A DNA stretch of 64,000 nucleotides from Phormidium tanganyikae FI6-MK23 (GTDB lineage: Bacteria > Cyanobacteriota > Cyanobacteriia > Leptolyngbyales > Leptolyngbyaceae), in NCBI GenBank assembly GCA_019359175.1, contig JAHHHU010000010.1:62001-126000 (forward strand), in the 5' to 3' direction. The notes below the pieces were generated by a model. The model searched no databases and was not told the origin of the DNA. It saw only the letters and a program-made list of their open reading frames with translations. The position numbers were made by a program, and so were the translations under genes. Below, piece after piece: positions 1-64,000 of the stretch; the stretch's first letter is position 1; each line of letters starts with the position of its first letter.

Positions 1-248
1 ACCAAGAAATTGATAATCGATGCCAAAAATAAACCGTACTTAATTCCTTGATAGGAAAGATTTTGCAAACTATCAACCTGCGCCGCTTTCAAAGCAGGAT
101 TGAGAATGAGCGGCGTAATAATGTCTTCTACAAGAGATGTGACAATTTTGCCAAAAGCGCCACCGATAATGACTGCAACTGCAAGATCAATCACGTTCCC
201 TTGCATTAAGAACTTTTGGAAATCAGCTAAAAATCCACTTCTTGCCAT
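1..248 (-). CDS. mscL: Large-conductance mechanosensitive channel MscL (3' end outside window)
   Basis: The minus-strand reading from an ATG at 248-246 gives a protein starting [16 protein letters not shown], followed by [20 protein letters not shown] and later VEDIITPLI. This is the conserved amino-terminal helix and pore-lining TM1 of MscL, the pentameric inner-membrane channel that opens on hypo-osmotic shock. About 82 residues are visible; the second transmembrane helix and the C-terminal bundle lie beyond position 1. A -10-like hexamer lies about 65 bases upstream. Family assignment is secure because the N-half of MscL is its most conserved part. Confidence 0.93.
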
Positions 249-311
249 ACGTCAATTTATCCCTCAACTTTCACGTACAAATGACTTGGTGGTCATTTCC
301 TGATTGCACGT

Positions 312-317
312 ATTATA
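312..317 (-). promoter_or_regulatory. Candidate -10 box of mscL
   Basis: On the minus strand the hexamer is a perfect TATAAT, about 64 bases upstream of the mscL start codon. No good -35 hexamer is seen at the usual 16-18 base distance (a TTGACT is too close, 7 bases away). The assignment is based on the hexamer and its position only. Confidence 0.4.
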
Positions 318-370
318 CGGTGAGAGTCAAGTGTGTTTTCTAAAAACAATAAATTTCTCAAGCAGTAGAA

Positions 371-414
371 AAACAAGGCGGCAGGAGATCTTAGGATTTC
401 CTACCGCCTTGTTT
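371..414. terminator. Bidirectional intrinsic terminator between mscL promoter and clpC end
   Basis: An inverted repeat pairs AACAAGGCGG with CCGCCTTGTT (about 15 bp with one mismatch) around a short loop. It is flanked by T-rich tracts on both strands (GTTTTTT on plus, GTTTTTC on minus). It lies 18 bases past the clpC stop codon, so its main job is probably to end the clpC transcript. Confidence 0.85.
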
Positions 415-431
415 TTTAACGATTCAGACGT

Positions 432-2903
432 TTAATCTGCTGCTTGCGGCAACAATTCGCGCTCTTGACCGTGTATCACCTTCACTTGTCCGCTTTCATC
501 CACATCCATCGTCGCAGTGTCGCCATCCTTCACTCGTGCCGACAGAATTTCTTCAGCCAGCGAGTCTTCTAGCAGGCGCATGATTGCTCGACGTAATGGA
601 CGTGCGCCATAGCTTGGGTTGTAGCCTTCATCAACCAGGCGATCCTTGAATCGCTCGGTGACTTGCAGCGTAATCCCCTGCTCTTTCAAACGCTTGAACA
701 CGTCGTTCAGCATGATGTCCGCAATTTCTTTGACCTCTACCTTGTTCAACTGACGGAAGACGATGATTTCGTCGAGTCGGTTTAAGAACTCAGGGCGGAA
801 GTACTGCTTCAGCTCTTCGTTGACCAAGGAGCGAATCCGGTTGTACTGCGAATCTGATTCGTTCTCAGTGGAGAACTCGAACCCAAGACCGCCGCCGCCT
901 TTCTCGATCACCTTGGAACCAATGTTCGAGGTCATGATCAGCAGGGTGTTCTTGAAGTCTACAGTGCGTCCCTTGGCATCGGTCAAGCGACCATCTTCCA
1001 AGATTTGCAGCAGCATGTTGAAGACATCCGGGTGAGCTTTCTCGATTTCATCGAATAGCACGACTGTGTAAGGCTTGCGACGGACGGCTTCGGTCAGTTG
1101 ACCGCCTTCGTTGTAACCAACATATCCTGGAGGTGAACCAATCAGTTTAGAAACCGTGTGGCGCTCCATGAACTCCGACATGTCCAATCGGATCATTGAG
1201 TCTTCCGAGCCGAAGAAGTAAGCGGCTAACGCTTTCGTCAACTCGGTCTTACCAACCCCAGTCGGGCCAGAGAAGATAAACGAAGCGATCGGGCGATTGG
1301 GATTCTTTAATCCAACCCGTGCGCGACGAATTGCACGAGAGACTGCTCTCACTGCTTCGTCTTGACCGATCAAGCGAGTGTGTAGCGTGTCTTCCATGTG
1401 CAGCAGCTTCTCGGATTCGGATTCGGTGAGTTTGTTCACCGGAACACCTGTCCAGGAAGCCACGATTTGCGCGATGTCCTCTTCGCCGACAACTGGGGAA
1501 GCACTTTCATCAGAAGCTTCTGACTTGCGAGTTTGGGCGATCGAGCGAATTTCTGCTTTGATTTCCATCTCCCGATCGCGCAGTTCGCCCGCACGATCGA
1601 AATTCTGAGATCTCACAGCGTCGTCTTTGTCTTTGAGGACTTGACGCAATTCGCGATCGAGTTCTTTCGCTGCCGGGGGCAGTTGGGAATTGATCAAACG
1701 CACACGCGATCCAGCTTCGTCAACTAAGTCGATCGCTTTGTCCGGCAAGAACCGATCAGAGATATATCGATCAGAGAGTTTTGCCGCAGCTTCAAGGGCT
1801 TCGTCTGAGATCTTCAGCTTGTGGTGCTGCTCATAACGTTCGCGTAAGCCTCGAAGGATCTCGATCGTTTCATCGACCGAAGGTTCGCCCACCATCACAG
1901 GCTGGAAGCGGCGTTCTAGGGCGGCATCGCGCTCAATGTGTTTGCGATACTCATCAAGCGTGGTCGCACCGATACATTGCAGTTCACCACGAGCGAGGGC
2001 AGGCTTCAAAATGTTGGCGGCATCGATCGCGCCTTCTGCTGCACCCGCACCGATTAGGGTGTGAACTTCGTCAATTACGAGGATGACATTTCCGGCGGAG
2101 CGGATTTCATCCATGATTTTCTTCAAGCGTTCCTCAAACTCACCTCGATATTTTGTGCCTGCTACGAGCAGACCGATATCGAGCGTGACGACGCGCTTGT
2201 CTTCCAAGATGTCAGGAATATCATCATTGGCGATGCGTTGAGCGAGTCCTTCAGCGATCGCGGTTTTACCCACACCCGGTTCACCAATTAACACGGGGTT
2301 GTTTTTCGTCCGACGACCGAGGATTTGAATAACTCGTTCGATTTCTTTTTGGCGACCGACCACGGGGTCGAGTTTGCCTTCGGCTGCCATTTGGGTAAGA
2401 TTCGAGCCGAATTCGTCCAAAGTCGGGGTTTTGGTGCGACCTTGGCTGCCACCAGATGTCACCTCAGCGGTTTCACCCAGCATCCGAATGACCTGTGTAC
2501 GAACTTTCGAGAGGTCAACGCCGAGGTTTTCTAAAACTCTTGCAGCAACGCCTTCACCTTCTCGGATAAGACCTAAGAGCAGGTGTTCGGTTCCAATATA
2601 GTTGTGACCGAGTTGGCGAGCTTCTTCAAGTGATAGTTCCAAGACGCGCTTTGCTCGTGGGGTAAACGGAATTTCCACTGCCACAAAGCCCGATCCGCGA
2701 CCGATTATTTTCTCAACTTCGATGCGAGCGTCCTTGAGGTTCACTCCCATCGATTTGAGGACTTTGGCAGCGACACCCGTTCCTTCTCCGATTAGACCCA
2801 GGAGGATCTGTTCTGTACCCACAAAGTTATGACCCAAGCGGCGTGCTTCCTCTTGGGCTAACATAATCACCTTAATGGCTTTTTCTGTGAAGCGTTCAAA
2901 CAT
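432..2903 (-). CDS. clpC: ATP-dependent Clp protease ATP-binding subunit ClpC
   Basis: This 823-residue HSP100 unfoldase delivers substrates to the ClpP/ClpR peptidase in the cytosol. Two Clp_N repeats occupy residues 1-150, each with an EARRLGHN- or EARQLGHN-type motif. The first AAA module has Walker A GEPGVGKT near residue 210 and [15 protein letters not shown]-type coiled-coil middle domain lies near 430-460. The second AAA module has GPTGVGKT near 550, and a Clp D2-small domain ends the protein. Length and domain order match cyanobacterial ClpC, not ClpB (short middle domain). The start is an ATG with an AGGTGA element about 14 bases upstream. The gene is monocistronic, with a terminator just downstream. 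Confidence 0.97.
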
Positions 2904-3068
2904 GGCGTATTTCCATCACCTGCTGCGTAGGTCTGATTCTAGCATAGTGGATCTTTCCGGTTACGTTACACCGCAACAGGTAGATGGGAGGATTACCGAA
3001 CGCTTTGATTCGGGAAATAAATGAAAAAATGTGTGATCTACTACCAAAGGCAGATTGTTATCGATATC

Positions 3069-3647
3069 TCATCGATTAGTCAAGCTAATTTTTTCAAGAC
3101 TTAGTAGAGAGTCACGATCGCAGAGTATTCGTTGTTGCTGAACAAGGCGATCGCGAATTTCTAACCTCTTTTCTTTCAAAAGGTTTTGAAATTCAGCCGT
3201 TTGCAGCCCACCACGCCAAAGAATCAGCGCATTTTCGCCCGTGTCAGCGTAGTAGTTTTTACGCTGTCCCGCAACTTTAAACTGGAATTTCTCGTATAAA
3301 GAAACCGCAGATTGATTAGAAATTCTGACTTCTAATGTAGCGTGCTTCATCTGACGTTGGCAGGCGCGATCGAGCAACGCTAGCAGAATCAGTTTTCCCA
3401 ATCCCTGCCGCTGATAATCTGGGTGAACTCCAATGATGGTGATGTGGGCTTCATCAACGATCTCCCAAAAACAGCCGTATCCGATTAGCTGGTCGTTAAG
3501 TGCTATCGCGATTAATTCACTATTTGGACTATCGATTTCTCGCTGATAGCCTTCGAGTGTCCACAATCCACCGAAACAAATGAGATCGAGTTCGAGGACT
3601 TGGGGGAGGAGAGAGTTATCGATCGTTTGGAGCGTGATGGAATTCAC
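3069..3647 (-). CDS. rimI: Ribosomal-protein-alanine N-acetyltransferase-like GNAT protein (RimI)
   Basis: The 192-residue GNAT-fold protein carries the acetyl-CoA pyrophosphate-binding loop RQGLGK inside HPDYQRQGLGKLILLALL, and the RimI-type end VSLYEKFQFKVAGQRKNYY. RimI acetylates the N-terminus of ribosomal protein S18; related enzymes have broader N-terminal acetyltransferase activity, so the substrate here is an inference. The start codon is GTG. About 40 residues follow the catalytic domain (LKEKRLEIRDRLVQQQ...), a charged extension longer than in enterobacterial RimI (about 148 residues). The gene is divergent from the GNAT gene at 3796 across a 148-base AT-rich gap. Confidence 0.85.
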   Translation of the reverse strand: MNSITLQTIDNSLLPQVLELDLICFGGLWTLEGYQREIDSPNSELIAIALNDQLIGYGCFWEIVDEAHITIIGVHPDYQRQGLGKLILLALLDRACQRQMKHATLEVRISNQSAVSLYEKFQFKVAGQRKNYYADTGENALILWRGGLQTAEFQNLLKEKRLEIRDRLVQQQRILCDRDSLLSLEKISLTNR

Positions 3648-3795
3648 AGCAATATGAGTAGCAGAACGGTTCTGATTCTATCGGAGCATTAATTAATAGT
3701 CTGCGTCGATCTTGATTGATGTTTCTCTTCTAATTTGTAATGTAGAGAAATAATCGATGCTAACTTGAGCAAACCAATAACAACTGCTAAAAGCT

Positions 3796-4323
3796 GTGAA
3801 GATTCGTAATATTAAGCCCAGCGACCATGAGTATATGATTCGTGTTCTGGACGAATGGTGGGGCGGAAGACACATGAGTAATATGCTTCCTAAACTCTTT
3901 TTTGTTCACTTTTGCGAGACAAGCTTTATTGCAGAAACAAATCAAGGAAGGATTGGCTTTTTGATTGGTTTTTTGTCACAGACTCAAGCTGAAGAAGCAT
4001 ACATTCACTTCGTTGGGGTTCATCCAGATTTCAGAAAGCAAGGTGTGGGAAGTGCTTTATACCGTCAATTTTTTCAAACTGTTCAAAAGCTCGATCGTGT
4101 ACGAGTTAAATGTGTCACTTCTCCAATCAATAAAGATTCAATCTCTTATCATTTGCGTCTAGGATTCCAGGCTGAACCTAGTGAAACGCAACAAGATGGT
4201 GTACCTTACTGTTTAGATTACGATGGTGTAGGAGAGAATCGAGTCCTATTTACTAAGGCAACTAACGACAAGTTGAATGATGTGGGAAGACGAAATCCTA
4301 GAAGAGCTTCATCGCATTCGTGA
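3796..4323 (+). CDS. GNAT-family N-acetyltransferase
   Basis: The 175-residue protein starts at GTG with MKIRNIKPSDHEYMIRVLDEW. The acetyl-CoA site is visible as VHPDFRKQGVGSALYRQFF, the R/Q-x-x-G-x-G/A loop of GNAT enzymes. The substrate is not predictable. Base composition is visibly more AT-rich than in flanking genes and HIP1 octamers are absent, which is compatible with recent acquisition. The last 15 or so residues (NDVGRRNPRRASSHS) are low-complexity and overlap the start of another small reading frame at 4280, so the original C-terminus may have been changed by a rearrangement here. Confidence 0.78.
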   Translation: MKIRNIKPSDHEYMIRVLDEWWGGRHMSNMLPKLFFVHFCETSFIAETNQGRIGFLIGFLSQTQAEEAYIHFVGVHPDFRKQGVGSALYRQFFQTVQKLDRVRVKCVTSPINKDSISYHLRLGFQAEPSETQQDGVPYCLDYDGVGENRVLFTKATNDKLNDVGRRNPRRASSHS

Positions 4324-4435
4324 GGAACACGCAAAAGCGTTCAATTACGAACTGATCAATTTCAGGTCTGCAAAAGTTCAATCACTTTATCGATCGCTTC
4401 CGTCAACTTGTCCGGCTTCAATTGCCCTGCGGTAG
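4280..4435 (+). pseudogene. Truncated small protein of the toxin-associated MWED...FNYD type
   Basis: An ATG frame reads MWEDEILEELHRIREEHA and then KAFNYEL before passing into unrelated sequence and a stop at 4433-4435. In many cyanobacteria, a small protein beginning MWEDxI-x-x-(I/V)RxxREExAxxFNYD is found in toxin-antitoxin neighbourhoods; that family knowledge is from memory. Here similarity ends around base 4350 and the remaining codons are antisense to the remnant at 4362-4480. I read it as a 5' fragment whose 3' part was deleted. Confidence 0.5.
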
Positions 4436-4480
4436 AGAGGATGATTTGTCGATCGGCAGTAATCAATCGATTCGGACTGA
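4362..4480 (-). pseudogene. C-terminal remnant of a toxin gene, possibly MazF/PemK-like
   Basis: Downstream of the antitoxin gene on the same strand, an open frame without a start codon reads SPNRLITADRQIILSTAG followed by QLKPDKLTEAIDKVIELLQT and a TGA stop. This resembles the last strand-helix unit of MazF/PemK toxins (a ...IGKL-x-x-x-x-(L)-x-x-(V/I)...LL ending). The main body of such a toxin (about 70 residues) is absent between this fragment and the antitoxin stop at 4483. The family call is tentative because only about 39 residues remain. Confidence 0.4.
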
Positions 4481-4482
4481 TA

Positions 4483-4701
4483 TTACAACTCCCGCCAAGC
4501 TTCGTCCTCCCCCAGTCTAAGCCAGTCTTCCGCTAGAGCCGACTCACTCATCACACTAATTTCTAGTTTGTTCTGCAAATGTTTTGATTTCAGCAATTGA
4601 ACAAAATCTAGAACTTCTTCAATCAAAAAATCAGGAATTTCGTCGATTTCATGCAGCAATAGCTCTTTGGATTGCATGGAGTTTATCGTGGTAGGCTTCA
4701 T
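4483..4701 (-). CDS. Small antitoxin-like protein (DUF2281/addiction-module type)
   Basis: The 72-residue protein has an N-terminal helical part, LLLHEIDEIPDFLIEEVLDF, then VQLLKSK, and a C-terminal tail ending SALAEDWLRLGEDEAWREL. The helix pair followed by the (A)-x-DWL-x-x-x-EDEAW tail is typical of small cyanobacterial antitoxins that neutralise MazF- or PIN-type toxins through the tail. The expected downstream toxin gene is missing except for a possible C-terminal fragment, so this antitoxin appears orphaned. Base use is AT-rich like its neighbours at 3.7-4.3 kb. Confidence 0.65.
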   Translation of the reverse strand: MKPTTINSMQSKELLLHEIDEIPDFLIEEVLDFVQLLKSKHLQNKLEISVMSESALAEDWLRLGEDEAWREL

Positions 4702-4839
4702 TTCAGTCTACACAGAAGCGAATAAACACAGCGTTCTTTAAAACCTCTGATGTCCACTCAAACACACCAGCGCTTGTAAACTAGATCAATGTGGCAAAAT
4801 TGCCTAGTTCGCCAGAATATCGAGGACACAAAGCAAGCA

Positions 4840-6222
4840 ATGGTAGTGACGCAAGCGCAACTCGCGCAAAATTCGGGTCGCCAGTATTTACCGGATTCCG
4901 GTTTGGATCGCTCTCCTAATCAGTTTTTGATGCCGCTGACCGCGAAAGTCAACGATCGAGATCATCTCGAAGTTGGCGGCTGTGATGTGACCGAATTGGT
5001 GAAACATTTTGGTTCACCGCTTTATATCTTGGATGAAACAGGCTTAAGAACTGCTTGTCAGCAATATCGCGATGCGTTTCGACGCTACTATCCCGCAGAA
5101 GCTCAAGTGCTATACGCCTCGAAAGCTTGGAATTGTTTGGCAGTTTGCTCGATCGTATCTCAAGAAGGTTTAGGGATCGATGTCGCAACCGGAGGCGAAC
5201 TCTTTACGGCGCTTCAGGTGGGAGCCGAGCCGAGCAAGATCTATTTGCATGGGAATAACAAGTCGATCGCTGAATTGGAATTGGCGGTGAAATCGGGTTG
5301 TACGATCGTTGTGGATAACCGATTGGAATTACAGCGATTGACTCAGATACAGAGCGATCGACCGATCCGAGTCATGCTGAGAATTACTCCCGGTTTGGAT
5401 TGTCATACGCACGAATACATCCGCACCGGACATTTAGATAGTAAATTCGGGTTCGATCCAAATCAGGTTGAGGAAATTTTTCAATTCATCAGCCAGAATC
5501 CGAGCGTTTCCTTGGTTGGACTTCATGCCCACATTGGATCGCAGATTTTTGAACTGCAAGCGCATCGGGATTTGCCAGGTGTGATGCTGCAATGGGTGAA
5601 AAAAGCCGCTCAACATGGTTTGAATGTTTCCGAATTAAATATCGGGGGCGGTTTGGGAATTTGCTACAACGAAAGCGATGATCCGCCTAGCATTGATGAA
5701 TGGGTGAAGATCGTCGCTGAATCGATGATCAAGGCTTGTGAAGCGGAAAATATGCCGTTGCCGAAATTGCTTTGTGAACCCGGTCGATCGCTAATCGGTT
5801 CTTCTTGCGTTACAGCTTATACGATCGGTGGACGTAAAACCGTTCCCGGAATTCGCACCTATATCAGCGTCGATGGCGGAATGTCGGATAATCCGCGTCC
5901 GATTACATATCAGTCGGTTTGTCGGGCGGTGATTGCGAATCGGATGTTAGATGAAGCGAAAGAGACGGTGACGATCGCTGGAAAACACTGCGAATCTGGA
6001 GACGTTTTGATCAAAGACATCGCACTCCCCGAAACCGAACCGGGAGATATTCTCGTCGTGATGGCAACGGGAGCCTACAATTACAGCATGGCATCGAATT
6101 ACAACCGTTTGACTCGACCTGCGGCGGTTCTCGTTCATGAAGGAGAACCGAACATTATCCTCGAACGAGAGACATATGAAGATCTGATTCGACACGATCG
6201 AGTCCCGGACAGACTGAAATAA
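4840..6222 (+). CDS. lysA: Diaminopimelate decarboxylase
   Basis: The PLP enzyme converts meso-diaminopimelate to lysine, the last step of the pathway that also supplies peptidoglycan. The fold-III decarboxylase domain shows YASKAWN with the PLP lysine, HAHIGSQI, the glycine-rich phosphate loop NIGGGLG, and CEPGRSL. The C-terminal sheet carries CESGDVL with the catalytic cysteine and GAYNYSMASNYN. The frame is open from an ATG at 4789. I prefer the ATG at 4840 (MVVTQAQLAQNSGRQYLP) because cyanobacterial LysA proteins start near this GRQYLP block; this gives 460 residues. It is the first gene of a likely lysA-cdaA-uppS operon. Confidence 0.95.
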   Translation: MVVTQAQLAQNSGRQYLPDSGLDRSPNQFLMPLTAKVNDRDHLEVGGCDVTELVKHFGSPLYILDETGLRTACQQYRDAFRRYYPAEAQVLYASKAWNCLAVCSIVSQEGLGIDVATGGELFTALQVGAEPSKIYLHGNNKSIAELELAVKSGCTIVVDNRLELQRLTQIQSDRPIRVMLRITPGLDCHTHEYIRTGHLDSKFGFDPNQVEEIFQFISQNPSVSLVGLHAHIGSQIFELQAHRDLPGVMLQWVKKAAQHGLNVSELNIGGGLGICYNESDDPPSIDEWVKIVAESMIKACEAENMPLPKLLCEPGRSLIGSSCVTAYTIGGRKTVPGIRTYISVDGGMSDNPRPITYQSVCRAVIANRMLDEAKETVTIAGKHCESGDVLIKDIALPETEPGDILVVMATGAYNYSMASNYNRLTRPAAVLVHEGEPNIILERETYEDLIRHDRVPDRLK

Positions 6223-6262
6223 AGGATGAAGGATGAACGATAAAGGGTGAGGATTGGCAAAG

Positions 6263-7279
6263 ATGGAAATTCAGTTGCAATTCTCCGCTCTGAGCTTCGA
6301 GGAAGCTTCGATCCGCTTTGCCCCACCCTTACTTCTCCTGCCGACTGCTTTACAATCCGTGCTGAACTTTGTTCTAGAAAATTTGCGGTTTCTGCTTGAC
6401 GTGGGGTTAGTCTTAGCACTCACTTACGTCATGCTGGTGATCATTGGACGAGAACGCCGAACGCTTTGGATGGTGCGCGGCTTTATCATCCTGATGTTGG
6501 CGGCGGCAATTAGTCGGCGAATGGATTTAGCGTTGCTGAGTTTTGTGCTGAATAACCTCGTCGTTGGGGCTGCGGTGGCGATGGCGTTTATTCTTCAATC
6601 GGAATTTCGTCGATTTCTCGAACAGCTTGGACGTGGAGAAATCTCACAGCTATTTCAGTCGTCGAATCGGAGTTTGCCCAGTTCAGATAGCGTGATTGAT
6701 GAGATTGTCGAAGCGGTGAAAGGATTGTCGCAAAATCGAACTGGGGCATTGATGATTATTGAAACGGGAATTGCGATCGACGATCGAGATTTCTCCGTTC
6801 CCGGTGTCAAACTCAACGCCGAACTCTCAAAAGAACTTTTACAAACCATTTTCCAAACCACAACGCTCTTGCACGATGGCGCAGTTTTGATTCGTGGATC
6901 GCGGATTATTGCAGCAGGTGTCATTCTTCCGTTATCTGAAAAAACCGCCTCCCGCCAATTGGGAACGCGCCACAGAGCCGCAATGGGAATTACAGAAAAA
7001 CTCGAAAACTGTATTTGCGTCGTTGTATCTGAAGAAACAGGGTCAATCTCACTCGCGGAACGAGGAATATTAAATCGTCCCTTGACGAGCAGTAAACTGA
7101 AAGAGCTTTTAGAAGAACGGTTTTCACAGTCGGGCGATCGCGAACCCGTCTCGCGCGATCTGAAATCTCTCGGTCGTCAATTCCGGACAAAGGCAGTATT
7201 CTTATACTCGCGTTTATTTAATGAAGGTAGTTTAAAGGATCGGCGCATTCCGAATGAACGAAAGCGCGGCGACTCTTAA
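6263..7279 (+). CDS. cdaA: Diadenylate cyclase CdaA (c-di-AMP synthase)
   Basis: The membrane-bound enzyme makes c-di-AMP from two ATP. Three hydrophobic helices occupy roughly residues 25-100 ([20 protein letters not shown] and following). The DAC domain follows, with both signature motifs: LLHDGAVLI (DGA) and GTRHRAAMG (RHR). A C-terminal extension of about 65 residues beyond the DAC core may be regulatory. ATG 6263 is preferred over TTG 6254 because GGGTGAGGA ends about 10 bases upstream of it. The position between lysA and uppS ties c-di-AMP to cell-wall and osmotic functions, as known for CdaA in Firmicutes. Confidence 0.95.
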
Positions 7280-7340
7280 TTCTGCTAAAACCAAATTGAT
7301 TTCCCATACCCTTTTCATCGGCGTTCCCCCGAAACCACCA

Positions 7341-8105
7341 ATGACAACTGCCAAGCACACGATTTTACGAGACTTACCCGCTGATTTAGACCACGATCGC
7401 TTACCGCGCCACGTTGCAGTCATTATGGATGGAAACGGGCGCTGGGCAAAACGTCAAGGCAAGCCCCGAATTATGGGGCATCGTCGCGGTGTGGATGTGC
7501 TGAAGGATTTATTACGGTGCTGTCGGGATTGGGGTATTGAGGCATTAACGGCGTATGCGTTCTCGACTGAGAACTGGGGGCGACCGCTCGAAGAAGTAGA
7601 ATTTTTGATGACGCTGTTTGAACGGGTGCTGCGTCAAGAACTGCGCGAAATGATGAAGGAGAACGTGCGGATCAAGTTTGTTGGAAATTTAGACGCACTG
7701 CCGACGAGTTTGCAGGCAGAAATTGAGCGATCGGTTTTAGAAACAAAAGATAATCAAGGCACTTGTTTCACAGTCGCGACGAACTATGGCGGACGGCAGG
7801 AAATTATTAAAGCGTGTCGATCGATCGCGGCTCAAATTCAGCAAGGCTTGATTCAACCTGAAGATATTGATGAAAGCTTGTTCGAGCGGCATTTGTACAC
7901 GGCTGGTATTTGCGACCCGGATTTGCTGATTCGGACGAGTGGTGAGATGCGATTAAGCAATTTTCTCCTCTGGCAAGCAGCTTACGCGGAGTTGTACGTC
8001 ACCGATACACTTTGGCCCGACTTCGATCGTTCTGAGTTCCATCTAGCGCTGAAGTCTTATCAACAGAGAGAACGCCGATTTGGAAAGATTGGAAACAAGC
8101 TTTAA
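7341..8105 (+). CDS. uppS: Isoprenyl transferase / undecaprenyl diphosphate synthase
   Basis: This cis-prenyltransferase builds the C55 lipid carrier for peptidoglycan and glycans. Conserved regions are visible: [14 protein letters not shown] with the catalytic Asp, [29 protein letters not shown], and the C-terminal [19 protein letters not shown] and WPDF. The open frame begins at 7254 inside cdaA, but the ATG at 7341 gives 254 residues, the normal family length, and starts at [16 protein letters not shown], as in cyanobacterial homologues. It ends the lysA-cdaA-uppS group and overlaps the convergent Uma2 gene by 4 bases. Confidence 0.95.
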
Positions 8106-8716
8106 CGCCCTGCATTGAGAATTTGAGCAGCAGTTAGGTTTAATCCAGGAAAAGTGCGGGAAGAGATACGCGCTGCTTCGCAGATACCGCAAGGGTCGTC
8201 ATTTTTAAACTGTCCGATTTCGCTATACTGTTCCCCTTCTAGATACAGCACGACCACAACTTCGCGAACAGGATCAATTAACCAATATTCGGGAATATTG
8301 CGTGATGCGTATTCTCTACGCTTCTCGACATAATCTCGATCGTAGTTCTTGCTTCCCGGTTCACCCGGCGAAACGACTTCCACAATTAGCGCCGGAGCTG
8401 GCATATTCAAGGTGATTAAAGATTGAGACTCCTGACTTAACGCATGATCTAGTTCTTCAGTCAGGATCATTAAGTCAGGATTTCGCGCCGTGACTATTCT
8501 GCTCCGAACGGCAATCTGTGTTCCTCTGGCAATAAGGTCGATCGACATTACTTGCAAAAACTGACTTAAAAGCCAAATTGCAATCTTTTCATTTAGTCGC
8601 TTCTCCGAACCCATATCTACCAATACCCCATCGACCAGTTCGTAACGGGTATCAGTTCCATCGTCGTAATTCAGATATTCCTCAATTGTTCTAAATCTCG
8701 GTTTGGCTTGGGTCAT
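8102..8716 (-). CDS. Uma2-family (DUF820) restriction-endonuclease-fold protein
   Basis: The 204-residue PD-(D/E)xK-fold protein shows the DUF820 layout. It begins with a TIEEYL-type N-terminus, then PDLMILTEE (acidic residue), [20 protein letters not shown] (E-x-V), [18 protein letters not shown] (lysine helix and strand), and ends [16 protein letters not shown]. Uma2 proteins are greatly expanded in cyanobacteria and their function is unknown. Near the C-terminus an eight-residue insert, PCGICEAA, interrupts the usual DDRI-S-x-TFPGL stretch; it is encoded by the 24-base repeat at 8171-8194. The protein therefore seems to tolerate an insertion in a surface loop. Confidence 0.85.
8171..8194 (-). 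repeat. 24-base mini-insert, copy 1 (inside Uma2 gene)
   Basis: On the minus strand the unit runs from CCTTGCGGTATC to TGCGAAGCAGCG. It sits after a GAC codon and before a CG-starting codon, and adds the eight codons PCGICEAA in frame. A second copy at 16036-16059 differs at one base and has the same CG and GTCG flanks on its two sides, so 29 of 30 bases match. Dispersed repeats of 20-30 bases are known in filamentous cyanobacteria; whether this belongs to a described class is not known to me. Confidence 0.75.
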
Positions 8717-8721
8717 AAGCG

Positions 8722-8988
8722 TTAAGGCCCTGCGAATACAGCATCCTCGATATCTTGGCGACTGAGCGAATACTTAAACGATCGCTGAATATCCCGCCCA
8801 TCGACATTTAAGTAGCGCACGCTGAGTTGATCAACATCGAGCATCAGTTCCGCTTGCCATTTTGAACGATCAATCGTCCAGCAGTGCAAATCCTCTGGAT
8901 CTTGTTCACAGCCTTGCTCAGATAGCCAGGCTTCGATCGCAGGCAGCGCATGGCTATAAAGCGGCGTATCACCGGAAGGTAGAGTCAT
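8722..8988 (-). CDS. DUF3143 family protein
   Basis: The 88-residue protein starts MTLPSGDTPLYSHALPAIEA and contains HCWTIDRSKWQAELMLDVDQ and LSVRYLNVDG, the pattern of the cyanobacterial DUF3143 family (also conserved in plastid-bearing lineages). Function is unknown. The start codon overlaps the stop of the upstream J-domain gene by 4 bases (8985-8988), so the two are probably translationally coupled. Confidence 0.85.
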   Translation of the reverse strand: MTLPSGDTPLYSHALPAIEAWLSEQGCEQDPEDLHCWTIDRSKWQAELMLDVDQLSVRYLNVDGRDIQRSFKYSLSRQDIEDAVFAGP

Positions 8989-9551
8989 AAAGAGTTATCT
9001 GTTTCAGTAGATTCTATTGTCGCTCGATCTGGAGAAAGCGTGGCAGCATTTTGGGTCGATTCCATCTGCTGAGGATGTTGGGCAGTGAGCGGTTGAAACG
9101 CCTGATCGCCACGAGTAATCCCGATCGTAATTGCCAAAATCAAACAGCCGACAAACGTAATTCCCAAAATAAACAGCGCAAACACTTCTCCAGGGGACAG
9201 CGGGCGATCGGTCGCATCCAGATAAGCGGAAGAATTCGGTTCTGGTTTATCCGTTTTATGCAAACTCGGTAAAGGGCGAACGACCACTATGCGGGAATAC
9301 CCGATCGACAAATCGTAAGCTGAACGACGTTCAGGATTACTTAAGGTCGCGTAAGCTTCGTTTAAGTGCTGAAACTTTCGAGTTGCGATCGCTTGTGGAA
9401 GTTCGGTTGTATCAGGATGATATAGCTTACTCAGTTCTCGATATGCCTGCCGAATGTCACGCACCGAAGTCGAAGGATGCAACCCCAAAAGACCGTAGTA
9501 GGTTGCTTCGATCGATGATTTGCCGCTTGAACCTAGTTTCTCCTCTGCCAC
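8985..9551 (-). CDS. Membrane-anchored J-domain (DnaJ-like) protein
   Basis: The 188-residue protein has a J domain at about residues 15-80: YYGLLGLHPSTSVRDIRQAY, the HPD motif within KLYHPDTTE, and FQHLNEAYATLSNPERRSAYD. The HPD triad is intact, so it can in principle stimulate an Hsp70 ATPase. One transmembrane helix (FALFILGITFVGCLILAITI) lies near residues 128-150 and a polar tail follows, so it is tail-anchored, with the J domain most likely cytosolic. It lacks the zinc-finger and C-terminal substrate domains of DnaJ. It is the first gene of a coupled pair with the DUF3143 gene. Confidence 0.88.
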   Translation of the reverse strand: MAEEKLGSSGKSSIEATYYGLLGLHPSTSVRDIRQAYRELSKLYHPDTTELPQAIATRKFQHLNEAYATLSNPERRSAYDLSIGYSRIVVVRPLPSLHKTDKPEPNSSAYLDATDRPLSPGEVFALFILGITFVGCLILAITIGITRGDQAFQPLTAQHPQQMESTQNAATLSPDRATIESTETDNSL

Positions 9552-9741
9552 TGGCTTATTCCTGAACGTTAAGCATTAGCAACTATTATTGTCGCCAGAA
9601 GCGGAAGTCTGCAAGTAGAATCACTCCCGCGCTCTGAAAACTCCATCATTAAACCTTAACCAAACCCCAACCTAGAAATTACCTGTCCTTGGTATTAGAG
9701 GCTTACAGTGAGAAGCGGGATTTCAGGATGGAGCAAAATCC

Positions 9742-10380
9742 ATGATCCAATCGTTCGCAGCATCATTGATTGAGCTACCCGATTCGCGGCAGCTACTAGA
9801 GCAGCTTTATCGGGAGCGCACCCTTCAGCCGTTTCGCAGCGGTCAAATTATTCCTTTACGTCCTGATGAACTTTGGATCGTATGTCGAGGCGTGGTGGTT
9901 CTGAATACGTTACACCCTACAGGCGATGAGGCTTTACTGGGCGTGGCAACTCCTTCGATGCCGTTTGGGTTGCCCTTGACGTGGATTTCACCGTATCAAG
10001 CGATCGCATTAACCGATGTCGATTTGCTGCCCTTGACGCTGGGGGAAGTTGAACGCTCACCCGCTCTCTGTCAAGGACTGTTTCGCCACCTCAGCCGTCG
10101 ATTACAGCAAGCGGAGGCATTTCTAGCGCTTTCAGGTTGTCGTCGAGTGGAAGAACGGCTGAAGCAGTTGTTGATTCTGCTTCAGCACGAAGTCGGGCAG
10201 CCCGCCCAACGGGGTACACGAATTAATGTACGTCTGACACATCAGCAGTTAGCTAATGCGATCGGAACCACGCGCGTCACGGTCACACGATTGATCGGAC
10301 AGCTAAAACAAGAGGATTGGTTAGCGATCGATGCCAAACGTCACATTATTCTTCACTCGCAGCCTCTTAATAACCTGTGA
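9742..10380 (+). CDS. Crp/Fnr-family transcriptional regulator
   Basis: The 212-residue protein has an N-terminal double-psi-like sensor half and a C-terminal winged helix with LTHQQLANAIGTTRVTVTRL. The recognition helix TRVTVTR matches the one known for NtcA, the cyanobacterial nitrogen regulator. The sensor half lacks the GE...R(T/S)A phosphate-binding cassette of cAMP-binding proteins, so it probably does not bind cyclic nucleotides. The start is an ATG after GGATGGAGCAAAATCC. It overlaps the convergent rlpA gene by 14 bases. It is not NtcA itself: the sensor half differs. Target genes are unknown. Confidence 0.85.
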   Translation: MIQSFAASLIELPDSRQLLEQLYRERTLQPFRSGQIIPLRPDELWIVCRGVVVLNTLHPTGDEALLGVATPSMPFGLPLTWISPYQAIALTDVDLLPLTLGEVERSPALCQGLFRHLSRRLQQAEAFLALSGCRRVEERLKQLLILLQHEVGQPAQRGTRINVRLTHQQLANAIGTTRVTVTRLIGQLKQEDWLAIDAKRHIILHSQPLNNL

Positions 10381-11521
10381 CTAATCGAGCTACCTGTTGC
10401 GGAGGCTTCTTGGCTTGAGCAATCACAACGGATTGCATCACGATCGCTTCGATCGGGACAACACCGCGTTCTTCACTGTTGATGATGCTGGCGGCACGTT
10501 TGGATAAGTCGAGGACGCGGTTATCGAAGTAAGGGCCTCGATCGTTAACGCGGACGACGATGCTCTTACCGTTGAGCCGATTGGTGACTTGGAGAAATGT
10601 GCCAAGCGGCAACGTGGGATGAGCAGCGGTGAGTTCGTTCTGGTCGAAGACTTCACCGTTTGCAGTTTGGCGACCGTGGAAGTAGGGGCCGTACCACGAT
10701 GCCATACCGTCGATGCTGCTGCCCGTTTTTGCCAATTGATACATTTCAGTTTGAGCTGCCGCGAGTGGGATGCTCGTTTGTCCAAGTGCGATGCGGAGAT
10801 TGTTCACCCATTCGATCGCAAGCAGTTCCGCTGGACGACCGAGCCGAGCTGCTGAACTATCACTGACCGTAAAAACGGTACGATCGCCTAATTTCGCTGC
10901 GGGTTGTTTGTGGTCGATCGCGGCTTTGAGCGTTGAAGCATCAAGATTTGGGGTTTCGAGCAGTTGATTAATCTGTTGGGCAAGCAGTTGTGCCGAACTG
11001 CGATCGCGAACTGTGGCAATTTGGCAACCTTTTACCCAGACCTGAAAGCCACCGGATGCGGAATTCGAGGCGGTTGGGCATTGCCAAAATCCGAATCTCG
11101 GCAAGAATGCTTCGGCGTGACTGAGCAGCGTGCCATCGTATCCGACTTCCACGATCGCGACAGATGAGTTGGTTTCCTTCGAGGCGGCAACGATCGGGAG
11201 TTGATCAAACAAAGACTGCATCGAGCCGAGAAATTCGCTCAGGGAATGCTTATCTTCGCTGGGAACTGGAGACATGAGCAATTGTTCGATCGTGCTAATC
11301 CAATTTGGATGGAGAGCGCGATCGTTGGAATCGACGCGAGGAGTATTCTGAGTCGTTGCGCTCGTCAGTTGAAGCGAGGATGAGCGCGGCGGCGTGGATT
11401 GACACACACCGCTATGACACAGAACATGAGTGAGATATTTGGGCGTGTCTAGCAGCTTGTTTCCCACGTTGGGAATACCACTAAACCACGAAGCGACCCA
11501 CATAAGTCCGAGTATCAACAT
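10367..11521 (-). CDS. RlpA-like septal ring lytic transglycosylase family protein
   Basis: The C-terminal double-psi beta-barrel reads GMASWYGPYFHGRQTANGE, LTAAHPTLPLGTF, and VVRVNDRGPYFDNRVLDLS, which is the RlpA signature. The long N-terminal half is cyanobacteria-type and poorly conserved. I choose the ATG at 11521, which gives 384 residues starting with a hydrophobic export-like segment (MLILGLMWVASWFSG); the frame is also open from a GTG at 11593. Enterobacterial and Pseudomonas RlpA act on denuded peptidoglycan strands at the septum; the enzymatic activity here is inferred. Confidence 0.85.
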   Translation of the reverse strand: MLILGLMWVASWFSGIPNVGNKLLDTPKYLTHVLCHSGVCQSTPPRSSSLQLTSATTQNTPRVDSNDRALHPNWISTIEQLLMSPVPSEDKHSLSEFLGSMQSLFDQLPIVAASKETNSSVAIVEVGYDGTLLSHAEAFLPRFGFWQCPTASNSASGGFQVWVKGCQIATVRDRSSAQLLAQQINQLLETPNLDASTLKAAIDHKQPAAKLGDRTVFTVSDSSAARLGRPAELLAIEWVNNLRIALGQTSIPLAAAQTEMYQLAKTGSSIDGMASWYGPYFHGRQTANGEVFDQNELTAAHPTLPLGTFLQVTNRLNGKSIVVRVNDRGPYFDNRVLDLSKRAASIINSEERGVVPIEAIVMQSVVIAQAKKPPQQVARLVTGY

Positions 11522-11685
11522 TTTTGGTTTGACTTCAAAATTGTAAACAGCAATACACTTTTGCCGAAGCTTATTATAAAGTTCTCCTGTCACGAAATAG
11601 ATTATCCGGAGGAGGTAAATCTTCTTAACTTTGAGAAGTCGCTGACTAATTTATGTACCTTTTGGCACACTTCAAGGATTAACTT

Positions 11686-12573
11686 ATGACGTTACCGTTT
11701 TACATTGTGGATGTGTTCGCTGAACGCAAGCTTGCTGGAAATCAGCTTGCAGTATTTCGTCAAGCGAATCAGCTTACAACTGAGGAGATGCAAGCGATCG
11801 CGAAAGAAATAAACTACTCGGAAACGACGTTTATTCTGTCTGAATCTCCGCAAAACGAAGGCTATCCTGTCCGAATTTTTACGCCTGATCAAGAGCTTCC
11901 ATTTGCGGGACATCCGACCCTAGGAACTGCGTTCATTTTGCAACAGGCAGTGATCCAAGATTCAGTATCTATCGTGAGATTAAACCTTCAAGTGGGGCAG
12001 ATTCCGGTGACGATCGAATATATCGATCGAGCGATTGACGTGCTATGGATGCGCCAAAACGCACCGCATTTCGGGCGGCAGTTTGAAAGTAGCGCGATCG
12101 CAGCCGTCTTAGGTTTGAGTTCGGATCAAATTGACGATCGCACTCCGATCGAGGAAGTTTCGACAGGTTTACCGTTCATCATTGTGCCGCTAAAGAATTT
12201 AGCCGCCCTTCAACAAGCAAAAGTCGATCGGGAAGCGCTCTTTAGACTGATTGAAACAACCGAAGCAAAGGCAATTTTGATCTTTTGTCCTGAAACACGC
12301 AGTTTAGACAATCAGTTAAGCGTGCGCGTTTTTGTAGAAGCATTGACCGGATCGCCAGAAGATCCAGCAACCGGAAGCGCGAATGGATGCTTGGCGGCAT
12401 ATTTAGTTGAGCATTCCTACTTTGGTCGAATGTCAATTGACATTCGGGTTGAGCAAGGCTACGAAATTGGGCGACCTTCCTTGCTCTTGCTGCGGGCAGA
12501 AAAACAAGACGAAGCCTTTGAGATTTCAGTTGGCGGCAAAGTCATCCTAGTTGCGAAAGGTGAGTTTGTTTGA
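11686..12573 (+). CDS. PhzF-family isomerase/epimerase-like protein
   Basis: The 295-residue protein starts FYIVDVFAERKLAGNQLAVF, continues with EINYSETTFIL (catalytic Glu region of PhzF) and PFAGHPTLGTAF, and has the second-domain motif DPATGSANGCLAAYL. This is the diaminopimelate-epimerase fold with two similar halves. PhzF itself isomerises a phenazine precursor, but no phenazine genes are nearby and most homologues have unknown substrates. A good ribosome-binding site (AAGGA) sits 8 bases before the ATG. Confidence 0.88.
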   Translation: MTLPFYIVDVFAERKLAGNQLAVFRQANQLTTEEMQAIAKEINYSETTFILSESPQNEGYPVRIFTPDQELPFAGHPTLGTAFILQQAVIQDSVSIVRLNLQVGQIPVTIEYIDRAIDVLWMRQNAPHFGRQFESSAIAAVLGLSSDQIDDRTPIEEVSTGLPFIIVPLKNLAALQQAKVDREALFRLIETTEAKAILIFCPETRSLDNQLSVRVFVEALTGSPEDPATGSANGCLAAYLVEHSYFGRMSIDIRVEQGYEIGRPSLLLLRAEKQDEAFEISVGGKVILVAKGEFV

Positions 12574-12636
12574 AATACGATTGTTCTACAACTGAATCGA
12601 GACAATAATAAAAATATCGAATTCTAGTGGCTGTTT

Positions 12637-13413
12637 ATGACTCAGCAATTTCTGGAACAAGAGTTTGAAGATGCGATCGTTCAAGAACTGGATATCAGTC
12701 ATCTTGTGATTGAGGATGATACGCCCGTGGATAACTTTCAATCTGCCCAACAGCAACGCTTATTAGTCGAGTCGCTTTATAGCGCCAAAGCCGTTCCACT
12801 GCCATTTATCGCAGATGCAAATGTGGGATTGTTTTACAACTTATATGGTGATCCGATTGTTCCAGATGTTTTTCTGAGTTTAGGAGTCCAGCGCAAAGAC
12901 TTTGCAGAACGCCGAAATCGATCGTACTTTGTTTGGGAATTCGGGAAAGTGCCGGAAGTCTGTATTGAAATTGTTTCTAATGCAGAAGGGGATGAATTAG
13001 CTCTAAGCCGAAAATCGCAGCAGAAAGGAAAAGAAGTTTGTAAAAAAGATATTTATGCTCAGATTGGTGTTCCTTACTATGTTGTGTTTGATCCGCTTCA
13101 ACGAATTCAAACTGATATGGGTGGGGCACTGTTACGAGTGTGGATGTTGACAGCAGGACGTTACGAAGAACTCACTCCGATCGAGGGAATTGCTGAGGCG
13201 GGTCAATCCGTTTGGTTAGAAACAATCGGTTTAGGACTAACGTTATGGCAAGGATATTTTGAAGAAGAGGTATCAAGGTTGTGGTTACGGTGGTGCGATC
13301 GTTCTGGGCGCGTGATCTCAACCGGAGCCGAAGGACAAGAGATTGAGCGACAGCGAGCAGAGCGATTAGCCGAAAGACTCCGAGCAATGGGCGTTGATCC
13401 GGATGAAGTGTAA
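12637..13413 (+). CDS. Uma2-family (DUF820) protein
   Basis: The 258-residue protein shows PDVFLSLGVQ (acidic residue), PEVCIEIVSN (E-x-V), a KKDIYAQIGVPYYVVFDP helix-strand, and a charged C-terminal tail with RQRAERLAERLRAMGVDPDEV. That tail is shared with the broken copies at 15.5 and 16.6 kb and is typical of the longer Uma2 subgroup. It is a putative PD-(D/E)xK nuclease of unknown function. Its end overlaps the start of the M28 peptidase gene by 11 bases, suggesting co-transcription. Confidence 0.83.
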   Translation: MTQQFLEQEFEDAIVQELDISHLVIEDDTPVDNFQSAQQQRLLVESLYSAKAVPLPFIADANVGLFYNLYGDPIVPDVFLSLGVQRKDFAERRNRSYFVWEFGKVPEVCIEIVSNAEGDELALSRKSQQKGKEVCKKDIYAQIGVPYYVVFDPLQRIQTDMGGALLRVWMLTAGRYEELTPIEGIAEAGQSVWLETIGLGLTLWQGYFEEEVSRLWLRWCDRSGRVISTGAEGQEIERQRAERLAERLRAMGVDPDEV

Positions 13414-14254
13414 TGAACTAACGGCACGATTACGATCGCACATTGAAGCGGTGGCACGCGATCGCGATCCGTATTTTGCGACTCAAGGACACTTCTATGT
13501 GCAGCAATACATTCGCGAACAGTTTGCACAGTGGGGAACGGTCGAATCTCATGCGTTTCAAGTCGGAAAGCGATCGCACTACAACTGGATTCTGAATTTA
13601 CCCGGTCGGGAGAATGCAAAGCCTCCGATTCTAATTGGCGCACATTATGATGCTGTGCCAAACTCTCCCGGTGCGGATGATAATGCAACCGGAGTCGCTG
13701 TGTTGTTAGAGATGGCAAAGGCTTTTCGTGAACAATCAGCACGCTATCCGATTCGATTAATTGCTTTTGATTTAGAAGAAATTTTCACACAGTCGAATAC
13801 GTTTGGAAACACTCAATACGCAATTTCGCTGAATAGTGAACCGCTACGATTGATGATAGCTTTGGAAATGCTCGGATACTGCAATCATGAACGAAATTCG
13901 CAACGCTATCCCGCAGGATTAGAGCGGTTTTATCCTGACCAGGGTAACTTTATTGCGTTAATTGGAAATATTCCAACGATTCCAGATTTGATTCGATTGA
14001 GTCGGGGAATTCGTCGCTCGAACATTGGATGTGAATGGCTTCCAGCAGGAATGCGCGGCAACATTGTGCCTGATACTCGTAGAGGCGATCATGCTGCCTT
14101 TTGGGATCGGGGGTATCGTGCATTGATGGTGACAGATACCGCGAATCTGAGGAATCCGAACTATCACAAGCCGAGCGATCGCATTGAAACGATCGATTTC
14201 GATTTTCTTACGCGGGTGTGTCAAGGTTTGATCGACTCGATTCGATCGCTGTAG
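13403..14254 (+). CDS. M28-family zinc peptidase
   Basis: The protein has the M28 metal-site order: HYDAVPNSPGADDNATG (H and bridging D), FDLEE (catalytic Glu pair), LEMLGY (metal Glu), and NPNYHKPSD (late His). M28 enzymes are aminopeptidases or glutaminyl-cyclase-like. No clear signal peptide is seen with the ATG at 13403, so a cytosolic location is likely. The frame is open from a TTG at 13394. It is followed 41 bases later by a second protease gene, the caspase-like protein. Confidence 0.88.
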   Translation: MKCNELTARLRSHIEAVARDRDPYFATQGHFYVQQYIREQFAQWGTVESHAFQVGKRSHYNWILNLPGRENAKPPILIGAHYDAVPNSPGADDNATGVAVLLEMAKAFREQSARYPIRLIAFDLEEIFTQSNTFGNTQYAISLNSEPLRLMIALEMLGYCNHERNSQRYPAGLERFYPDQGNFIALIGNIPTIPDLIRLSRGIRRSNIGCEWLPAGMRGNIVPDTRRGDHAAFWDRGYRALMVTDTANLRNPNYHKPSDRIETIDFDFLTRVCQGLIDSIRSL

Positions 14255-14295
14255 TCTGGGTATACTTTCTATCAATCACAGTCGCAATCATCACT

Positions 14296-15522
14296 ATGAT
14301 GCAACGATTTATCCCGGTTTTTTTAGCAACGATTACAGGCATCACTTTCACTGATTCACAAGCAATTAGTCAAAGCAATTCATCTTCTAAAACCTGTCAG
14401 AGATCGACTGCACAAAACTTTCTCGTATTCGGGGGCGGTGGTGCGCCTTCTTACAATGAGATTGCGCTTGAAAAGAATATGCTGTACTTTCAGCGATCGC
14501 TCAAACAGCTAGGATTTTCTGCAAGCGATGCTCCGATCTACTTTGCGAACGGAACCACAGGTGAAAAAACAGTTCGATACCTAGACGAAAAAGGCGATGA
14601 ACAATTCAAAGCGCCGAATGTTCCAAATGTGCAAGGAGCTTCTAACATTCCGAACTTACAAAACTGGATGGCTCAAGCCGCAAAAGAGAAAACCACAACG
14701 CCACTGTTTTTCTACTTTTCAGGACATGGGGGACACAATCACATCAATGAAGATAACTCATCAATGTGGATGTGGCGCGATCGAGAATTGAGCGTTCAGA
14801 ACTTTACTACAATGCTCGATCGTTTACCGCAGAACAAACCGTTTGTAACGATGATGTCTCAGTGTTACTCTGGCTCATTTGCAAACTTAATCTACAACGG
14901 TGGCGATCCAAACAAAGGTGTAGCATTGCGAACTCGCTGCGGATTCTTTGCCACGATTAAATCTCAGCCTTCGGTCGGTTGTACAGCCGAAGTGAATGAA
15001 GCGGACTACCGCGACTATAGTTCGAGCTTCTTTGCAGGTTTAACGGGACGCGATCGCATCGGTCGAAAAGTGGCTTCGGCGGACTACAACAAAGACGGAC
15101 GCATTTCTTATGCTGAAGCTCACGCCTACGCCAAAATTGATAAATTCACCACTGATCTACCTGTTTCAACTTCCGAAGTTTGGCTTCAGCGACAGGTGAG
15201 CAATCCAACAATGCAAGAACAGATTCTAGGACAGCCGATCGCGCCTTTAGCTAAGATTGCCCGACCTGAACAGCGATTCGTGATCGAATCATTGAGCCGT
15301 CAGTTTAAGTTTGATCCGACTCGATCGTTTAGCGGTAATCTGCGATCGATGAATTCCGATTTGATTAAAACGGCTGAAGATGAAGCGTATCTAGTTCGGC
15401 TATCAATGGAGTTGACGAATGTTGCAGTGGAACGACGAGTGAAAAGCTCTAAAAACACTCAGGCGATTCAAACGCTCGATCGATTAGTGCGCTGTGAAGC
15501 TGGATCGTGGGGCAAGCCGTAA
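14296..15522 (+). CDS. Secreted caspase/legumain-like cysteine protease with EF-hand loop
   Basis: From the ATG at 14296 the protein is 408 residues. A signal peptide precedes a clan-CD-like core. The dyad candidates are H144 in FYFSGHGGHN and C190 in MSQCYSGSF, with the spacing and flanking SGHG and QCxSG motifs expected for caspase-type or C13-type enzymes. Residues 263-274 form a textbook EF-hand loop: D263, N265, D267, G268, I270, S271, E274 (DYNKDGRISYAE). The frame is open from 14218, but that start would add 26 residues before the signal peptide. Substrate and exact family are unknown. It is probably co-transcribed with the M28 gene. Confidence 0.72.
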   Translation: MMQRFIPVFLATITGITFTDSQAISQSNSSSKTCQRSTAQNFLVFGGGGAPSYNEIALEKNMLYFQRSLKQLGFSASDAPIYFANGTTGEKTVRYLDEKGDEQFKAPNVPNVQGASNIPNLQNWMAQAAKEKTTTPLFFYFSGHGGHNHINEDNSSMWMWRDRELSVQNFTTMLDRLPQNKPFVTMMSQCYSGSFANLIYNGGDPNKGVALRTRCGFFATIKSQPSVGCTAEVNEADYRDYSSSFFAGLTGRDRIGRKVASADYNKDGRISYAEAHAYAKIDKFTTDLPVSTSEVWLQRQVSNPTMQEQILGQPIAPLAKIARPEQRFVIESLSRQFKFDPTRSFSGNLRSMNSDLIKTAEDEAYLVRLSMELTNVAVERRVKSSKNTQAIQTLDRLVRCEAGSWGKP

Positions 15523-15523
15523 C

Positions 15524-16200
15524 TTAGAGATTTGGATCAATGCCGAGCGATCGCAATTGTTCGGCAAGTCGTTCTGCTCTTTGCTGTGCCAATAGCACCG
15601 ATTCTTCAGGCGTTGGAACAAGCTCACCATTCGGTTGAAAGTATCTCAATTGATTGTTCTGAACTCCCAGAAACAACTCTAGCGACTCACTCCAAAGCTG
15701 ATTTTCAGCAGTTGGCTCGATCGCTTGATACTGTTCTCCCACTAATCGAAATCCAGCAAATTCAAGATCGCTCGGTGAGAACCAGAAGTATTCAGTTGTG
15801 CGGAAACGATTTTGGTAAAGGTCTTTTTTCAAGCCTTTATCTGTGTTCTTTGTTTCATCCGAAAGCAGTTCGATGCTCACATCTGGATAGCGTCCGTCTT
15901 CTTCCCACACGACCCACGTGGATATTTCTGCGTTTGTTTGACTAGAAAGAAATCCGGCCCTCGAAAATCTCGATTTTTTAACTATTGGCGACTGAAGTAA
16001 ATCGTCAGATTTGCACCGATGAAGAAATCTTCTCGCGCTGCTCCGCAGATACCGCAAGGGTCGCGCCACCACCACTCTAAGCAACTCACTAATAATGCGA
16101 GTTGAGCATAGTGCAAAGAGGTTTCCATTTCCGGCTCGTTGCTATTGAGCTGTGTCGCATCGGGCATCAAAGCTTCGAGTTCTTTTGCCGTCAGGTGCAT
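15524..16200 (-). pseudogene. Uma2-family gene broken by nonsense and frameshift
   Basis: From ATG 16200 the frame reads MHLTAKELEALMPDATQL, then CLEWWWRD, an eight-residue insert PCGICGAA (the 24-base repeat), and REDFFIGANLTIYFSRQ. It then meets TAG at 15984-15982, where homologues carry Gln. Reading on through the stop gives LKNRDFRGPDFFLV, after which the frame must shift near 15945 to continue STWVVWEEDGRYPDVSIELL, YFWFSP and the tail RAERLAEQLRSLGIDPNL. All parts of a Uma2 protein are present, so this is a recently inactivated gene. The two lesions are separate from the in-frame insert. Confidence 0.82.
16036..16059 (-). repeat. 24-base mini-insert, copy 2 (inside broken Uma2 gene)
   Basis: The minus strand runs from CCTTGCGGTATC to TGCGGAGCAGCG, 23 of 24 bases identical to 8171-8194 and with matching flanks. 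It encodes PCGICGAA between WWWRD and RED, where Uma2 homologues read WWWRDRED without interruption. Confidence 0.75.
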
Positions 16201-16265
16201 GGGTTTGCTTCCAGATCGAGGTTTCTTTAGCGTACCATTGGCGATCAAAACTCGTCGCTTTAGAT

Positions 16266-16586
16266 ATGAACAACATCTTTCGACTACCAGAATTCTTGCT
16301 CGATCGAGAACTCTTTGAACCATTGATCGAAACTGATCAGCTCCTCATCGAACGGATTATTTCAACAGGACAAACAACACCTGAAGGCGAATGGTATGAT
16401 CAACCGCGCGATGAATGGGTGTTGCTGTTGCAGGGTGAAGCGCAATTAACGTATGAGGATGGAAGTACGATCGAGCTTAAATCGGGCAACTATCTCTTGA
16501 TTCCGGCACATCAAAAACATCGCGTGAGCTATACCAGTTCTGATCCGGTTTGTATTTGGTTAGCCGTTCATGCTGGGTTGAAGTGA
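16266..16586 (+). CDS. Cupin-domain protein
   Basis: The 106-residue protein starts MNNIFRLPEFLLDRELFEPL and contains the small beta-barrel of a cupin: DEWVLLLQGEAQLTYEDG (first cupin motif with E and G) and LKSGNYLLIPAHQKHRV (second motif with the metal His pair). Function is unknown; such single-domain cupins are often metal-binding enzymes or sensors. The open frame starts earlier at 16152, but that stretch is antisense to the broken Uma2 gene. It lies between two Uma2 remnants. Confidence 0.8.
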   Translation: MNNIFRLPEFLLDRELFEPLIETDQLLIERIISTGQTTPEGEWYDQPRDEWVLLLQGEAQLTYEDGSTIELKSGNYLLIPAHQKHRVSYTSSDPVCIWLAVHAGLK

Positions 16587-16589
16587 ACC

Positions 16590-16747
16590 CATTTATCGAA
16601 GGTCGAATTTGATCGAGATCAACCCCGATCGACCTCAAATATTCGGCGAGTTGCTGCGCGCTCTGCGGCACTTCGTGTGCGCTGCCGTTCAGCCAAAAGC
16701 GATTTCTCTTCGGGAAAGCGAAGATCGGTTGTGGAGTAAGTGTTCAT
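16590..16747 (-). pseudogene. Tail fragment of another Uma2-type gene
   Basis: Reading the minus strand from 16747 gives MNTYSTTDLRFPEEKSLLAE, RQRTRSAAERA, and then, after a shift of frame, AQQLAEYLRSIGVDLDQIRP. The LAERQR...AERA-QQLAEYLRSIGVD pattern equals the charged C-terminal tail seen in the Uma2 genes at 13.4 and 15.5 kb. No catalytic core remains and the frame is broken, so this is a relic. Its 3' end runs into the antisense strand of the cupin gene. Confidence 0.55.
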
Positions 16748-16829
16748 TTCAGCTTCTCGACAACGGGACTTAGTTTAATTCTAAAATTATTTTTCTAATT
16801 TTTTGTACCAGTTCCAAATTTTGGCATAG

Positions 16830-16848
16830 GATACAGTCAATCTGTATC
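16830..16848. repeat. Short inverted repeat before 16866 gene
   Basis: GATACAG and CTGTATC flank a five-base spacer (TCAAT) in an AT-rich stretch, ending 17 bases before the ATG at 16866. It could be an operator or a hairpin in the leader; nothing else supports either reading. A smaller palindrome, CCAAATTTTGG, lies just upstream at 16813-16823. Confidence 0.4.
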
Positions 16849-16865
16849 TGGACGAAGTTTGGATA

Positions 16866-17114
16866 ATGAACGTTTTAGTGAATGTTGATACTGCGATCGA
16901 CGTGAATGAGAATGACTTTACGACTTACCTTGATCCGACGCTAATTCAATCGGCGCGACTGATCTACGAAACTTATTTTTCGGTTCATCCTGAGATCGAT
17001 CGACCCTTAGGTGTGGCAATTAATCGAATTACGCATCGTGGCAAAATTATTTTTTCGGGTAAGCCGATTCTGTTGCCTCAAGAATGTTTTGTGCCGTTTG
17101 AATTGATTGAGTAG
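16866..17114 (+). CDS. Hypothetical 82-residue protein
   Basis: No family is recognised. The protein is acidic in its N-terminal half (TAIDVNENDFTTYLDP) and ends in a short strand-rich part (GKIIFSGKPILLPQECFVP). It has no signal peptide or membrane segment. It is supported as a gene by an ATG after a compact leader and by continuous coding-like codon use up to 45 bases before the prepilin peptidase gene. Confidence 0.55.
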   Translation: MNVLVNVDTAIDVNENDFTTYLDPTLIQSARLIYETYFSVHPEIDRPLGVAINRITHRGKIIFSGKPILLPQECFVPFELIE

Positions 17115-17158
17115 AATCGCAAAAAATTAGGGCACGAATTTGAACTCGATCGAGTTAA

Positions 17159-17998
17159 ATGAAAGTTGCCCTGATGTCTGCTGGATTTATGGATTTTCTC
17201 GCGGTTCCGGCTCTTATTTTGGTGTTCTTTATCGGTGCATCGATCGGGAGCTTTCTCAATGTGGTGATCTACCGATTGCCTGCTGGACTTTCTCTGATTT
17301 ATCCGCCTTCTCGCTGTCCTCACTGCCTGACTCGCCTGAAAAAACGCGAGAATATTCCGGTGCTTGGATGGCTACGACTAAAAGGAAAATGCGCTCATTG
17401 TAAAAGTGCGATCGCGCCTCGTTACCCAATCATCGAAGCGGTGACAGGTATCTTATTTCTGATCGTCTTCTGGATTTTCGGAATTTCGCTGCAAACGTTG
17501 GGCCATTGGACGTTTTTCAGTTGGCTTCTAGCGCTAGCGATGATTGATCTCGATACGATGACGTTGCCGAATCCACTGACGCAATCGGGCTTAGTGTTGG
17601 GGTTGATATTTCAAGCAATCATCGGATTTTCGATCGGTGGAACCGTTGGCGCAATTCAAGGTTTTATCAGCGGCGTGATTGGTACGATCGTTGGAATTTG
17701 GCTCTTAGATTTGATCGGGATTACTGGCTCGATGATCTTGGGACAGCCCGCAATGGGAGCCGGAGACTCGAAACTAATGGCAATGATCGGGGCTTGGTTG
17801 GGCTGGCAGTTGATGCTGCTTGCAGGATTTTTGGCGTGTTTGACGGGTGCGATCGTTGGCATCGGAGCGCTGAAATCGGGGCGATTGTCTCGTCGTCAGG
17901 CAATGCCGTTTGGCCCATTTTTGGCATTGGGCGCGGGCTTGAGTTTGTTTTATGGGCAAGCGATGTTATCGCACTATCTTCGATTGTTTACGCTGTAG
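17159..17998 (+). CDS. pilD: Prepilin peptidase / N-methyltransferase (type IV pili)
   Basis: The aspartic membrane protease cleaves and N-methylates type IV prepilins at the inner membrane. The amino-terminal methylase part has GSFLNVVIYRLP and the two CxxC pairs, CPHC and CAHC, spaced as in PilD, followed by ISPRYP-like APRYPIIE. Catalytic aspartates are in LAMIDLDTMTLP and in the GxGD motif GAGDSKLMAMIGAWLG. Seven to eight hydrophobic helices follow. Several in-frame ATGs occur (17159, 17174, 17189) and no clear ribosome-binding site chooses between them. A perfect palindrome, AACTCGATCGAGTT, lies immediately upstream (17143-17156). Confidence 0.93.
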   Translation: MKVALMSAGFMDFLAVPALILVFFIGASIGSFLNVVIYRLPAGLSLIYPPSRCPHCLTRLKKRENIPVLGWLRLKGKCAHCKSAIAPRYPIIEAVTGILFLIVFWIFGISLQTLGHWTFFSWLLALAMIDLDTMTLPNPLTQSGLVLGLIFQAIIGFSIGGTVGAIQGFISGVIGTIVGIWLLDLIGITGSMILGQPAMGAGDSKLMAMIGAWLGWQLMLLAGFLACLTGAIVGIGALKSGRLSRRQAMPFGPFLALGAGLSLFYGQAMLSHYLRLFTL

Positions 17999-18033
17999 AA
18001 TGAGGCTTGATTAGCATGGTTTAAATTCGACGG

Positions 18034-20460
18034 ATGCGTATCTCTCTGAATTGGTTGCGGGAACTGGTAGATATTTCGATGACTCCGGAGGCGTTGGCGG
18101 AAAAGCTGACGATGGCAGGGTTTGAGGTGGAAGACATTGAGGATCGGCGCACCTGGGCAGATGGCGTGGTCGTCGGCAAAGTCTTGACGCGAGAACAGCA
18201 TCCGAATGCCGATCGCTTAAGCGTGTGTACGGTCGAAACTGGCGGCGAGAGCCCATCTCAAATCGTCTGCGGTGCAGCAAATGTTCGCGCTGGGATCTTC
18301 GTGCCTGTGGCAACACTCGGAACTTATTTGCCAAATGTGGATTTGAAGATCAAGCCTGCAAAGCTCAGAGGTGTTGAGTCGAAAGGAATGATCTGTTCGC
18401 TATCAGAATTAGGTCTGACTAAAGAAGCTGAAGGGATTCATATTTTTGATGAGTCGGGTGAATTGCAGCCTGGAATGGATGTGCGTCCGCTACTGGGCTT
18501 AGATGATGCGATTTTAGATTTAACTTCGACAGCAAATCGAGCAGATGCTTTAAGCATGGTTGGAATTGCGCGAGAGGTAGCAGCTTTAACAGGCGGAACT
18601 TTGCGATTACCAGAACCCGCTGCACCCCAAGTCGAGCAAAATCGCTCACTGTCGATCAGAATTAGCGATGCTCAAGCTTGCCCGACTTACATCGGAACTG
18701 TGATCGAGAATGTCAAAATCGCACCGTCGCCTCTGTGGTTACAACGTCGATTGTTAGCGGCAGGAGTTCGATCGATTAACAATATCGTCGATGTGACCAA
18801 CTACATCATGCTGGAATGGGGACAGCCGCTTCATGCGTTTGATCTCGATAGTTTGGTCAAAGTTGCGGGAACCGATCAGATCGAAATGGGTGTGAGATTT
18901 GCTCAATCGGGCGAATCGGTGAAAACGCTCGACGATCAAGATCGCAAACTTCAAGAGCAAGCCTTGTTAATCACGGTGAACGACAAGCCGACCATGTTGG
19001 CAGGTGTGTTCGGTGGTGAAGAAACCGAAGTGAGCGATAACACTCAAAATGTGATGTTAGAAGCAGCGATCTTTGATTCTGCTGCGATTCGGAAATCAGC
19101 GCGATCGCAAGGATTGAGAACCGAAGCTTCCGCCCGATACGAACGGGGTGTGAATCTTGCAGGACTTGAAACGGCAGCTCGTCGGGCGATCGAACTCATG
19201 CTTGAAGTGGCAGGTGGAACGGTTACGGCTCAGAATACGATCGACAACCGCCAAGGCACACTCACAAGAACGATCGAACTTCGGCTAGAACGAGTTCGAG
19301 AAGTTTTAGGAATGGTCGAACTCGAAGAAGAACCAGGCGAACTACAAACCAGTGATGTTGAACGAACCTTAACCGCTTTGGGTTGTGAGTTAAAGTCGAG
19401 TGGTTCAGAAACTTGGAATGTTACGGTTCCGCCTTATCGCTATCGCGACTTAGAGCGCGAGATCGATTTGATCGAAGAAATCGCGCGGCTCTACGGCTAT
19501 AACAATTTCAAAGATACGTTACCTGCCGAGACAGAGCTAGGATTTTTGTCGATCGAACAATCGATCAAGCGTAAAGTTCGCGAAGCGTTCCGAGCCGCAG
19601 GACTCACCGAACTGATTCACTATTCCCTAGGAAAACCGGGAGAAGAACGGCAGATTATTCTTGCAAATCCACTATTCACCGAATACTCTGCACTCCGAAC
19701 TAATTTGATCAATGGACTGATCGAAGCATTCCAGTACAACTTAGAGCAAGGCAACGGAGCCTTAAACGGCTTTGAGATTGGACGTATCTTTACTCAAGAG
19801 GAAGAACTAACCGAATCGGAAGCGATCGCTGGAATTTTGGGCGGCGATCCGACTCAGGGCAAATGGATTCGCGGCGGCAAAGATCAACCGCTGTCGTGGT
19901 TTGAAGCAAAGGGAATGTTAGATAGCGCCTTCGATCGCATCGGTTTAACAGTGGAATATCAGCCCGATCGACGAGATGAGCGCTTACATCCAGGCAGAAC
20001 TGCATCGCTCTGGGTGAAAGGTGAACGCTTAGGAACTTTCGGACAGCTACATCCCCAATTGCGTCAAGAACGCGGATTACCTGATGAAGTCTATGTTTTT
20101 CAATTGGATCTTGATGTTGTGATTCGTCATCTCGAAACCGATGGAGCAATGGTTCCAATCTTCAAACCGTTCTCAACCTATCCCGCTTCCGATCGCGATA
20201 TTGCCTTCTATGCGGCGTGTGAGGTTGCGGTAAGTGATTTAGAGCGCACGATCGTTAAAGCAGGCGGTAAGCTGCTCGAATCGGTGGAACTGTTTGACGA
20301 ATACAAGGGCGATCGTGTACCCGAAGGACAGCGGAGTTTAGCATTTCGACTCGTGTATCGGGCAGACGATCGCACTTTGAAAGATGAAGATGTCGATCCG
20401 GTGCATCAGAATGTGCGCGAAGCATTAACTGAAAAATTCCGGGTAGACCTGAGAAGCTAA
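18034..20460 (+). CDS. pheT: Phenylalanine-tRNA ligase beta subunit
   Basis: The 808-residue subunit forms the alpha2-beta2 enzyme that charges tRNA-Phe. Starting [14 protein letters not shown], it has the EMAP/tRNA-binding domain ([15 protein letters not shown]), the B3/B4 editing domain ([17 protein letters not shown]), B5, and the core domain ending with the ferredoxin-fold anticodon-binding domain ([15 protein letters not shown] near 715 to VHQNVREAL at the end). Length and order are those of bacterial PheT. pheS is not adjacent, which is usual in cyanobacteria. Confidence 0.97.
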
Positions 20461-20471
20461 GGAGTGAAACT

Positions 20472-20741
20472 GTGCCGAAATATGTTCTTTGGGGAAGCTA
20501 TTGCGAAGATGTTCTCGAAAAAAGAGCGCCTTATCGCCAAGCTCATTTAGATGGATTAGCGAAACAAAAGGAAGATGGAATTCTGATCACTATCGGCCCG
20601 ACCCAAGACATTACTAAAGTGTTTGGCATCTATGAGGCGGAAAATGAATCGATCGTGCGGAATCTAATCGAGTCTGATCCTTACTGGCAAAATCAGATCT
20701 GGACAGAGTACGACATTAAAGAGTGGATTCAGGCGATCTAA
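20472..20741 (+). CDS. YciI-family protein
   Basis: The 89-residue dimeric alpha-beta barrel protein contains RAPYRQAHLDGL with the conserved His, and FGIYEAENESIVRNLIESDP with YWxxxIWTEYDI, the YciI layout. The family includes enzymes of muconolactone-isomerase-like fold; the substrate is unknown. It starts with GTG, 8 bases after a GGAG ribosome-binding site, and follows pheT by 11 bases, so it is likely co-transcribed. It overlaps the convergent gene by 4 bases. Confidence 0.85.
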   Translation: MPKYVLWGSYCEDVLEKRAPYRQAHLDGLAKQKEDGILITIGPTQDITKVFGIYEAENESIVRNLIESDPYWQNQIWTEYDIKEWIQAI

Positions 20742-21787
20742 CAGCCATATCCCGCTCCAGTAAATACAGGCTTCAGTTGATTGTTCTGGAGCTTGTAAAT
20801 ACTAAAACTCACACCTTCATACCCATTGTTGCGAACTAATACTTCAGATTGACCATCACTATCTGTATCGATCAGTTGCAGCACATCATATTCTCGCCCT
20901 GCATCACTCGCAGGCACAAATTGAGGGAACACCTGCTTAGAGATTAACTTCGGCTGATCGTTTTGATAGCTCAACCAAACATTCGCATAAACAGATCTCA
21001 CAGTTGAACGATCGACATTTCCTTGAATGGGTGTTCCTCTAGCAACTCCTTTGTGCAGTTTCGCATACACTTCGTGCTTACCGTCGCCATCAAGATCAAC
21101 GACTTGAAAATCATCTAAGATGGCAGTCCCCGAAAAAGCTTTAGCTTCTTTGGTTTGATTGATCTCAGCCGTTCCAATTCGCTCCAAATCAGCTCGATAT
21201 TGCTTTAACTGAGCAGGACTAACCGAAACTAATCTCGCTGGAGCAACAGGACGCTGAGATGAGATCGTCCATTTCCACACTTCATCAACTTGCTTACCAT
21301 TGATAAAGCCCGACATTCCTTGCGATCGAGCTTTCGGAAGCTGATCAAACAGCGACGGCAACTTTGTGTTGTCTAGAACTTCACCACGCCCAACCAAAAA
21401 CGACTCACAAGCAAATTGCCCCACTCCAGCCTTTTTCGCTGCAAACTGGGTGATCGTTTTTCCTTGTGTATCTAGCACCGCAAAGGTTTTAGGCTGATTC
21501 AAAATGCTTTTTGCGAGATTTCGTTTGACGATCGCGCTTTCAGAAGAATCTTCTCGAACTTCTAGAGTGACATTCACACTCGCATCAAGGTATTTTCCAT
21601 TTTTGTATTGTGCGATCGGGTAAAGCTCGCCCCGATATTGCTGATTGATTTGGTCTTTTTTAACTAAAAATAGTCCAATTACATTGTCTTCAACGGGTTT
21701 TGGAACTGCCGGAGCCTTCAGGTTAAAAACTGCAATTGCACCTAAACCCAGAGCCGTAACAACAGAGAGAAGCTTGAGATTCAACAT
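20738..21787 (-). CDS. Exported or anchored protein with FG-GAP/VCBS-like repeats
   Basis: A hydrophobic N-terminal segment (LNLKLLSVVTALGLGAIAVF) from the ATG at 21787 looks like an uncleaved signal or anchor; 349 residues result (the frame is open to 21817). Two calcium-loop motifs, DLDGDGKHEVYAKL and DTDSDGQSEVLV, fit FG-GAP/VCBS-type beta-propeller loops in the C-terminal half. No enzyme motif is seen. An extracytoplasmic location is likely. Confidence 0.6.
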   Translation of the reverse strand: MLNLKLLSVVTALGLGAIAVFNLKAPAVPKPVEDNVIGLFLVKKDQINQQYRGELYPIAQYKNGKYLDASVNVTLEVREDSSESAIVKRNLAKSILNQPKTFAVLDTQGKTITQFAAKKAGVGQFACESFLVGRGEVLDNTKLPSLFDQLPKARSQGMSGFINGKQVDEVWKWTISSQRPVAPARLVSVSPAQLKQYRADLERIGTAEINQTKEAKAFSGTAILDDFQVVDLDGDGKHEVYAKLHKGVARGTPIQGNVDRSTVRSVYANVWLSYQNDQPKLISKQVFPQFVPASDAGREYDVLQLIDTDSDGQSEVLVRNNGYEGVSFSIYKLQNNQLKPVFTGAGYGC

Positions 21788-21884
21788 GACCAACTGTGTA
21801 GGGGAACCAGACTGCAATCGCTCTCGATCGCAGCTATCTTAGGGCTACAAAGTCATGCTCATCGATTCCGTGAAGCAAAATCAA

Positions 21885-23012
21885 TCAGCCCTGATGAAGC
21901 TGCCCCGCCTTCACTTCTAAAATCTGTGCAGAATCAATCCACTGAGCATCAAATGACCCTAAATGTGTAGTGGTAATCAAGGTTTGAAAGCGATCCTGAA
22001 TGGCTTCTAACAATTGATTTTGCCGATTCAAATCTAACTCTGCTAACACATCATCTAATAGCAAAAGTGGAGGTTCTCCGATCACATCTTCGATTAGTTT
22101 AAGCTCTGCTAACTTCAATGCTAGAACTAAGGTTCGTTGTTGACCTTGCGAACCATATTGACGCGCGGGTGTTTGATTGATTAAAAACTCCACTTCGTCT
22201 CGGTGCGCCCCGACCAATGTAGTTCCTTGATGTTGTTCTGCAATCGCTCTCGCCTGAATTTTCTCCAAAAACGCTTGCTGTAGTGCTTCCGGAGTATCCA
22301 CTTCGGAAGTCACATTCGGCGCATAGTGAATTTCTAGCTTTTCAGTACTGCCGCTAATCGCTTGATGCCATTGTTCTGCAAATGGAGCTAATCGATCGAG
22401 GACTCTCGATCGTCGTCGAATGACTCTTGATCCAGCGATCGCTAACTGAGCATCCCACAATGCTAAATCAGGGGCTGAAACCGTTCGCCCTTCGCTTTCG
22501 TCTTTCAACCGCGCTCTCAGTAAAGCATTTCGCTGCCGCAGAACTTGATTGTATTGTTGCAGCACATAGGCGTAAATCGGCTCTAGTTGAACTAAGAGCG
22601 CATCAATCCAATGTCTCCGCTGATCGGGCCCTCCTCGCACCAAATCGAGGTCTAAGCTCGAAAATTGCACCATATTCAATGTGCCAAGAAAATCGAGTTG
22701 TCGCCGTTGAGAAACACCATTTTGCGCTACAGTTCGCCGCCCGCTTTCTCGGAGCGTCATCGTCAGTTCGGTCTCTCCGATTTCGCGCTTTAGTTGTCCG
22801 GTGATTTGTGAGGACGTTTCGCCGTCGAAGATTAGATCGCGATCGCGCGAAGTTCGATGGGACTTTAGCGAAGAAAGTAGCTCAACCGCTTCGAGCAAAT
22901 TCGATTTTCCCTGTGCATTGTTGCCCAAGAGAATTGTTTTAGCAGCAGTAAAATCGATGTGCTGATCTTGATAGTTGCGAAAGTGACGAAGATGCAGAGC
23001 GCGCAGATACAT
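21885..23012 (-). CDS. recF: DNA replication/repair protein RecF
   Basis: The SMC-like ATPase helps load RecA at gaps. The 375-residue protein starts [19 protein letters not shown], with Walker [15 protein letters not shown] near residue 30, the signature region [18 protein letters not shown], and Walker [15 protein letters not shown], the classic RecF series. It is a single gene with no dnaN or gyrB next to it, as is common in cyanobacteria. Confidence 0.96.
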
Positions 23013-23113
23013 ATCAGGGGCGGAATGGAGAATTCGGAACTCGGAATTTGACCACCCGCCATCCGAATTCCTCCCAAGTGTATCAAATCAAAAGGAACCA
23101 CCATCAAAAGAAA

Positions 23114-23140
23114 CAGCCGCCCCCAATTTGAGAGCGGCTG
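23114..23140 (-). terminator. Intrinsic terminator of the P-type ATPase gene
   Basis: The inverted repeat CAGCCGC...GCGGCTG (7 bp, loop 13) is followed on the minus strand by the T-rich run GTTTCTTTT. It starts 22 bases beyond the ATPase stop codon. The stem is short, so strength is uncertain. Confidence 0.6.
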
Positions 23141-23161
23141 AACGCTGATGAGAGGCTAAAT

Positions 23162-26008
23162 CTAGCGCTTCTTGCTGAAATAGAAGCGGAAGAATAATTT
23201 CTCCATTTCAATCCACACAAACATCAATGCACTCACACCCACACAAACCATCAATTCGTTGAACGGTAAGAAGTGGGTTCCAAAGAAACCTCGCAGTGGC
23301 GGAACATACACCAACATCAATTGCAGAATCGAAGTCAGAATTACCGCACCCCAAACATAGGGGTTCGTAAACGGATTGAGTTCGATCGTTAATTTGCTAT
23401 TGGAACGAATGGCGATCGCGTGTCCCATCTGCGCTAAACACAGCGTCGTAAATACGATCGTTTTCCAGCGATCGGCATCCAAATTTCCGCCAAAGTTCGT
23501 CGTAGTGTAGTTGTACGCCCAGACCATTGTTGCGATCGACAAAATTGCCAACACAATCCCGATCCGAATGATGTACGAACCCAATCCACGCGCAAAGATG
23601 CTTTCCCCGGGATGGTTCGGCGGACGATCCATCACATTCGGTTCCGCAGGCTCAACTGCCAGCGCCAGCGCGGGTAAACCATCCGTTACCAAGTTCATCC
23701 ACAGAATTTGTAGTGGCGTGAGTGGAACACTTCCGGTTGCCGCAACTGCTGGGATTAACGCAACTGAAGCCGCGATCGTAATCACTTCCCCAACGTTGCT
23801 TCCTAGAATGTATTTGATAAAGCGACGAATGTTCGTGTAAACGACGCGCCCTTCTTCAGTCGCAGCAACGATCGTTGAGAAGTTATCGTCGAGCAGCACC
23901 ATATCTGATGCTTCTTTACTCACATCAGTTCCGGTGATGCCCATTGCGACCCCGATATCCGCTTGTTTGAGTGCAGGCGCATCATTCACCCCGTCTCCGG
24001 TCATCGCAGCAATTTGACCTGTGCGTTGGAGTGCTTTCACAATCCGCAGCTTATGTTCCGGTGCGACTCGTGCGTACACGCTGACGCGATTAACGTACTG
24101 TTCAAGTTCTTGATCGCTCATGCGTTCAAGTTCGCGTCCGACTAGAACTTCATCTCCAGGTTTAGAAATTCCCAAATCTTGCGCGATCGCGCTTGCGGTA
24201 AGTTGGTGATCTCCGGTGATCATGACTGGGCGGATTCCGGCGGTTCGGCAGCGTTTCACGGCTTCGCGCACTTCAGGACGAGGTGCATCGAGCATATCTA
24301 CCAAGCCCAACCAGACTAAGCCTTGCTCTGAAGCTTCATCTGAATTCTCAGGCGGAATTTCTCTTAATGGTTTGTAAGCAAAGCCCAAAACCCGTAACCC
24401 ATTTCCAGCGAGTTCATTGTTGCGTTGGAGAACTTGATCACGTTGGGCTTGGGTGATGGGTTCGACTCGATCGCCAATTTGAATCTGCTGACAACGCTCT
24501 AAGACAATTTCCGGCGATCCTTTGGTGAACATCAAAAACGGCGTAGACAGAAAATCAGTCTCAGATTGCAACAAGCCCGCTGCATCTTTCACAATCACGC
24601 TCATGCGTTTACGCTCAGATGAGAACGGAAACTCTGAAACGCGCGGCAGCTTACTACTCCACTGATCTCGCTCTAATCCCGCTTTCGCTGCTGCTGTTAA
24701 CAAAGCTCCTTCGGTCGGATCACCGAGAATGATCCACTGTCCATTCTCTTGTTGCAGAATCGAATCGTTACATATCGTACAAGCGAGTAACACTGCTCTG
24801 AGTTCTGGCTCATCTGCGGGAATCACTCTTGAGCCATCTCGCAGAAATTCCCCATCGGGCGCGTAGCCGTGACCCGTGACTTTTGGACTCATGCTAATGG
24901 TGTGTAGCGACTGCACCACCATTTTGTTTTGGGTTAAAGTTCCGGTCTTATCTGAACAAATGGTCGTGACCGAACCCAGTGTCTCCACCGCAGGCAGTTT
25001 GCGAATCAACGCATTTCTTTTCACCATGCGCTGAGTCCCGATCGCTAATGTCACCGTGATCACCGCAGGCAATCCTTCCGGCACAACCGCGACCGCCATA
25101 CTGAGTGAGGTTTGCAGTAGATTTTGCAGTTTGCTGAAATCGCGGGTCATAATCAGACCACCGATTACGACGATCGCTACGAGCGCTAATGCTCCAGTGA
25201 CCAACGCTTTACTCAGTTGATCCATTCTTTTCTGCAACGGAGTAGGTTCTGATTCCACCCCTTGAATCTGCGCTGCGATCTTTCCTAACTCCGTCCGCAT
25301 CCCGGTACCTGTCACCAAGATTGTTCCACGACCGTTGACTACCTCGGTTCCTTGGTAGGTCATATTAATGCGATCAGCAGGCATCGCATCTTCTTTGATC
25401 GTCGCGTTGGCGTTCTTGTTGACCGCTTCGGCTTCTCCGGTCAGGGCGGCTTCTCGGATTTGCAGGTTTGCCGCTTCGAGAATGCGACCATCTGCGGCAA
25501 TTTGGACACCTGCTTCGACCAGCATCACATCACCAGGAACGAGATACTTAGAATCGATTTCAGTAACTCGTCCGCCTCGCAATATCCGCACTCTTGGCGA
25601 TGAAAGTTGTTTAAGTGCAGCGAGTGCTTTTTCGGCACGGCTCTCTTGAACATAACCGAGTGCGCCATTGAGAATGACGATCGCTAAAATTGCGATCGTA
25701 TCTTTGAACGGCACCTCACCAGCCTTGAGATTGCCTTGTGTCAGCGCGAGCAGATCAAGAATCCCGGACACTAACGCAACTCCGATCAGCATCAGCAACA
25801 TGACGTTTTTGAACTGATCGACGAGAATTTCCCAGGTGCCACGACCGCCGGATTCTTCGAGTTCGTTTGTGCCGTATTGTTCTAGACGGGTTGCCGCTTC
25901 TTGCTCACTTAAACCAGTCTGGGAGTCGCTTTTCAGGGTCGAGAGCGCTCCGGGAGTATCTAAGGTATGCCAAGCCGTAGTCGGCGACGGGAGGGAATGA
26001 GCAGACAT
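23162..26008 (-). CDS. pacL: P2A-type calcium-transporting ATPase (PacL-like)
   Basis: The 948-residue pump has the full P-type series. The TGEA actuator loop appears as LTGEAEAV. The ion-site motif PEGLP lies in TM4 ([16 protein letters not shown]), and the phosphorylated aspartate is D353 in [12 protein letters not shown]. It also has the nucleotide domain ([11 protein letters not shown]), [20 protein letters not shown], and ten membrane helices in the usual 2+2+6 order. PEGLP with [10 protein letters not shown]-type TM6 residues places it in the SERCA/PMCA-like P2A group, known in cyanobacteria as PacL. The N-terminus starts ATG at 26008. It exports Ca2+ (or Mn2+) from the cytosol; ion choice is inferred. 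Confidence 0.92.
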
Positions 26009-26192
26009 AAAAAACTCAGGAGTTAGGGGATAATGACTTACAGCACTCTATGGTAGTGCCTAGGAGCAAAATATAGCACTATTAAATGGTATTAAATTTC
26101 AAATTACGTTATAAAATCTAGACATTACCGTTTCAGGGGAAGGTTGTGAAGCGTCTAAGGATACAAATCCACAGTTCTAAAGTGTTTTAGTA

Positions 26193-27293
26193 ATGGTCAG
26201 TCATCCGTTTCTTTCACCTCAATTAGTCGGGCGACAGCAAGAACTCGATCAAGTCAGCCAAATTTTGTTGAGCGATCGTGATGTGTTGTTGGCGGGTGTG
26301 CCCGGAATTGGGCGACGCACGTTGATTCGAGCAGCAGCGCGGGATTGTGGTGCAAAAGTTCTAGAAATCGACTGCCTCCGCGCAACGAACTATGAGCGCT
26401 TTCTAGAACTACTTGCCGCTGCGATCGTGGCAACGTTTGAATCGTGCGAGGAGTTGACTTTCATTGATCGCTGGAGCAAAGAGCATCCGTTCATTCTGCG
26501 ATCGACGAATGGCAGAACTCAGCTCGTGTGGCACTCGTCACCGGGTAAAGAATGGACATTGTTTGAAGCGCTGTTAATGCTGCCCCAAGCGATCGCTGAA
26601 TGGTTAAACAGCCGAGTCGTGATTGTTTTTCTGAATTTTCCGCATTTGCGATCGTTCGATCGGGCAAACAAATGGGAGCAGTATTTGCGGCAAGAAGTTC
26701 AGCAGCAAAGTCGTGTCAGCTATGCGCTGATTTCAACGGTAGCAGAACGCTGGACAAAGCCGAATGATTTGCAGGTCATTTCACTCTGTCCGGTGTCGGA
26801 TAAAACGATGCAGACTTGGATTGCCAAAGCGATGTTGGCGGAAGGGTTGGAATTTGAGCCAGAGAGCTTATTGCTTTTTCTTAGCTATGTTCAAGGACAT
26901 TTTGGAGATGCGATCACGCTGGCGCGGCGAATTTGGCTGGAATATGGCAAACGTGAATCTGATCGAAAAGAATGTAAGCCTGTGACGATCGTGCAGCCGC
27001 ATCATGTCGAAAGAAGCGCGATCGCATTAATCGAAGATCTTTCCGTAACATTTGAATCACTGATTTTGCTGTTGCCGAATAGCCAAGTCCGAGTGCTGGA
27101 AAGTTTGGCGCTTGATCCGACTGATAGCCCTCATGCGCGGGAGTATATTCAAAAGCACAATTTATCTCGGGGGGGCGGGCTGCAGGGTGCGCTGGCAAGT
27201 CTGGAGCAAAAAGGCTTAGTATACGGAGCCGAATTGGGATATCGGATTGCATTGCCACTTTTAGGTGCGTGGTTGAAGTATCGATTAGGGTAG
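26193..27293 (+). CDS. ATPase-like protein with degenerate Walker motifs
   Basis: The 366-residue protein begins like an AAA/STAND ATPase: LVGRQQELDQVSQILL, then a P-loop region GVPGIGRRTLIRAAA. The Walker A lysine position is R41 and the next residue is R42 (consensus GxxGxGK[ST]). The Walker B strand reads VVIVFLNFPHL, with Asn in place of the usual Asp. The C-terminal part looks like a winged-helix (ALASLEQKGLVYGAELGYRI). ATP hydrolysis is doubtful; it may bind nucleotide without cleaving it. No partner function is recognised. An XRE-type gene follows by 94 bases. Confidence 0.65.
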   Translation: MVSHPFLSPQLVGRQQELDQVSQILLSDRDVLLAGVPGIGRRTLIRAAARDCGAKVLEIDCLRATNYERFLELLAAAIVATFESCEELTFIDRWSKEHPFILRSTNGRTQLVWHSSPGKEWTLFEALLMLPQAIAEWLNSRVVIVFLNFPHLRSFDRANKWEQYLRQEVQQQSRVSYALISTVAERWTKPNDLQVISLCPVSDKTMQTWIAKAMLAEGLEFEPESLLLFLSYVQGHFGDAITLARRIWLEYGKRESDRKECKPVTIVQPHHVERSAIALIEDLSVTFESLILLLPNSQVRVLESLALDPTDSPHAREYIQKHNLSRGGGLQGALASLEQKGLVYGAELGYRIALPLLGAWLKYRLG

Positions 27294-27387
27294 AGAATAT
27301 TACGATTAAGATAGGAACGACTCTATTTATTTGCACAGAGTTTAGAAACCTATATATTCAAAGCATCTACTGTCATTAGAACAGCGT

Positions 27388-27627
27388 ATGTCAAAAGCGG
27401 GGAGTGCATTGAAGCAGGTGCTGGAATCTCACAGCATCACGCAGTATCAACTGTCAGCGATTATGGGTGTGAATCGATCGAACTTTAGCCGTTGGCTTAG
27501 AGGGGAACGCGATCCGCTTGCTGAAGTCGTTGTCGAGATTTACAAGGCATTAAAGTCTTTGAATCCGATTGCGGCATCGGAGTTTATCCGCTTGTATTTG
27601 GGGATCGGGACTGATGAGGAAATCTAA
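27388..27627 (+). CDS. XRE-family helix-turn-helix protein
   Basis: The 79-residue single-domain protein contains the helix-turn-helix SITQYQLSAIMGVNRSNFSR followed by WLRGERDP. That is a canonical lambda-repressor-like fold with no extra sensor domain. The gene is on the same strand as the Walker-degenerate ATPase and ends 4 bases before the convergent oxidoreductase gene. Its targets are unknown; regulation of its own operon is the simplest idea. Confidence 0.82.
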   Translation: MSKAGSALKQVLESHSITQYQLSAIMGVNRSNFSRWLRGERDPLAEVVVEIYKALKSLNPIAASEFIRLYLGIGTDEEI

Positions 27628-27631
27628 ATTT

Positions 27632-28723
27632 CTACCAGCGCGGCACTTTCACCCAGGTTGCAGTCTCGTTTGATTCGTGAGCGAGATCCATGAGCAATTG
27701 CGAGTACACGCCTTCTTTAAGCGAGGGGGCGAGGGATTCTTGTCGATCGATACTCATCAGCCATTGATCAATCACGCGAATAAACGGCGCAATTCGTCCA
27801 TCTGCAAACACTTGCTCAAATGCAAATTGCTTGGGAATTTCGAGTTCTGCGAGTTCTTGCCCGACGGGTGCGCCCCAAAGTTTGAATCCGTGAACGTAGT
27901 CTTTTTGATTGTCGCTGCCGAGAATTAGCGTTCCGCGATCGCCATAGACTTCGATCCAATGTCCGCGTCCCTGAGTCGTGACTGAACTAATACAAATCTG
28001 GCAAGGGGTTCCGTCTGTGAGTTCTAAGGTGAGGTTGCAAGTGTCATCCGAATCGACGGGCTTCAGTTCGCCTGTGATGGGATCAGGACGATTCGGAATT
28101 GCAGTGGTGAGGCTGGCAGTTAATCGATCGACTCCTCCAAACAGCCATGCAATGTAATCGAACGTATGCGATCCAAGCGCGCCCAATGCACCGCCGCCCT
28201 GCTCTTTTCGCGCGTACCAGTTCCAAGGACGAGACGCATCCGCCCGACTTGATACCAGCCAGTCAATTTTGATCAATCGTTTCTGTCCGACATAGTTCTG
28301 TGAAAGCAAATCCGCGAACTGCTGCCATGCAGGAACAAACCGGAACTCAAAGTTCATGCTGGTCATCGCCCGTTTTTTAAGCGATCGACTATACAGATCT
28401 TTTGCTTGCTCAACAGTCAGTGCCGTTGGTTTCTCCAGTAGTAAATACTTTCCAGCGTCTAGCACCGTTTTCGCCATTTCATAATGCAAAAAGGGCGGCG
28501 TTGAAATACTGACAGCATCGACATTTGGAAGATTGAGAATTTCTTCGATCGACGAACAAGCGCGAGGAATCTGGTGCGATTGTGCGATCGTCTGCGCTTT
28601 TTGCAAGTCTCGATGATAGACAGCGACTACTTCGGTTCGCGGATGCGCCTGAAATCCAGGAATATGAACCTTCTGCCCAAATCCCGTTCCGACTACTGCC
28701 ACACCAATCTTAGAGCCTGTCAT
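27632..28723 (-). CDS. Gfo/Idh/MocA-family oxidoreductase
   Basis: The 363-residue dehydrogenase has an N-terminal Rossmann fold ([17 protein letters not shown]) and the EKP motif in [10 protein letters not shown], where Lys is the usual catalytic residue. The C-terminal Gfo/Idh/MocA sheet follows, with [20 protein letters not shown]. Substrates in this family are sugars, inositols or related; here unknown. Divergent from leuD. Confidence 0.88.
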
Positions 28724-28839
28724 CTGTTTTGTTCGAGCGCGTCTTGCTCAGTTTAGACGATTTGGGCGATCGCTTGATGGTCAATGCAGGATGGAGAGAT
28801 GCGAGAATAGACCAGACTATCGTGCAAGGTGAATTCAGT

Positions 28840-29436
28840 ATGGTGAGTGAAGTTAGAACGATCGCAGGTCGCGGCATTCCGTTAGTTGGAAATGACATTG
28901 ATACCGATCGCATTATTCCGGCGCGATATCTCCGCTGTGTTACGTTTGATGGGTTAGCGGCGGGTGTGTTTGCCGACGATCGCACTCAGCTTAAAGGGGA
29001 GCATCCGTTCGATTTGGCGCAGTATCAAGGCGCGACCGTTTTGATTGTGAATGGAAATTTTGGCTGTGGATCGAGTCGAGAACACGCCCCGCAAGCGATC
29101 GCAAAATCGGGAATTCAAGCAATCATCGGTGAAAGTTTTGCAGAAATCTTTTTTGGAAACTGTGTTGCGATCGGGGTTCCCTGCATTAGCGCTGATCCGA
29201 GTGTTACAAGCCAGCTTCAAACACTTGTGGCAAATGATCCACAGCTTGAGGTATCGATCGATTTAGATCAGTTAAAGGTGCGGTGTGGATCATTTGCGGC
29301 TGATATTTCGATGCCTGCGGGTGCGCGTCAAATGTTGACCTCTGGCACTTGGGATGCTTGCGGTCAGCTAGTTTCAAAAGCGGAGCAAGTTCGGGCAACA
29401 GCGGCAAATTTACCTTATGTTGCTTGGAGTCGATAG
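28840..29436 (+). CDS. leuD: 3-isopropylmalate dehydratase small subunit
   Basis: With LeuC it isomerises isopropylmalate in leucine synthesis. The 198-residue protein starts [20 protein letters not shown] and has the family motif [15 protein letters not shown], then [12 protein letters not shown]. The frame is open from 28729, but the extra 37 residues match nothing and include the divergent promoter area, so the ATG at 28840 is chosen. leuC is not in the window. Confidence 0.94.
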
Positions 29437-29440
29437 CAGT

Positions 29441-29902
29441 TTACCAACGTGTAAACGGATGTTTCGTTAAGTTGGAATTGTAGTAGCGCGAATCGTGTGA
29501 AACATCTTCCCCGATCCAGTCTGGAAGATCGATTGCTTGATCCGCGCTTTTGAGTTCGATTTCTGCGATCGTCAATCCGCGATTCTCACCCAAAAATTCA
29601 TCGACTTCCCAAACTAAACCATTGAGTTCAATCTTGTGGCGGTACTTCTCAATTAAAGGAGGCTGACACAAGGTATCTAGCATTTGTGTTGCATCCTCTA
29701 CGGGAATCTCGTATTCATACTCTGCGCGTGAGATACCTTGTGTCAGCCCTTTGATTGTGATGAAACCCCGATCGTTGATCACTCGAATTCTCACCGTATT
29801 CCCAACTGTCGAAATATAGCCCTGTCGATACAATTCACCGGGAGCGAGATCCCGCCATTGATCGTCTTTGACTAAAAACTTTCGCTCAATTTCAACACCC
29901 AT
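29441..29902 (-). CDS. CYTH-domain triphosphate tunnel metalloenzyme
   Basis: The 153-residue protein opens with the ExExK signature (EIERKFLV), then TIKGLTQGISRAEYEYEIP and the late basic/acidic tunnel residues RYKHKI-like YRHKIELNG and EVDEFLGENRGLTIAEIEL. The fold hydrolyses tripolyphosphate or thiamine triphosphate, or makes cAMP in a minority. It follows the PfkB kinase gene by 3 bases in the same operon. Confidence 0.9.
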   Translation of the reverse strand: MGVEIERKFLVKDDQWRDLAPGELYRQGYISTVGNTVRIRVINDRGFITIKGLTQGISRAEYEYEIPVEDATQMLDTLCQPPLIEKYRHKIELNGLVWEVDEFLGENRGLTIAEIELKSADQAIDLPDWIGEDVSHDSRYYNSNLTKHPFTRW

Positions 29903-29905
29903 CTT

Positions 29906-30880
29906 TTAACCTCCTTGTTCTTGTAGAAATAGGAACGCATCTACTTCTGAGCCTGTGGGTTGAGCATCGATCGCACCCGATCTCATGGTGGTCAATGCTC
30001 CTGCGGCACTTGCATATCGAACAATCCGATCAGCATCTTGTCTAATTTCAGATAACTGATGCTGACAAAGCTGATGCACAAATCCAGCCAAGAAACTATC
30101 GCCCGCGCCAGTCGTATCTTCAACCTCGATCGAGAATGCTGGAACTTTGCCTTCTTTCTGACTCAAACAATAGCCACATCCTTTTTCGCCCGCAGTGACT
30201 AGCACGCCTTCTAAGCTTTCAAGCCGATGAGCAATCACACCCGGATCGGTTGTTTCAAACAACCATTCTGCTTCTTCTTCTGCAAGTTTCAGAAAGTCCG
30301 CCTGCTTCACTAACTGATGAATCATTCCCGGTGCAATGCTTTGATCGTTCCAGAACACAGGTCGCCAGTTCACATCTAACACCACTTTGACAAAGAATTG
30401 CTCACAGAGTTGCAGCGCTCGTTCGATCGCGGCTCGACTCTCCGGATACGCCAATAACAATGTTCCAATCACCAAATAATCTGCGTGCTGAAACAATTCG
30501 ACGGGAATGCGATCGGCTTGCAAATGGGTGTCAGCGAATTCGGTCGTATTCCGCTTGTCTCCGAATGCCACGAAACTGCGATCGCCTGTTTCTGACCTCA
30601 GAACTAATACCGTCCGTGTCGGTGCGGGATAGGTCTGAATTCCACTGGTATCGACCTGCGTTGTATTGAGCAAATCGATCAGCGATCGACCCAAATCATC
30701 CTCGCCTACACAGCCAACGAATGCGCTTGGTGTGCCCAATTTCGTCAACGCACAGGCAACATTGGCGGGAGCGCCACCAGGATACGATGTCCAGGAAGTC
30801 ACGGCTTCGAGCGGCAATCCAGGTTGATTGGAAATGCGATCGAACAAAATTTCGCCTAAACAAATCACGCGCGGGTGCAT
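29906..30880 (-). CDS. PfkB-family sugar kinase, likely fructokinase
   Basis: The 324-residue kinase starts VICLGEILFDRI, has the N-terminal PfkB signature region PGGAPANVACALTKLG, and the C-terminal signature DTTGAGDSFLAGFVHQL with the catalytic Asp. Close PfkB members of this pattern phosphorylate fructose; other sugars cannot be excluded. It is divergent from the P450 gene and probably leads the operon with the CYTH gene. Confidence 0.87.
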   Translation of the reverse strand: MHPRVICLGEILFDRISNQPGLPLEAVTSWTSYPGGAPANVACALTKLGTPSAFVGCVGEDDLGRSLIDLLNTTQVDTSGIQTYPAPTRTVLVLRSETGDRSFVAFGDKRNTTEFADTHLQADRIPVELFQHADYLVIGTLLLAYPESRAAIERALQLCEQFFVKVVLDVNWRPVFWNDQSIAPGMIHQLVKQADFLKLAEEEAEWLFETTDPGVIAHRLESLEGVLVTAGEKGCGYCLSQKEGKVPAFSIEVEDTTGAGDSFLAGFVHQLCQHQLSEIRQDADRIVRYASAAGALTTMRSGAIDAQPTGSEVDAFLFLQEQGG

Positions 30881-30951
30881 TACAGTCTAATTTCTAGTGT
30901 TTCCTCTATAGTGTATTTGCGCGTGCTGTTTAGAAACCTAAAGAAATCACG

Positions 30952-32238
30952 ATGTCTTCTTTACCCCCTAGAAGTTTCGGTCTGCCGCTGATCGGTGAAA
31001 CGCTACAGTTCATTCTCGATCCGCAGTTCGTCGAAAAACGTTATCGCAAATATGGCTCGGTGTTCAAGACTCGTGTGCTCGGAAAGCCAGCCGTATTTAT
31101 GGTCGGATCTGAAGCGGTAGAATTTTTACTTTCAACGGGATTTGAAAACTTTTCTTGGCGGGATGGCTATCCAGAGACGTTTCAGAAATTACTGGGTCGA
31201 TCGCTATTCGTTCAAGAAGGCGAAGAACACCGCAGAAACCGCCGTTTGATCATGCCAGCGTTTCACGGTGCAGCATTAGCGCGATATTTTGAAACAATGA
31301 ATAAATTGATTAATAAATATCTACTGAAATGGGAACAGAAACGAGACTTTAAATGGTTTGAGGAATTCAAGCAACTAACTTTTGAGATTGCGAGTCAGAT
31401 CTTTCTAGGAATCGATTCGAGCGATGAAGCAAAACGCTTTAGTGATTTATTTGCCACGTTAACTGATGGTTTCTTCTCGTTTCCGAGCCTTCCAGGAAGC
31501 CGATTCCACAAGTCGGCGAAAGCCCGCGACGAGATTTTGGCGCATTTAGATCGTGTGATTGATCAGCGCCGAGAACATCCGACCGATGATGCACTCAGTT
31601 TGCTGATTCAAGCCGAAGACGAAAATGGCGATCGCTTAACTTCCGAAGAAATTCGCGTCCAAGCTTTACTGCTTCTATTTGCGGGACACGAAACCACAAC
31701 GGCAATGTTAACCTGGCTCGTGTTGGAACTGGCGCGGCATCCTGAAGTGTTGGAACTGGCGCGATCGGAACAGAAAGAGTTCGATCGCACCATCACCTTA
31801 GACCAACTCACCAAAATGCCCTACTTAGATCAAGTACTCAATGAAGTAGAGCGATTGCATCCTCCAGTTGCGGGCGGATTTCGAGGCGTGATCAAACCAT
31901 TTGAATTTGCGGGCTATCACGTTCCGCAAGGCTGGATGGCGCAGTATTCGATTCTATTCACGCATCGATTACCGGAACTGTATCCGAATCCGGAGGAATT
32001 TAATGTCGATCGCTGGAAAGACACCAAACAAAAACCATTCAGTTTAATCGGATTCGGCGGTGGTTCTCGCATCTGTATCGGTCTTGCATTCGCTAAACTC
32101 GAAATGAAACTGATTGCCGCTCATCTTCTAAGAAACTACGCTTGGGATCTCCTACCGAATCAAAGCCTTGAGCCTGTGATTATTCCCACTCGTCGTCCTA
32201 AAGATGGCTTAAAGGTAAGATTTCAGAGAGTTGATTAA
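30952..32238 (+). CDS. Cytochrome P450, CYP120-like
   Basis: The 428-residue soluble P450 has the I-helix FAGHETTTAMLTW, the ExxR helix (LNEVERLHPP), the PERF-like NVDRW, and the heme loop FGGGSRICIGLAFAKLE with the axial cysteine. N-terminal PPRSFGLPLIGETLQFI and the plain soluble start resemble cyanobacterial CYP120, of which the Synechocystis enzyme hydroxylates retinoic acid. The subfamily call is from overall pattern, not a search. A 4-base gap leads to a GNAT remnant. Confidence 0.88.
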   Translation: MSSLPPRSFGLPLIGETLQFILDPQFVEKRYRKYGSVFKTRVLGKPAVFMVGSEAVEFLLSTGFENFSWRDGYPETFQKLLGRSLFVQEGEEHRRNRRLIMPAFHGAALARYFETMNKLINKYLLKWEQKRDFKWFEEFKQLTFEIASQIFLGIDSSDEAKRFSDLFATLTDGFFSFPSLPGSRFHKSAKARDEILAHLDRVIDQRREHPTDDALSLLIQAEDENGDRLTSEEIRVQALLLLFAGHETTTAMLTWLVLELARHPEVLELARSEQKEFDRTITLDQLTKMPYLDQVLNEVERLHPPVAGGFRGVIKPFEFAGYHVPQGWMAQYSILFTHRLPELYPNPEEFNVDRWKDTKQKPFSLIGFGGGSRICIGLAFAKLEMKLIAAHLLRNYAWDLLPNQSLEPVIIPTRRPKDGLKVRFQRVD

Positions 32239-32242
32239 GCAG

Positions 32243-32383
32243 ATGAAATTTCCCACAATCGATCGGGTTTTAGAGTTAGATGTCAGGTTGATTTCTCATT
32301 TAGTTGAAGAAAGTTTGTCTCAAGAATTTCGATTTGTTGAGAGATTTGTACAGCAGTATTGTAGTGGAGCGAATCGCTTTGAT
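32243..32383 (+). pseudogene. 5' fragment of a GNAT acetyltransferase gene
   Basis: After the P450 stop codon an ATG frame reads MKFPTIDRVLELDVRLISHL, VEESLSQEFRFVERFVQQYC and SGANRFD. The last part fits a common GNAT opening (xxEGFRFLxRLVxxxxSGxNRFD-x-x-GE). Similarity stops at about 32383, where the sequence becomes antisense to a DNA methyltransferase remnant. So the acetyl-CoA-binding half is gone. Confidence 0.5.
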
Positions 32384-32753
32384 TGCTGTGAGCTTGTCAC
32401 TCAAGGAAAATTACCCAATACCAAAACATCTCCATCTAGTTGATTGATAAACGATGACCAATTAAATTCAAAAAAATTAGCCTGTTGAAGCTGGATTCTC
32501 TCATCTTTTATCAATAGGTCTTTTGCTTTAATTTCCTGTATATACTGCTGATTTACTTCAACTCTAATGATTTTTTTGGCTCGAAATAAGCGAGATGCAG
32601 CATCAACAAAATTTCCTACTCCGCACGTTGGGTCGATCACCACATCAGGGTAACACTAAGTGCAATTAACTGTTGGCAAACTTTTTCAGTAAGTTCTAGC
32701 GGTGTTTGAAAATCTCCGTATTCTACTTTCTCTTTACGAATACTACGAATCAT
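32384..32753 (-). pseudogene. Broken DNA (N6-adenine type) methyltransferase gene, 5' part
   Basis: From ATG 32753 the frame reads MIRSIRKEKVEYGDFQTPLE, LTEKVCQQLIALSV. A frameshift near 32650 then moves it to VVIDPTCGVGNFVDAASRLF (motif I, SAM binding), ANFFEFNW, and VLVLGNFP followed by TGA at 32403-32401, where the target motif NPPW of these enzymes would continue. So motif IV has Phe for Pro and a stop for Trp. The 3' half (target-recognition part) is absent. This is the relic of a restriction-modification methylase. Confidence 0.75.
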
Positions 32754-32977
32754 AGATTAGCTCTGTAAACAGCAGTAATGCCTTCTTCTTGACCCGCACG
32801 ATCGATGACTCTTCCATATTGAAGCCTCCACTGCAAAGCGTTAGAAATGGTTAAGAATCCCCGATTTGGAGGATTTCTAAGTATCTCATCTGCAATGTTC
32901 GAGGCTTCAATATCATCAATCGGGAGATTGCGATCGAGCATAAAAGCAATCAAGTCATCTTTATCGCAGCCTAGCAA
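32750..32977 (-). CDS. Small open frame coupled to the methyltransferase relic
   Basis: The frame ends RVIDRAGQEEGITAVYRANL and its TGA overlaps the methyltransferase ATG (ATGA). It contains ILRNPPNRGFLTISNALQWRL. A TTG at 32977-32975 lies just after the CDF stop codon; the frame is also open back to 33064 inside the CDF gene. No family is recognised. Its position suggests it was an accessory or truncated gene of the restriction-modification unit, now without function. Confidence 0.4.
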   Translation of the reverse strand: MLGCDKDDLIAFMLDRNLPIDDIEASNIADEILRNPPNRGFLTISNALQWRLQYGRVIDRAGQEEGITAVYRANL

Positions 32978-32978
32978 T

Positions 32979-33926
32979 TCAGTTCGAATCCATTTCGCGG
33001 CTTGACTGATCCGATCGCACTTGTTCAAACGGATGCTGCAATTCATCCTGTGCTTCTTCGACAAAAATCATCACCTGCACCGGGCCATATCGATCGCGAA
33101 TCGCTCCTTCAATTTGCTCCACGATCCATTCACTCGCACCCAAAAACTCTGGATGCACCATCACACGCATCTCGATAAATACCTGCCGCCCGACAATCCC
33201 GCGCGATCGCACTTCATAACATTGCGTCACGCCTTGTACCTGCCGCACGATTTGCCCAATCGCTTCGGGCGCGATCGCAACCTGCCGCACCATTAACGGT
33301 AACTGCCAATTTAGCACTCGCCAGCAACTTAAGCCTGCTGCAATCACCATTACGATCGTCAAAAATGGATCAAACCACGCATATCCGCGCCAAATCCCGA
33401 ACAGTCCGATCAATAAAAGCGCGGTTAGCCAAGCATCTTGTAGAATGTGACGCGCGTTTAATTTCAGAATCGAACTATCAAGCGATCGAGAAACCTTGCG
33501 CTCAAACAATGCCAGCCCCATGCTTGCAAGATAGACAATCCCTAACAATCCAATCACGGATAACCGCATTCGGATCGGTGGCATCGTTCTCAGCGTTGGA
33601 TCGGTTGCCAATTGATCAACCGCGACTCCAAACAAGCTCAATCCTGCAAATCCTAACAGTGCTACCAGTAACAACGCCAGTCCTGTCTCTAATCGCCCAT
33701 GCCCCCAAACTTCCCGTCCTGATTGCCGATTCGGAGACGAGAGTGCGATTAAACTTAGAACGGTACTGAACCCATCGATCACCGTATGAAGCGATTCTGC
33801 AACGATCGAGAGCGATCGAGTCGCCCACGCTGAACCCACTTTCACCACCAACATCAGCAGCGTTAGCCAAAGCGTCATCAGTAATATCTGGCGACTCACC
33901 CCTTTTTGATTTCTGACTTCAGCCAT
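32979..33926 (-). CDS. Cation diffusion facilitator (CDF) transporter
   Basis: The 315-residue protein has about five to six hydrophobic helices, the CDF motif in TM2 (SIVAESLHTVIDGFSTVLSL, with the acidic/His residues for metal), and TM5 with LNARHILQDAWLTALLL. The cytosolic C-domain follows (VQGVTQCYEVRSRGIVGR, EIRV-like MVHPE). It likely exports Zn2+, Fe2+ or Co2+ by proton exchange. Divergent from the HAD gene with a 45-base spacer. Confidence 0.88.
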   Translation of the reverse strand: MAEVRNQKGVSRQILLMTLWLTLLMLVVKVGSAWATRSLSIVAESLHTVIDGFSTVLSLIALSSPNRQSGREVWGHGRLETGLALLLVALLGFAGLSLFGVAVDQLATDPTLRTMPPIRMRLSVIGLLGIVYLASMGLALFERKVSRSLDSSILKLNARHILQDAWLTALLLIGLFGIWRGYAWFDPFLTIVMVIAAGLSCWRVLNWQLPLMVRQVAIAPEAIGQIVRQVQGVTQCYEVRSRGIVGRQVFIEMRVMVHPEFLGASEWIVEQIEGAIRDRYGPVQVMIFVEEAQDELQHPFEQVRSDQSSREMDSN

Positions 33927-33971
33927 AACGCGCTCTAAAGGTAGGACGATGAAAGGAGATCAGTCTTCACC

Positions 33972-34808
33972 GTGAATAAATTTATGCAGCACACTGATAT
34001 CCAATTGTTGGTCTTAGATATTGATGGCACGATCGCAGGCAAATCTAATCATATCCGCGAACCTGTTTTAGAAGCGATCGCTGATGCACAGAAACGCGGT
34101 GTGCAAGTTGCGATCGCGACTGGACGGATGTATCGATCTGCACTGCGATTTCATCAGGCGGTTGGTTCAACACTGCCGCTGATGGCTTACCAAGGCGCTT
34201 GGATACAAGATCCGACGAGTCAAAAAGTGCTGCGCCGCTGGTCAGTACCGAGAGCGCAAGTATTAGAACTGCTCGATTATTTTGAGCAACCGAACCTGCG
34301 TAAATTGTTGTCCATTCATTTCTATATCAATGATGATCTGTATATTCGTACCATGACTCCCGAAACGGCAGCTTATGTTCAGCGATCGGGAATTGTGCCG
34401 ATCGAGGTTGGGGATTTGCGATCGACGATCGACGTGGAGCCGACAAAAGTACTGGCGTTGAGCGATGATACTGAGCTAATCGATTCGATGCTCGGCGCTC
34501 TGCAAAAACAGTACACGCCTGCTGAACTTTACTTGACGAAATCGGTTGCGACCTTTTTCGAGGCGACGAATCCGGCAGCGAATAAAGGCGCAGCGGTGAA
34601 ATACTTAGCGGAAGAATTGCTGAATCTCAAGCCTGAGAACGTGATGACGATCGGGGATAACTTCAACGATCTCGAAATGATTCAATATGCGGGAATCGGG
34701 ATCGCTATGGGAAATGCTCCGGAGGGCGTTCAGCAATTTGCTCAGTGGGTCGCGCCGAACGTTGAAGAGGACGGGGCAGCGATCGCGATCGAGAAATTCT
34801 TACTTTAA
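33972..34808 (+). CDS. Cof-type HAD-IIB hydrolase
   Basis: The phosphatase has the HAD motifs LLVLDIDGTIAG (nucleophile Asp), ATGRMYRSA, and MTIGDNFNDLEMIQYAG with the late Asp pair, and GIAMGNAPEGV near the end, all typical of the Cof-type IIB cap class. The start is a GTG 13 bases after AAAGGAG; an ATG follows at 33984. Substrate unknown. Confidence 0.9.
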   Translation: MNKFMQHTDIQLLVLDIDGTIAGKSNHIREPVLEAIADAQKRGVQVAIATGRMYRSALRFHQAVGSTLPLMAYQGAWIQDPTSQKVLRRWSVPRAQVLELLDYFEQPNLRKLLSIHFYINDDLYIRTMTPETAAYVQRSGIVPIEVGDLRSTIDVEPTKVLALSDDTELIDSMLGALQKQYTPAELYLTKSVATFFEATNPAANKGAAVKYLAEELLNLKPENVMTIGDNFNDLEMIQYAGIGIAMGNAPEGVQQFAQWVAPNVEEDGAAIAIEKFLL

Positions 34809-34815
34809 AGTCAGA

Positions 34816-34856
34816 AAGGACACCGACGACTGGCCGTGTTTCGTCTCGGTGTCCTT
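34816..34856. terminator. Hairpin between HAD gene and convergent DALR gene
   Basis: An 11-bp perfect inverted repeat (AAGGACACCGA / TCGGTGTCCTT) with a 19-base loop lies just after the HAD stop codon. No T-run follows on either strand, so it may be a terminator with a weak tract or an mRNA-stabilising hairpin. Confidence 0.5.
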
Positions 34857-34989
34857 AGCTGGTTCGCTCCTCACACTCCAATACTATATTCGGCTTCGGG
34901 CGGTTTGTCACGTTCTGGCTGATAAAAATTCGTTATGACGATCTCGTGACATTGCTGTGACATCTTGACTAAACTTGTGCTGCCGATTC

Positions 34990-35877
34990 TCAAAGGGTTT
35001 CCGGTGCTAAAACGCTTAATCCTTGCTCCAAAAGCTGTCGTAAAAGCCAATGAGTAATCATCACTAAAGCTAATCGACACTGCGCGATCGACCGATCGAT
35101 TTCGTCGTACTTCACGATTTGGCAGGTTTGATAAAAAGTCTGAAATGCCTGACTAAGCGCGATCGCAGACTTTAGCGCCGTTCCGTCTTCCCACTCGTCC
35201 AGCGTCCTCACAATCTGCGCGACCAGCGATCGCTCTTGATTTAATAAAAGATTTCCATTTCTTAGCCAGAGGACTGCCCCGATTTCTACCGTTTGATCTG
35301 TGTGATCGGATGGATTTATCAAGCGCAAAATTGCCGCACATCGCGCGTAGCTGTACTGGCAGAAGAAAATCTGTGAATTCTCTGAAAGCTCACCGCTCAA
35401 CCGAAAAGCTGAATTAGAATCTTGCACTAAGGGGGAATTACGCAAAACCATTTGCAGCCAATGAGCGATCGCCAAATCCCCGAACTCAAACCTTAACTGC
35501 CCCGCCTCGCTGGCACTGACCGTAAGATCACGGAGAAGTATCTTTTCAATATCCCCTTCTGAAGGATTAAATGGAGAAGTTTGAAAGAACTGAACGACTT
35601 GATACGCAATGTCTTTACGAGTTTGCGTTGATTTAGCCCCCAACTGAAGTGTGATCGACGATTGATAAACTGCAACCGAGGTCTGATTTTTGACTTGTTT
35701 CAAAACGTGCTTTTGTCGAAAAAGCTCGAAATCTGGTGGGTTTGGCTCGGAATTCGGATCATCGATCGCGCGATTTGCTACTTGAACATCCGACTTTCGG
35801 CAGATTGCCTCGTAAATTTTCACCAGTAACAATGTGCGAAGCGTAGGATAAGTGATCTTCGGTAGGTTACAATTCAC
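34990..35877 (-). CDS. Stand-alone DALR anticodon-binding-domain protein
   Basis: The 295-residue protein ends in an alpha-helical domain like the anticodon-binding DALR domain of ArgRS: FFCQYSYARCAAILRLIN, LSQAFQTFYQTCQIV, and QCRLALVMITHWLLRQLLEQ, closing GLSVLAPETL. The N-terminal part lacks the ArgRS HIGH/KMSK catalytic core. Such paralogues occur in cyanobacteria; binding to tRNA is inferred. GTG start at 35877. Confidence 0.8.
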   Translation of the reverse strand: MNCNLPKITYPTLRTLLLVKIYEAICRKSDVQVANRAIDDPNSEPNPPDFELFRQKHVLKQVKNQTSVAVYQSSITLQLGAKSTQTRKDIAYQVVQFFQTSPFNPSEGDIEKILLRDLTVSASEAGQLRFEFGDLAIAHWLQMVLRNSPLVQDSNSAFRLSGELSENSQIFFCQYSYARCAAILRLINPSDHTDQTVEIGAVLWLRNGNLLLNQERSLVAQIVRTLDEWEDGTALKSAIALSQAFQTFYQTCQIVKYDEIDRSIAQCRLALVMITHWLLRQLLEQGLSVLAPETL

Positions 35878-35963
35878 TGTAATTACGGTTGAAGCTCTGA
35901 AATGGGATAAATTTCAATTCCGAAAGTTCAAAATTACCAGCGATTTATGCTTAGTTCTGTAAA

Positions 35964-36008
35964 GATCACCGTGATCTCACGGGCAGCGAGTCGATTTCTC
36001 CGTATAAT
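35964..36008 (+). promoter_or_regulatory. Palindrome and -10 box upstream of the second Crp/Fnr gene
   Basis: A perfect palindrome, GATCACCGTGATC, occupies 35964-35976 and a TATAAT lies at 36003-36008. There is no good -35 hexamer between. The palindrome centre would fall about 44 bases before the likely transcription start, the place where class II Crp-type activators bind. This would fit an activator-dependent promoter, maybe self-regulated. Confidence 0.45.
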
Positions 36009-36142
36009 CTCGTAAAGACGCCGGATTGCAGAAACCCATCAAGCCCATTGAGCAATTTCCTGGTTCGTTTGAACTTTTTTGCAATCATGCTGCGGCTCAG
36101 CGCTTGTCAAAGTCCCACTGTTCTCCAACAGCCTATTAGATT

Positions 36143-36859
36143 ATGTACTCAGTCACACCTCAAAATTCCGATGCGGCTCGTCCGTTCCTGACCTGGCAAC
36201 GTATTATCGATTGGGCGCAAGAGCATTATCGCGTTCGCAATTTTAGTAAAGATGAACGGGTTCCGACTCGTCCGGGTCTGCTCTATCTCGTGCAGAAAGG
36301 CGCGGTTCGCTTGGTCGGTACAGCCCAGGTCAACGCCACCAGTGGAAGCACGACCCGTCTCGCTCGGATCAGTCCTGAAGAAGCATTTCTAGGGTTTGTG
36401 GGCACAGGTCAACCGTTTGAGATTGTGGCGCAGTCGCCGTTTACGCTGCAAGCTTACGCGCACGTTGATCAAACATCGGTCGTCTGGATGTACTGGCACG
36501 ATTTGGATAATTGGCCCCACTTCCGCCGCGAGGTGCTGGATGCCTTCCGCTATCAGCATCAGCGCAAACTGCTGTGGCTGAGTACGTTGGGGCAGCGTCG
36601 CACAATTGATCGCTTACTCGGATTTTTGACGCTCTTGATCGAAGAGTACGGTGAACCCACGGAAGAAGGCTACTGTCTGCCGTTTCCGCTGACTCATGCT
36701 CAAATCGGTAGCGCGATCGGTTCGACTCGTGTGACAGTAACGCGGTTGATGGGCAAGCTGCGGCAAAAAGGAATGATTAAGACGCAGGGCGATAACTTGC
36801 TGTGTTTGCCGACCGATTCGGTTCTGAGCCGCTCGGAAGGAAAGCTGAACGAGAATTAG
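36143..36859 (+). CDS. Crp/Fnr-family transcriptional regulator
   Basis: The 238-residue protein has an N-terminal sensor half and a C-terminal helix-turn-helix, LTHAQIGSAIGSTRVTVTRL, with MGKLRQKGM. The recognition helix STRVTVTR equals that of NtcA and nearly that of the protein at 9742. A cyclic-nucleotide-binding cassette is not evident. Upstream lies a palindrome with a TATAAT box, and a hairpin follows downstream. It is preceded by a 265-base intergenic region with no other gene. Confidence 0.85.
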   Translation: MYSVTPQNSDAARPFLTWQRIIDWAQEHYRVRNFSKDERVPTRPGLLYLVQKGAVRLVGTAQVNATSGSTTRLARISPEEAFLGFVGTGQPFEIVAQSPFTLQAYAHVDQTSVVWMYWHDLDNWPHFRREVLDAFRYQHQRKLLWLSTLGQRRTIDRLLGFLTLLIEEYGEPTEEGYCLPFPLTHAQIGSAIGSTRVTVTRLMGKLRQKGMIKTQGDNLLCLPTDSVLSRSEGKLNEN

Positions 36860-36883
36860 ATCGGGCTGGTTGCTGTGAAGATT

Positions 36884-36921
36884 GAAAATTCGGGGGTCTT
36901 TTGTTAGATTCCCGAATTTTC
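36884..36921 (+). terminator. Hairpin after the Crp/Fnr gene
   Basis: GAAAATTCGGG and CCCGAATTTTC form a perfect 11-bp stem around a 16-base loop, 25 bases after the stop codon. No clear T-run follows, so termination is likely but not certain. Confidence 0.6.
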
Positions 36922-36998
36922 TGTGGATTGGCTTACGATCGCTCTTTTTCGCGTGAGCTACGTCATCGATAATCAGAAGTATCACTCTCGGTTTCTCT

Positions 36999-38231
36999 AT
37001 GGCTGTTGATGTTCTGATTTTGTCGAATGCTCCCGGTGAATTGGCAACTTGGGTTAAGCCTACGGTTCGAGAACTGCGATCGCAGCTTGGTGATGAACCG
37101 CGAATTTCAGTGATGCTTTCTCCCTGTCCGAATGCGAGTGGACAAGAGGCGGAGATTGCTTTGAGTTATCCCGAAGTCGATCGCGTTCAGACGGCAGAGC
37201 ATTTTTTCGCATTTTTGCTGTGGGGAAAAACGGCGGACAATTGGGATTGGCACGATCGAGGTGTGGTGATTTTCCTCGGCGGGGACCAGTTTTTTCCGGT
37301 AGTGATTGGGCGACGACTGGGCTATCGCACCGTGATTTATGCGGAATGGGAAGCGCGATGGCATCGATGGATCGATCGTTTTGGCGTGATGCGATCGGAG
37401 ATTGTCGATCGCGCTCCGGCTCAGTTTAGACAGAAGATGAGCGTGATCGGGGATCTGATGGCAGAAGTGCAAACTCAGCAGGCGACCTGTTCATCGGAAG
37501 AATTGATCGGGTTGTTGCCGGGATCGAAGCCTGCGAAGTTAACTCAGGGCGTGCCGTTGATGATTGCGATCGCAGAACAGATTAAACGCGATCGTCCTCA
37601 AACGCGCTTTGTGATTCCCGTTGCGCCGACGTTGAATTTGGAGAACTTGGCGAAGTATGCTGATCCGTTAGAGAATCCGATTTTGCCGCTGATGGGGAAT
37701 GTCTCCGCGAAATTAGTGCAAGGCGATCGACCTTGTTTGGAAACAGAGAACGGATTGTCGATCGAGCTATGGCAATCTCAAACTGAGCGAGTTCCGGTTT
37801 ATGAATTGCTGTCTCAATGTCGATTGTGCTTAACCACAGTCGGCGCGAATACAGCGGAACTTGGATCGTTAGCGGTTCCGATGATTGTGTTACTACCAAC
37901 TCAGCAACTTGATGCAATGCGGGCTTGGGATGGATTGCCGGGATTGTTGGTGAATCTTCCGGGTGTGGGGTCGAGTCTTGCAAAAGTGATCAATTCAGCC
38001 ATGTTGAAACGGTTGGGTTTACTGGCATGGCCCAACATTTGGGCGAAAGAAATGATTGTTCCAGAACTGCTCGGAAAGTTGGAGCCGAAGGAAGTCGCAA
38101 AACTTACGATCGACTATCTCGAACATCCCGAAAAGCTAGAACAAATGTGCGAGCGACTCCGGCAAGTCCGAGGAGAACCGGGAGCCGCAAAAAAATTAGT
38201 GACAATCGTGGCTGAAGAACTATACCGCTAG
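36999..38231 (+). CDS. Lipid-A-disaccharide-synthase-related glycosyltransferase
   Basis: The 410-residue protein resembles a cyanobacterial LpxB-related group rather than true LpxB: LILSNAPGELATWVKPTV, VIFLGGDQFFPVVIGRRLGY, and the second half with LLPGSKPAKL and CRLCLTTVGANTAELGSL (the nucleotide-sugar-binding side). True lipid A synthesis cannot be claimed from this alone. It is a likely GT-B enzyme of membrane lipid or envelope glycan synthesis. Confidence 0.78.
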   Translation: MAVDVLILSNAPGELATWVKPTVRELRSQLGDEPRISVMLSPCPNASGQEAEIALSYPEVDRVQTAEHFFAFLLWGKTADNWDWHDRGVVIFLGGDQFFPVVIGRRLGYRTVIYAEWEARWHRWIDRFGVMRSEIVDRAPAQFRQKMSVIGDLMAEVQTQQATCSSEELIGLLPGSKPAKLTQGVPLMIAIAEQIKRDRPQTRFVIPVAPTLNLENLAKYADPLENPILPLMGNVSAKLVQGDRPCLETENGLSIELWQSQTERVPVYELLSQCRLCLTTVGANTAELGSLAVPMIVLLPTQQLDAMRAWDGLPGLLVNLPGVGSSLAKVINSAMLKRLGLLAWPNIWAKEMIVPELLGKLEPKEVAKLTIDYLEHPEKLEQMCERLRQVRGEPGAAKKLVTIVAEELYR

Positions 38232-38234
38232 CTT

Positions 38235-38774
38235 TCACTTACGATTTGCTCGATTTTTGATCACTCGTCCAGGACTGACAAAAGAGATTCCTTGATTGCC
38301 CCCGGTATTGATCATCACTGCCTCGATCGCAGGCGTAGAAACGTTCTGTTGAGCCACCCACTCGACGATAAAAGAAGCTCCTGCTCCTCCACTCACATCT
38401 TCTTGAGCAACGACAAAATCGGTTGCAGCTAATGCTCTGAGTTCGATCGGTTTGTCTAAATACTTCCGCACGATCTCGCCATTTGTATCGTAATAGTTTG
38501 CAGAAGTCACAATGATCGGCTGAGATAAATCAGTGTTGCGAACACTCATCGTTGCAGTCAAGTTCATCTTTCGACCAGGTTCCACCATGTAAATATGCGA
38601 ATAGATCGGAACATAAACCGTCTGACCTGCAACGATTTTTGTATTGTCGATCGTCACTGTTTTCAACTGCGGAACGGGGGCTTGTGATGCTTGCGGGGCT
38701 TGCGATGGAGCTTGTGATCCATTACAAGCGGTTAGAGCGATCGCAATCCAATAGAGCCATAAATATCGCTTCAT
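38235..38774 (-). CDS. DUF3124 lipoprotein
   Basis: A 179-residue protein with an N-terminal lipobox (IALTAC, cysteine acylated) and the DUF3124 body: YVPIYSHIYMVEPGRKMNLT, TMSVRNTDLSQPI and VEWVAQQ. Function unknown; located on the periplasmic face. Its start overlaps the AI-2E stop by 4 bases. Confidence 0.82.
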   Translation of the reverse strand: MKRYLWLYWIAIALTACNGSQAPSQAPQASQAPVPQLKTVTIDNTKIVAGQTVYVPIYSHIYMVEPGRKMNLTATMSVRNTDLSQPIIVTSANYYDTNGEIVRKYLDKPIELRALAATDFVVAQEDVSGGAGASFIVEWVAQQNVSTPAIEAVMINTGGNQGISFVSPGRVIKNRANRK

Positions 38775-39814
38775 TCAAGCTCATCCCTTTGCAAATCAAC
38801 AGTTTCTGTCGCCGTGTCCGAACTCGGTTGTATCCAAAGGGCAATCATACCTGCGATCGGAATCGAAAGAAAGACACCGAGCAATCCCGCAATTTGCTGA
38901 CCGACAAACAAGGCAAGAAAGAGCAGAACTGGATTCAACTCCAGCGCGTTACCCATTACTTTAGGATGAATATAGTTATCTTGAATTTGCATCAATACGA
39001 TCGAAACGATGAAAACTTTTAGCGCGACCTCGCCTCCCTGAGACGCAAAGACCAAAAAGGTGACAAGCAACACGCCAAGCGTCGCCCCGATTCCAGGAAT
39101 CGCATCAATCAATCCAATGATGATTGCTAAAACTAGCACATAGTTCACACCGAGCAATGGATAGATCAACAGCGTTGTCCCTGATAAAAACAGCATCAAC
39201 AGCAATTGACCCCGAATAAAGCCGAGAAAGCTTTTCTGAAATGTTCTAGCAAAGCGATCGCGTGAACGAATCGGAATGAGCTTCAAAAACATCCGCCACA
39301 GCTTTTCGCCATCAATCAGCATATATAGACTGATAACGATCCCAAAGATTCCAGTAAAAACGCTGGAAAAGAGATTTTGCACAATGCCTAAACCCGTCGC
39401 TAGGCTCGTTCTCAGGGTATCAATGACTCGACTCACATCCAATTGATTCAGAAAATCCTGAAACGGTAAGACATTCTGCTGATTGAGTGCGCCGCCGAGT
39501 TGAGTCAGTAAGGCTTGCCCCTGATTTAAAACCTGAAATCCAACCCCGATCGCTAATCCTGATAGTAAAACAATTGCACTAATAAAAGTAATCGCGATCG
39601 CTGCACCTCTCGGCGGATAGCGCGACAGCCACGCGACCGGATAATTTAACAATGCAGCGAAGATTCCGGCGGCGGTGAAAAGCGCGATCGTGCCATAAAA
39701 ATAGTTGATCAGTATCACTGTAATCCAACCGCAGCCGAATAATAGAATGAAGCGAACTAGCACAGAGTTACTTAACGTTTGCCATAGTTGGGATGAATGA
39801 GAGGATGGATGCAT
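38771..39814 (-). CDS. AI-2E family transporter (PerM-like)
   Basis: The polytopic protein of 347 residues (ATG 39814, MHPSSHSSQLWQTLS) has about seven hydrophobic helices and the C-terminal pattern IGLIDAIPGIGATLGVL and QDNYIHPKVMGNALELNPV, which marks the AI-2E/PerM family. Named for autoinducer-2 export, but many members are Na+/H+ antiporters or of unknown role. It lies 7 bases after the NmrA gene. Confidence 0.88.
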   Translation of the reverse strand: MHPSSHSSQLWQTLSNSVLVRFILLFGCGWITVILINYFYGTIALFTAAGIFAALLNYPVAWLSRYPPRGAAIAITFISAIVLLSGLAIGVGFQVLNQGQALLTQLGGALNQQNVLPFQDFLNQLDVSRVIDTLRTSLATGLGIVQNLFSSVFTGIFGIVISLYMLIDGEKLWRMFLKLIPIRSRDRFARTFQKSFLGFIRGQLLLMLFLSGTTLLIYPLLGVNYVLVLAIIIGLIDAIPGIGATLGVLLVTFLVFASQGGEVALKVFIVSIVLMQIQDNYIHPKVMGNALELNPVLLFLALFVGQQIAGLLGVFLSIPIAGMIALWIQPSSDTATETVDLQRDELE

Positions 39815-39821
39815 TGTAGTT

Positions 39822-40676
39822 TTACTGTGTTTTGAGCCATAGGTGGCGATGATCTTGAATGTAATCACGCAAACTACGGGATGAATGTCCTAGCAGGTTT
39901 GGTAGCGTATCATCTACGGTTTCTGCCTGTCCAAAGCGAAGTCCGACATGGAGAATCGTCAGAATCATGATTTGTTCTAGAGGCATTTTACGACGAAGCA
40001 GATGAAAACAATAGCTTGGAATACTCGCGGGCTGATGTGCGATCGCTCGACCCATCTCATCTGAGAGAATGCTTGCAACTTCATTGAACGAAAGCGCTTC
40101 GGCTCCAGTCATTGTATAAGTCTGAGCTTGGTGAGCAGTAGGCTCAATCAAGATATTCGCGGCAACTTCGCCAATGTCGCGGGTATCAATAAAGGCAACC
40201 CGACCCGTACCTGCAGGCAAAAAAACGCGATCGTCTTGAACAATGTCTTCTCGGTAAGCATCGCCTAAGTTCTGAGCAAAAAAACCAGGTCTAAGAATTG
40301 TCCAACCTTCAGAAGCCTGAGAAAGATGCTGCTCAACTGCGTAATGAGGCACGATCGGATTGTCTCCAGCACCCGCAACAGAGATAAAAACAATATGGCG
40401 CACTCCTTGCGATCGCGCGACATCTATCAAAGGGTTGAGCGTTTTTTTGGTGTTCGCGACGGCTGGAGGACGAAGCAGGAACATGGCATTACAGCCCTGC
40501 ACCGCTGATTGAAAGGTCGTAGCATCAAGAAAATTGAATGGAACTACCTCCATGTTGTCTTGAGCATTGATGGAATTTGGTGATCGTGAACCGATGCGAA
40601 ACGGAACTTGTCGAGCGCGGAGAGACTCGGCAATTGCGGTTCCAATGTTTCCAGAAGCTCCACTCACAAAAATCAT
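39822..40676 (-). CDS. NmrA-like NAD(P)-binding protein
   Basis: The 284-residue Rossmann protein starts MIFVSGASGNIGTAIAESLR with the GxxGxxG-type loop, and has HIVFISVAGAGDNP and GWTILRPGFFAQNL, typical of the atypical short-chain NmrA/HSCARG group. These sense redox state or reduce quinones. First gene of an apparent NmrA/AI-2E/DUF3124 operon. Confidence 0.85.
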   Translation of the reverse strand: MIFVSGASGNIGTAIAESLRARQVPFRIGSRSPNSINAQDNMEVVPFNFLDATTFQSAVQGCNAMFLLRPPAVANTKKTLNPLIDVARSQGVRHIVFISVAGAGDNPIVPHYAVEQHLSQASEGWTILRPGFFAQNLGDAYREDIVQDDRVFLPAGTGRVAFIDTRDIGEVAANILIEPTAHQAQTYTMTGAEALSFNEVASILSDEMGRAIAHQPASIPSYCFHLLRRKMPLEQIMILTILHVGLRFGQAETVDDTLPNLLGHSSRSLRDYIQDHRHLWLKTQ

Positions 40677-40853
40677 GGTTTGCTAATGTTCAAGATTGTT
40701 CCATTGCCTGAGCTTAAAGCATCTGAATCAATTGAACCATTGATGTAATAATCTTTAAGAACTACCAAAACCTGCAAGCGATGGCAAATCGTCATTGTAG
40801 AATCTGTGTATCTCGCTACAGCATTTGATTTGTATTTGAACATTTAGCCCTCT

Positions 40854-41456
40854 ATGTTTAATTTCCTCAGCTCTGAAGCTCCAGCCTCAACGCCTCAGCA
40901 GGTTGCTCGGTCGATGCGGTTGCTCGGTTGGCTCGGTTTCGGATTACAAGCCTTGTTGGGATTTATCCCGCTCATCGTGGTGATTGCGAATGTTTTATCA
41001 AGACCAGGACAACAACAAGCAGTGGCATTTTCTGGAGGGCTATGGTTAGCGATCGCTTGCTCGATTGTTCTTCTTTTCAGTATCTACTGGTGTTTTCGAT
41101 ATACATCACTAGCAAATAAGCTTGAGAGCCGGGATCAGCGTCCCGCAAAGGCTCAAGTGATTCGAGATCTGAAACTGGGACTGCTCGCTAACATTGGAAT
41201 TAGCGCGATTGCAGTGTCGATTGCATTAGTGCGAGTCGGGGAAATCACACTGAATATGTTGCGGCTTCCTCAAGGTGCGACTGTGGTTTCGCCTAGTCAA
41301 ATCGGAACTACGGTCGCGCAGGGATCAATGATCTCTCCCTCTAATATGATTGCGATTCAAGCGATGGTGAATTCGATCGCGGCTGGATTAGTCGGGATCA
41401 TCATCGCACTATTGTTGCTTTACCAAGTTGGAAAACATCGCAACTCGTATGATTAG
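40854..41456 (+). CDS. DUF3611 membrane protein
   Basis: The 200-residue protein has four hydrophobic helices (GFGLQALLGFIPLIVVIANV; LWLAIACSIVLLFSIYWCF; NIGISAIAVSIALV; IAAGLVGIIIALLLLYQ). The N-terminal APASTPQQVARSMRLLGWLG and QVIRDLKLGLLANIG match DUF3611, a cyanobacterial/plastid membrane family of unknown function. It heads the long plus-strand gene run. Confidence 0.85.
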   Translation: MFNFLSSEAPASTPQQVARSMRLLGWLGFGLQALLGFIPLIVVIANVLSRPGQQQAVAFSGGLWLAIACSIVLLFSIYWCFRYTSLANKLESRDQRPAKAQVIRDLKLGLLANIGISAIAVSIALVRVGEITLNMLRLPQGATVVSPSQIGTTVAQGSMISPSNMIAIQAMVNSIAAGLVGIIIALLLLYQVGKHRNSYD

Positions 41457-41641
41457 TACCTGAAGCGATGCGAAGTATTGGTGATGCAAAAGATGTGTAG
41501 AAATGTTCAAAACGATCGGTTTCATAGTTTCTTGCTCTAAGCTAAAGAACAATTTGTTAGACGATTTGTTAGTCTTTGAGCCGCTTCGATCAATCGATTT
41601 GTTTGCAAACGGATAAGTCCCTTTCAAACTGTGAGGCGCAT

Positions 41642-42217
41642 ATGAATGTGAATTTTCAACCTGATGTTGATATCCGAAAATCAACAGGCTGGGTGATTGC
41701 TCTAAGTATTGCTCTGATCGTTCTCGGTATATTAGCAATTCTGTTGCCAGGAATTGCTTCAGCATTTTTTACCTCTGTCATTGGGTGGATTACTTTAATT
41801 AGTGGCGGTGTAATGATCGTTCAGTCGTTTCAATCGAAGCCTGTTCGCGGGTTTTGGCTGAATTTGATCATTGGTATCTTTTACGCGATCGCAGGAATCT
41901 ACATTCTGTCGAACCTGGGATCTGCATTGCTAGCGCTAACCTTTGCGTTTGGTGTCCTATTCATTATTGAAGGAATTTATACCATCATCATGGCGTTTAC
42001 TCATCGAGCGGGGCATAGAATGTCTTGGCTGGTGGCGCTCAATGGAGTCGTAACTTTGATTCTCGGCATTATGGTGCTGAATCGATTTCCCTATAGTGCA
42101 ATATGGCTGATTGGTCTTTATGTAGGTATTAGCTTACTGATGAGTGGTACATCTTTGCTTGCTGCTGCTCTCACGCTTCGACGTGCTGCTTCTAATCATT
42201 CGTCGCTTGGCTCTTAA
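41642..42217 (+). CDS. hdeD: HdeD-family acid-resistance membrane protein
   Basis: The 191-residue protein has six hydrophobic helices and the internal repeat seen in HdeD: WVIALSIALIVLGILAILLP, later VALNGVVTLILGIMVLNRFP, with GWITLISGGVMIVQ. HdeD supports acid tolerance in enterobacteria; the role in cyanobacteria is not known. ATG 41642 is chosen; the frame is open from 41576 without a fitting N-terminus. Confidence 0.86.
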   Translation: MNVNFQPDVDIRKSTGWVIALSIALIVLGILAILLPGIASAFFTSVIGWITLISGGVMIVQSFQSKPVRGFWLNLIIGIFYAIAGIYILSNLGSALLALTFAFGVLFIIEGIYTIIMAFTHRAGHRMSWLVALNGVVTLILGIMVLNRFPYSAIWLIGLYVGISLLMSGTSLLAAALTLRRAASNHSSLGS

Positions 42218-42257
42218 CGTTGAGCGAATCGATCTGTAATTTTTCGAGATTCTGAAT

Positions 42258-45200
42258 ATGACTGAGCAGTTGCTCAAACTCCTCGGCAATTTGATTGGCG
42301 GCTCATTCGCACTCAGTCAGGAAGCCTTCCGCCTAGTGGTTAGCTTACTTGAAGGACAAAAGATCGCACTTTTGGTAGTTCTCGCGGTCGGGCTTTCACT
42401 CGCAATCGGGCAAAGCATCATTCTGTTTATCAATCAAGTGAAGCCGATTCGGTTTGTCTTTAGCTTGTTGCTAAATGCGATTTTGTTTGTCTTTGGCTTT
42501 TTGTTTCTCGTGTTTAGCACCTGGCTGATCGGTTTCCTGCCTGGATTTACGCGAATTCCGTGGAGCGAACTTGTCATAGCGTTGGGGTTGAGCTATGCAC
42601 CGTTACTGTTTAGTTTTCTCGGTGCTTTGCCTTACGTGGGTGAGCCGATTCTGAATCTATTATCAGTGTGGCATTTGCTGGCGATGGTGGCGGGAGTGAG
42701 CGCAGTCGCTCAAGTGGGCGGTGCGAGGGCTTTCACTTATGTGGCATTCGGTTGGTTTATGCTGCAACTGTTAAAGGGCACGATCGGACAACCGATCGCA
42801 AAACTAGGACGACGACTGACAGAGCAGGTTGCAGGCGTTGATGTGAGTGATCAGCGATCGCAGTTATCAGAAATCGCTCAGTCTGGTTTAGAAACGCGAT
42901 TAAACGATCAAGCAGAACACATTGCTTCAGAGTCACTGGCTCGATCTTCAAGTCAAATCGCATCCACTGCTCAAGCTTCCAGTGTTGCTGCGCTTCAGAT
43001 GCCATCTCAGCCCACACAGGCGATCTCAGTTCGGCTTGATCATTGGTTCCAAAAAGTCCCCCAAGTGCTTCGGTTGGGGTTCATTTCGCTAGGAATGCTG
43101 CTGTTATTTTTGACGATCGCACTATTGCTGCGTCCAATTCGCCTCGCTCTACTCGGTTGGTATGAAAATCTCCCGCGATTGATCCGGTGGGTGTTTGATC
43201 TCACTTGGGTAGGGGTGGTTACGCTTGTCTTTGCGGGACTGCTTGCACCTTTAGAAACATTAGGTTGGTGGGCAGGGTGGTATGGAGATGAAGTCGATAC
43301 TCGTCAAGTTTCGGCGGTTCAAACCGTCGATCGAGCGATCGCGAAGCTTCCGTCTCGCTATGTGGTTTATGTAGATGGAGTCGGTCAGTCAGGAGAAGCG
43401 TATACTCCTGATGTCGCAGATTTTTTGCAAGCGCTCCAGCCCGCTCTTCCTGAAGGTGTGGAGTTTTTGCAAGGCTTGATGCTGTATTCGGTTCGCAATC
43501 AGTCTCTCGTTAGCGATCGTCCTTTGTCGTGGGTTTGGCGGTTGGCGGATAAGATGCGGTGGGACAATCCTGCTGCGCTGTTAGGGCTTTTGGTGAATCT
43601 GCGGAATGCTTGGATTGTCGCTGTCTCTGCCGATAAACGCTATGGCCCGCTCTACAATCAGGGCATTGCTCAGGTGCTTTACAACGGGTTGGTAGAACGG
43701 GGATATCAGCCGGGGAGTCATGTCCCGATTACTTTGATTGGCTACAGTGGGGGCGCTCAGTTGTCGGTTGCGGCTGCACCTTACCTTCGACGAGTGTTGG
43801 GGGCAGACATTGAGGTGATTTCGCTCGGCGGTGTCATGAGCGCGAACAATAACTTTTTGAAGCTAGAGCATCTTTATCATTTGGTTGGGGATCAAGATGT
43901 GGTTGCGGGTTTAGGCCCTTTTCTATTTCCAGGACGACGAAAATGGTTTCCGCTGTCCTACTGGAATCGAGCCTTGCGAAAAGGTAAGATTAGCGAGGCT
44001 TCTTTAGGGGCAATGGGGCATCAGGTTCCGGGTGGGATCATGGATCCAAATGCGTTTTTGCCGGATGGAAAGAGCTACTTACAACATACGATCGCATTAA
44101 TTCTTTCAATCTTAGAAGGTCGCTTTCTCGTTGCTTCTCCGCCCCGCCCCAAGCAAATTAGTAACTATGAGCTTTATAAGCAAGCGGACTTTAACGATTA
44201 CACGAACTATCCTCTGAGTCAGACTGTTGATCCTCAATTTTATTGCCCGATCGCGCCTTGGATAGGTCGGTTGATTTTACCTCATTCTTCAGAGCGTCGT
44301 CAGGTTCGAGGCGTTTGGTTTGAGGTACACCATGCCGCCCCGAACTATGAATCACTGATCGGAAAGCGAGTATTGCTCCGATGGGCAAATGATCCCACTG
44401 TAAAACAATGGGTGCAAACAGTGACGCATGATGTTCATTTCAGCATTGATGCTGAGTATTCTAGCGAGTATGGCGGCGCGATTCATCCAGTTCGCCTCAA
44501 CCACTGGCAAAAGGTCGATCCGCTAGAATCGCTAGCAGGGGCACATCCGACAGATGATTTGATTGTGATGCTGGAAGGAGCGGTAGAGGTAGAAAAGTCA
44601 CATTCTTCTACAGCGCTCTACATTCGCGATCAACCCGTAGAAATTACTGGGCGTTACTATGGTTTAGTGCAATTCAAAGCTGCCATTCCAGACACCGATC
44701 GCTTTCAAGTTCAGCATTTCAACTCTGTTTCGCGTCGATTTGATTGCTCGATCGAGATTGTCCGCTTACCGCAAGTGCTGATGGATCAGAATCAAATCTA
44801 TCCATCCACAACGCGGAACCTTGAGCGATCGCCATTAAACGAAGCGGGATGGTACATTTACGGTGCTAAAGATGCTGCTGGAATCTTCGTGGTGCAGTCG
44901 ATCGCGCCTCGATCTCTGTTTCGTCTCCAGCCCGATCGCGTCGTATTTGGGAGCAAAACTTCTTACCGCTATGTTCGACAAGACTCTTGGGCAAATGTAG
45001 TCGAACAAAAAGGTAAAGCTTCATCTGTGTTGTGTGTGGGGCATCGTCAGCACGAAGACAATCAAACTGCGATCGATGATTGGAAGATTGGCGATCGCGC
45101 ATTGTTATTGCACGTTTACGGCGGCATCGGGGGCAACAAAAAAGAACCTGCTGCCTCAACCCCCCTATTTTTTGGTCACTTTTCTTATGGACTTGCAACC

Positions 45201-45929
45201 GTTGTTCTTGATCCCATTAGCAATGAGCGACGGTTTGAGATTCAATACTATCAAGTCTACAGTCAGAACACTGATGGGCTAACGACGGGAACCTTGCACT
45301 GGTCGCGGTACATGGGCGATCGACAATTCGGCTGGTTGGGGACTCGTCCAGTGTGCGATATTTTGATCAAATTTGAACCCTTCACAGGTGAATTTGACTT
45401 TAATGGCAATCGTCGATCGGCGTTGGATCGAATGCTGCATCACTTAGAAGCAATGACGGCTCGATATCGGATTGGCGACGGAACAGGCGGAACTTTTGTC
45501 GGCCCTGCGAACAATTGCGCTCAAGATTCTAACCAAGCTTTGTTTGCTAGCATTCGTTCTTTGTCGCAAGCGATCGACCAAAAAGAATCACTTCTGCAAA
45601 CTTGGATGGTGCAGCATCCCGATCAGGCAAAGCGATATCAGCAGCTTGTCGCGGTCAAAACCAAGCTTTATCGAAAGCTGCAACCGTTTGGTTCTCCCCG
45701 CGCGGATTGGGAAAGCAATGAGTTTAATCTCGGCACGACCTTGGAAGATGATCCGCTGCGAAATCTCTGGACGGGTTTGGGGAGTTGGCGAACTTTGTTG
45801 CCTCGAAAAGCGAGTGATTCGATTGTTGAAGTCTTTCTTCAGCATGGAGCATCTGTCTGGGTACTTCGCACAAATCAAGTTGGCGGCTATGATCCAGACA
45901 TCGCACCGATCGCACCGATGACTCTCTAA
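42258..45929 (+). CDS. 1223-residue membrane protein with two hydrolase-like signatures
   Basis: The protein has about six to seven hydrophobic helices in residues 30-350. A globular part follows with YVVYVDGVGQSGE and the nucleophile-elbow motif GYSGGAQ (S497), like a serine hydrolase (alpha/beta) fold. The C-terminal part has H974 in FFGHFSYG and C1087 in ANNCAQDSNQAL. That His-before-Cys order resembles permuted papain-like or LRAT-type hydrolases; similar ends are, as I recall, seen in large cyanobacterial CAAX-type proteins. No named family fits the whole. A role in membrane lipid or protein processing is inference. It lies 40 bases after hdeD and 3 bases before BrkB. Confidence 0.6.
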   Translation: MTEQLLKLLGNLIGGSFALSQEAFRLVVSLLEGQKIALLVVLAVGLSLAIGQSIILFINQVKPIRFVFSLLLNAILFVFGFLFLVFSTWLIGFLPGFTRIPWSELVIALGLSYAPLLFSFLGALPYVGEPILNLLSVWHLLAMVAGVSAVAQVGGARAFTYVAFGWFMLQLLKGTIGQPIAKLGRRLTEQVAGVDVSDQRSQLSEIAQSGLETRLNDQAEHIASESLARSSSQIASTAQASSVAALQMPSQPTQAISVRLDHWFQKVPQVLRLGFISLGMLLLFLTIALLLRPIRLALLGWYENLPRLIRWVFDLTWVGVVTLVFAGLLAPLETLGWWAGWYGDEVDTRQVSAVQTVDRAIAKLPSRYVVYVDGVGQSGEAYTPDVADFLQALQPALPEGVEFLQGLMLYSVRNQSLVSDRPLSWVWRLADKMRWDNPAALLGLLVNLRNAWIVAVSADKRYGPLYNQGIAQVLYNGLVERGYQPGSHVPITLIGYSGGAQLSVAAAPYLRRVLGADIEVISLGGVMSANNNFLKLEHLYHLVGDQDVVAGLGPFLFPGRRKWFPLSYWNRALRKGKISEASLGAMGHQVPGGIMDPNAFLPDGKSYLQHTIALILSILEGRFLVASPPRPKQISNYELYKQADFNDYTNYPLSQTVDPQFYCPIAPWIGRLILPHSSERRQVRGVWFEVHHAAPNYESLIGKRVLLRWANDPTVKQWVQTVTHDVHFSIDAEYSSEYGGAIHPVRLNHWQKVDPLESLAGAHPTDDLIVMLEGAVEVEKSHSSTALYIRDQPVEITGRYYGLVQFKAAIPDTDRFQVQHFNSVSRRFDCSIEIVRLPQVLMDQNQIYPSTTRNLERSPLNEAGWYIYGAKDAAGIFVVQSIAPRSLFRLQPDRVVFGSKTSYRYVRQDSWANVVEQKGKASSVLCVGHRQHEDNQTAIDDWKIGDRALLLHVYGGIGGNKKEPAASTPLFFGHFSYGLATVVLDPISNERRFEIQYYQVYSQNTDGLTTGTLHWSRYMGDRQFGWLGTRPVCDILIKFEPFTGEFDFNGNRRSALDRMLHHLEAMTARYRIGDGTGGTFVGPANNCAQDSNQALFASIRSLSQAIDQKESLLQTWMVQHPDQAKRYQQLVAVKTKLYRKLQPFGSPRADWESNEFNLGTTLEDDPLRNLWTGLGSWRTLLPRKASDSIVEVFLQHGASVWVLRTNQVGGYDPDIAPIAPMTL

Positions 45930-45932
45930 ACT

Positions 45933-46853
45933 ATGCTGCAATACATCCGGTCTAACATTCTTCCCTCGAAGCCCGCTCAACTCCTTATTCAAACCGGGAT
46001 GAAGTGGGATAAAGATGATTGTCCTGGAATGGCAGCCGCTTTGTCGTATTTTGCGCTGTTTTCACTGTTTCCATTGCTCTTAGTTCTTCTGAGTATTCTG
46101 GGTGCGTGGATTAGTCCTACTTCTGAAGCCTTTCGACAGATTCAAACGACGGTACAGCGATTTCTGCCGCCAGAAGTTCATGATTTGGTCAAAGATACGA
46201 TCGTTGCGCTCAATCAAAACAGTGTAGGGGCTGGAATTGTTGGATTTGGTTTGCTGCTCTGGGCGGCGAGTTCGGTGTTTGCGATTTTGAGAAACTCGGT
46301 GAATAAAATTTGGCGATCGCCAAATCGCGCTTCTCAAGTTGGCTCAGTTCCAAAGATGGTGATTTTTTTCATTCTGAACAAGCTGTTCTCTTTTGTACTG
46401 GTGCTAGGGACTTCGTTAGTCCTATTGTCTGCTTTGCTCTCCAGCATTGCGATTAAGACCATTTTGAAGCTCGTTGAAACATTCCAAGAAACGTTCTCCT
46501 TTATCCAAGTTGACGAACTGCAACTCAATCGAGGGCTTCAGGTCGGTTCGTCATTTTTGATTCTGTCTCTAACGATCTGTATTTTGTTCAAAGTTCTGCC
46601 TACAAGTTCTGTGAGTTGGGATGATGTCTGGATGGGTGCGCTTTTGACTGCGGCGCTGTTGGTCGGATTGCAACAATTAGTGAGTAATAGTGTGATCTCG
46701 ATCGGGAGCCATTTTCTTTCTTATGGTGCGGTTGGCAGCGTAATGATTCTGCTGCTGTGGATTTTTCTCACTTGCCAAATCTTTCTCTTTGGCTGTGTGT
46801 TTACCTATACTTATGCTCATCTGTTCGGCAGTCGTCGTCATCGAACCTCATGA
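45933..46853 (+). CDS. YihY/virulence factor BrkB family membrane protein
   Basis: The 306-residue protein has six hydrophobic helices and the family core KWDKDDCPGMAAALSYFALF and, later, FLILSLTICILFKVLPTSSV, SYGAVGSVMILLLWIFL. Function is unclear (once wrongly called RNase BN). Its start follows the large gene by 3 bases and its TGA overlaps the MFS start codon (ATGA). Confidence 0.88.
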   Translation: MLQYIRSNILPSKPAQLLIQTGMKWDKDDCPGMAAALSYFALFSLFPLLLVLLSILGAWISPTSEAFRQIQTTVQRFLPPEVHDLVKDTIVALNQNSVGAGIVGFGLLLWAASSVFAILRNSVNKIWRSPNRASQVGSVPKMVIFFILNKLFSFVLVLGTSLVLLSALLSSIAIKTILKLVETFQETFSFIQVDELQLNRGLQVGSSFLILSLTICILFKVLPTSSVSWDDVWMGALLTAALLVGLQQLVSNSVISIGSHFLSYGAVGSVMILLLWIFLTCQIFLFGCVFTYTYAHLFGSRRHRTS

Positions 46854-48475
46854 GTGAAACACGATCGATAAAGCTAGGTCAGAAAGGATTTTGGGCGATC
46901 AATTTGACGGTGTTTATGGTCGCGTACAATGTCAGCGTTATGCCTGCGATTATGCCTGCAATCGTTGCTGACTTGAATTCGAGTGTAGGATACATTCAGA
47001 GCATTCTGGTACTGTTCTCGCTGATCACGGCTGCCTTTGCGCCCACCACTGAGAATCTCTGTCGCTTTTACGGTCGAACTCCTGTGTTTTTCACAGGCTT
47101 ACTGCTTTATGGTGTTGGAATTGTCTTGACGGTGCTGAGTCCAACAATGGGCGTGCTAGCCGTTAGTTTTTCAATCATTACGGGTTTGGCTTCGACTCCG
47201 CTCGTGAGTACCCCTTGGACGATCGCTGATTTGGTCTATCAAGGCAAATCGCAAGAGCAAGCGACGGTTGTTCTCATTGTGGCATCGGCGGTGGGAGGCT
47301 TGTCGGGTGGGCTATTGGGAGGCTTTCTGGCATCGCAGGTGGGTTGGCGTTGGGCCTTTGTGCCATCGCTTGCAGTGCTAATTTTAGTTTGGGTGTTAAA
47401 GCGATCGCTGCCGCAGTTGGTGATTCGCTGTGAGCAACCGATCGATTGGATCGGGGGATTGCTTTCTTTTTTCGGATTGGGTTCGATTTTGGCGGGGATC
47501 AGTTTAGCGGGCGAATTTGGCTGGTGGGAACCGAAGCGCATTTTTACGATCGCGGGTTTAGTGCTGCCGCCTTTTCCGTTGTCGATCGTGCCGACGCTGA
47601 TTGCGGTAGGGCTAATTATTTTAGGATTGTTCATGTTCTGGCAGCGACGACAAGCAGAACGCTTTAAGGCTTCTTTGCTCCGAATCGGACTTTTGCGGAA
47701 ACAAGGCTTTGTCTTCGGAATGCTTGCTGCAATGGTTCACGTTCTGATTACAACCGGAGTGCAGTTTAATCTCTATCAATTTGTGCCTGTGGTGATGTCG
47801 CTCAATCCGTTTCAGGCTGCCCTGACTGTAGTCCCTTATAATCTGACGATGGTGATTGTGGTGGTGAGTGTTCTGAAATTGTTTGTATTGGGCGATCGCA
47901 TTTGTCCGAAATACATTGTTCAGAGCGGCATTGCACTATTAGCGATCGGGATTGGTATCCTTTACCGCAGTTTATCGATTCAGGTCACTTCGATCGGACT
48001 CATGCCAGGGTTGATCGTGATGGGTATCGGCTCAGGATTGTTTCTTGCATACATTAGCAGGCTGACGTATGCGGCGACGGCTGACCATGAGAAACCCGAA
48101 GGCTCTGGAATCTACAATCCGGTTCAGAATTTGGGTAGCTCGTTGGGACGGGCAATTCTCGGAACTTCGCTGATATTTTTTGCTTCCAGGGACGTTGTGG
48201 ATAGCATTTTGAACAAGCTTGGACAAACGATTGTGCCTGCACAACGGAGTCAATTGATTGCAGAACTACAAGAAATGTTTCAAACGCTTTCACGGCAAGA
48301 GTTTAGAGAAATGCTGATTCAGAGAGTACCGCCTCCGATCGCTGCTGTAATTCGCCCGATTAGCCTAGAAGCAGCAATCTCAGGAATGCAAACCTCATTG
48401 CTCATTGCGCTGGCGTTCACTGGAATTTGTTTTCTGCTAGCGACGCCGCTTCCCAGATATCCCGGAGATCGTTAA
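46850..48475 (+). CDS. MFS transporter, 14-helix DHA2-like
   Basis: From ATG 46850 (coupled ATGA with the BrkB stop) the protein is 541 residues with about 14 hydrophobic helices and the MFS region-A-like AFAPTTENLCRFYGRTPVFF. DHA2-type exporters pump drugs or metabolites by proton antiport. An earlier open stretch from 46757 is antisense or out-of-frame BrkB and is not used. Substrate unknown. Confidence 0.85.
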   Translation: MSETRSIKLGQKGFWAINLTVFMVAYNVSVMPAIMPAIVADLNSSVGYIQSILVLFSLITAAFAPTTENLCRFYGRTPVFFTGLLLYGVGIVLTVLSPTMGVLAVSFSIITGLASTPLVSTPWTIADLVYQGKSQEQATVVLIVASAVGGLSGGLLGGFLASQVGWRWAFVPSLAVLILVWVLKRSLPQLVIRCEQPIDWIGGLLSFFGLGSILAGISLAGEFGWWEPKRIFTIAGLVLPPFPLSIVPTLIAVGLIILGLFMFWQRRQAERFKASLLRIGLLRKQGFVFGMLAAMVHVLITTGVQFNLYQFVPVVMSLNPFQAALTVVPYNLTMVIVVVSVLKLFVLGDRICPKYIVQSGIALLAIGIGILYRSLSIQVTSIGLMPGLIVMGIGSGLFLAYISRLTYAATADHEKPEGSGIYNPVQNLGSSLGRAILGTSLIFFASRDVVDSILNKLGQTIVPAQRSQLIAELQEMFQTLSRQEFREMLIQRVPPPIAAVIRPISLEAAISGMQTSLLIALAFTGICFLLATPLPRYPGDR

Positions 48476-48657
48476 TGCGATCGTTCCACGGCAGGATCTA
48501 TCGAAAGTAGTATGGTGTCTCTCCAATTGAATAGTTATTCTGCTTTGGAGGATTACCCTACATCAACCAAATTATCGCATTGCTATCAGTTTCATATTTT
48601 CTCGTTGTAGTCTTGAAAACAACTTGGGGATCAGGGTCGATACACTGGAGCATCAGC

Positions 48658-49467
48658 ATGAAAGGATTGGCTGGAAAGACTGCTTTGATTACAGGTGCAA
48701 GTTCGGGAATCGGACAAGCGATCGCAATTCGACTGGCTCAAGAAGGCTGCAACATTGCGATTAACTATCGCAGTAAGCCAGAAGAAGCGAAACGTACCGA
48801 GGAGATTGCACTACAAAAAGCAAGTGAATTGGGCATAGAAAGCAGAGAGAGTTCTCTATTAGTGCAGGGCGATGTCTCTAAAGAAGACGATATCATCCGC
48901 GTGATTAATACCACGATCGAGAAATTTGGCAGCATTGATATTTTGATTAACAATGCCGGCATTCAAACAGAGTTCGCCTCACACGAGGTTCCCACTGATA
49001 AGTTTGATCAAGTGATTGCTGTGAACTTACGCGGTGCTTTCCTGTGTGCGCGAGAAACGATTAAGCATTGGTTAGATCAGCAAAGTTCTGGTGTGATCAT
49101 CAATGTTTCGAGTGTTCACGAGGTCATCCCTCGCCCGATGTACGTTAGCTATGCTATTAGTAAAGGCGGCATGGCTAATCTCACGAAAACACTGGCGCTC
49201 GAATATGCCGATCGCAATATTCGGGTCAATGCGATCGCTCCTGGCGCGACAATTACTCCAATCAATGAAAGCTGGACAGACGACTTAGAACAAAAAGCGA
49301 TCGTCGAAAGCCACATTCCCATGAGACGCGCTGGAACTTCGGACGAAATGGCAGCATCAGCGGCGTTTCTCGCTTCGGATGAAGCCGCTTACATTACCGG
49401 ACAAACCTTGTTTATCGATGGTGGATTGACGCTTTACGCAGATTTTCGAGAAGCATGGTCAGCTTAA
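48658..49467 (+). CDS. Glucose 1-dehydrogenase-type short-chain dehydrogenase
   Basis: The 269-residue enzyme has the SDR cofactor loop LITGASSGIGQAIA, NNAG as in ILINNAGIQ, and the catalytic Ser-Tyr-Lys set (INVSSVHE; YVSYAISKGG). The close of the protein, ITGQTLFIDGGLTL, is the usual SDR end. The best functional name is glucose 1-dehydrogenase from the general pattern of cofactor and core. ATG 48658 is chosen over 48580 because the earlier part matches no SDR. It is followed closely by the glucosidase gene. Confidence 0.87.
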   Translation: MKGLAGKTALITGASSGIGQAIAIRLAQEGCNIAINYRSKPEEAKRTEEIALQKASELGIESRESSLLVQGDVSKEDDIIRVINTTIEKFGSIDILINNAGIQTEFASHEVPTDKFDQVIAVNLRGAFLCARETIKHWLDQQSSGVIINVSSVHEVIPRPMYVSYAISKGGMANLTKTLALEYADRNIRVNAIAPGATITPINESWTDDLEQKAIVESHIPMRRAGTSDEMAASAAFLASDEAAYITGQTLFIDGGLTLYADFREAWSA

Positions 49468-49496
49468 TTCACTTCAATCTTTAGAGGAGATCTCTT

Positions 49497-52151
49497 ATGG
49501 CGATCGAGAATCAGAGACTTGAGGAAAATCGAACGGGCGAAGTCGATTGGTACAAATGGGGCCCGTATCTGAGCGAACGTCAATGGGGAACAGTGCGGGA
49601 AGACTATAGCTCAGATGGCAATGCTTGGAGCTATTTCCCTCATGATCATGCTCGATCGCGGGCTTACCGCTGGGGCGAAGACGGCATCGGCGGCATCACC
49701 GACAACCATAACTTACTGTGCTTTACACTCGCGCTCTGGAACGGCAACGATCCGATTCTCAAAGAGCGATTGTTTGGTTTGACCAATAGCGAAGGCAATC
49801 ATGTCGAAGATGTCAAAGAGTACTATTTCTATCTGGATAGTACGCCGACGCATTCGTACATGAAGTATCTGTACAAATATCCGCAAGCCGAGTTCCCTTA
49901 CGAAGATCTAGTCAAAACCAATGCGAGCCGAAATCGGTATGAATTAGAGTACGAACTATTAGATACGGGAATCTTTGATGACGATCACTATTTTGATGTG
50001 TTTGTTGAATACGCCAAAGCCGATACTGAAGATGTTTTGATCAAAATCAGCATTGCCAATCGAGGATCTGAAGCGGCTCCAATTCATGCGCTACCAACGC
50101 TGTTGTTTCGCAATACTTGGTCTTGGGCGGACGGTGGCGCAAAGCCTGTAATGACTCAGATCGAGGGCACAGGAAGCAGTGTTGTTCATGCTCATATTAC
50201 AGATAGTCTGCTTGATGAATACATCAAAGATTACTACTTTTACTGTGATGGGGTTGTTCCGCTGTTGTTTACCGAAAACGAAACGAACAATCAGCGATTG
50301 TTTAATTCAACCAATGCGAATCCCTATGTAAAAGATGGCATCAATAACTATATTGTTCATGGGCAGAAAGGTGCTGTAAATCCTGCGGAGACAGGTACAA
50401 AAGTTTCGCCTCACTACGAACTCATGGTCGAGGCGGGAGAAACCAAGGGGATTCAACTGCGGCTCTCAAAACACGCCCCTGAGCAACTGAGAGATCCCTT
50501 TGGTTCTAGCTTTGAGCAAGCCTTTACCGCCCGTCTTCAAGAAGCAGATGACTTCTACAAAACAGTGATCCCGCCTGCTGTGATGGAAGATCCCGATCGA
50601 GCAAATGTGATGCGTCAAGCATTAGCGGGGATGATGTGGACAAAGCAATACTTTTACTATGATGTCGATCAATGGTTGAGGGAACGCGGCGTAACTCCCT
50701 GGACAGTTCTAAGTGAACGTAAGCATATTCGGAACAATGATTGGTTTCATATGCGAAACGATGATATTGTTTCGATGCCTGACAAGTGGGAATATCCTTG
50801 GTATGCAGCTTGGGATTTGGCGTTTCATGTGATTCCGATTAGCTTGATTGATCCCGACTTTGCTAAAGCTCAATTGATGTTGATGCTGCGGGAAGATTAT
50901 CTGCACCCAAATGGACAAATTCCAGCGTATGAATGGAATTTTGGTGATGTCAATCCTCCGGTTCATGCGTTTGCAACTTGGGAAATCTACACCCGCGATC
51001 GCGAACGCAACAACGGAGTCGGAGATATCGATTTCCTCAAATATGCCTTTTCTAAGTTGGTGATTAACTTTACTTGGTGGGTGAACCGCAAAGACGAAGG
51101 CGGTAACAATCTATTTCAAGGTGGCTTTTTAGGACTCGATAATATTGGAGTCTTCGATCGTAGTGCCCCGTTACCTACAGGTGGACATCTCGATCAAGCT
51201 GATGGAACGGCGTGGATGGCATTCTTTAGCCAGCGAATGTTCCAAATCGCGGTCGAGCTTGCACTTCATGATCCGCTCTACGAAGACTTTGCGATCAAGT
51301 TCTTTGAACATACGATGTGGATCGCGGGCGCAATGGATCGCATCGGAGAACACAACGACGAACTATGGGACGAGCAAGATGGCTTTTTCTATGATGTCTT
51401 GCACTTTCCCAATGGCAACTCTACTCGCCTGAAAGTACGATCGCTAGTCGGGTTGCTTTCGATGATGGCGATCGCTGTTTTTCCCAGTGAAGCGTTTGAT
51501 CAGCTCCCTCGCTTCAAAGCAGAGGCGCAAAGATTCATCATGCAGCATCCTGAACTCACCGACAACATTCATGTTCCGAATAAGTTGGGCGAACGAAAGC
51601 GGTTAATGCTATCGATTCTGAACGAAAATAAACTGCGCCGAATTTTGGAAAAAATGCTGGATGAATCTGAGTTTCTCAGCGATTACGGCATTCGATCGCT
51701 GTCTCGCTATCATCTAGACAATCCCTATACCTTCCATCACGCCGGGCAAGATTATAAAGTAGGCTATGTTCCCGGTGATTCAACTTCTGGAATGTTCGGC
51801 GGAAATTCCAATTGGCGCGGCCCGATTTGGATGCCTGTGAATTTGTTATTACTGCGATCTCTATTGCAACTTTATAGCTACTACGGCGATGCTTTCGTCG
51901 TCGAATATCCGACCGGATCGGGGACATACCTGACTCTATTTGATATCACCCAACAGATCAGCGAACGAATTGTTAGTATCTTCCTCAAAGATTCATCGGG
52001 TCGCCGTCCGGTCTATGGTAGCAGCGAGAAGTTCCAAACCGATCCTCACTGGAAGGACTCATTCTGTTCTATGAATATTTCCACGGGGACAATGGAGCCG
52101 GAATCGGAGCAAGTCACCAAACCGGATGGACAGGCTGTGTTGCTCGTCTGA
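49497..52151 (+). CDS. GH63-like (MGH1-type) alpha-glucosidase, 3' end frameshifted
   Basis: The 884-residue open frame carries a large family-63-type glucosidase: N-terminal beta domain ([36 protein letters not shown]), then the (alpha/alpha)6 barrel with [20 protein letters not shown] and [16 protein letters not shown] one-base loss near 52058 sends the frame to [11 protein letters not shown], ending too early. The true end is in the neighbouring frame, to 52219 (next feature). Related enzymes act on glucosylglycerate or on alpha-glucosides; the substrate is unproven. The start ATG follows an AGGAGA ribosome-binding site. Confidence 0.8.
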
Positions 52152-52219
52152 TTCAAGCGTTGGGATACTTCACACCGGAAACGGTGTTGGATAGCAATAC
52201 TCCTGGAGAATTTAAATAG
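52058..52219 (+). pseudogene. Displaced C-terminal end of the GH63-like glucosidase
   Basis: In the frame shifted by one base the sequence continues [20 protein letters not shown], then [18 protein letters not shown] and ends GEFK with TAG at 52217-52219. HQTGWTG is the conserved barrel end of GH63-like enzymes. [13 protein letters not shown] would join to the main part (which ends WKD at base 52057) if one C were restored. Whether this is a true lesion or a sequence error cannot be told here. Confidence 0.8.
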
Positions 52220-52268
52220 CATCAGGCTTAGAACGCGATCTGTTCTAAGCTACACCACTAACAATGCC

Positions 52269-53132
52269 ATGACGATTCAAACTGTATTAGATGCGCGTGC
52301 CCGTCTGGGTGAATGTCCTTTGTGGGATATTGATCGACAACAGCTATTCTGGGTTGATGTCCATAATCATCGGGTTCACCAGTTTGATCCTGCCACTGGG
52401 AAGGATCACTACTTTGATGCTGGGGATGTGGTGAGTGCGATCGTGCTTGCAGGTGAGGATCGATTGCTGATGGCATTACGCGATCAGCTTGCGTTTCTCA
52501 ACACCGAAACAGGCGAAATTACTCCGCTATACCAAGCTAAATTCCCCTATCCCAACACTCGTTTCAATGATGGTAAGTGTGATTCTAAAGGGCGCTTTTG
52601 GATCGGCTCTATCAGTGAAGCCCCGCAACAAGCGGAACTCTACCGCTATGATCCCGATGGTTCTTGGCGCGTCATGGAAACCGAGCTAACAATCTCGAAT
52701 GGATTAGGCTGGAGTCCCGATCAGTCCATGTTCTATTTGGCTGACTCTATTCAACATAAGATCTATGCTTACAGCTTTGATATCGAAGCGGGAACGATCC
52801 GCGATCGCCGCGTTTTGATTGATCTGACTGATGAAGCGGTCGAACCGGATGGACTCTCGATCGACAGTCAAGGCAACATTTGGACTGCGCTTTGGGATGG
52901 TTGGTGTATTGCTTGCTTCACGCCAACCGGACAGGAAATAAAGCGGATCGATCTATCTGTGCAGCGTCCAACCAGTGTGACGTTTGGCGGATCTGAGCTA
53001 ACGGATCTTTACATTACTTCAGCCTCTGTTGGACTGAGCCAAAAAGAAATTCAGCAGGGGTTTAACGCTGGAGATCTGTTTCGCTTCTCAACCTCTTCGG
53101 TTGGAATGCCAGCTTACTCATTTCTGATTTAA
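52269..53132 (+). CDS. SMP-30/gluconolactonase-family protein
   Basis: The 287-residue beta-propeller has RLGECPLWDIDRQQLFWVDV, FNDGKCDSKGRFWIGSI, SNGLGWSPD, and EPDGLSIDSQGNIWTALWDG, the metal-site series (E, N, D) of SMP-30/regucalcin lactonases. It opens gluconolactone or other sugar lactones. It follows the glucosidase and glucose dehydrogenase genes, so a gluconolactone substrate is the simplest reading. Confidence 0.9.
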   Translation: MTIQTVLDARARLGECPLWDIDRQQLFWVDVHNHRVHQFDPATGKDHYFDAGDVVSAIVLAGEDRLLMALRDQLAFLNTETGEITPLYQAKFPYPNTRFNDGKCDSKGRFWIGSISEAPQQAELYRYDPDGSWRVMETELTISNGLGWSPDQSMFYLADSIQHKIYAYSFDIEAGTIRDRRVLIDLTDEAVEPDGLSIDSQGNIWTALWDGWCIACFTPTGQEIKRIDLSVQRPTSVTFGGSELTDLYITSASVGLSQKEIQQGFNAGDLFRFSTSSVGMPAYSFLI

Positions 53133-53166
53133 TAATAAAGCAGCCATCTTCGCGAAAGAGGTATCT

Positions 53167-55966
53167 ATGTTCTTGCAAATTCCAGAACGTCGAATGAACT
53201 CGGTTCGATGGATACTCACGATCGGGTGGCTACTGGTGATCGCCTCACTGTTTTATGATCCTTGGAGTGTTGCACTCACTGAGCCAGATCATCCTTGGAG
53301 TCCGCTGCGGCTCTCTGGTGAGTGTGTGAAGGTGCAAGGTCAATTGTTTACCCGAACAGCCTTATCCCTTGGGCGCAACCTTGTTCTGGGGCGCGATCGT
53401 CCCTTCAGGAATTTTTATTTTGCTTGTGTTTGGGCATGAAGTCTGGCGGCGCATTTGTCCGCTGTCGTTTCTATCTCAGATTCCGCGCGGTTTGGGACGG
53501 CAGCGACAGTTCAAACGTGAGAATAAGAAAACGGGAAAGGTGCGCTATGAGTTGGCGAAAGTGAAGCCTGATTCGTGGCTGGGGCGGAACTATCCGTATG
53601 TGCAATTTGGCTGGCTATTTGTTGGACTGTGCGGGCGGATTCTCTTTTTTAATGCCGATCGCTTAGTGTTGGGTGGCTGGCTCCTGTTTACGATCGTTGC
53701 TTCGATCGCGGTTGGATATTTTTACGGCGGTAAGTCCTGGTGTCAGTACTTCTGTCCAATGGCTCCAGTACAAACTATCTTTAGTGAGCCGAGAGGTTTG
53801 GTCGGGACTAAGGCACACATGAGCGATAGTCGAATTACTCAGTCAATGTGTCGCACGGTGCAGCCTGATGGAAATGAGCAAAGTGCTTGTGTAGCGTGCC
53901 AAAGTCCTTGTATTGATATTGATTCTGAACGGACTTATTGGGATGGGTTGAATAAGCCTGAAGAAACATTAATTCGGTATGGCTATGTTGGCTTAGTAGT
54001 CGGTTATTTTGTTTATTACTATCTCTATGCTGGAAACTGGAACTACTATTTTTCGGGGATTTGGAATCGCGATCCGAATCAGCTTTCGGCGCTAATGAGT
54101 CCTGGACTGTATCTATTTGGGCAAGCGATTAACATTCCTAAGTTGTTTGCAGTGCCGTTAGTGTTGGGGGGATTTACTGCGATCGGGTATTTTGCTGGAC
54201 AGTTGATCGAAAGTCGCGCAAAATCCTACGGGCAGAAGCATGCAAAGCTACATCCTGATCTGATTCGACATCGCATTTTTGCAATTTGCACGTTTAGTGT
54301 TTTCAACTTTTTCTTCTTTTTTGCGGGTCGTCCTTTGATTGGGCTGTTGCCGATATGGGCGCAAACCTTGTTTGATGTAGGTTTAGTGTTTCTAAGTACA
54401 CTTTGGTTGCAAAAAACCTGGCGACGTAGCCCCGATCTTTATTCTCGTGAGAACTTAGCAAGTCGATTCCGCAAACAGCTAGAAAAGCTCGATCTCAATG
54501 TTTCACAGTATCTAGACGGTCGCTCTCTAGATGATCTGAACACCAGTGAAGTGTATGTGCTTGCAAAAGTGCTTTCTGGTTTTACACGCGAGAAGCGACA
54601 CGAAGCTTACAAAGGGGTCGTACAAGAAGCGTTAGCAGAAGGTTACGTCAACTACTCCAGTAGTTTAGAAGTTCTACAGCAGATGCGCCAAGAACTCGGC
54701 GTTTCTGATGACGAACACCGTGACGTGCTAGAAGAATTGGGCATCGAAGATCCAGAATTGCTCAATCCCGATCGACAATGGACGCTCGAAAATCAGATCC
54801 GGCTCAACGGCTACCAAAAGTCTCTAGAACGATTGATGCGACTGCAACAGAGCCAACCAGATCTCACTGCAATCCGCGCCCTACGGCAAGAGTATTCGAT
54901 TACTCCACAAGAGGAAGACTGGATTTCGGGTGAGCTTTCTCCGGAGGTGGGCAATGTTCAGAAAGCGGAAGTGTTGTTGGCTCGATTAACTGAATGGGTA
55001 AACCGCGATCGCGCTTTAAATCATCCCGAACTAACTGATCAAACTGCCGTATTAAAGCTACTGCGTATCAGCATTAATCGCAAACAAGAACTGATTGTGC
55101 GATCGATTTTAGAAACCTTGACCACGCTGCAAGATCATCCAAAAGCGATGTCGATCGCACAGTCTTTGAAACAGCTTGCCCCTCAACAGGTCACAGTAGC
55201 TTTAAAGCGCGATCGTTGGCAAAACTTACCCTCTGGGATAGCTCAAACTGAAGAACATTCAGCACAGAGTTCTGTAGAGCTTTCCACCTCAGATACCTTA
55301 GGCTATCTCGAACTTTTACTAGAACATTACAATCCGTTAGTTCAAGCGTCTGCACTTTATTTAATAGCTCGACTCGATTTAGAAAAAGTTCGATCGCTTG
55401 ATCTTAAATCTCACCCGCCGCTGGTCAGAGAAACCGCAGAACGACTGTTATCCTTGCCGTCTTCTCCTGCACTGCCTGAGATCCCAACGCTAGAAAAATT
55501 CGTTCATCTATCGAACTGTGATTTCTTTCATCGCATTCGGACTGATACATTGATGACGTTGGGCGATCGAGCAACCGTGAGGACTTACAAAACGGGTGAC
55601 CTGATCACAGAAGCCGGAGACACTTGCCGAGAATTGTTGTTGCTAATCGAAGGCGATGCGAACATCCACTATCAGCTTACGGATGAAGTTCGAGTAGAGC
55701 GTTTCCACCCTGGACAAATGCTCGATGAGCTAGAAGTTTTAACCCGAAGCAACTCAGAAAACGCGATCGTTGCAGGCAGCGAAAAGACGCGTATTATTGC
55801 AGTTCCCGTCGATGCGCTTGACGATTTGCTCGATCAAGATTCTGATTTTGCTCGACAGATTTTAGAACTCGAAAGCCGACAGCTTCAACGATTCGTAAAA
55901 TCGGGGCAAAATGACGATCGCCCCGATTTCGAGCCGCCTATTCCTGCTCGAAGTACTGTGGCGTAA
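53167..55966 (+). pseudogene. Frameshifted polyferredoxin fused to a Crp-type sensor domain
   Basis: The first frame reads MFLQIPERRMNSVRWILTIG and later GECVKVQGQ; an extra T near 53344 then shifts it. The second frame continues CLPEQPYPLGATLFWGAIVP and runs to 55966. Together they give about 930 residues: about six hydrophobic helices, 4Fe-4S-type clusters WCQYFCPMAP and CVACQSPCID, a helical middle region, and a C-terminal cyclic-nucleotide-binding-like domain (VRTYKTGDLITEAGD, FHPGQMLDELEVL). Such NapH-like/CNB fusions are known in cyanobacteria. The frameshift may be a lesion or an error. It overlaps the convergent gene by 29 bases. Confidence 0.78.
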
Positions 55967-57464
55967 AGGTTCCATGCAGTCCATAAGGAATGTGATGCTT
56001 GAGATGCAGCTTTGCGACAATGCTCAAATCTTTAGCATCGACAACCACGATATTAGAGCGATCGCGTTCTGTATCGAATACGGTCGCAATCAGCCAGCCG
56101 TCATCTTCTTCCCCATTCAGTTCCGTATATAGTCCCGTTTCCGCTGCTTTCCCACGCGGAACAAACACAGGTTCGCTCACATATCCAGTCGGTGCAAAAC
56201 TGCAAACCTGCCGCGTTCCGGTTTCAACATCCACTTTGAGAATGGCTTGGTGGGGCGCATTCCCCGTTTCTGCATGAGCCGCTGCCATGTAGATGTAACG
56301 ATGTTGTCGTCCTGCTTTTGCGGGGTGAATAAAGGGAAACTCACAGCAACGCGCTTCGAGCAGTTCTCGATCGACCTTCCCGGTTTCTAAATCCATCCGA
56401 AAACGCCACAGTTGACCGGGTGAAAGCGCGTCAAAGTCGGTTTCTCGATAGTCTGCTCCAGGTTCAACTTCTGGCAAATTGGTGTAACAAACAGAATCAA
56501 TCACAATGTTTCCATCCTGCTCGAAAGCATTCGCATGGTGGAAAACAAAGCCTGATGGTGTTTCGAGAATCTGAAGTTTTGCTTTGACCCCTGGATCGCG
56601 GGGAATGATCAGAACTTTTGTCGGCTGATCGGGCTGGAACTTGATACATTCTCCCGCCGATCGCATTCCTGCTAAAAAGGGCAGTGGATTGAACTTAACC
56701 GGATTTTGGAAAAAGATACAGTAGTTCGGAGTAATCGCAAAGTCATGAACAAAGGCAAATCCGGGCACAGGATAATCGTGGTGGCGGATGATGTTGCCGT
56801 CGAGATCAAGTTCGTAAATTGCGATCGTAAATGATAGTCCCGCTTTGATCGAGAAGTTCACTAAGCAAGGTTTGCCGTCATCAAATTTGCTTGATGGATC
56901 AATCCAAGGATGTGCCGCGAACGGTGCGCCTTTGCCTAACTTGCCGTCAAAATACTCTAAGCCCAATGTTTCTAGAGTCTGCGGATCAAGGCGATGCGGT
57001 TCAGCGGCTTCCCAGAGTGCAAGCAACTTTCCGCCCCAGTAAATCACCTGCGTATTCGCAATGTTCTTGATCCGAATATCAAAGGCATTCCCCAGCCAGC
57101 CCCCGGATTTCTGTGTTCCGAACACACCGCGATAAAGGATTTTCCCTGCTTTTTGTTCTGCGATATAGCCTTCGGTTTTGACAAAACGATTGCGAAAATG
57201 AGCGCGTCCGTTGTGAAATGCGATCGCGCTAATCATGCCATCGCCATCAAACGGATGCTGAAATCTTTCGCCGTTGACCTCGAACTGTCCAGGCCCATTT
57301 CTAAACAGCGTTCCGCTTAATTCCGCTGGCAGTTCGCCTTCAATTTCATCAATCCAGTAGTCATATTCCTGTGTTAGTGATCGATATCCGCGCTGCCATT
57401 CTTTAGTGTTGTAGGAAGCAGTCGGAACCGTAGCCGCGTGCTCAAAAAGCTGAAACCCTTGCAT
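55938..57464 (-). CDS. Carotenoid cleavage oxygenase
   Basis: The 508-residue non-heme iron enzyme has the four iron-binding histidines in the expected contexts: AAHPWIDPSSK, FVHDFAITPNY, FVFHHANAFEQDG, and the last in LHGTFTPQYF at the end. The seven-bladed propeller pattern (LSGTLFRNGPGQFEVNG; PFDGDGMISAIAF) is typical. Cyanobacterial enzymes of this group cleave apocarotenoids to retinal. It is followed, same strand, by a folate/biopterin-type transporter gene 47 bases upstream. Confidence 0.9.
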   Translation of the reverse strand: MQGFQLFEHAATVPTASYNTKEWQRGYRSLTQEYDYWIDEIEGELPAELSGTLFRNGPGQFEVNGERFQHPFDGDGMISAIAFHNGRAHFRNRFVKTEGYIAEQKAGKILYRGVFGTQKSGGWLGNAFDIRIKNIANTQVIYWGGKLLALWEAAEPHRLDPQTLETLGLEYFDGKLGKGAPFAAHPWIDPSSKFDDGKPCLVNFSIKAGLSFTIAIYELDLDGNIIRHHDYPVPGFAFVHDFAITPNYCIFFQNPVKFNPLPFLAGMRSAGECIKFQPDQPTKVLIIPRDPGVKAKLQILETPSGFVFHHANAFEQDGNIVIDSVCYTNLPEVEPGADYRETDFDALSPGQLWRFRMDLETGKVDRELLEARCCEFPFIHPAKAGRQHRYIYMAAAHAETGNAPHQAILKVDVETGTRQVCSFAPTGYVSEPVFVPRGKAAETGLYTELNGEEDDGWLIATVFDTERDRSNIVVVDAKDLSIVAKLHLKHHIPYGLHGTFTPQYFEQE

Positions 57465-57511
57465 TGTTCTTTTATTGGATACAGTTACACTTTCTATTGA
57501 ATTCAGCCCGC

Positions 57512-58942
57512 TTACTCGATCGAGCCTTTTGCCGCTTCGTTTCCTGCACTGACCGAAATCAAATTTGGCATAAACGCCTGTCCGATCGGTTTTGCTGGAT
57601 CAGCTTCCAAAGCAGGTGGAACTTCAGCGATCGTGGTTGTCGAATCCGATCCAGGCAACCAGCCCAACAACGGTAACGGCAACAACGTACTCAAATTCGT
57701 AATCAGCACCAGAATCCAGAGGTTATCGAAATTCGTATCGGTCACGCCCAACCAGTGAGTCAGCAGCGCCCCAAACTCATACGACACCAAACCCGATAGG
57801 TTTACAACCGACATTAACAAAGCAAACAAAGTCGCTTCTACTCCCGGTGGGCAGAGTCTCGCCGCCAAAACTAACACAGGCATAAACGCGATCTGTCCCA
57901 TCACGGTCAGAATCAAACTATCGCCCAAACTAAACCAACGATCGTCGATTCCCAACGCTCGATTGGCATGGGTCACCAGCAGCAGCATCGACAGCCCCAG
58001 CACCGCAGAAATCACGTTAGACCAACCGAAAATCACGCGAAATGGAACCGCTTTGAGAAATCTTTGAAACACCCAAATTCCTACGATCGCGGCGATGCTT
58101 GTGACTAACCGCACCCGTCCTAAAAACTCTGGCTCAAAGTCCAGCTCATTCGTTGAGAAGTAAAAGAACGAAGATTCTGCGGTTGGAGTCGCTTGCCAGA
58201 GGAACAGAAACGCAGTCGGCAACCAAATCGATTTCTGTGTGACTGCTTGCTTAAGCTGCTTCAACTGATCGCCCACGATCGCCCAATTTGTTCTCTCTGT
58301 CACAGGCGATTCTGAAATCAGCCACGCAACACCAGACACAATCAGCGGAAACGTTGCAGTAATTAAAAAGATCGCGCGGGTATCAAACTGCTGAAGTAGC
58401 GCCCCGCTAAAATATGCCGTAATCAAGCCCCCGACCGCAGATGCGCCCCAACTGAGCGCTTGTAACGATCCTGCGCCGCTGACCGATTCGCCCCGCGCTC
58501 GCTCAACCACCAGCGAATCGACAATCACATCCGCGATCGCAGTCGATAATGATCCGAGCGAAATCGCCAAGGTCGCCGCCCATGCAGAATGTACGACAGT
58601 AGCAAGGAGAACCCAAGCGATCGCACCGAGAAAACCGGATAGTACTAGATAAGGACGACGACGATAGCCAAAGATCGGCAACCCATCGGAGATAAACCCA
58701 AACAGCGGTTTGATCATCCACGGTAGCGCGACGATCCCCAACAGTGCCGATACTTCCGCCGGATTGAGGTGCAGCTCGTCTTTGAGAAAGAAGCTCACTG
58801 CCAACCGAGCCAAACCGAGAATTCCCTGAACAAAATAGACCAGGAGAATCGCGATCAACTCTGCCGATGGCTCATGACCGAAGAAGATCTTCTCAGTGAT
58901 GGATGCCTTGATTTTGCTAAAGCCAGATTCAGAAACAATCAT
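57512..58942 (-). CDS. Folate/biopterin-type transporter (FBT family, MFS)
   Basis: The 476-residue protein (ATG 58942) has about 12 hydrophobic helices and the FBT core: VYFVQGILGLARLAVSFFLK, LLGIVALPWMIKPLFGFISD and GYRRRPYL. Cyanobacterial and plant members carry folates or pterins. A TTG at 58969 would add nine residues; the ATG is preferred. Confidence 0.85.
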   Translation of the reverse strand: MIVSESGFSKIKASITEKIFFGHEPSAELIAILLVYFVQGILGLARLAVSFFLKDELHLNPAEVSALLGIVALPWMIKPLFGFISDGLPIFGYRRRPYLVLSGFLGAIAWVLLATVVHSAWAATLAISLGSLSTAIADVIVDSLVVERARGESVSGAGSLQALSWGASAVGGLITAYFSGALLQQFDTRAIFLITATFPLIVSGVAWLISESPVTERTNWAIVGDQLKQLKQAVTQKSIWLPTAFLFLWQATPTAESSFFYFSTNELDFEPEFLGRVRLVTSIAAIVGIWVFQRFLKAVPFRVIFGWSNVISAVLGLSMLLLVTHANRALGIDDRWFSLGDSLILTVMGQIAFMPVLVLAARLCPPGVEATLFALLMSVVNLSGLVSYEFGALLTHWLGVTDTNFDNLWILVLITNLSTLLPLPLLGWLPGSDSTTTIAEVPPALEADPAKPIGQAFMPNLISVSAGNEAAKGSIE

Positions 58943-59115
58943 TGATGATTCTTTACAATTATCAATCAATCGCTTTCATCATATCGCTATATCTAAAACC
59001 GAGGAGAATTCTCATTCCAAAGTTGAGTATTTGCTGATGCCTACCAAAAAATCCGCTTCAATCTCTCATGGTCAGATAAGATTTATGTATTAATCCCTAC
59101 CGTCTGATTAATACT

Positions 59116-59144
59116 TTGACACTTTTCGTAATATTAGTTAATAT
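59116..59144 (+). promoter_or_regulatory. Strong sigma-70-type promoter of hli
   Basis: TTGACA (59116-59121) is followed after exactly 17 bases by TAATAT (59139-59144). Transcription would start near 59151 and the hli start codon is at 59177. This also argues against the ATG at 59156, which would be almost leaderless. Confidence 0.75.
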
Positions 59145-59176
59145 ATTTACAGCTAATGCGTTTCAGAGTACTAATC

Positions 59177-59356
59177 ATGCAAGACACACAGAAATTGACG
59201 GCAACGGATGTAGAAAACCGCAACGCTTGGAAGTTTGGCTTCACCCCGCAAGCTGAACTGTGGAACGGTCGACTCGCAATGATCGGTTTTGTCGCTGCTT
59301 TAGCTACAGAATACTTGTCGGGTGGTGGAACGCTTCACTTCCTGGGTCTGCTTTAA
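59177..59356 (+). CDS. hli: High-light-inducible protein (chlorophyll-binding, one helix)
   Basis: The 59-residue protein contains [20 protein letters not shown], the chlorophyll-binding one-helix motif shared with LHC proteins. HLIPs protect the photosystems and chlorophyll biosynthesis in high light. The ATG at 59177 ([16 protein letters not shown]) is chosen because of the promoter; the frame is open from 59156. A terminator follows 43 bases after the stop codon. Confidence 0.95.
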
Positions 59357-59399
59357 TGTTTTTCCTCTAAATTCTGGTCAACCTTGAAAGCTAGTCTTG

Positions 59400-59433
59400 C
59401 GGGTATCTCATCATTGAGATGCCCGATTTTTTG
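59400..59433 (+). terminator. Intrinsic terminator of hli
   Basis: CGGGTATCTCA and TGAGATGCCCG form an 11-bp stem with a 4-base loop (one G-T pair), followed by ATTTTTTG. A short, strong terminator. Confidence 0.9.
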
Positions 59434-59474
59434 TGCTGTAATTCAGAAGTTTATCAATACGAATCGATGCCGAG

Positions 59475-59581
59475 ATCTTCGCCCTCATCCCCTAGCCCCT
59501 TCTCCCAATCTGGGAGAAGGGGAACCGGAGTCTTGCTCCCTCTCCCAATTTGGGAGAGGGTTGGGGTGAGGGCGAGAAGAT
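59475..59581. repeat. GC-rich compound palindrome (interspersed-repeat type)
   Basis: Two near-identical hairpins occur in tandem: CCCCTTCTCCCA/TGGGAGAAGGGG (12 bp, 59496-59522) and CCCTCTCCCA/TGGGAGAGGG (10 bp, 59538-59560). Outer arms TTCGCCCTCATCCCC and GGGGTGAGGGCGAGAAG close the unit. It looks like a dispersed palindromic element of the sort seen between genes in cyanobacteria. It fills most of the hli-ackA spacer. Confidence 0.8.
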
Positions 59582-59634
59582 TCTGCAACGATCTACCTGA
59601 TTTAAGTCACGATCCTTAGAAGCTTCAGTTGCCC

Positions 59635-60855
59635 ATGAAAGTTCTCGTTCTCAATGCTGGCTCCAGTAGTCAAAAAAGCTGTCTTTATGATCTGGATGAG
59701 TCTTTGCCGTTGCTTGCAGCGCAATCCGCGATCGAGCCTCCTGCTCCAATTTGGGAAGCGCAGATCGATTGGACAGTCCAGCCCGGAAACGCTGTGCTGA
59801 AGATCAAGGCGAACGGAACCAAGGTTGAACGATCGATAGACTCAATCGATCGTTCAACGGATACTTTGCAAATGCTGAATACGCTTTCTGAAGGTGAGAC
59901 GAAAGTGATTCATCAGACTCGCGAGATTGATATCGTTGGGCATCGGATTGTTCACGGTGGGCAACACTATCGTCAAAGTGTCCGAATTGATCAGACCGTG
60001 AAAGATACGATCTCGGATCTGGCTCAATTTGCTCCGCTGCACAATCCCGCAAATCTGCAAGGTATCGAAGCGATCGAACAAAGCTTAGGCGATGTTCCAC
60101 AGGTGGCTGTGTTCGATACTGCTTTTCATGCGACTTTATCGCCTGCTGCCAGTATTTACCCAATTCCCTACGAATGGTACGAAAAGGGCGTGCAGCGGTA
60201 TGGCTTTCATGGCATTAGCCATCAGTATTGTGCAAATCGCGCGGCTCAGTTGTTGGGGCATGAGTTAAGTGATTTGAGGTTAGTGACTTGTCATTTGGGA
60301 AATGGCTGTTCGTTAGCCGCGATCGAGAACGGACAGAGCATTGATACGACGATGGGATTTACCCCGCTTGAAGGCTTGATGATGGGCAGTCGATCGGGAT
60401 CAATCGATCCCGGTGTTCTGCTTTATCTGATGCGAGAAGGAGCTTATACGATCGACGAAGTGGAGCAAGTTTTAAACAAAAAATCCGGCTTACTTGGCAT
60501 TTCAGGCATTTCGAGCGATTTGCGCCAAGTGACAAGTTCAGAAACAGAGCAATCAAAACTTGCGATCGAGACTTACATTCATCGATTGCGCTCGGGAATT
60601 GGTTCGATGATCGGCAGTTTAAGTGGACTTGATGCGATCGTTTTTACCGCAGGCGTAGGAGAGAATTCTGCATTGATCCGATCGCGCACTTGTGAAGCGT
60701 TTCGTTGGTTAGGAATTGAAATCGATCCGGAGAAGAACCAATCTTCGCCTGTCGATCAAGACATCTCAACTCGATCGTCAAAGGTGAGAATTCTTGTGAT
60801 TCACACTCAGGAGGATTGGGCGATCGCGCAAGACTGCTGGAAATTAAGTCGATAG
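59635..60855 (+). CDS. ackA: Acetate kinase
   Basis: The 406-residue kinase starts MKVLVLNAGSSSQKSCLYDL. It has the ACKA/ASKHA series: VGHRIVHGGQHYRQSV, VAVFDTAFHATLSP, RYGFHGISHQY, CHLGNGCSLAAI, GFTPLEGLMMGSRSGSIDPG, and FTAGVGENSALIR near the end. It makes acetyl phosphate/ATP in acetate metabolism. The ATG at 59635 is preferred over the TTG at 59629. pta is not adjacent. Confidence 0.95.
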   Translation: MKVLVLNAGSSSQKSCLYDLDESLPLLAAQSAIEPPAPIWEAQIDWTVQPGNAVLKIKANGTKVERSIDSIDRSTDTLQMLNTLSEGETKVIHQTREIDIVGHRIVHGGQHYRQSVRIDQTVKDTISDLAQFAPLHNPANLQGIEAIEQSLGDVPQVAVFDTAFHATLSPAASIYPIPYEWYEKGVQRYGFHGISHQYCANRAAQLLGHELSDLRLVTCHLGNGCSLAAIENGQSIDTTMGFTPLEGLMMGSRSGSIDPGVLLYLMREGAYTIDEVEQVLNKKSGLLGISGISSDLRQVTSSETEQSKLAIETYIHRLRSGIGSMIGSLSGLDAIVFTAGVGENSALIRSRTCEAFRWLGIEIDPEKNQSSPVDQDISTRSSKVRILVIHTQEDWAIAQDCWKLSR

Positions 60856-60875
60856 ATATTTTTCGATCAAAGCAT

Positions 60876-61991
60876 CTACGATCGTGCGTACCAAATCGCC
60901 TCGATCGTATTGGCTAAATTTAAGCCAGATGCGCGCAGATCCGTATCCGAATCTAACAAAGCTGTGACGTGCCCCAACTTGCGACCTGGACGCGACTCTG
61001 ATTTGCCGTACCAATGCACAAAGGTTTGTGGAAGTTGTGCGATCGCGGCTCTTTTCTCTAAATAATCGCTTTCCGCCTGCTCAAATCCAAGCAGATTCAC
61101 CATCACGACTCCTCCGCAAGTCAACGCTGCACCACCCAAAGGTAAACCGCTCACGGCTCGAAGCTGCTGTTCAAACTGTGAGGTTTCGCAAGCTTCGATC
61201 GTGTAATGACCTGAATTGTGAGTTCGCGGTGCAATCTCGTTGACCAAAACGCGATCGTCTTTCGTCAAAAAGAATTCAATCCCATAGATGCCAACCACTT
61301 CTAATCGATCGAGAAGCGTGTGGGCGATCGCAGAAATTTCTCGTGCAACTGATTCTGAGACTTCAGCGGGAGCAATCACACAACGGCAAACTTGATTCTC
61401 TTGCTGAGTTTCGACCACTGGATAAACGACAATCTCGCCCCTAATCGATCGCGCTGCCATCACTGCCAACTCACGATCAAACGGAACAAATTCTTCAGCC
61501 ACGATCGGAACTGATTGAAGTTTCGCGATCGCGGCATCCCACTCCGTTTGATCTCGAATAATCAACGTTCCTTGACCGTCATATCCCAAGCGGCGAGTTT
61601 TGATCACGATCGGAAATGAAACGGGCGGTTCTTCAGGTATCCAAAAATTCGGGGTCGGTAAATCATTCGCTTTGAGAAAACAGCGCTGATCGTACTTATC
61701 TAGAAGCGGCTTGAGCGCAGACAAACTAGGACGAAAGCAAGCAGATTGAAGCTGAGAGAGGGCATCGAGATCGACGAATTCGTTTTCAAACGTAATCACA
61801 TCGACACGATCGCTTAATTTCGCTGTCGCTTCAGCATCATTCACAGGTGCGAAGAGCGTTTCTTTTGCGATCGACACCGCTGGATCTGCGGAGCTTGGGG
61901 TTTGAATTACCAACTCTATGCCTAATTTTTCTGCCGCATCTGCCATCATCCACGCCAACTGTCCGCCCCCAATCACCCCAACCCGATTCAT
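60876..61991 (-). CDS. purK: N5-carboxyaminoimidazole ribonucleotide synthase
   Basis: The ATP-grasp enzyme of purine synthesis (AIR + bicarbonate) has the N-terminal GVIGGGQLAWMMADAAEKLG, the ATP-grasp loop (IVIKTRRLGYDGQGTLII), VAEEFVPFDRELAVM, and NEIAPRTHNSGHYTIEACE. The length, 371 residues, matches PurK. It is convergent with ackA across 20 bases and is probably the last gene of the CbiG-C/pentapeptide/purK group. Confidence 0.93.
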   Translation of the reverse strand: MNRVGVIGGGQLAWMMADAAEKLGIELVIQTPSSADPAVSIAKETLFAPVNDAEATAKLSDRVDVITFENEFVDLDALSQLQSACFRPSLSALKPLLDKYDQRCFLKANDLPTPNFWIPEEPPVSFPIVIKTRRLGYDGQGTLIIRDQTEWDAAIAKLQSVPIVAEEFVPFDRELAVMAARSIRGEIVVYPVVETQQENQVCRCVIAPAEVSESVAREISAIAHTLLDRLEVVGIYGIEFFLTKDDRVLVNEIAPRTHNSGHYTIEACETSQFEQQLRAVSGLPLGGAALTCGGVVMVNLLGFEQAESDYLEKRAAIAQLPQTFVHWYGKSESRPGRKLGHVTALLDSDTDLRASGLNLANTIEAIWYARS

Positions 61992-62000
61992 ACACGCCTC

Positions 62001-62519
62001 CTAAGACGGGCAGCCTAGCGATTCGCGCGTGTCCACTCCGGTTTTTGAATTTGTGCCCTGAGCCACTTCGCACAGTTCTCGAATTTGTGCGCGATCGAGG
62101 ATTGCTCCCGTAAAATCTGCCCCCGTGATATTAACATCCAGAAACGCACTCCGCAGCAGCATCGCATCGGTCAGATTCGCATCGCTCAAATCGACGCGCA
62201 CCATCGGCACTTGATCCACCATCGCCTGCTGCAAATTCGCCCCGTGCAAATTCGTTTCTGTCATATTTGATGCGCTCATCGCTGCACCCGACAAATCTGC
62301 ATTCGAGAAATTCGCATCGGTTAAGTTTGCGTTGGTAAATTCTGCAAATCTCAGCGTTTGACCCGAAAAATCTTGCTTTCTGACATCGGCATTGCTGTAC
62401 GACAACGGCGGACGATACTGCTGATCGTACTTTTTCCCTACGATCGGATCAGCGACTGCACTCGTCATCATCCAAACGCTATACATCAAAGTCAATAGAC
62501 CGATCGCGAATCGCTTCAT
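62001..62519 (-). CDS. Secreted or lumenal pentapeptide-repeat protein
   Basis: From ATG 62519 the protein has a signal peptide (MKRFAIGLLTLMYSVWMM...AVADP) and then about a dozen pentapeptides of the A(D/N)LxX form: FTNANLTDANFSNADLSGAA and later DLSDANLTDAMLL, DFTGAI. Similar proteins lie in the thylakoid lumen or periplasm; function is unknown. Its start overlaps the end of the CbiG-domain gene by 41 bases. Confidence 0.85.
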   Translation of the reverse strand: MKRFAIGLLTLMYSVWMMTSAVADPIVGKKYDQQYRPPLSYSNADVRKQDFSGQTLRFAEFTNANLTDANFSNADLSGAAMSASNMTETNLHGANLQQAMVDQVPMVRVDLSDANLTDAMLLRSAFLDVNITGADFTGAILDRAQIRELCEVAQGTNSKTGVDTRESLGCPS

Positions 62520-62925
62520 GCCCTGCCGCCAAATCAACATTCCTCAGCTTATCGCATGGAGAAATTTGCGCGATCGCAATTGTCACTGTTTTCTTGATCA
62601 CTTGTTTCGGTACGCGCAGAACTCCTGATCCTGCTGCACAGATTGCCGCCGCTTCCGCCACACTCGGCGTTCCAATTCGATTGATTGAAGGATTCGGGAC
62701 AGCGATCGCTTGAAGTTGCTCCACTGAAAATAAAGACAAAGGAAGACGACGATCTTCGCAATATTCTAATAATCCTGTTTCGTCAGACTTGCGATCAACT
62801 GTCGCGATTCCGACGATCGCGGTTTCAGCTAACTTGTACTGTTCGAGAACTTGAGCGATCGCGTGTTCGACCACTTCTTTTGAAGTTCCACGCCGACATC
62901 CGATTCCGATCCAAAGCGTCCGCAA
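62479..62925 (-). CDS. Cobalamin-synthesis CbiG C-terminal-domain protein (CobE-like)
   Basis: The 148-residue protein has the CbiG_C core: LWIGIGCRRGTSKEVVEHAI, ATVDRKSDETGLLEYCEDRR, and SVAEAAAICAAGSGVLRVPK. Alone it matches CobE, of unclear function in B12 synthesis. No other cobalamin genes are adjacent. It shares its 3' end with the pentapeptide gene. Confidence 0.85.
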   Translation of the reverse strand: MRTLWIGIGCRRGTSKEVVEHAIAQVLEQYKLAETAIVGIATVDRKSDETGLLEYCEDRRLPLSLFSVEQLQAIAVPNPSINRIGTPSVAEAAAICAAGSGVLRVPKQVIKKTVTIAIAQISPCDKLRNVDLAAGHEAIRDRSIDFDV

Positions 62926-63096
62926 AATACACCAAAGAAAATTAACTCTTTACCAAATCATGATAGAACTTAAATGTTGCTCAGTAATTTAGCGAGTACC
63001 ATTTTACACTTAGGTAAAGTTAGTGCAGAATGAGACAAATCAGGGTGCGGTACATACGGGATCACGGCTTGTCACTTACGTATTAAGGCACCTGCA

Positions 63097-64000
63097 ATGC
63101 AAGTTTCTACGCGCTCGGTTCTCCCGATTCTTCTGACCCTGACGGCTGCGGCACTCACGACAGGATGCGACGATGCCTACGATGCAGTTCGCGCTTCTAC
63201 ACCTGAACTCACGAAAGATCTCGCCCTTGGTGATCCTGCGTACTACGTAAATTTGGGGCACGAATTTCAGCTTAGTCGCAAATATGACGAAGCGATCGCG
63301 GTATACCGAAAAGCGATCGTGCTTGACATGGAAAATGCAGATGCCTACAACGGGTTAGGTGAAGTTTTGGCAGCCCAACGGCGAACAGAAGAAGCGATCG
63401 CGTCGTATCGTCGCTCGATCGAGATTAATCCCCAAAATGCAGCAGCCTACACGGGTTTGGGAAATGCGCTTGCCGATCGCAAACGCCTCGAAGAAGCGAT
63501 CGCGGCTTATCGTCGCTCGATCGAAGCGAATCCGAAACAGATGAACGCTTACGCTGGATTGGGTAACGTACTGGCACAGCAAAAGAAAATCCCTGAAGCG
63601 ATTGAGTCTTATCAACGCGCGTTAGATGCGCCTGAGAAAACGGAAACGGCGCAAGCGATCGCGTTTGTCGGTTTGGGTCGAGCGCTGCAAACTCAAGGAC
63701 GGGACGACGAAGCAATCAAACTGTTTCGCAAAGCAACAGAGATTTCACCCGAAAATACTTGGGCGCACATTTTTCTCGGTCATGCTTTGGCAAATCAGAA
63801 TCAGTATGACGACGCGATAGCAGCCTATCGTCAAGTGTTGAGCCAACCGAGTGAGCGAAAGGGCAATCTCGGCAATAATCACGCGATCGCGCTCAATGGT
63901 TTAGGTTCAGCGCTGCAACGTCAGGGAAAAGTCAAAGAAGCGATCGCACAGTATGAGAAAGCGATCGATACCGATTTGAACTATGAAGCGGCTCAGAACA
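63097..64000 (+). CDS. TPR-repeat lipoprotein (3' end outside window)
   Basis: The protein starts MQVSTRSVLPILLTLTAAAL with a lipobox (LTTGC), so it is a lipoprotein. At least seven TPR units of 34 residues follow, such as YYVNLGHEFQLSRKYDEAIA and AYNGLGEVLAAQRRTEEAIA. TPRs are protein-binding superhelices. The sequence continues open to the window end. HIP1 octamers encode the EAIA part in three consecutive repeats exactly 102 bases apart. Confidence 0.9.
   Translation, partial: MQVSTRSVLPILLTLTAAALTTGCDDAYDAVRASTPELTKDLALGDPAYYVNLGHEFQLSRKYDEAIAVYRKAIVLDMENADAYNGLGEVLAAQRRTEEAIASYRRSIEINPQNAAAYTGLGNALADRKRLEEAIAAYRRSIEANPKQMNAYAGLGNVLAQQKKIPEAIESYQRALDAPEKTETAQAIAFVGLGRALQTQGRDDEAIKLFRKATEISPENTWAHIFLGHALANQNQYDDAIAAYRQVLSQPSERKGNLGNNHAIALNGLGSALQRQGKVKEAIAQYEKAIDTDLNYEAAQN

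Follow-up and report, generated by a model that had tools for sequence, protein, structure and literature searches.

Two copies of a 24-nt repeat in Uma2 genes

The window, a 64,000-nt stretch of the genome of Phormidium tanganyikae FI6-MK23 (the host genome, G000), carries the same 24-nt sequence in two Uma2 genes, one intact and one read as broken (Table 1). The copies, at 8171-8194 and 16036-16059, differ at a single base (T to C) and have flanking CG and GTCG in common, as the preliminary description had reported, and the octapeptides it read from them, PCGICEAA and PCGICGAA, are present in frame in the two ORFs. Its view that one carrier gene is intact and the other broken also agrees with our results. 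The 113-aa ORF around copy 2 has no Pfam family match on its own, and calling the gene broken is reasonable because the C-terminal Uma2 domain lies in a second, overlapping ORF that is read in a different frame. At up to three mismatches the 24-mer matches twice in the window, whereas 100 dinucleotide-shuffled versions gave a mean of 0.00. Searched against Rfam, the 271 bases around copy 1 matched nothing at E 1.

Table 1. Copies of the 24-nt element in the window and the reading frames that carry them
Feature	Position	Strand	Evidence
Copy 1, 24-nt element	8171..8194	+	Exact consensus; site empty in G002, G003, G006
Copy 1 plus interrupted HIP1-like halves ACG / GTCGT	8168..8199	+	32-nt covariance model match
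Uma2 ORF, intact, 204 aa, copy 1 in frame (adds PCGICEAA)	8102..8716	-	Pfam Uma2 E 2.2e-24
Copy 2, 24-nt element, one mismatch	16036..16059	+	Site empty in G002, G003, G006
Copy 2 plus interrupted HIP1-like halves TCG / GTCGC	16033..16064	+	32-nt covariance model match
113-aa ORF, copy 2 in frame (PCGICGAA); taken as the N-terminal part of a broken Uma2-like gene	15982..16323	-	
ORF overlapping 15982..16323 in another frame; C-terminal Uma2 part of the same broken gene	15524..16084	-	Pfam Uma2 E 9e-12

Copy number and distribution

The 24-letter repeat occurs in many filamentous cyanobacteria, mostly in Leptolyngbya-type records. Copies exist beyond the window: the host genome has 10 at up to three mismatches, against 0 for a reversed-pattern control. 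Including the host, the repeat was found in 24 of the 58 genomes in the relatives set and in 46 of the 388 class genomes; G025 has 12 copies, and G013, G016, G017, G018, G021, and G024 have none at the same threshold. Covariance model R1 gave 13 matches at E 0.1 in the host, 35 in G014, 56 in G250, and 113 in G191, the richest genome examined (30 contigs, 100% estimated completeness). Conservation across 121 distinct copies covers (G)CG-24 nt-GTCG(C), a block that takes in the flanks of the two window copies, and nothing outside this 32-nt unit is conserved overall. In several genera a dehydrogenase gene has its copy at an identical position, and the copies in G014 have cassette flanks in common.

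Empty sites and the HIP1 target

We compared 40 chosen stretches, orthologs or paralogs of the occupied ones, and 34 of them lack exactly 24 nt. The empty sites match GCGATCGC, the cyanobacterial octamer HIP1, exactly in 14 of the 34 cases and with at most one mismatch in 21, and 13 differ from it at two or more positions; among these 13, some align weakly, with L201, L202, and L206 identical at 54-59 of 80 positions. For comparison, HIP1 counts 4858 sites in 5.74 Mb. Occupied sites read GCG-24 nt-GTCGC, with the copies between HIP1 nucleotides 3 and 4, so that the fourth base of HIP1, A, usually becomes G. Among the 34 empty sites this position is A in 28 (21 of 27 leaving out the sites of L039, whose copy keeps the A), and in the occupied copies it is G in 117 of 121. 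At L178 (G002), G is already at position 4 in the empty site. Insertion leaves the site a net 24 nt longer and duplicates none of the target bases. The difference between L032 and its three relatives is 23 nt, not 24, and L037 had no counterpart among the matches listed. The site of host copy L033 is empty in G005, where the matching gene has its own nearby copy, L199, in the opposite orientation; this is a case of repeated insertion.

The preliminary description had proposed a very small mobile, frame-keeping repeat that prefers a GAC-CG site. The repeat itself is supported, both by its copies across many genomes and by the empty sites, which are short by exactly 24 nt. The site preference is wrong in the form given, since GAC-CG is the junction left after insertion, and the empty sites are HIP1 or HIP1-like. 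SDR5, an element of a known kind that follows this target rule, was not named there. These comparisons argue for mobility of the 24-mer. Precise excision would give identical empty sites, but one carrier against several empty relatives favors gain.

Coding context

The consensus 24-mer is free of stops in all six frames and encodes six different octapeptides depending on the frame, an openness that is unremarkable in itself, as 21% of shuffled 24-mers also have it. Because its length is a multiple of three and its frames are free of stops, the element can be read through inside a gene, where it appears as one of these octapeptides. Open frames of at least 150 aa contain 52 of the 121 copies, with all six frames used, and ORFs of at least 100 aa contain 70%. 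However, the 43% of copies in the longer class compares with 65% of 564 HIP1 sites, a depletion from long ORFs which indicates that insertion is not harmless. In-frame copies lie in Uma2 and histidine kinase ORFs (Pfam matches) and in kinase, 3HCDH-like, and dehydrogenase ORFs (translations read by eye). Uma2 genes or their remnants hold 3 of the 10 host copies, against a baseline of 1% that is a rough figure from 93 Uma2 matches. This excess is not explained by HIP1 density, which is 0.53 per kb in Uma2 (30 of the 93 matches) and 0.91 in the host genome (1.26 Mb).

Length, helices, and variants

The element is predicted to form two hairpins, with a GCAA loop, and helix-preserving variants occur; minimum-energy folds of the consensus on either strand did not show both hairpins together. 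Covariation in the main family is weak: 2 of 500 shuffles score at least as high, and 40 of 500 have as many pairs that change on both sides. For the second structure it is weaker than for the first. Helix changes in rarer variants point toward a common secondary structure; in L414, CAGC/GCTG replaces CTGC/GCAG. Of the 155 right halves located, 94 are preceded by GCG at a distance of exactly 24 nt. The 24-nt length between the HIP1 halves is kept in variants with altered helices (G191, G022, and G028, where helix 1 is shorter), and three variants followed by ATCG are also 24 nt: L039, with empty sites seen in the compared stretches, and L414 and L415, read from the occupied sites. That the helix-shifted variants remain at 24 nt suggests selection on length as such.

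From a first scan it had seemed that HIP1 might be host to many inserts with two hairpins that are unrelated to one another; this failed with more sequence and controls: candidates at GCG-X-ATCGC numbered 5 of 2962 in the host and 0 of 750 in G191, and altered-anchor controls in the host gave, for example, 4 of 1691, 2 of 1055, and 2 of 569. The scan did yield a second real repeat, a 27-nt family in which HIP1 is kept. Five strings taken from both repeats gave no paper in a full-text literature search, the founding SDR paper being outside that search. It is conceivable, though we would not expect it, that HIP1 sites of Leptolyngbya-type genomes host a few length-locked two-hairpin inserts (the 24-mer, the 27-nt family with HIP1 kept, and one of 21 nt in Nostoc) that propagate without an encoded or resident transposase through their own HIP1 halves as microhomology, with coding-frame selection fixing multiples of three even as one helix loses a base pair and the other gains one.

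Identity of the element and how it may move

Judging from sequence comparison, the 24-mer is quite probably an SDR5-type mobile repeat, very small and dispersed. It is among the smallest mobile-looking DNA elements. We class it as a presumed new member of that kind, the comparison covering SDR5 as described in PMC4390886. Its spread would be non-autonomous, by way of a short folded intermediate, either single-stranded DNA or a copy derived from RNA. The element ends in HIP1 halves, GCG and TCGC, which would provide microhomology to every one of the thousands of HIP1 sites, the end base of the donor would replace the HIP1 A, and the two predicted hairpins could protect or present the intermediate. 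A literature search on short-patch illegitimate recombination listed no paper on this point. The microhomology route, taken by itself, is a tentative proposal, which we hold to be possible but on balance doubtful.

A second route is retro-insertion: a resident reverse transcriptase would copy a structured RNA into DNA and place it at HIP1. Elhai et al. reportedly proposed RNA intermediates for SDRs in 2008, and the predicted hairpins, the GCAA loop, and the helix-preserving variants would suit such an origin, as would RVT_1 matches in 12 of 15 genomes. However, RVT_1 has no match in two carriers, the host and G025, and in G191 a single one, below the Pfam cut-off, whereas it is present in G013, G016, G018, G021, and G024, all free of copies at up to three mismatches. 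Retro-insertion may have occurred by past activity or by an enzyme outside the RVT_1 family; overall we regard it as unlikely, if still worth serious consideration.

Exchange of longer homologous segments, through ordinary recombination or transfer, could fit the dehydrogenase copies and the flanks in G014, and may hold for those two sets. It is contradicted for the dispersed copies, which over all 121 show no conservation beyond the 32-nt unit, and as a general account it is improbable. We give slightly less credence still to a REP/REPIN or IS200-like single-strand element moved by a Y1 (RAYT-type) transposase. Small size, hairpin formation, and many copies fit such an element, Y1_Tnp matches occur in 13 of 15 genomes tested (8 of 9 carriers, the host among them), and REPINs are reported from Nostoc punctiforme (PMC3116915). 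Yet G191, with its 113 model matches, has zero Y1_Tnp matches at E 0.001, and five genomes without the 24-mer at up to three mismatches (G013, G017, G018, G021, and G024) have at least one. In addition, the tags GTAG and CGTC, as defined in PMC3733652, are absent by eye from both strands of the 32-nt consensus, and the copies lie mostly within ORFs, whereas REPs are extragenic. Finally, an ancestral in-frame Uma2 segment or a duplicated gene fragment, for which the Uma2 share of host copies might speak, is refuted: matching orthologous stretches in G002, G003, and G006 are without the 24 nt at both window sites, so the octapeptide is not ancestral there, and unrelated ORFs carry copies in all six frames. 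The two outcomes that the preliminary description had named as refuting its reading, an ancestral octapeptide and a 24-mer lacking other copies, are thus both contradicted.

As a small dispersed repeat tied to HIP1, the 24-mer gives Leptolyngbya-type genomes a case with empty sites, a high-copy genome, and examples in real proteins. This brings two questions within reach of testing, the function of HIP1 and the means by which a DNA element as short as two dozen bases is moved. Its carriage without a Y1 transposase match in G191 narrows the mechanism. The kind was first described in Nostoc, so the class is known and the 24-mer is a presumed addition to it.

Comparison with known systems

Elhai et al. 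2008 (Genome Res) reportedly defined eight SDR families in Nostoc, said to be 21-27 nt long, which covers the 24-nt element, and to have a common secondary structure backed by compensatory change. In 300 kb of Nostoc plasmid, one 21-mer occurs three times as GCG-21 nt-ATCGC and may be SDR5. The 24-mer has no obvious sequence likeness to this 21-mer, is 24 nt long, and usually has G for the HIP1 A after insertion. According to PMC4390886, SDR5 of Nostoc is inserted between HIP1 nucleotides 3 and 4; both elements are thus very small and interrupt HIP1 at the same point, but SDR5 is in Nostoc and the 24-mer mostly in Leptolyngbya-type records. REPs and REPINs are likewise about 20-30 nt, hairpin-forming, and dispersed; in contrast, the 24-mer lacks their GTAG/CGTC tag, lies mostly in ORFs, and is most abundant in a genome with no Y1_Tnp match. 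Rickettsia palindromic elements, as described in PMC10969869, are also found in frame within protein genes, but they are about 150 bp and encode a family-specific peptide, whereas the 24-mer is tied to HIP1 and gives six octapeptides by frame. MITEs such as the cyanobacterial Nezha are non-autonomous and dispersed, too, but at 70-300 bp (PMC3733652) they are far longer than the 24-mer, which inserts without target duplication.

Occurrence of the 24-mer

The host genome (G000), a draft of 5.74 Mb in 77 contigs whose contig C6 holds the window at 62001-126000, carries 10 copies of the 24-mer against none for the reversed pattern (up to three mismatches), and 13 matches to R1, a 32-position covariance model of the element (E 0.1). 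With the host counted, a copy was present in 24 of 58 genomes (up to three mismatches), and of 388 class genomes searched with a close pattern (up to two mismatches), 46 have the element. Copy number was highest in genome G191, with 77 copies by pattern and 113 by R1. A scan of named genomes with a 23-base pattern in which two bases were free hit 70 stretches. Leptolyngbyaceae or Leptolyngbya stands in the titles of 40; the remainder were titled Myxacorys (7), Phormidesmis (3), Phormidium (2) and Nostoc (2), or came from unclassified FACHB strains (11) and others (5), including Gloeocapsa and Chroococcidiopsidaceae. Plasmids of Leptolyngbya boryana and Leptolyngbya sp. NIES-3755 also carry the 24-mer. 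On one contig (G014:C117; loci L065 and L110), ten copies lie inside 7 kb (up to three mismatches), several of them set in repeated CT-rich cassettes.

Features and loci of the two repeats and their surroundings
Feature	Position or loci	Strand	Basis
24-mer CGCTGCTTCGCAGATACCGCAAGG	window 8171-8194		sequence match
24-mer, second copy, one mismatch to CGCTGCTTCGCAGATACCGCAAGG	window 16036-16059		sequence match
434-aa ORF adjoining the broken Uma2 gene	window 14218-15522	+	ORF listing
24-nt relatives ahead of GTCGC, helix 1 different and helix 2 mostly longer	L331, L332, L333, L340, L344, L348 (G191); L046 (G028); L057 (G022)		
Short-chain dehydrogenase-like gene with 24-mer	L036, L070, L071, L083, L090, L100, L113, L123, L137		flanks
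27-nt repeat, example loci	L113, L129, L374-L413 (G009, G025, G000 and others)		

Insertion at HIP1-like sites

Across 121 distinct copies (up to four mismatches, those less than 20 bases from a locus end excluded), conservation is confined to the block (G)CG-24 nt-GTCG(C) when the set is taken as a whole. Empty sites were sought by searching the joined flanks of the 10 host copies against 42 family genomes, the host included, with no more than seven candidates per genome being scored; 40 selected stretches, orthologous or in some cases paralogous, were compared. A comparable stretch was obtained for nine of the 10 copies; for L037, this search found none. Exactly 24 nt are absent in 34 of the 40 stretches, and the net difference is 23 nt in three, all for L032. 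One stretch (L183) is occupied, and another (L199) has an empty site yet an independent copy close by, in opposite orientation. In a paralogous dehydrogenase (L209, G003:C1:5921900-5922200), a different insert of ~22 nt lies at the HIP1 position that holds the 24-mer in L036.

Exact GCGATCGC stands at 14 of the 34 empty sites, with one mismatch at seven and two or more at 13. By host copy, exact HIP1 occurs in at least one stretch for five of nine (L031, L034, L036, L038 and L039), and HIP1 within one mismatch for eight, including L032 with its net 23 nt. A occupies position 4 at 28 of the 34 empty sites, and G does so in 117 of the 121 occupied copies; L039 is an exception, keeping ATCGC after insertion. 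HIP1 itself occurs 4858 times in the host genome, versus 49 for the reversed control. Insertion thus targets HIP1 or an octamer close to it, with a net gain of 24 nt and A usually becoming G.

Hairpins and a second repeat

Of the helix cells in the main family, 93.5% are paired, but covariation there is weak, and folding the consensus to minimum energy does not give both hairpins together. The rarer relatives, whose helices were read from occupied copies, are more telling on structure. The G191 variants have CTC-TTC-GAG as helix 1 and ACCC-GCAA-GGG(G) as helix 2, one pair lost and one gained relative to the main family, and GCG and GTCGC still lie 24 nt apart (L333 has CTG where others have GCG). 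L046 (CGC-TTT-GCG) and L320 (GGC-TTT-GCC) are both 24 nt, as are L414 (CAGC-TTC-GCTG and ATCCC-AAA-GGGAT) and L415 (ATCCC-TGC-GGGAT), which are followed by ATCGC or ATCGA. With a loose pattern, GCG lies exactly 24 nt upstream for 94 of 155 right halves, the other 61 including chance matches.

A 27-nt repeat, GTTCCTNCGGAGTTGCGCNNNGCGCTA, is present in 21 of the 42 family genomes, the host included, with nine copies in the host, 60 in G025 and 109 in G009 (up to three mismatches); none of the nine is inside the window. Among 59 distinct copies (up to four mismatches), the left flank has the consensus GCG (G 43, C 56, G 58) and the right flank ATCGC (A 57, T 42, C 54, G 55, C 48), and the hairpin loops are variable. 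The repeat lies mostly between these two flanks, apparently within HIP1. In a subfamily examined at eight places (L419-L424, L428 and L429), TGC/GCA replaces TCC/GGA, followed by AACG(C/T) in seven and ATCGC in one.

Copies inside genes

All six frames of the 32-nt consensus lack stops, as in 21% of shuffled controls. Open frames of at least 150 aa hold 52 of the 121 copies, with all six frames represented; this 43% is below the 65% for 564 HIP1 sites across the 97 loci concerned and the 63% for 480 random points. The insert is therefore tolerated within genes, though not neutral. It is in frame in Uma2 proteins and one histidine kinase (L040) and, in translations read by eye, in a 3HCDH-like protein (L139), short-chain dehydrogenases and a protein kinase (L112 and L128), where it separates the HRDIKPSN motif from the DFG motif. 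The short-chain dehydrogenase-like gene carries it at one common place in several genera, which may reflect shared ancestry, gene transfer or repeated insertion, and FACHB-471 (L083 and L090) has an additional copy 186 bases away. One of 78 element-bearing ORFs matches apocytochrome f; this is probably L133:975-2129 (minus strand), the sole listed ORF of at least 150 aa with a CxxCH motif. The 24-mer of L133, near the N-terminus, is perhaps in or ahead of the signal peptide.

Uma2 genes or remnants contain three of the 10 host copies. Among 78 distinct element-bearing ORFs of at least 100 aa (85 references minus seven duplicates), eight are Uma2 and five adh_short; kinship among genomes ignored, the Uma2 count has P ~1e-6 at a rough 1% genome share and ~2e-4 at 2%. 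HIP1 is sparser in a sample of 30 of the 93 Uma2 domains than in the genome, so tolerance by Uma2 genes is the likelier cause of the excess. Uma2 is hugely expanded in the host (93 matches per 5.74 Mb, several fragmentary or with stops). The ORF adjoining the broken Uma2 gene has an SGHGG motif of caspase-like type.

Spread of the 24-mer and comparison with known repeats

The 24-mer has inserted repeatedly at HIP1-like sites, with a fixed net length and a base change at position 4. It may be copied via a short folded single strand. By a microhomology route, HIP1 halves on the donor would anneal to a HIP1 site and the donor's G would take the place of HIP1's A, which would account for the site choice, the absence of duplication and the base change. 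Across 15 genomes, neither Y1_Tnp nor RVT_1 tracks the element. Y1_Tnp is present in eight of nine carriers but has no match in G191, the richest genome; RVT_1 has a single match there, under the Pfam cut-off, and none in the host or G025. Among genomes without the 24-mer (up to three mismatches), G013, G018, G021 and G024 have both families, G017 has Y1_Tnp and G016 has RVT_1. Past activity of either family may have been involved.

Among the papers open to full-text search, none prints any of five strings taken from the 24-mer and the 27-mer. Comparisons with REP, REPIN, MITE and RPE elements were drawn from PMC3733652, PMC3116915 and PMC10969869. A 300-kb portion of a Nostoc plasmid holds three copies of a 21-mer with no apparent relation to the 24-mer, arranged as GCG-21 nt-ATCGC; this repeat may be SDR5. 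Sequence and length set the 24-mer apart from it, as does the replacement of A by G. In behaviour the 24-mer resembles SDR5, which according to PMC4390886 is a small dispersed Nostoc repeat (Elhai et al. 2008) inserted between nucleotides 3 and 4 of HIP1.
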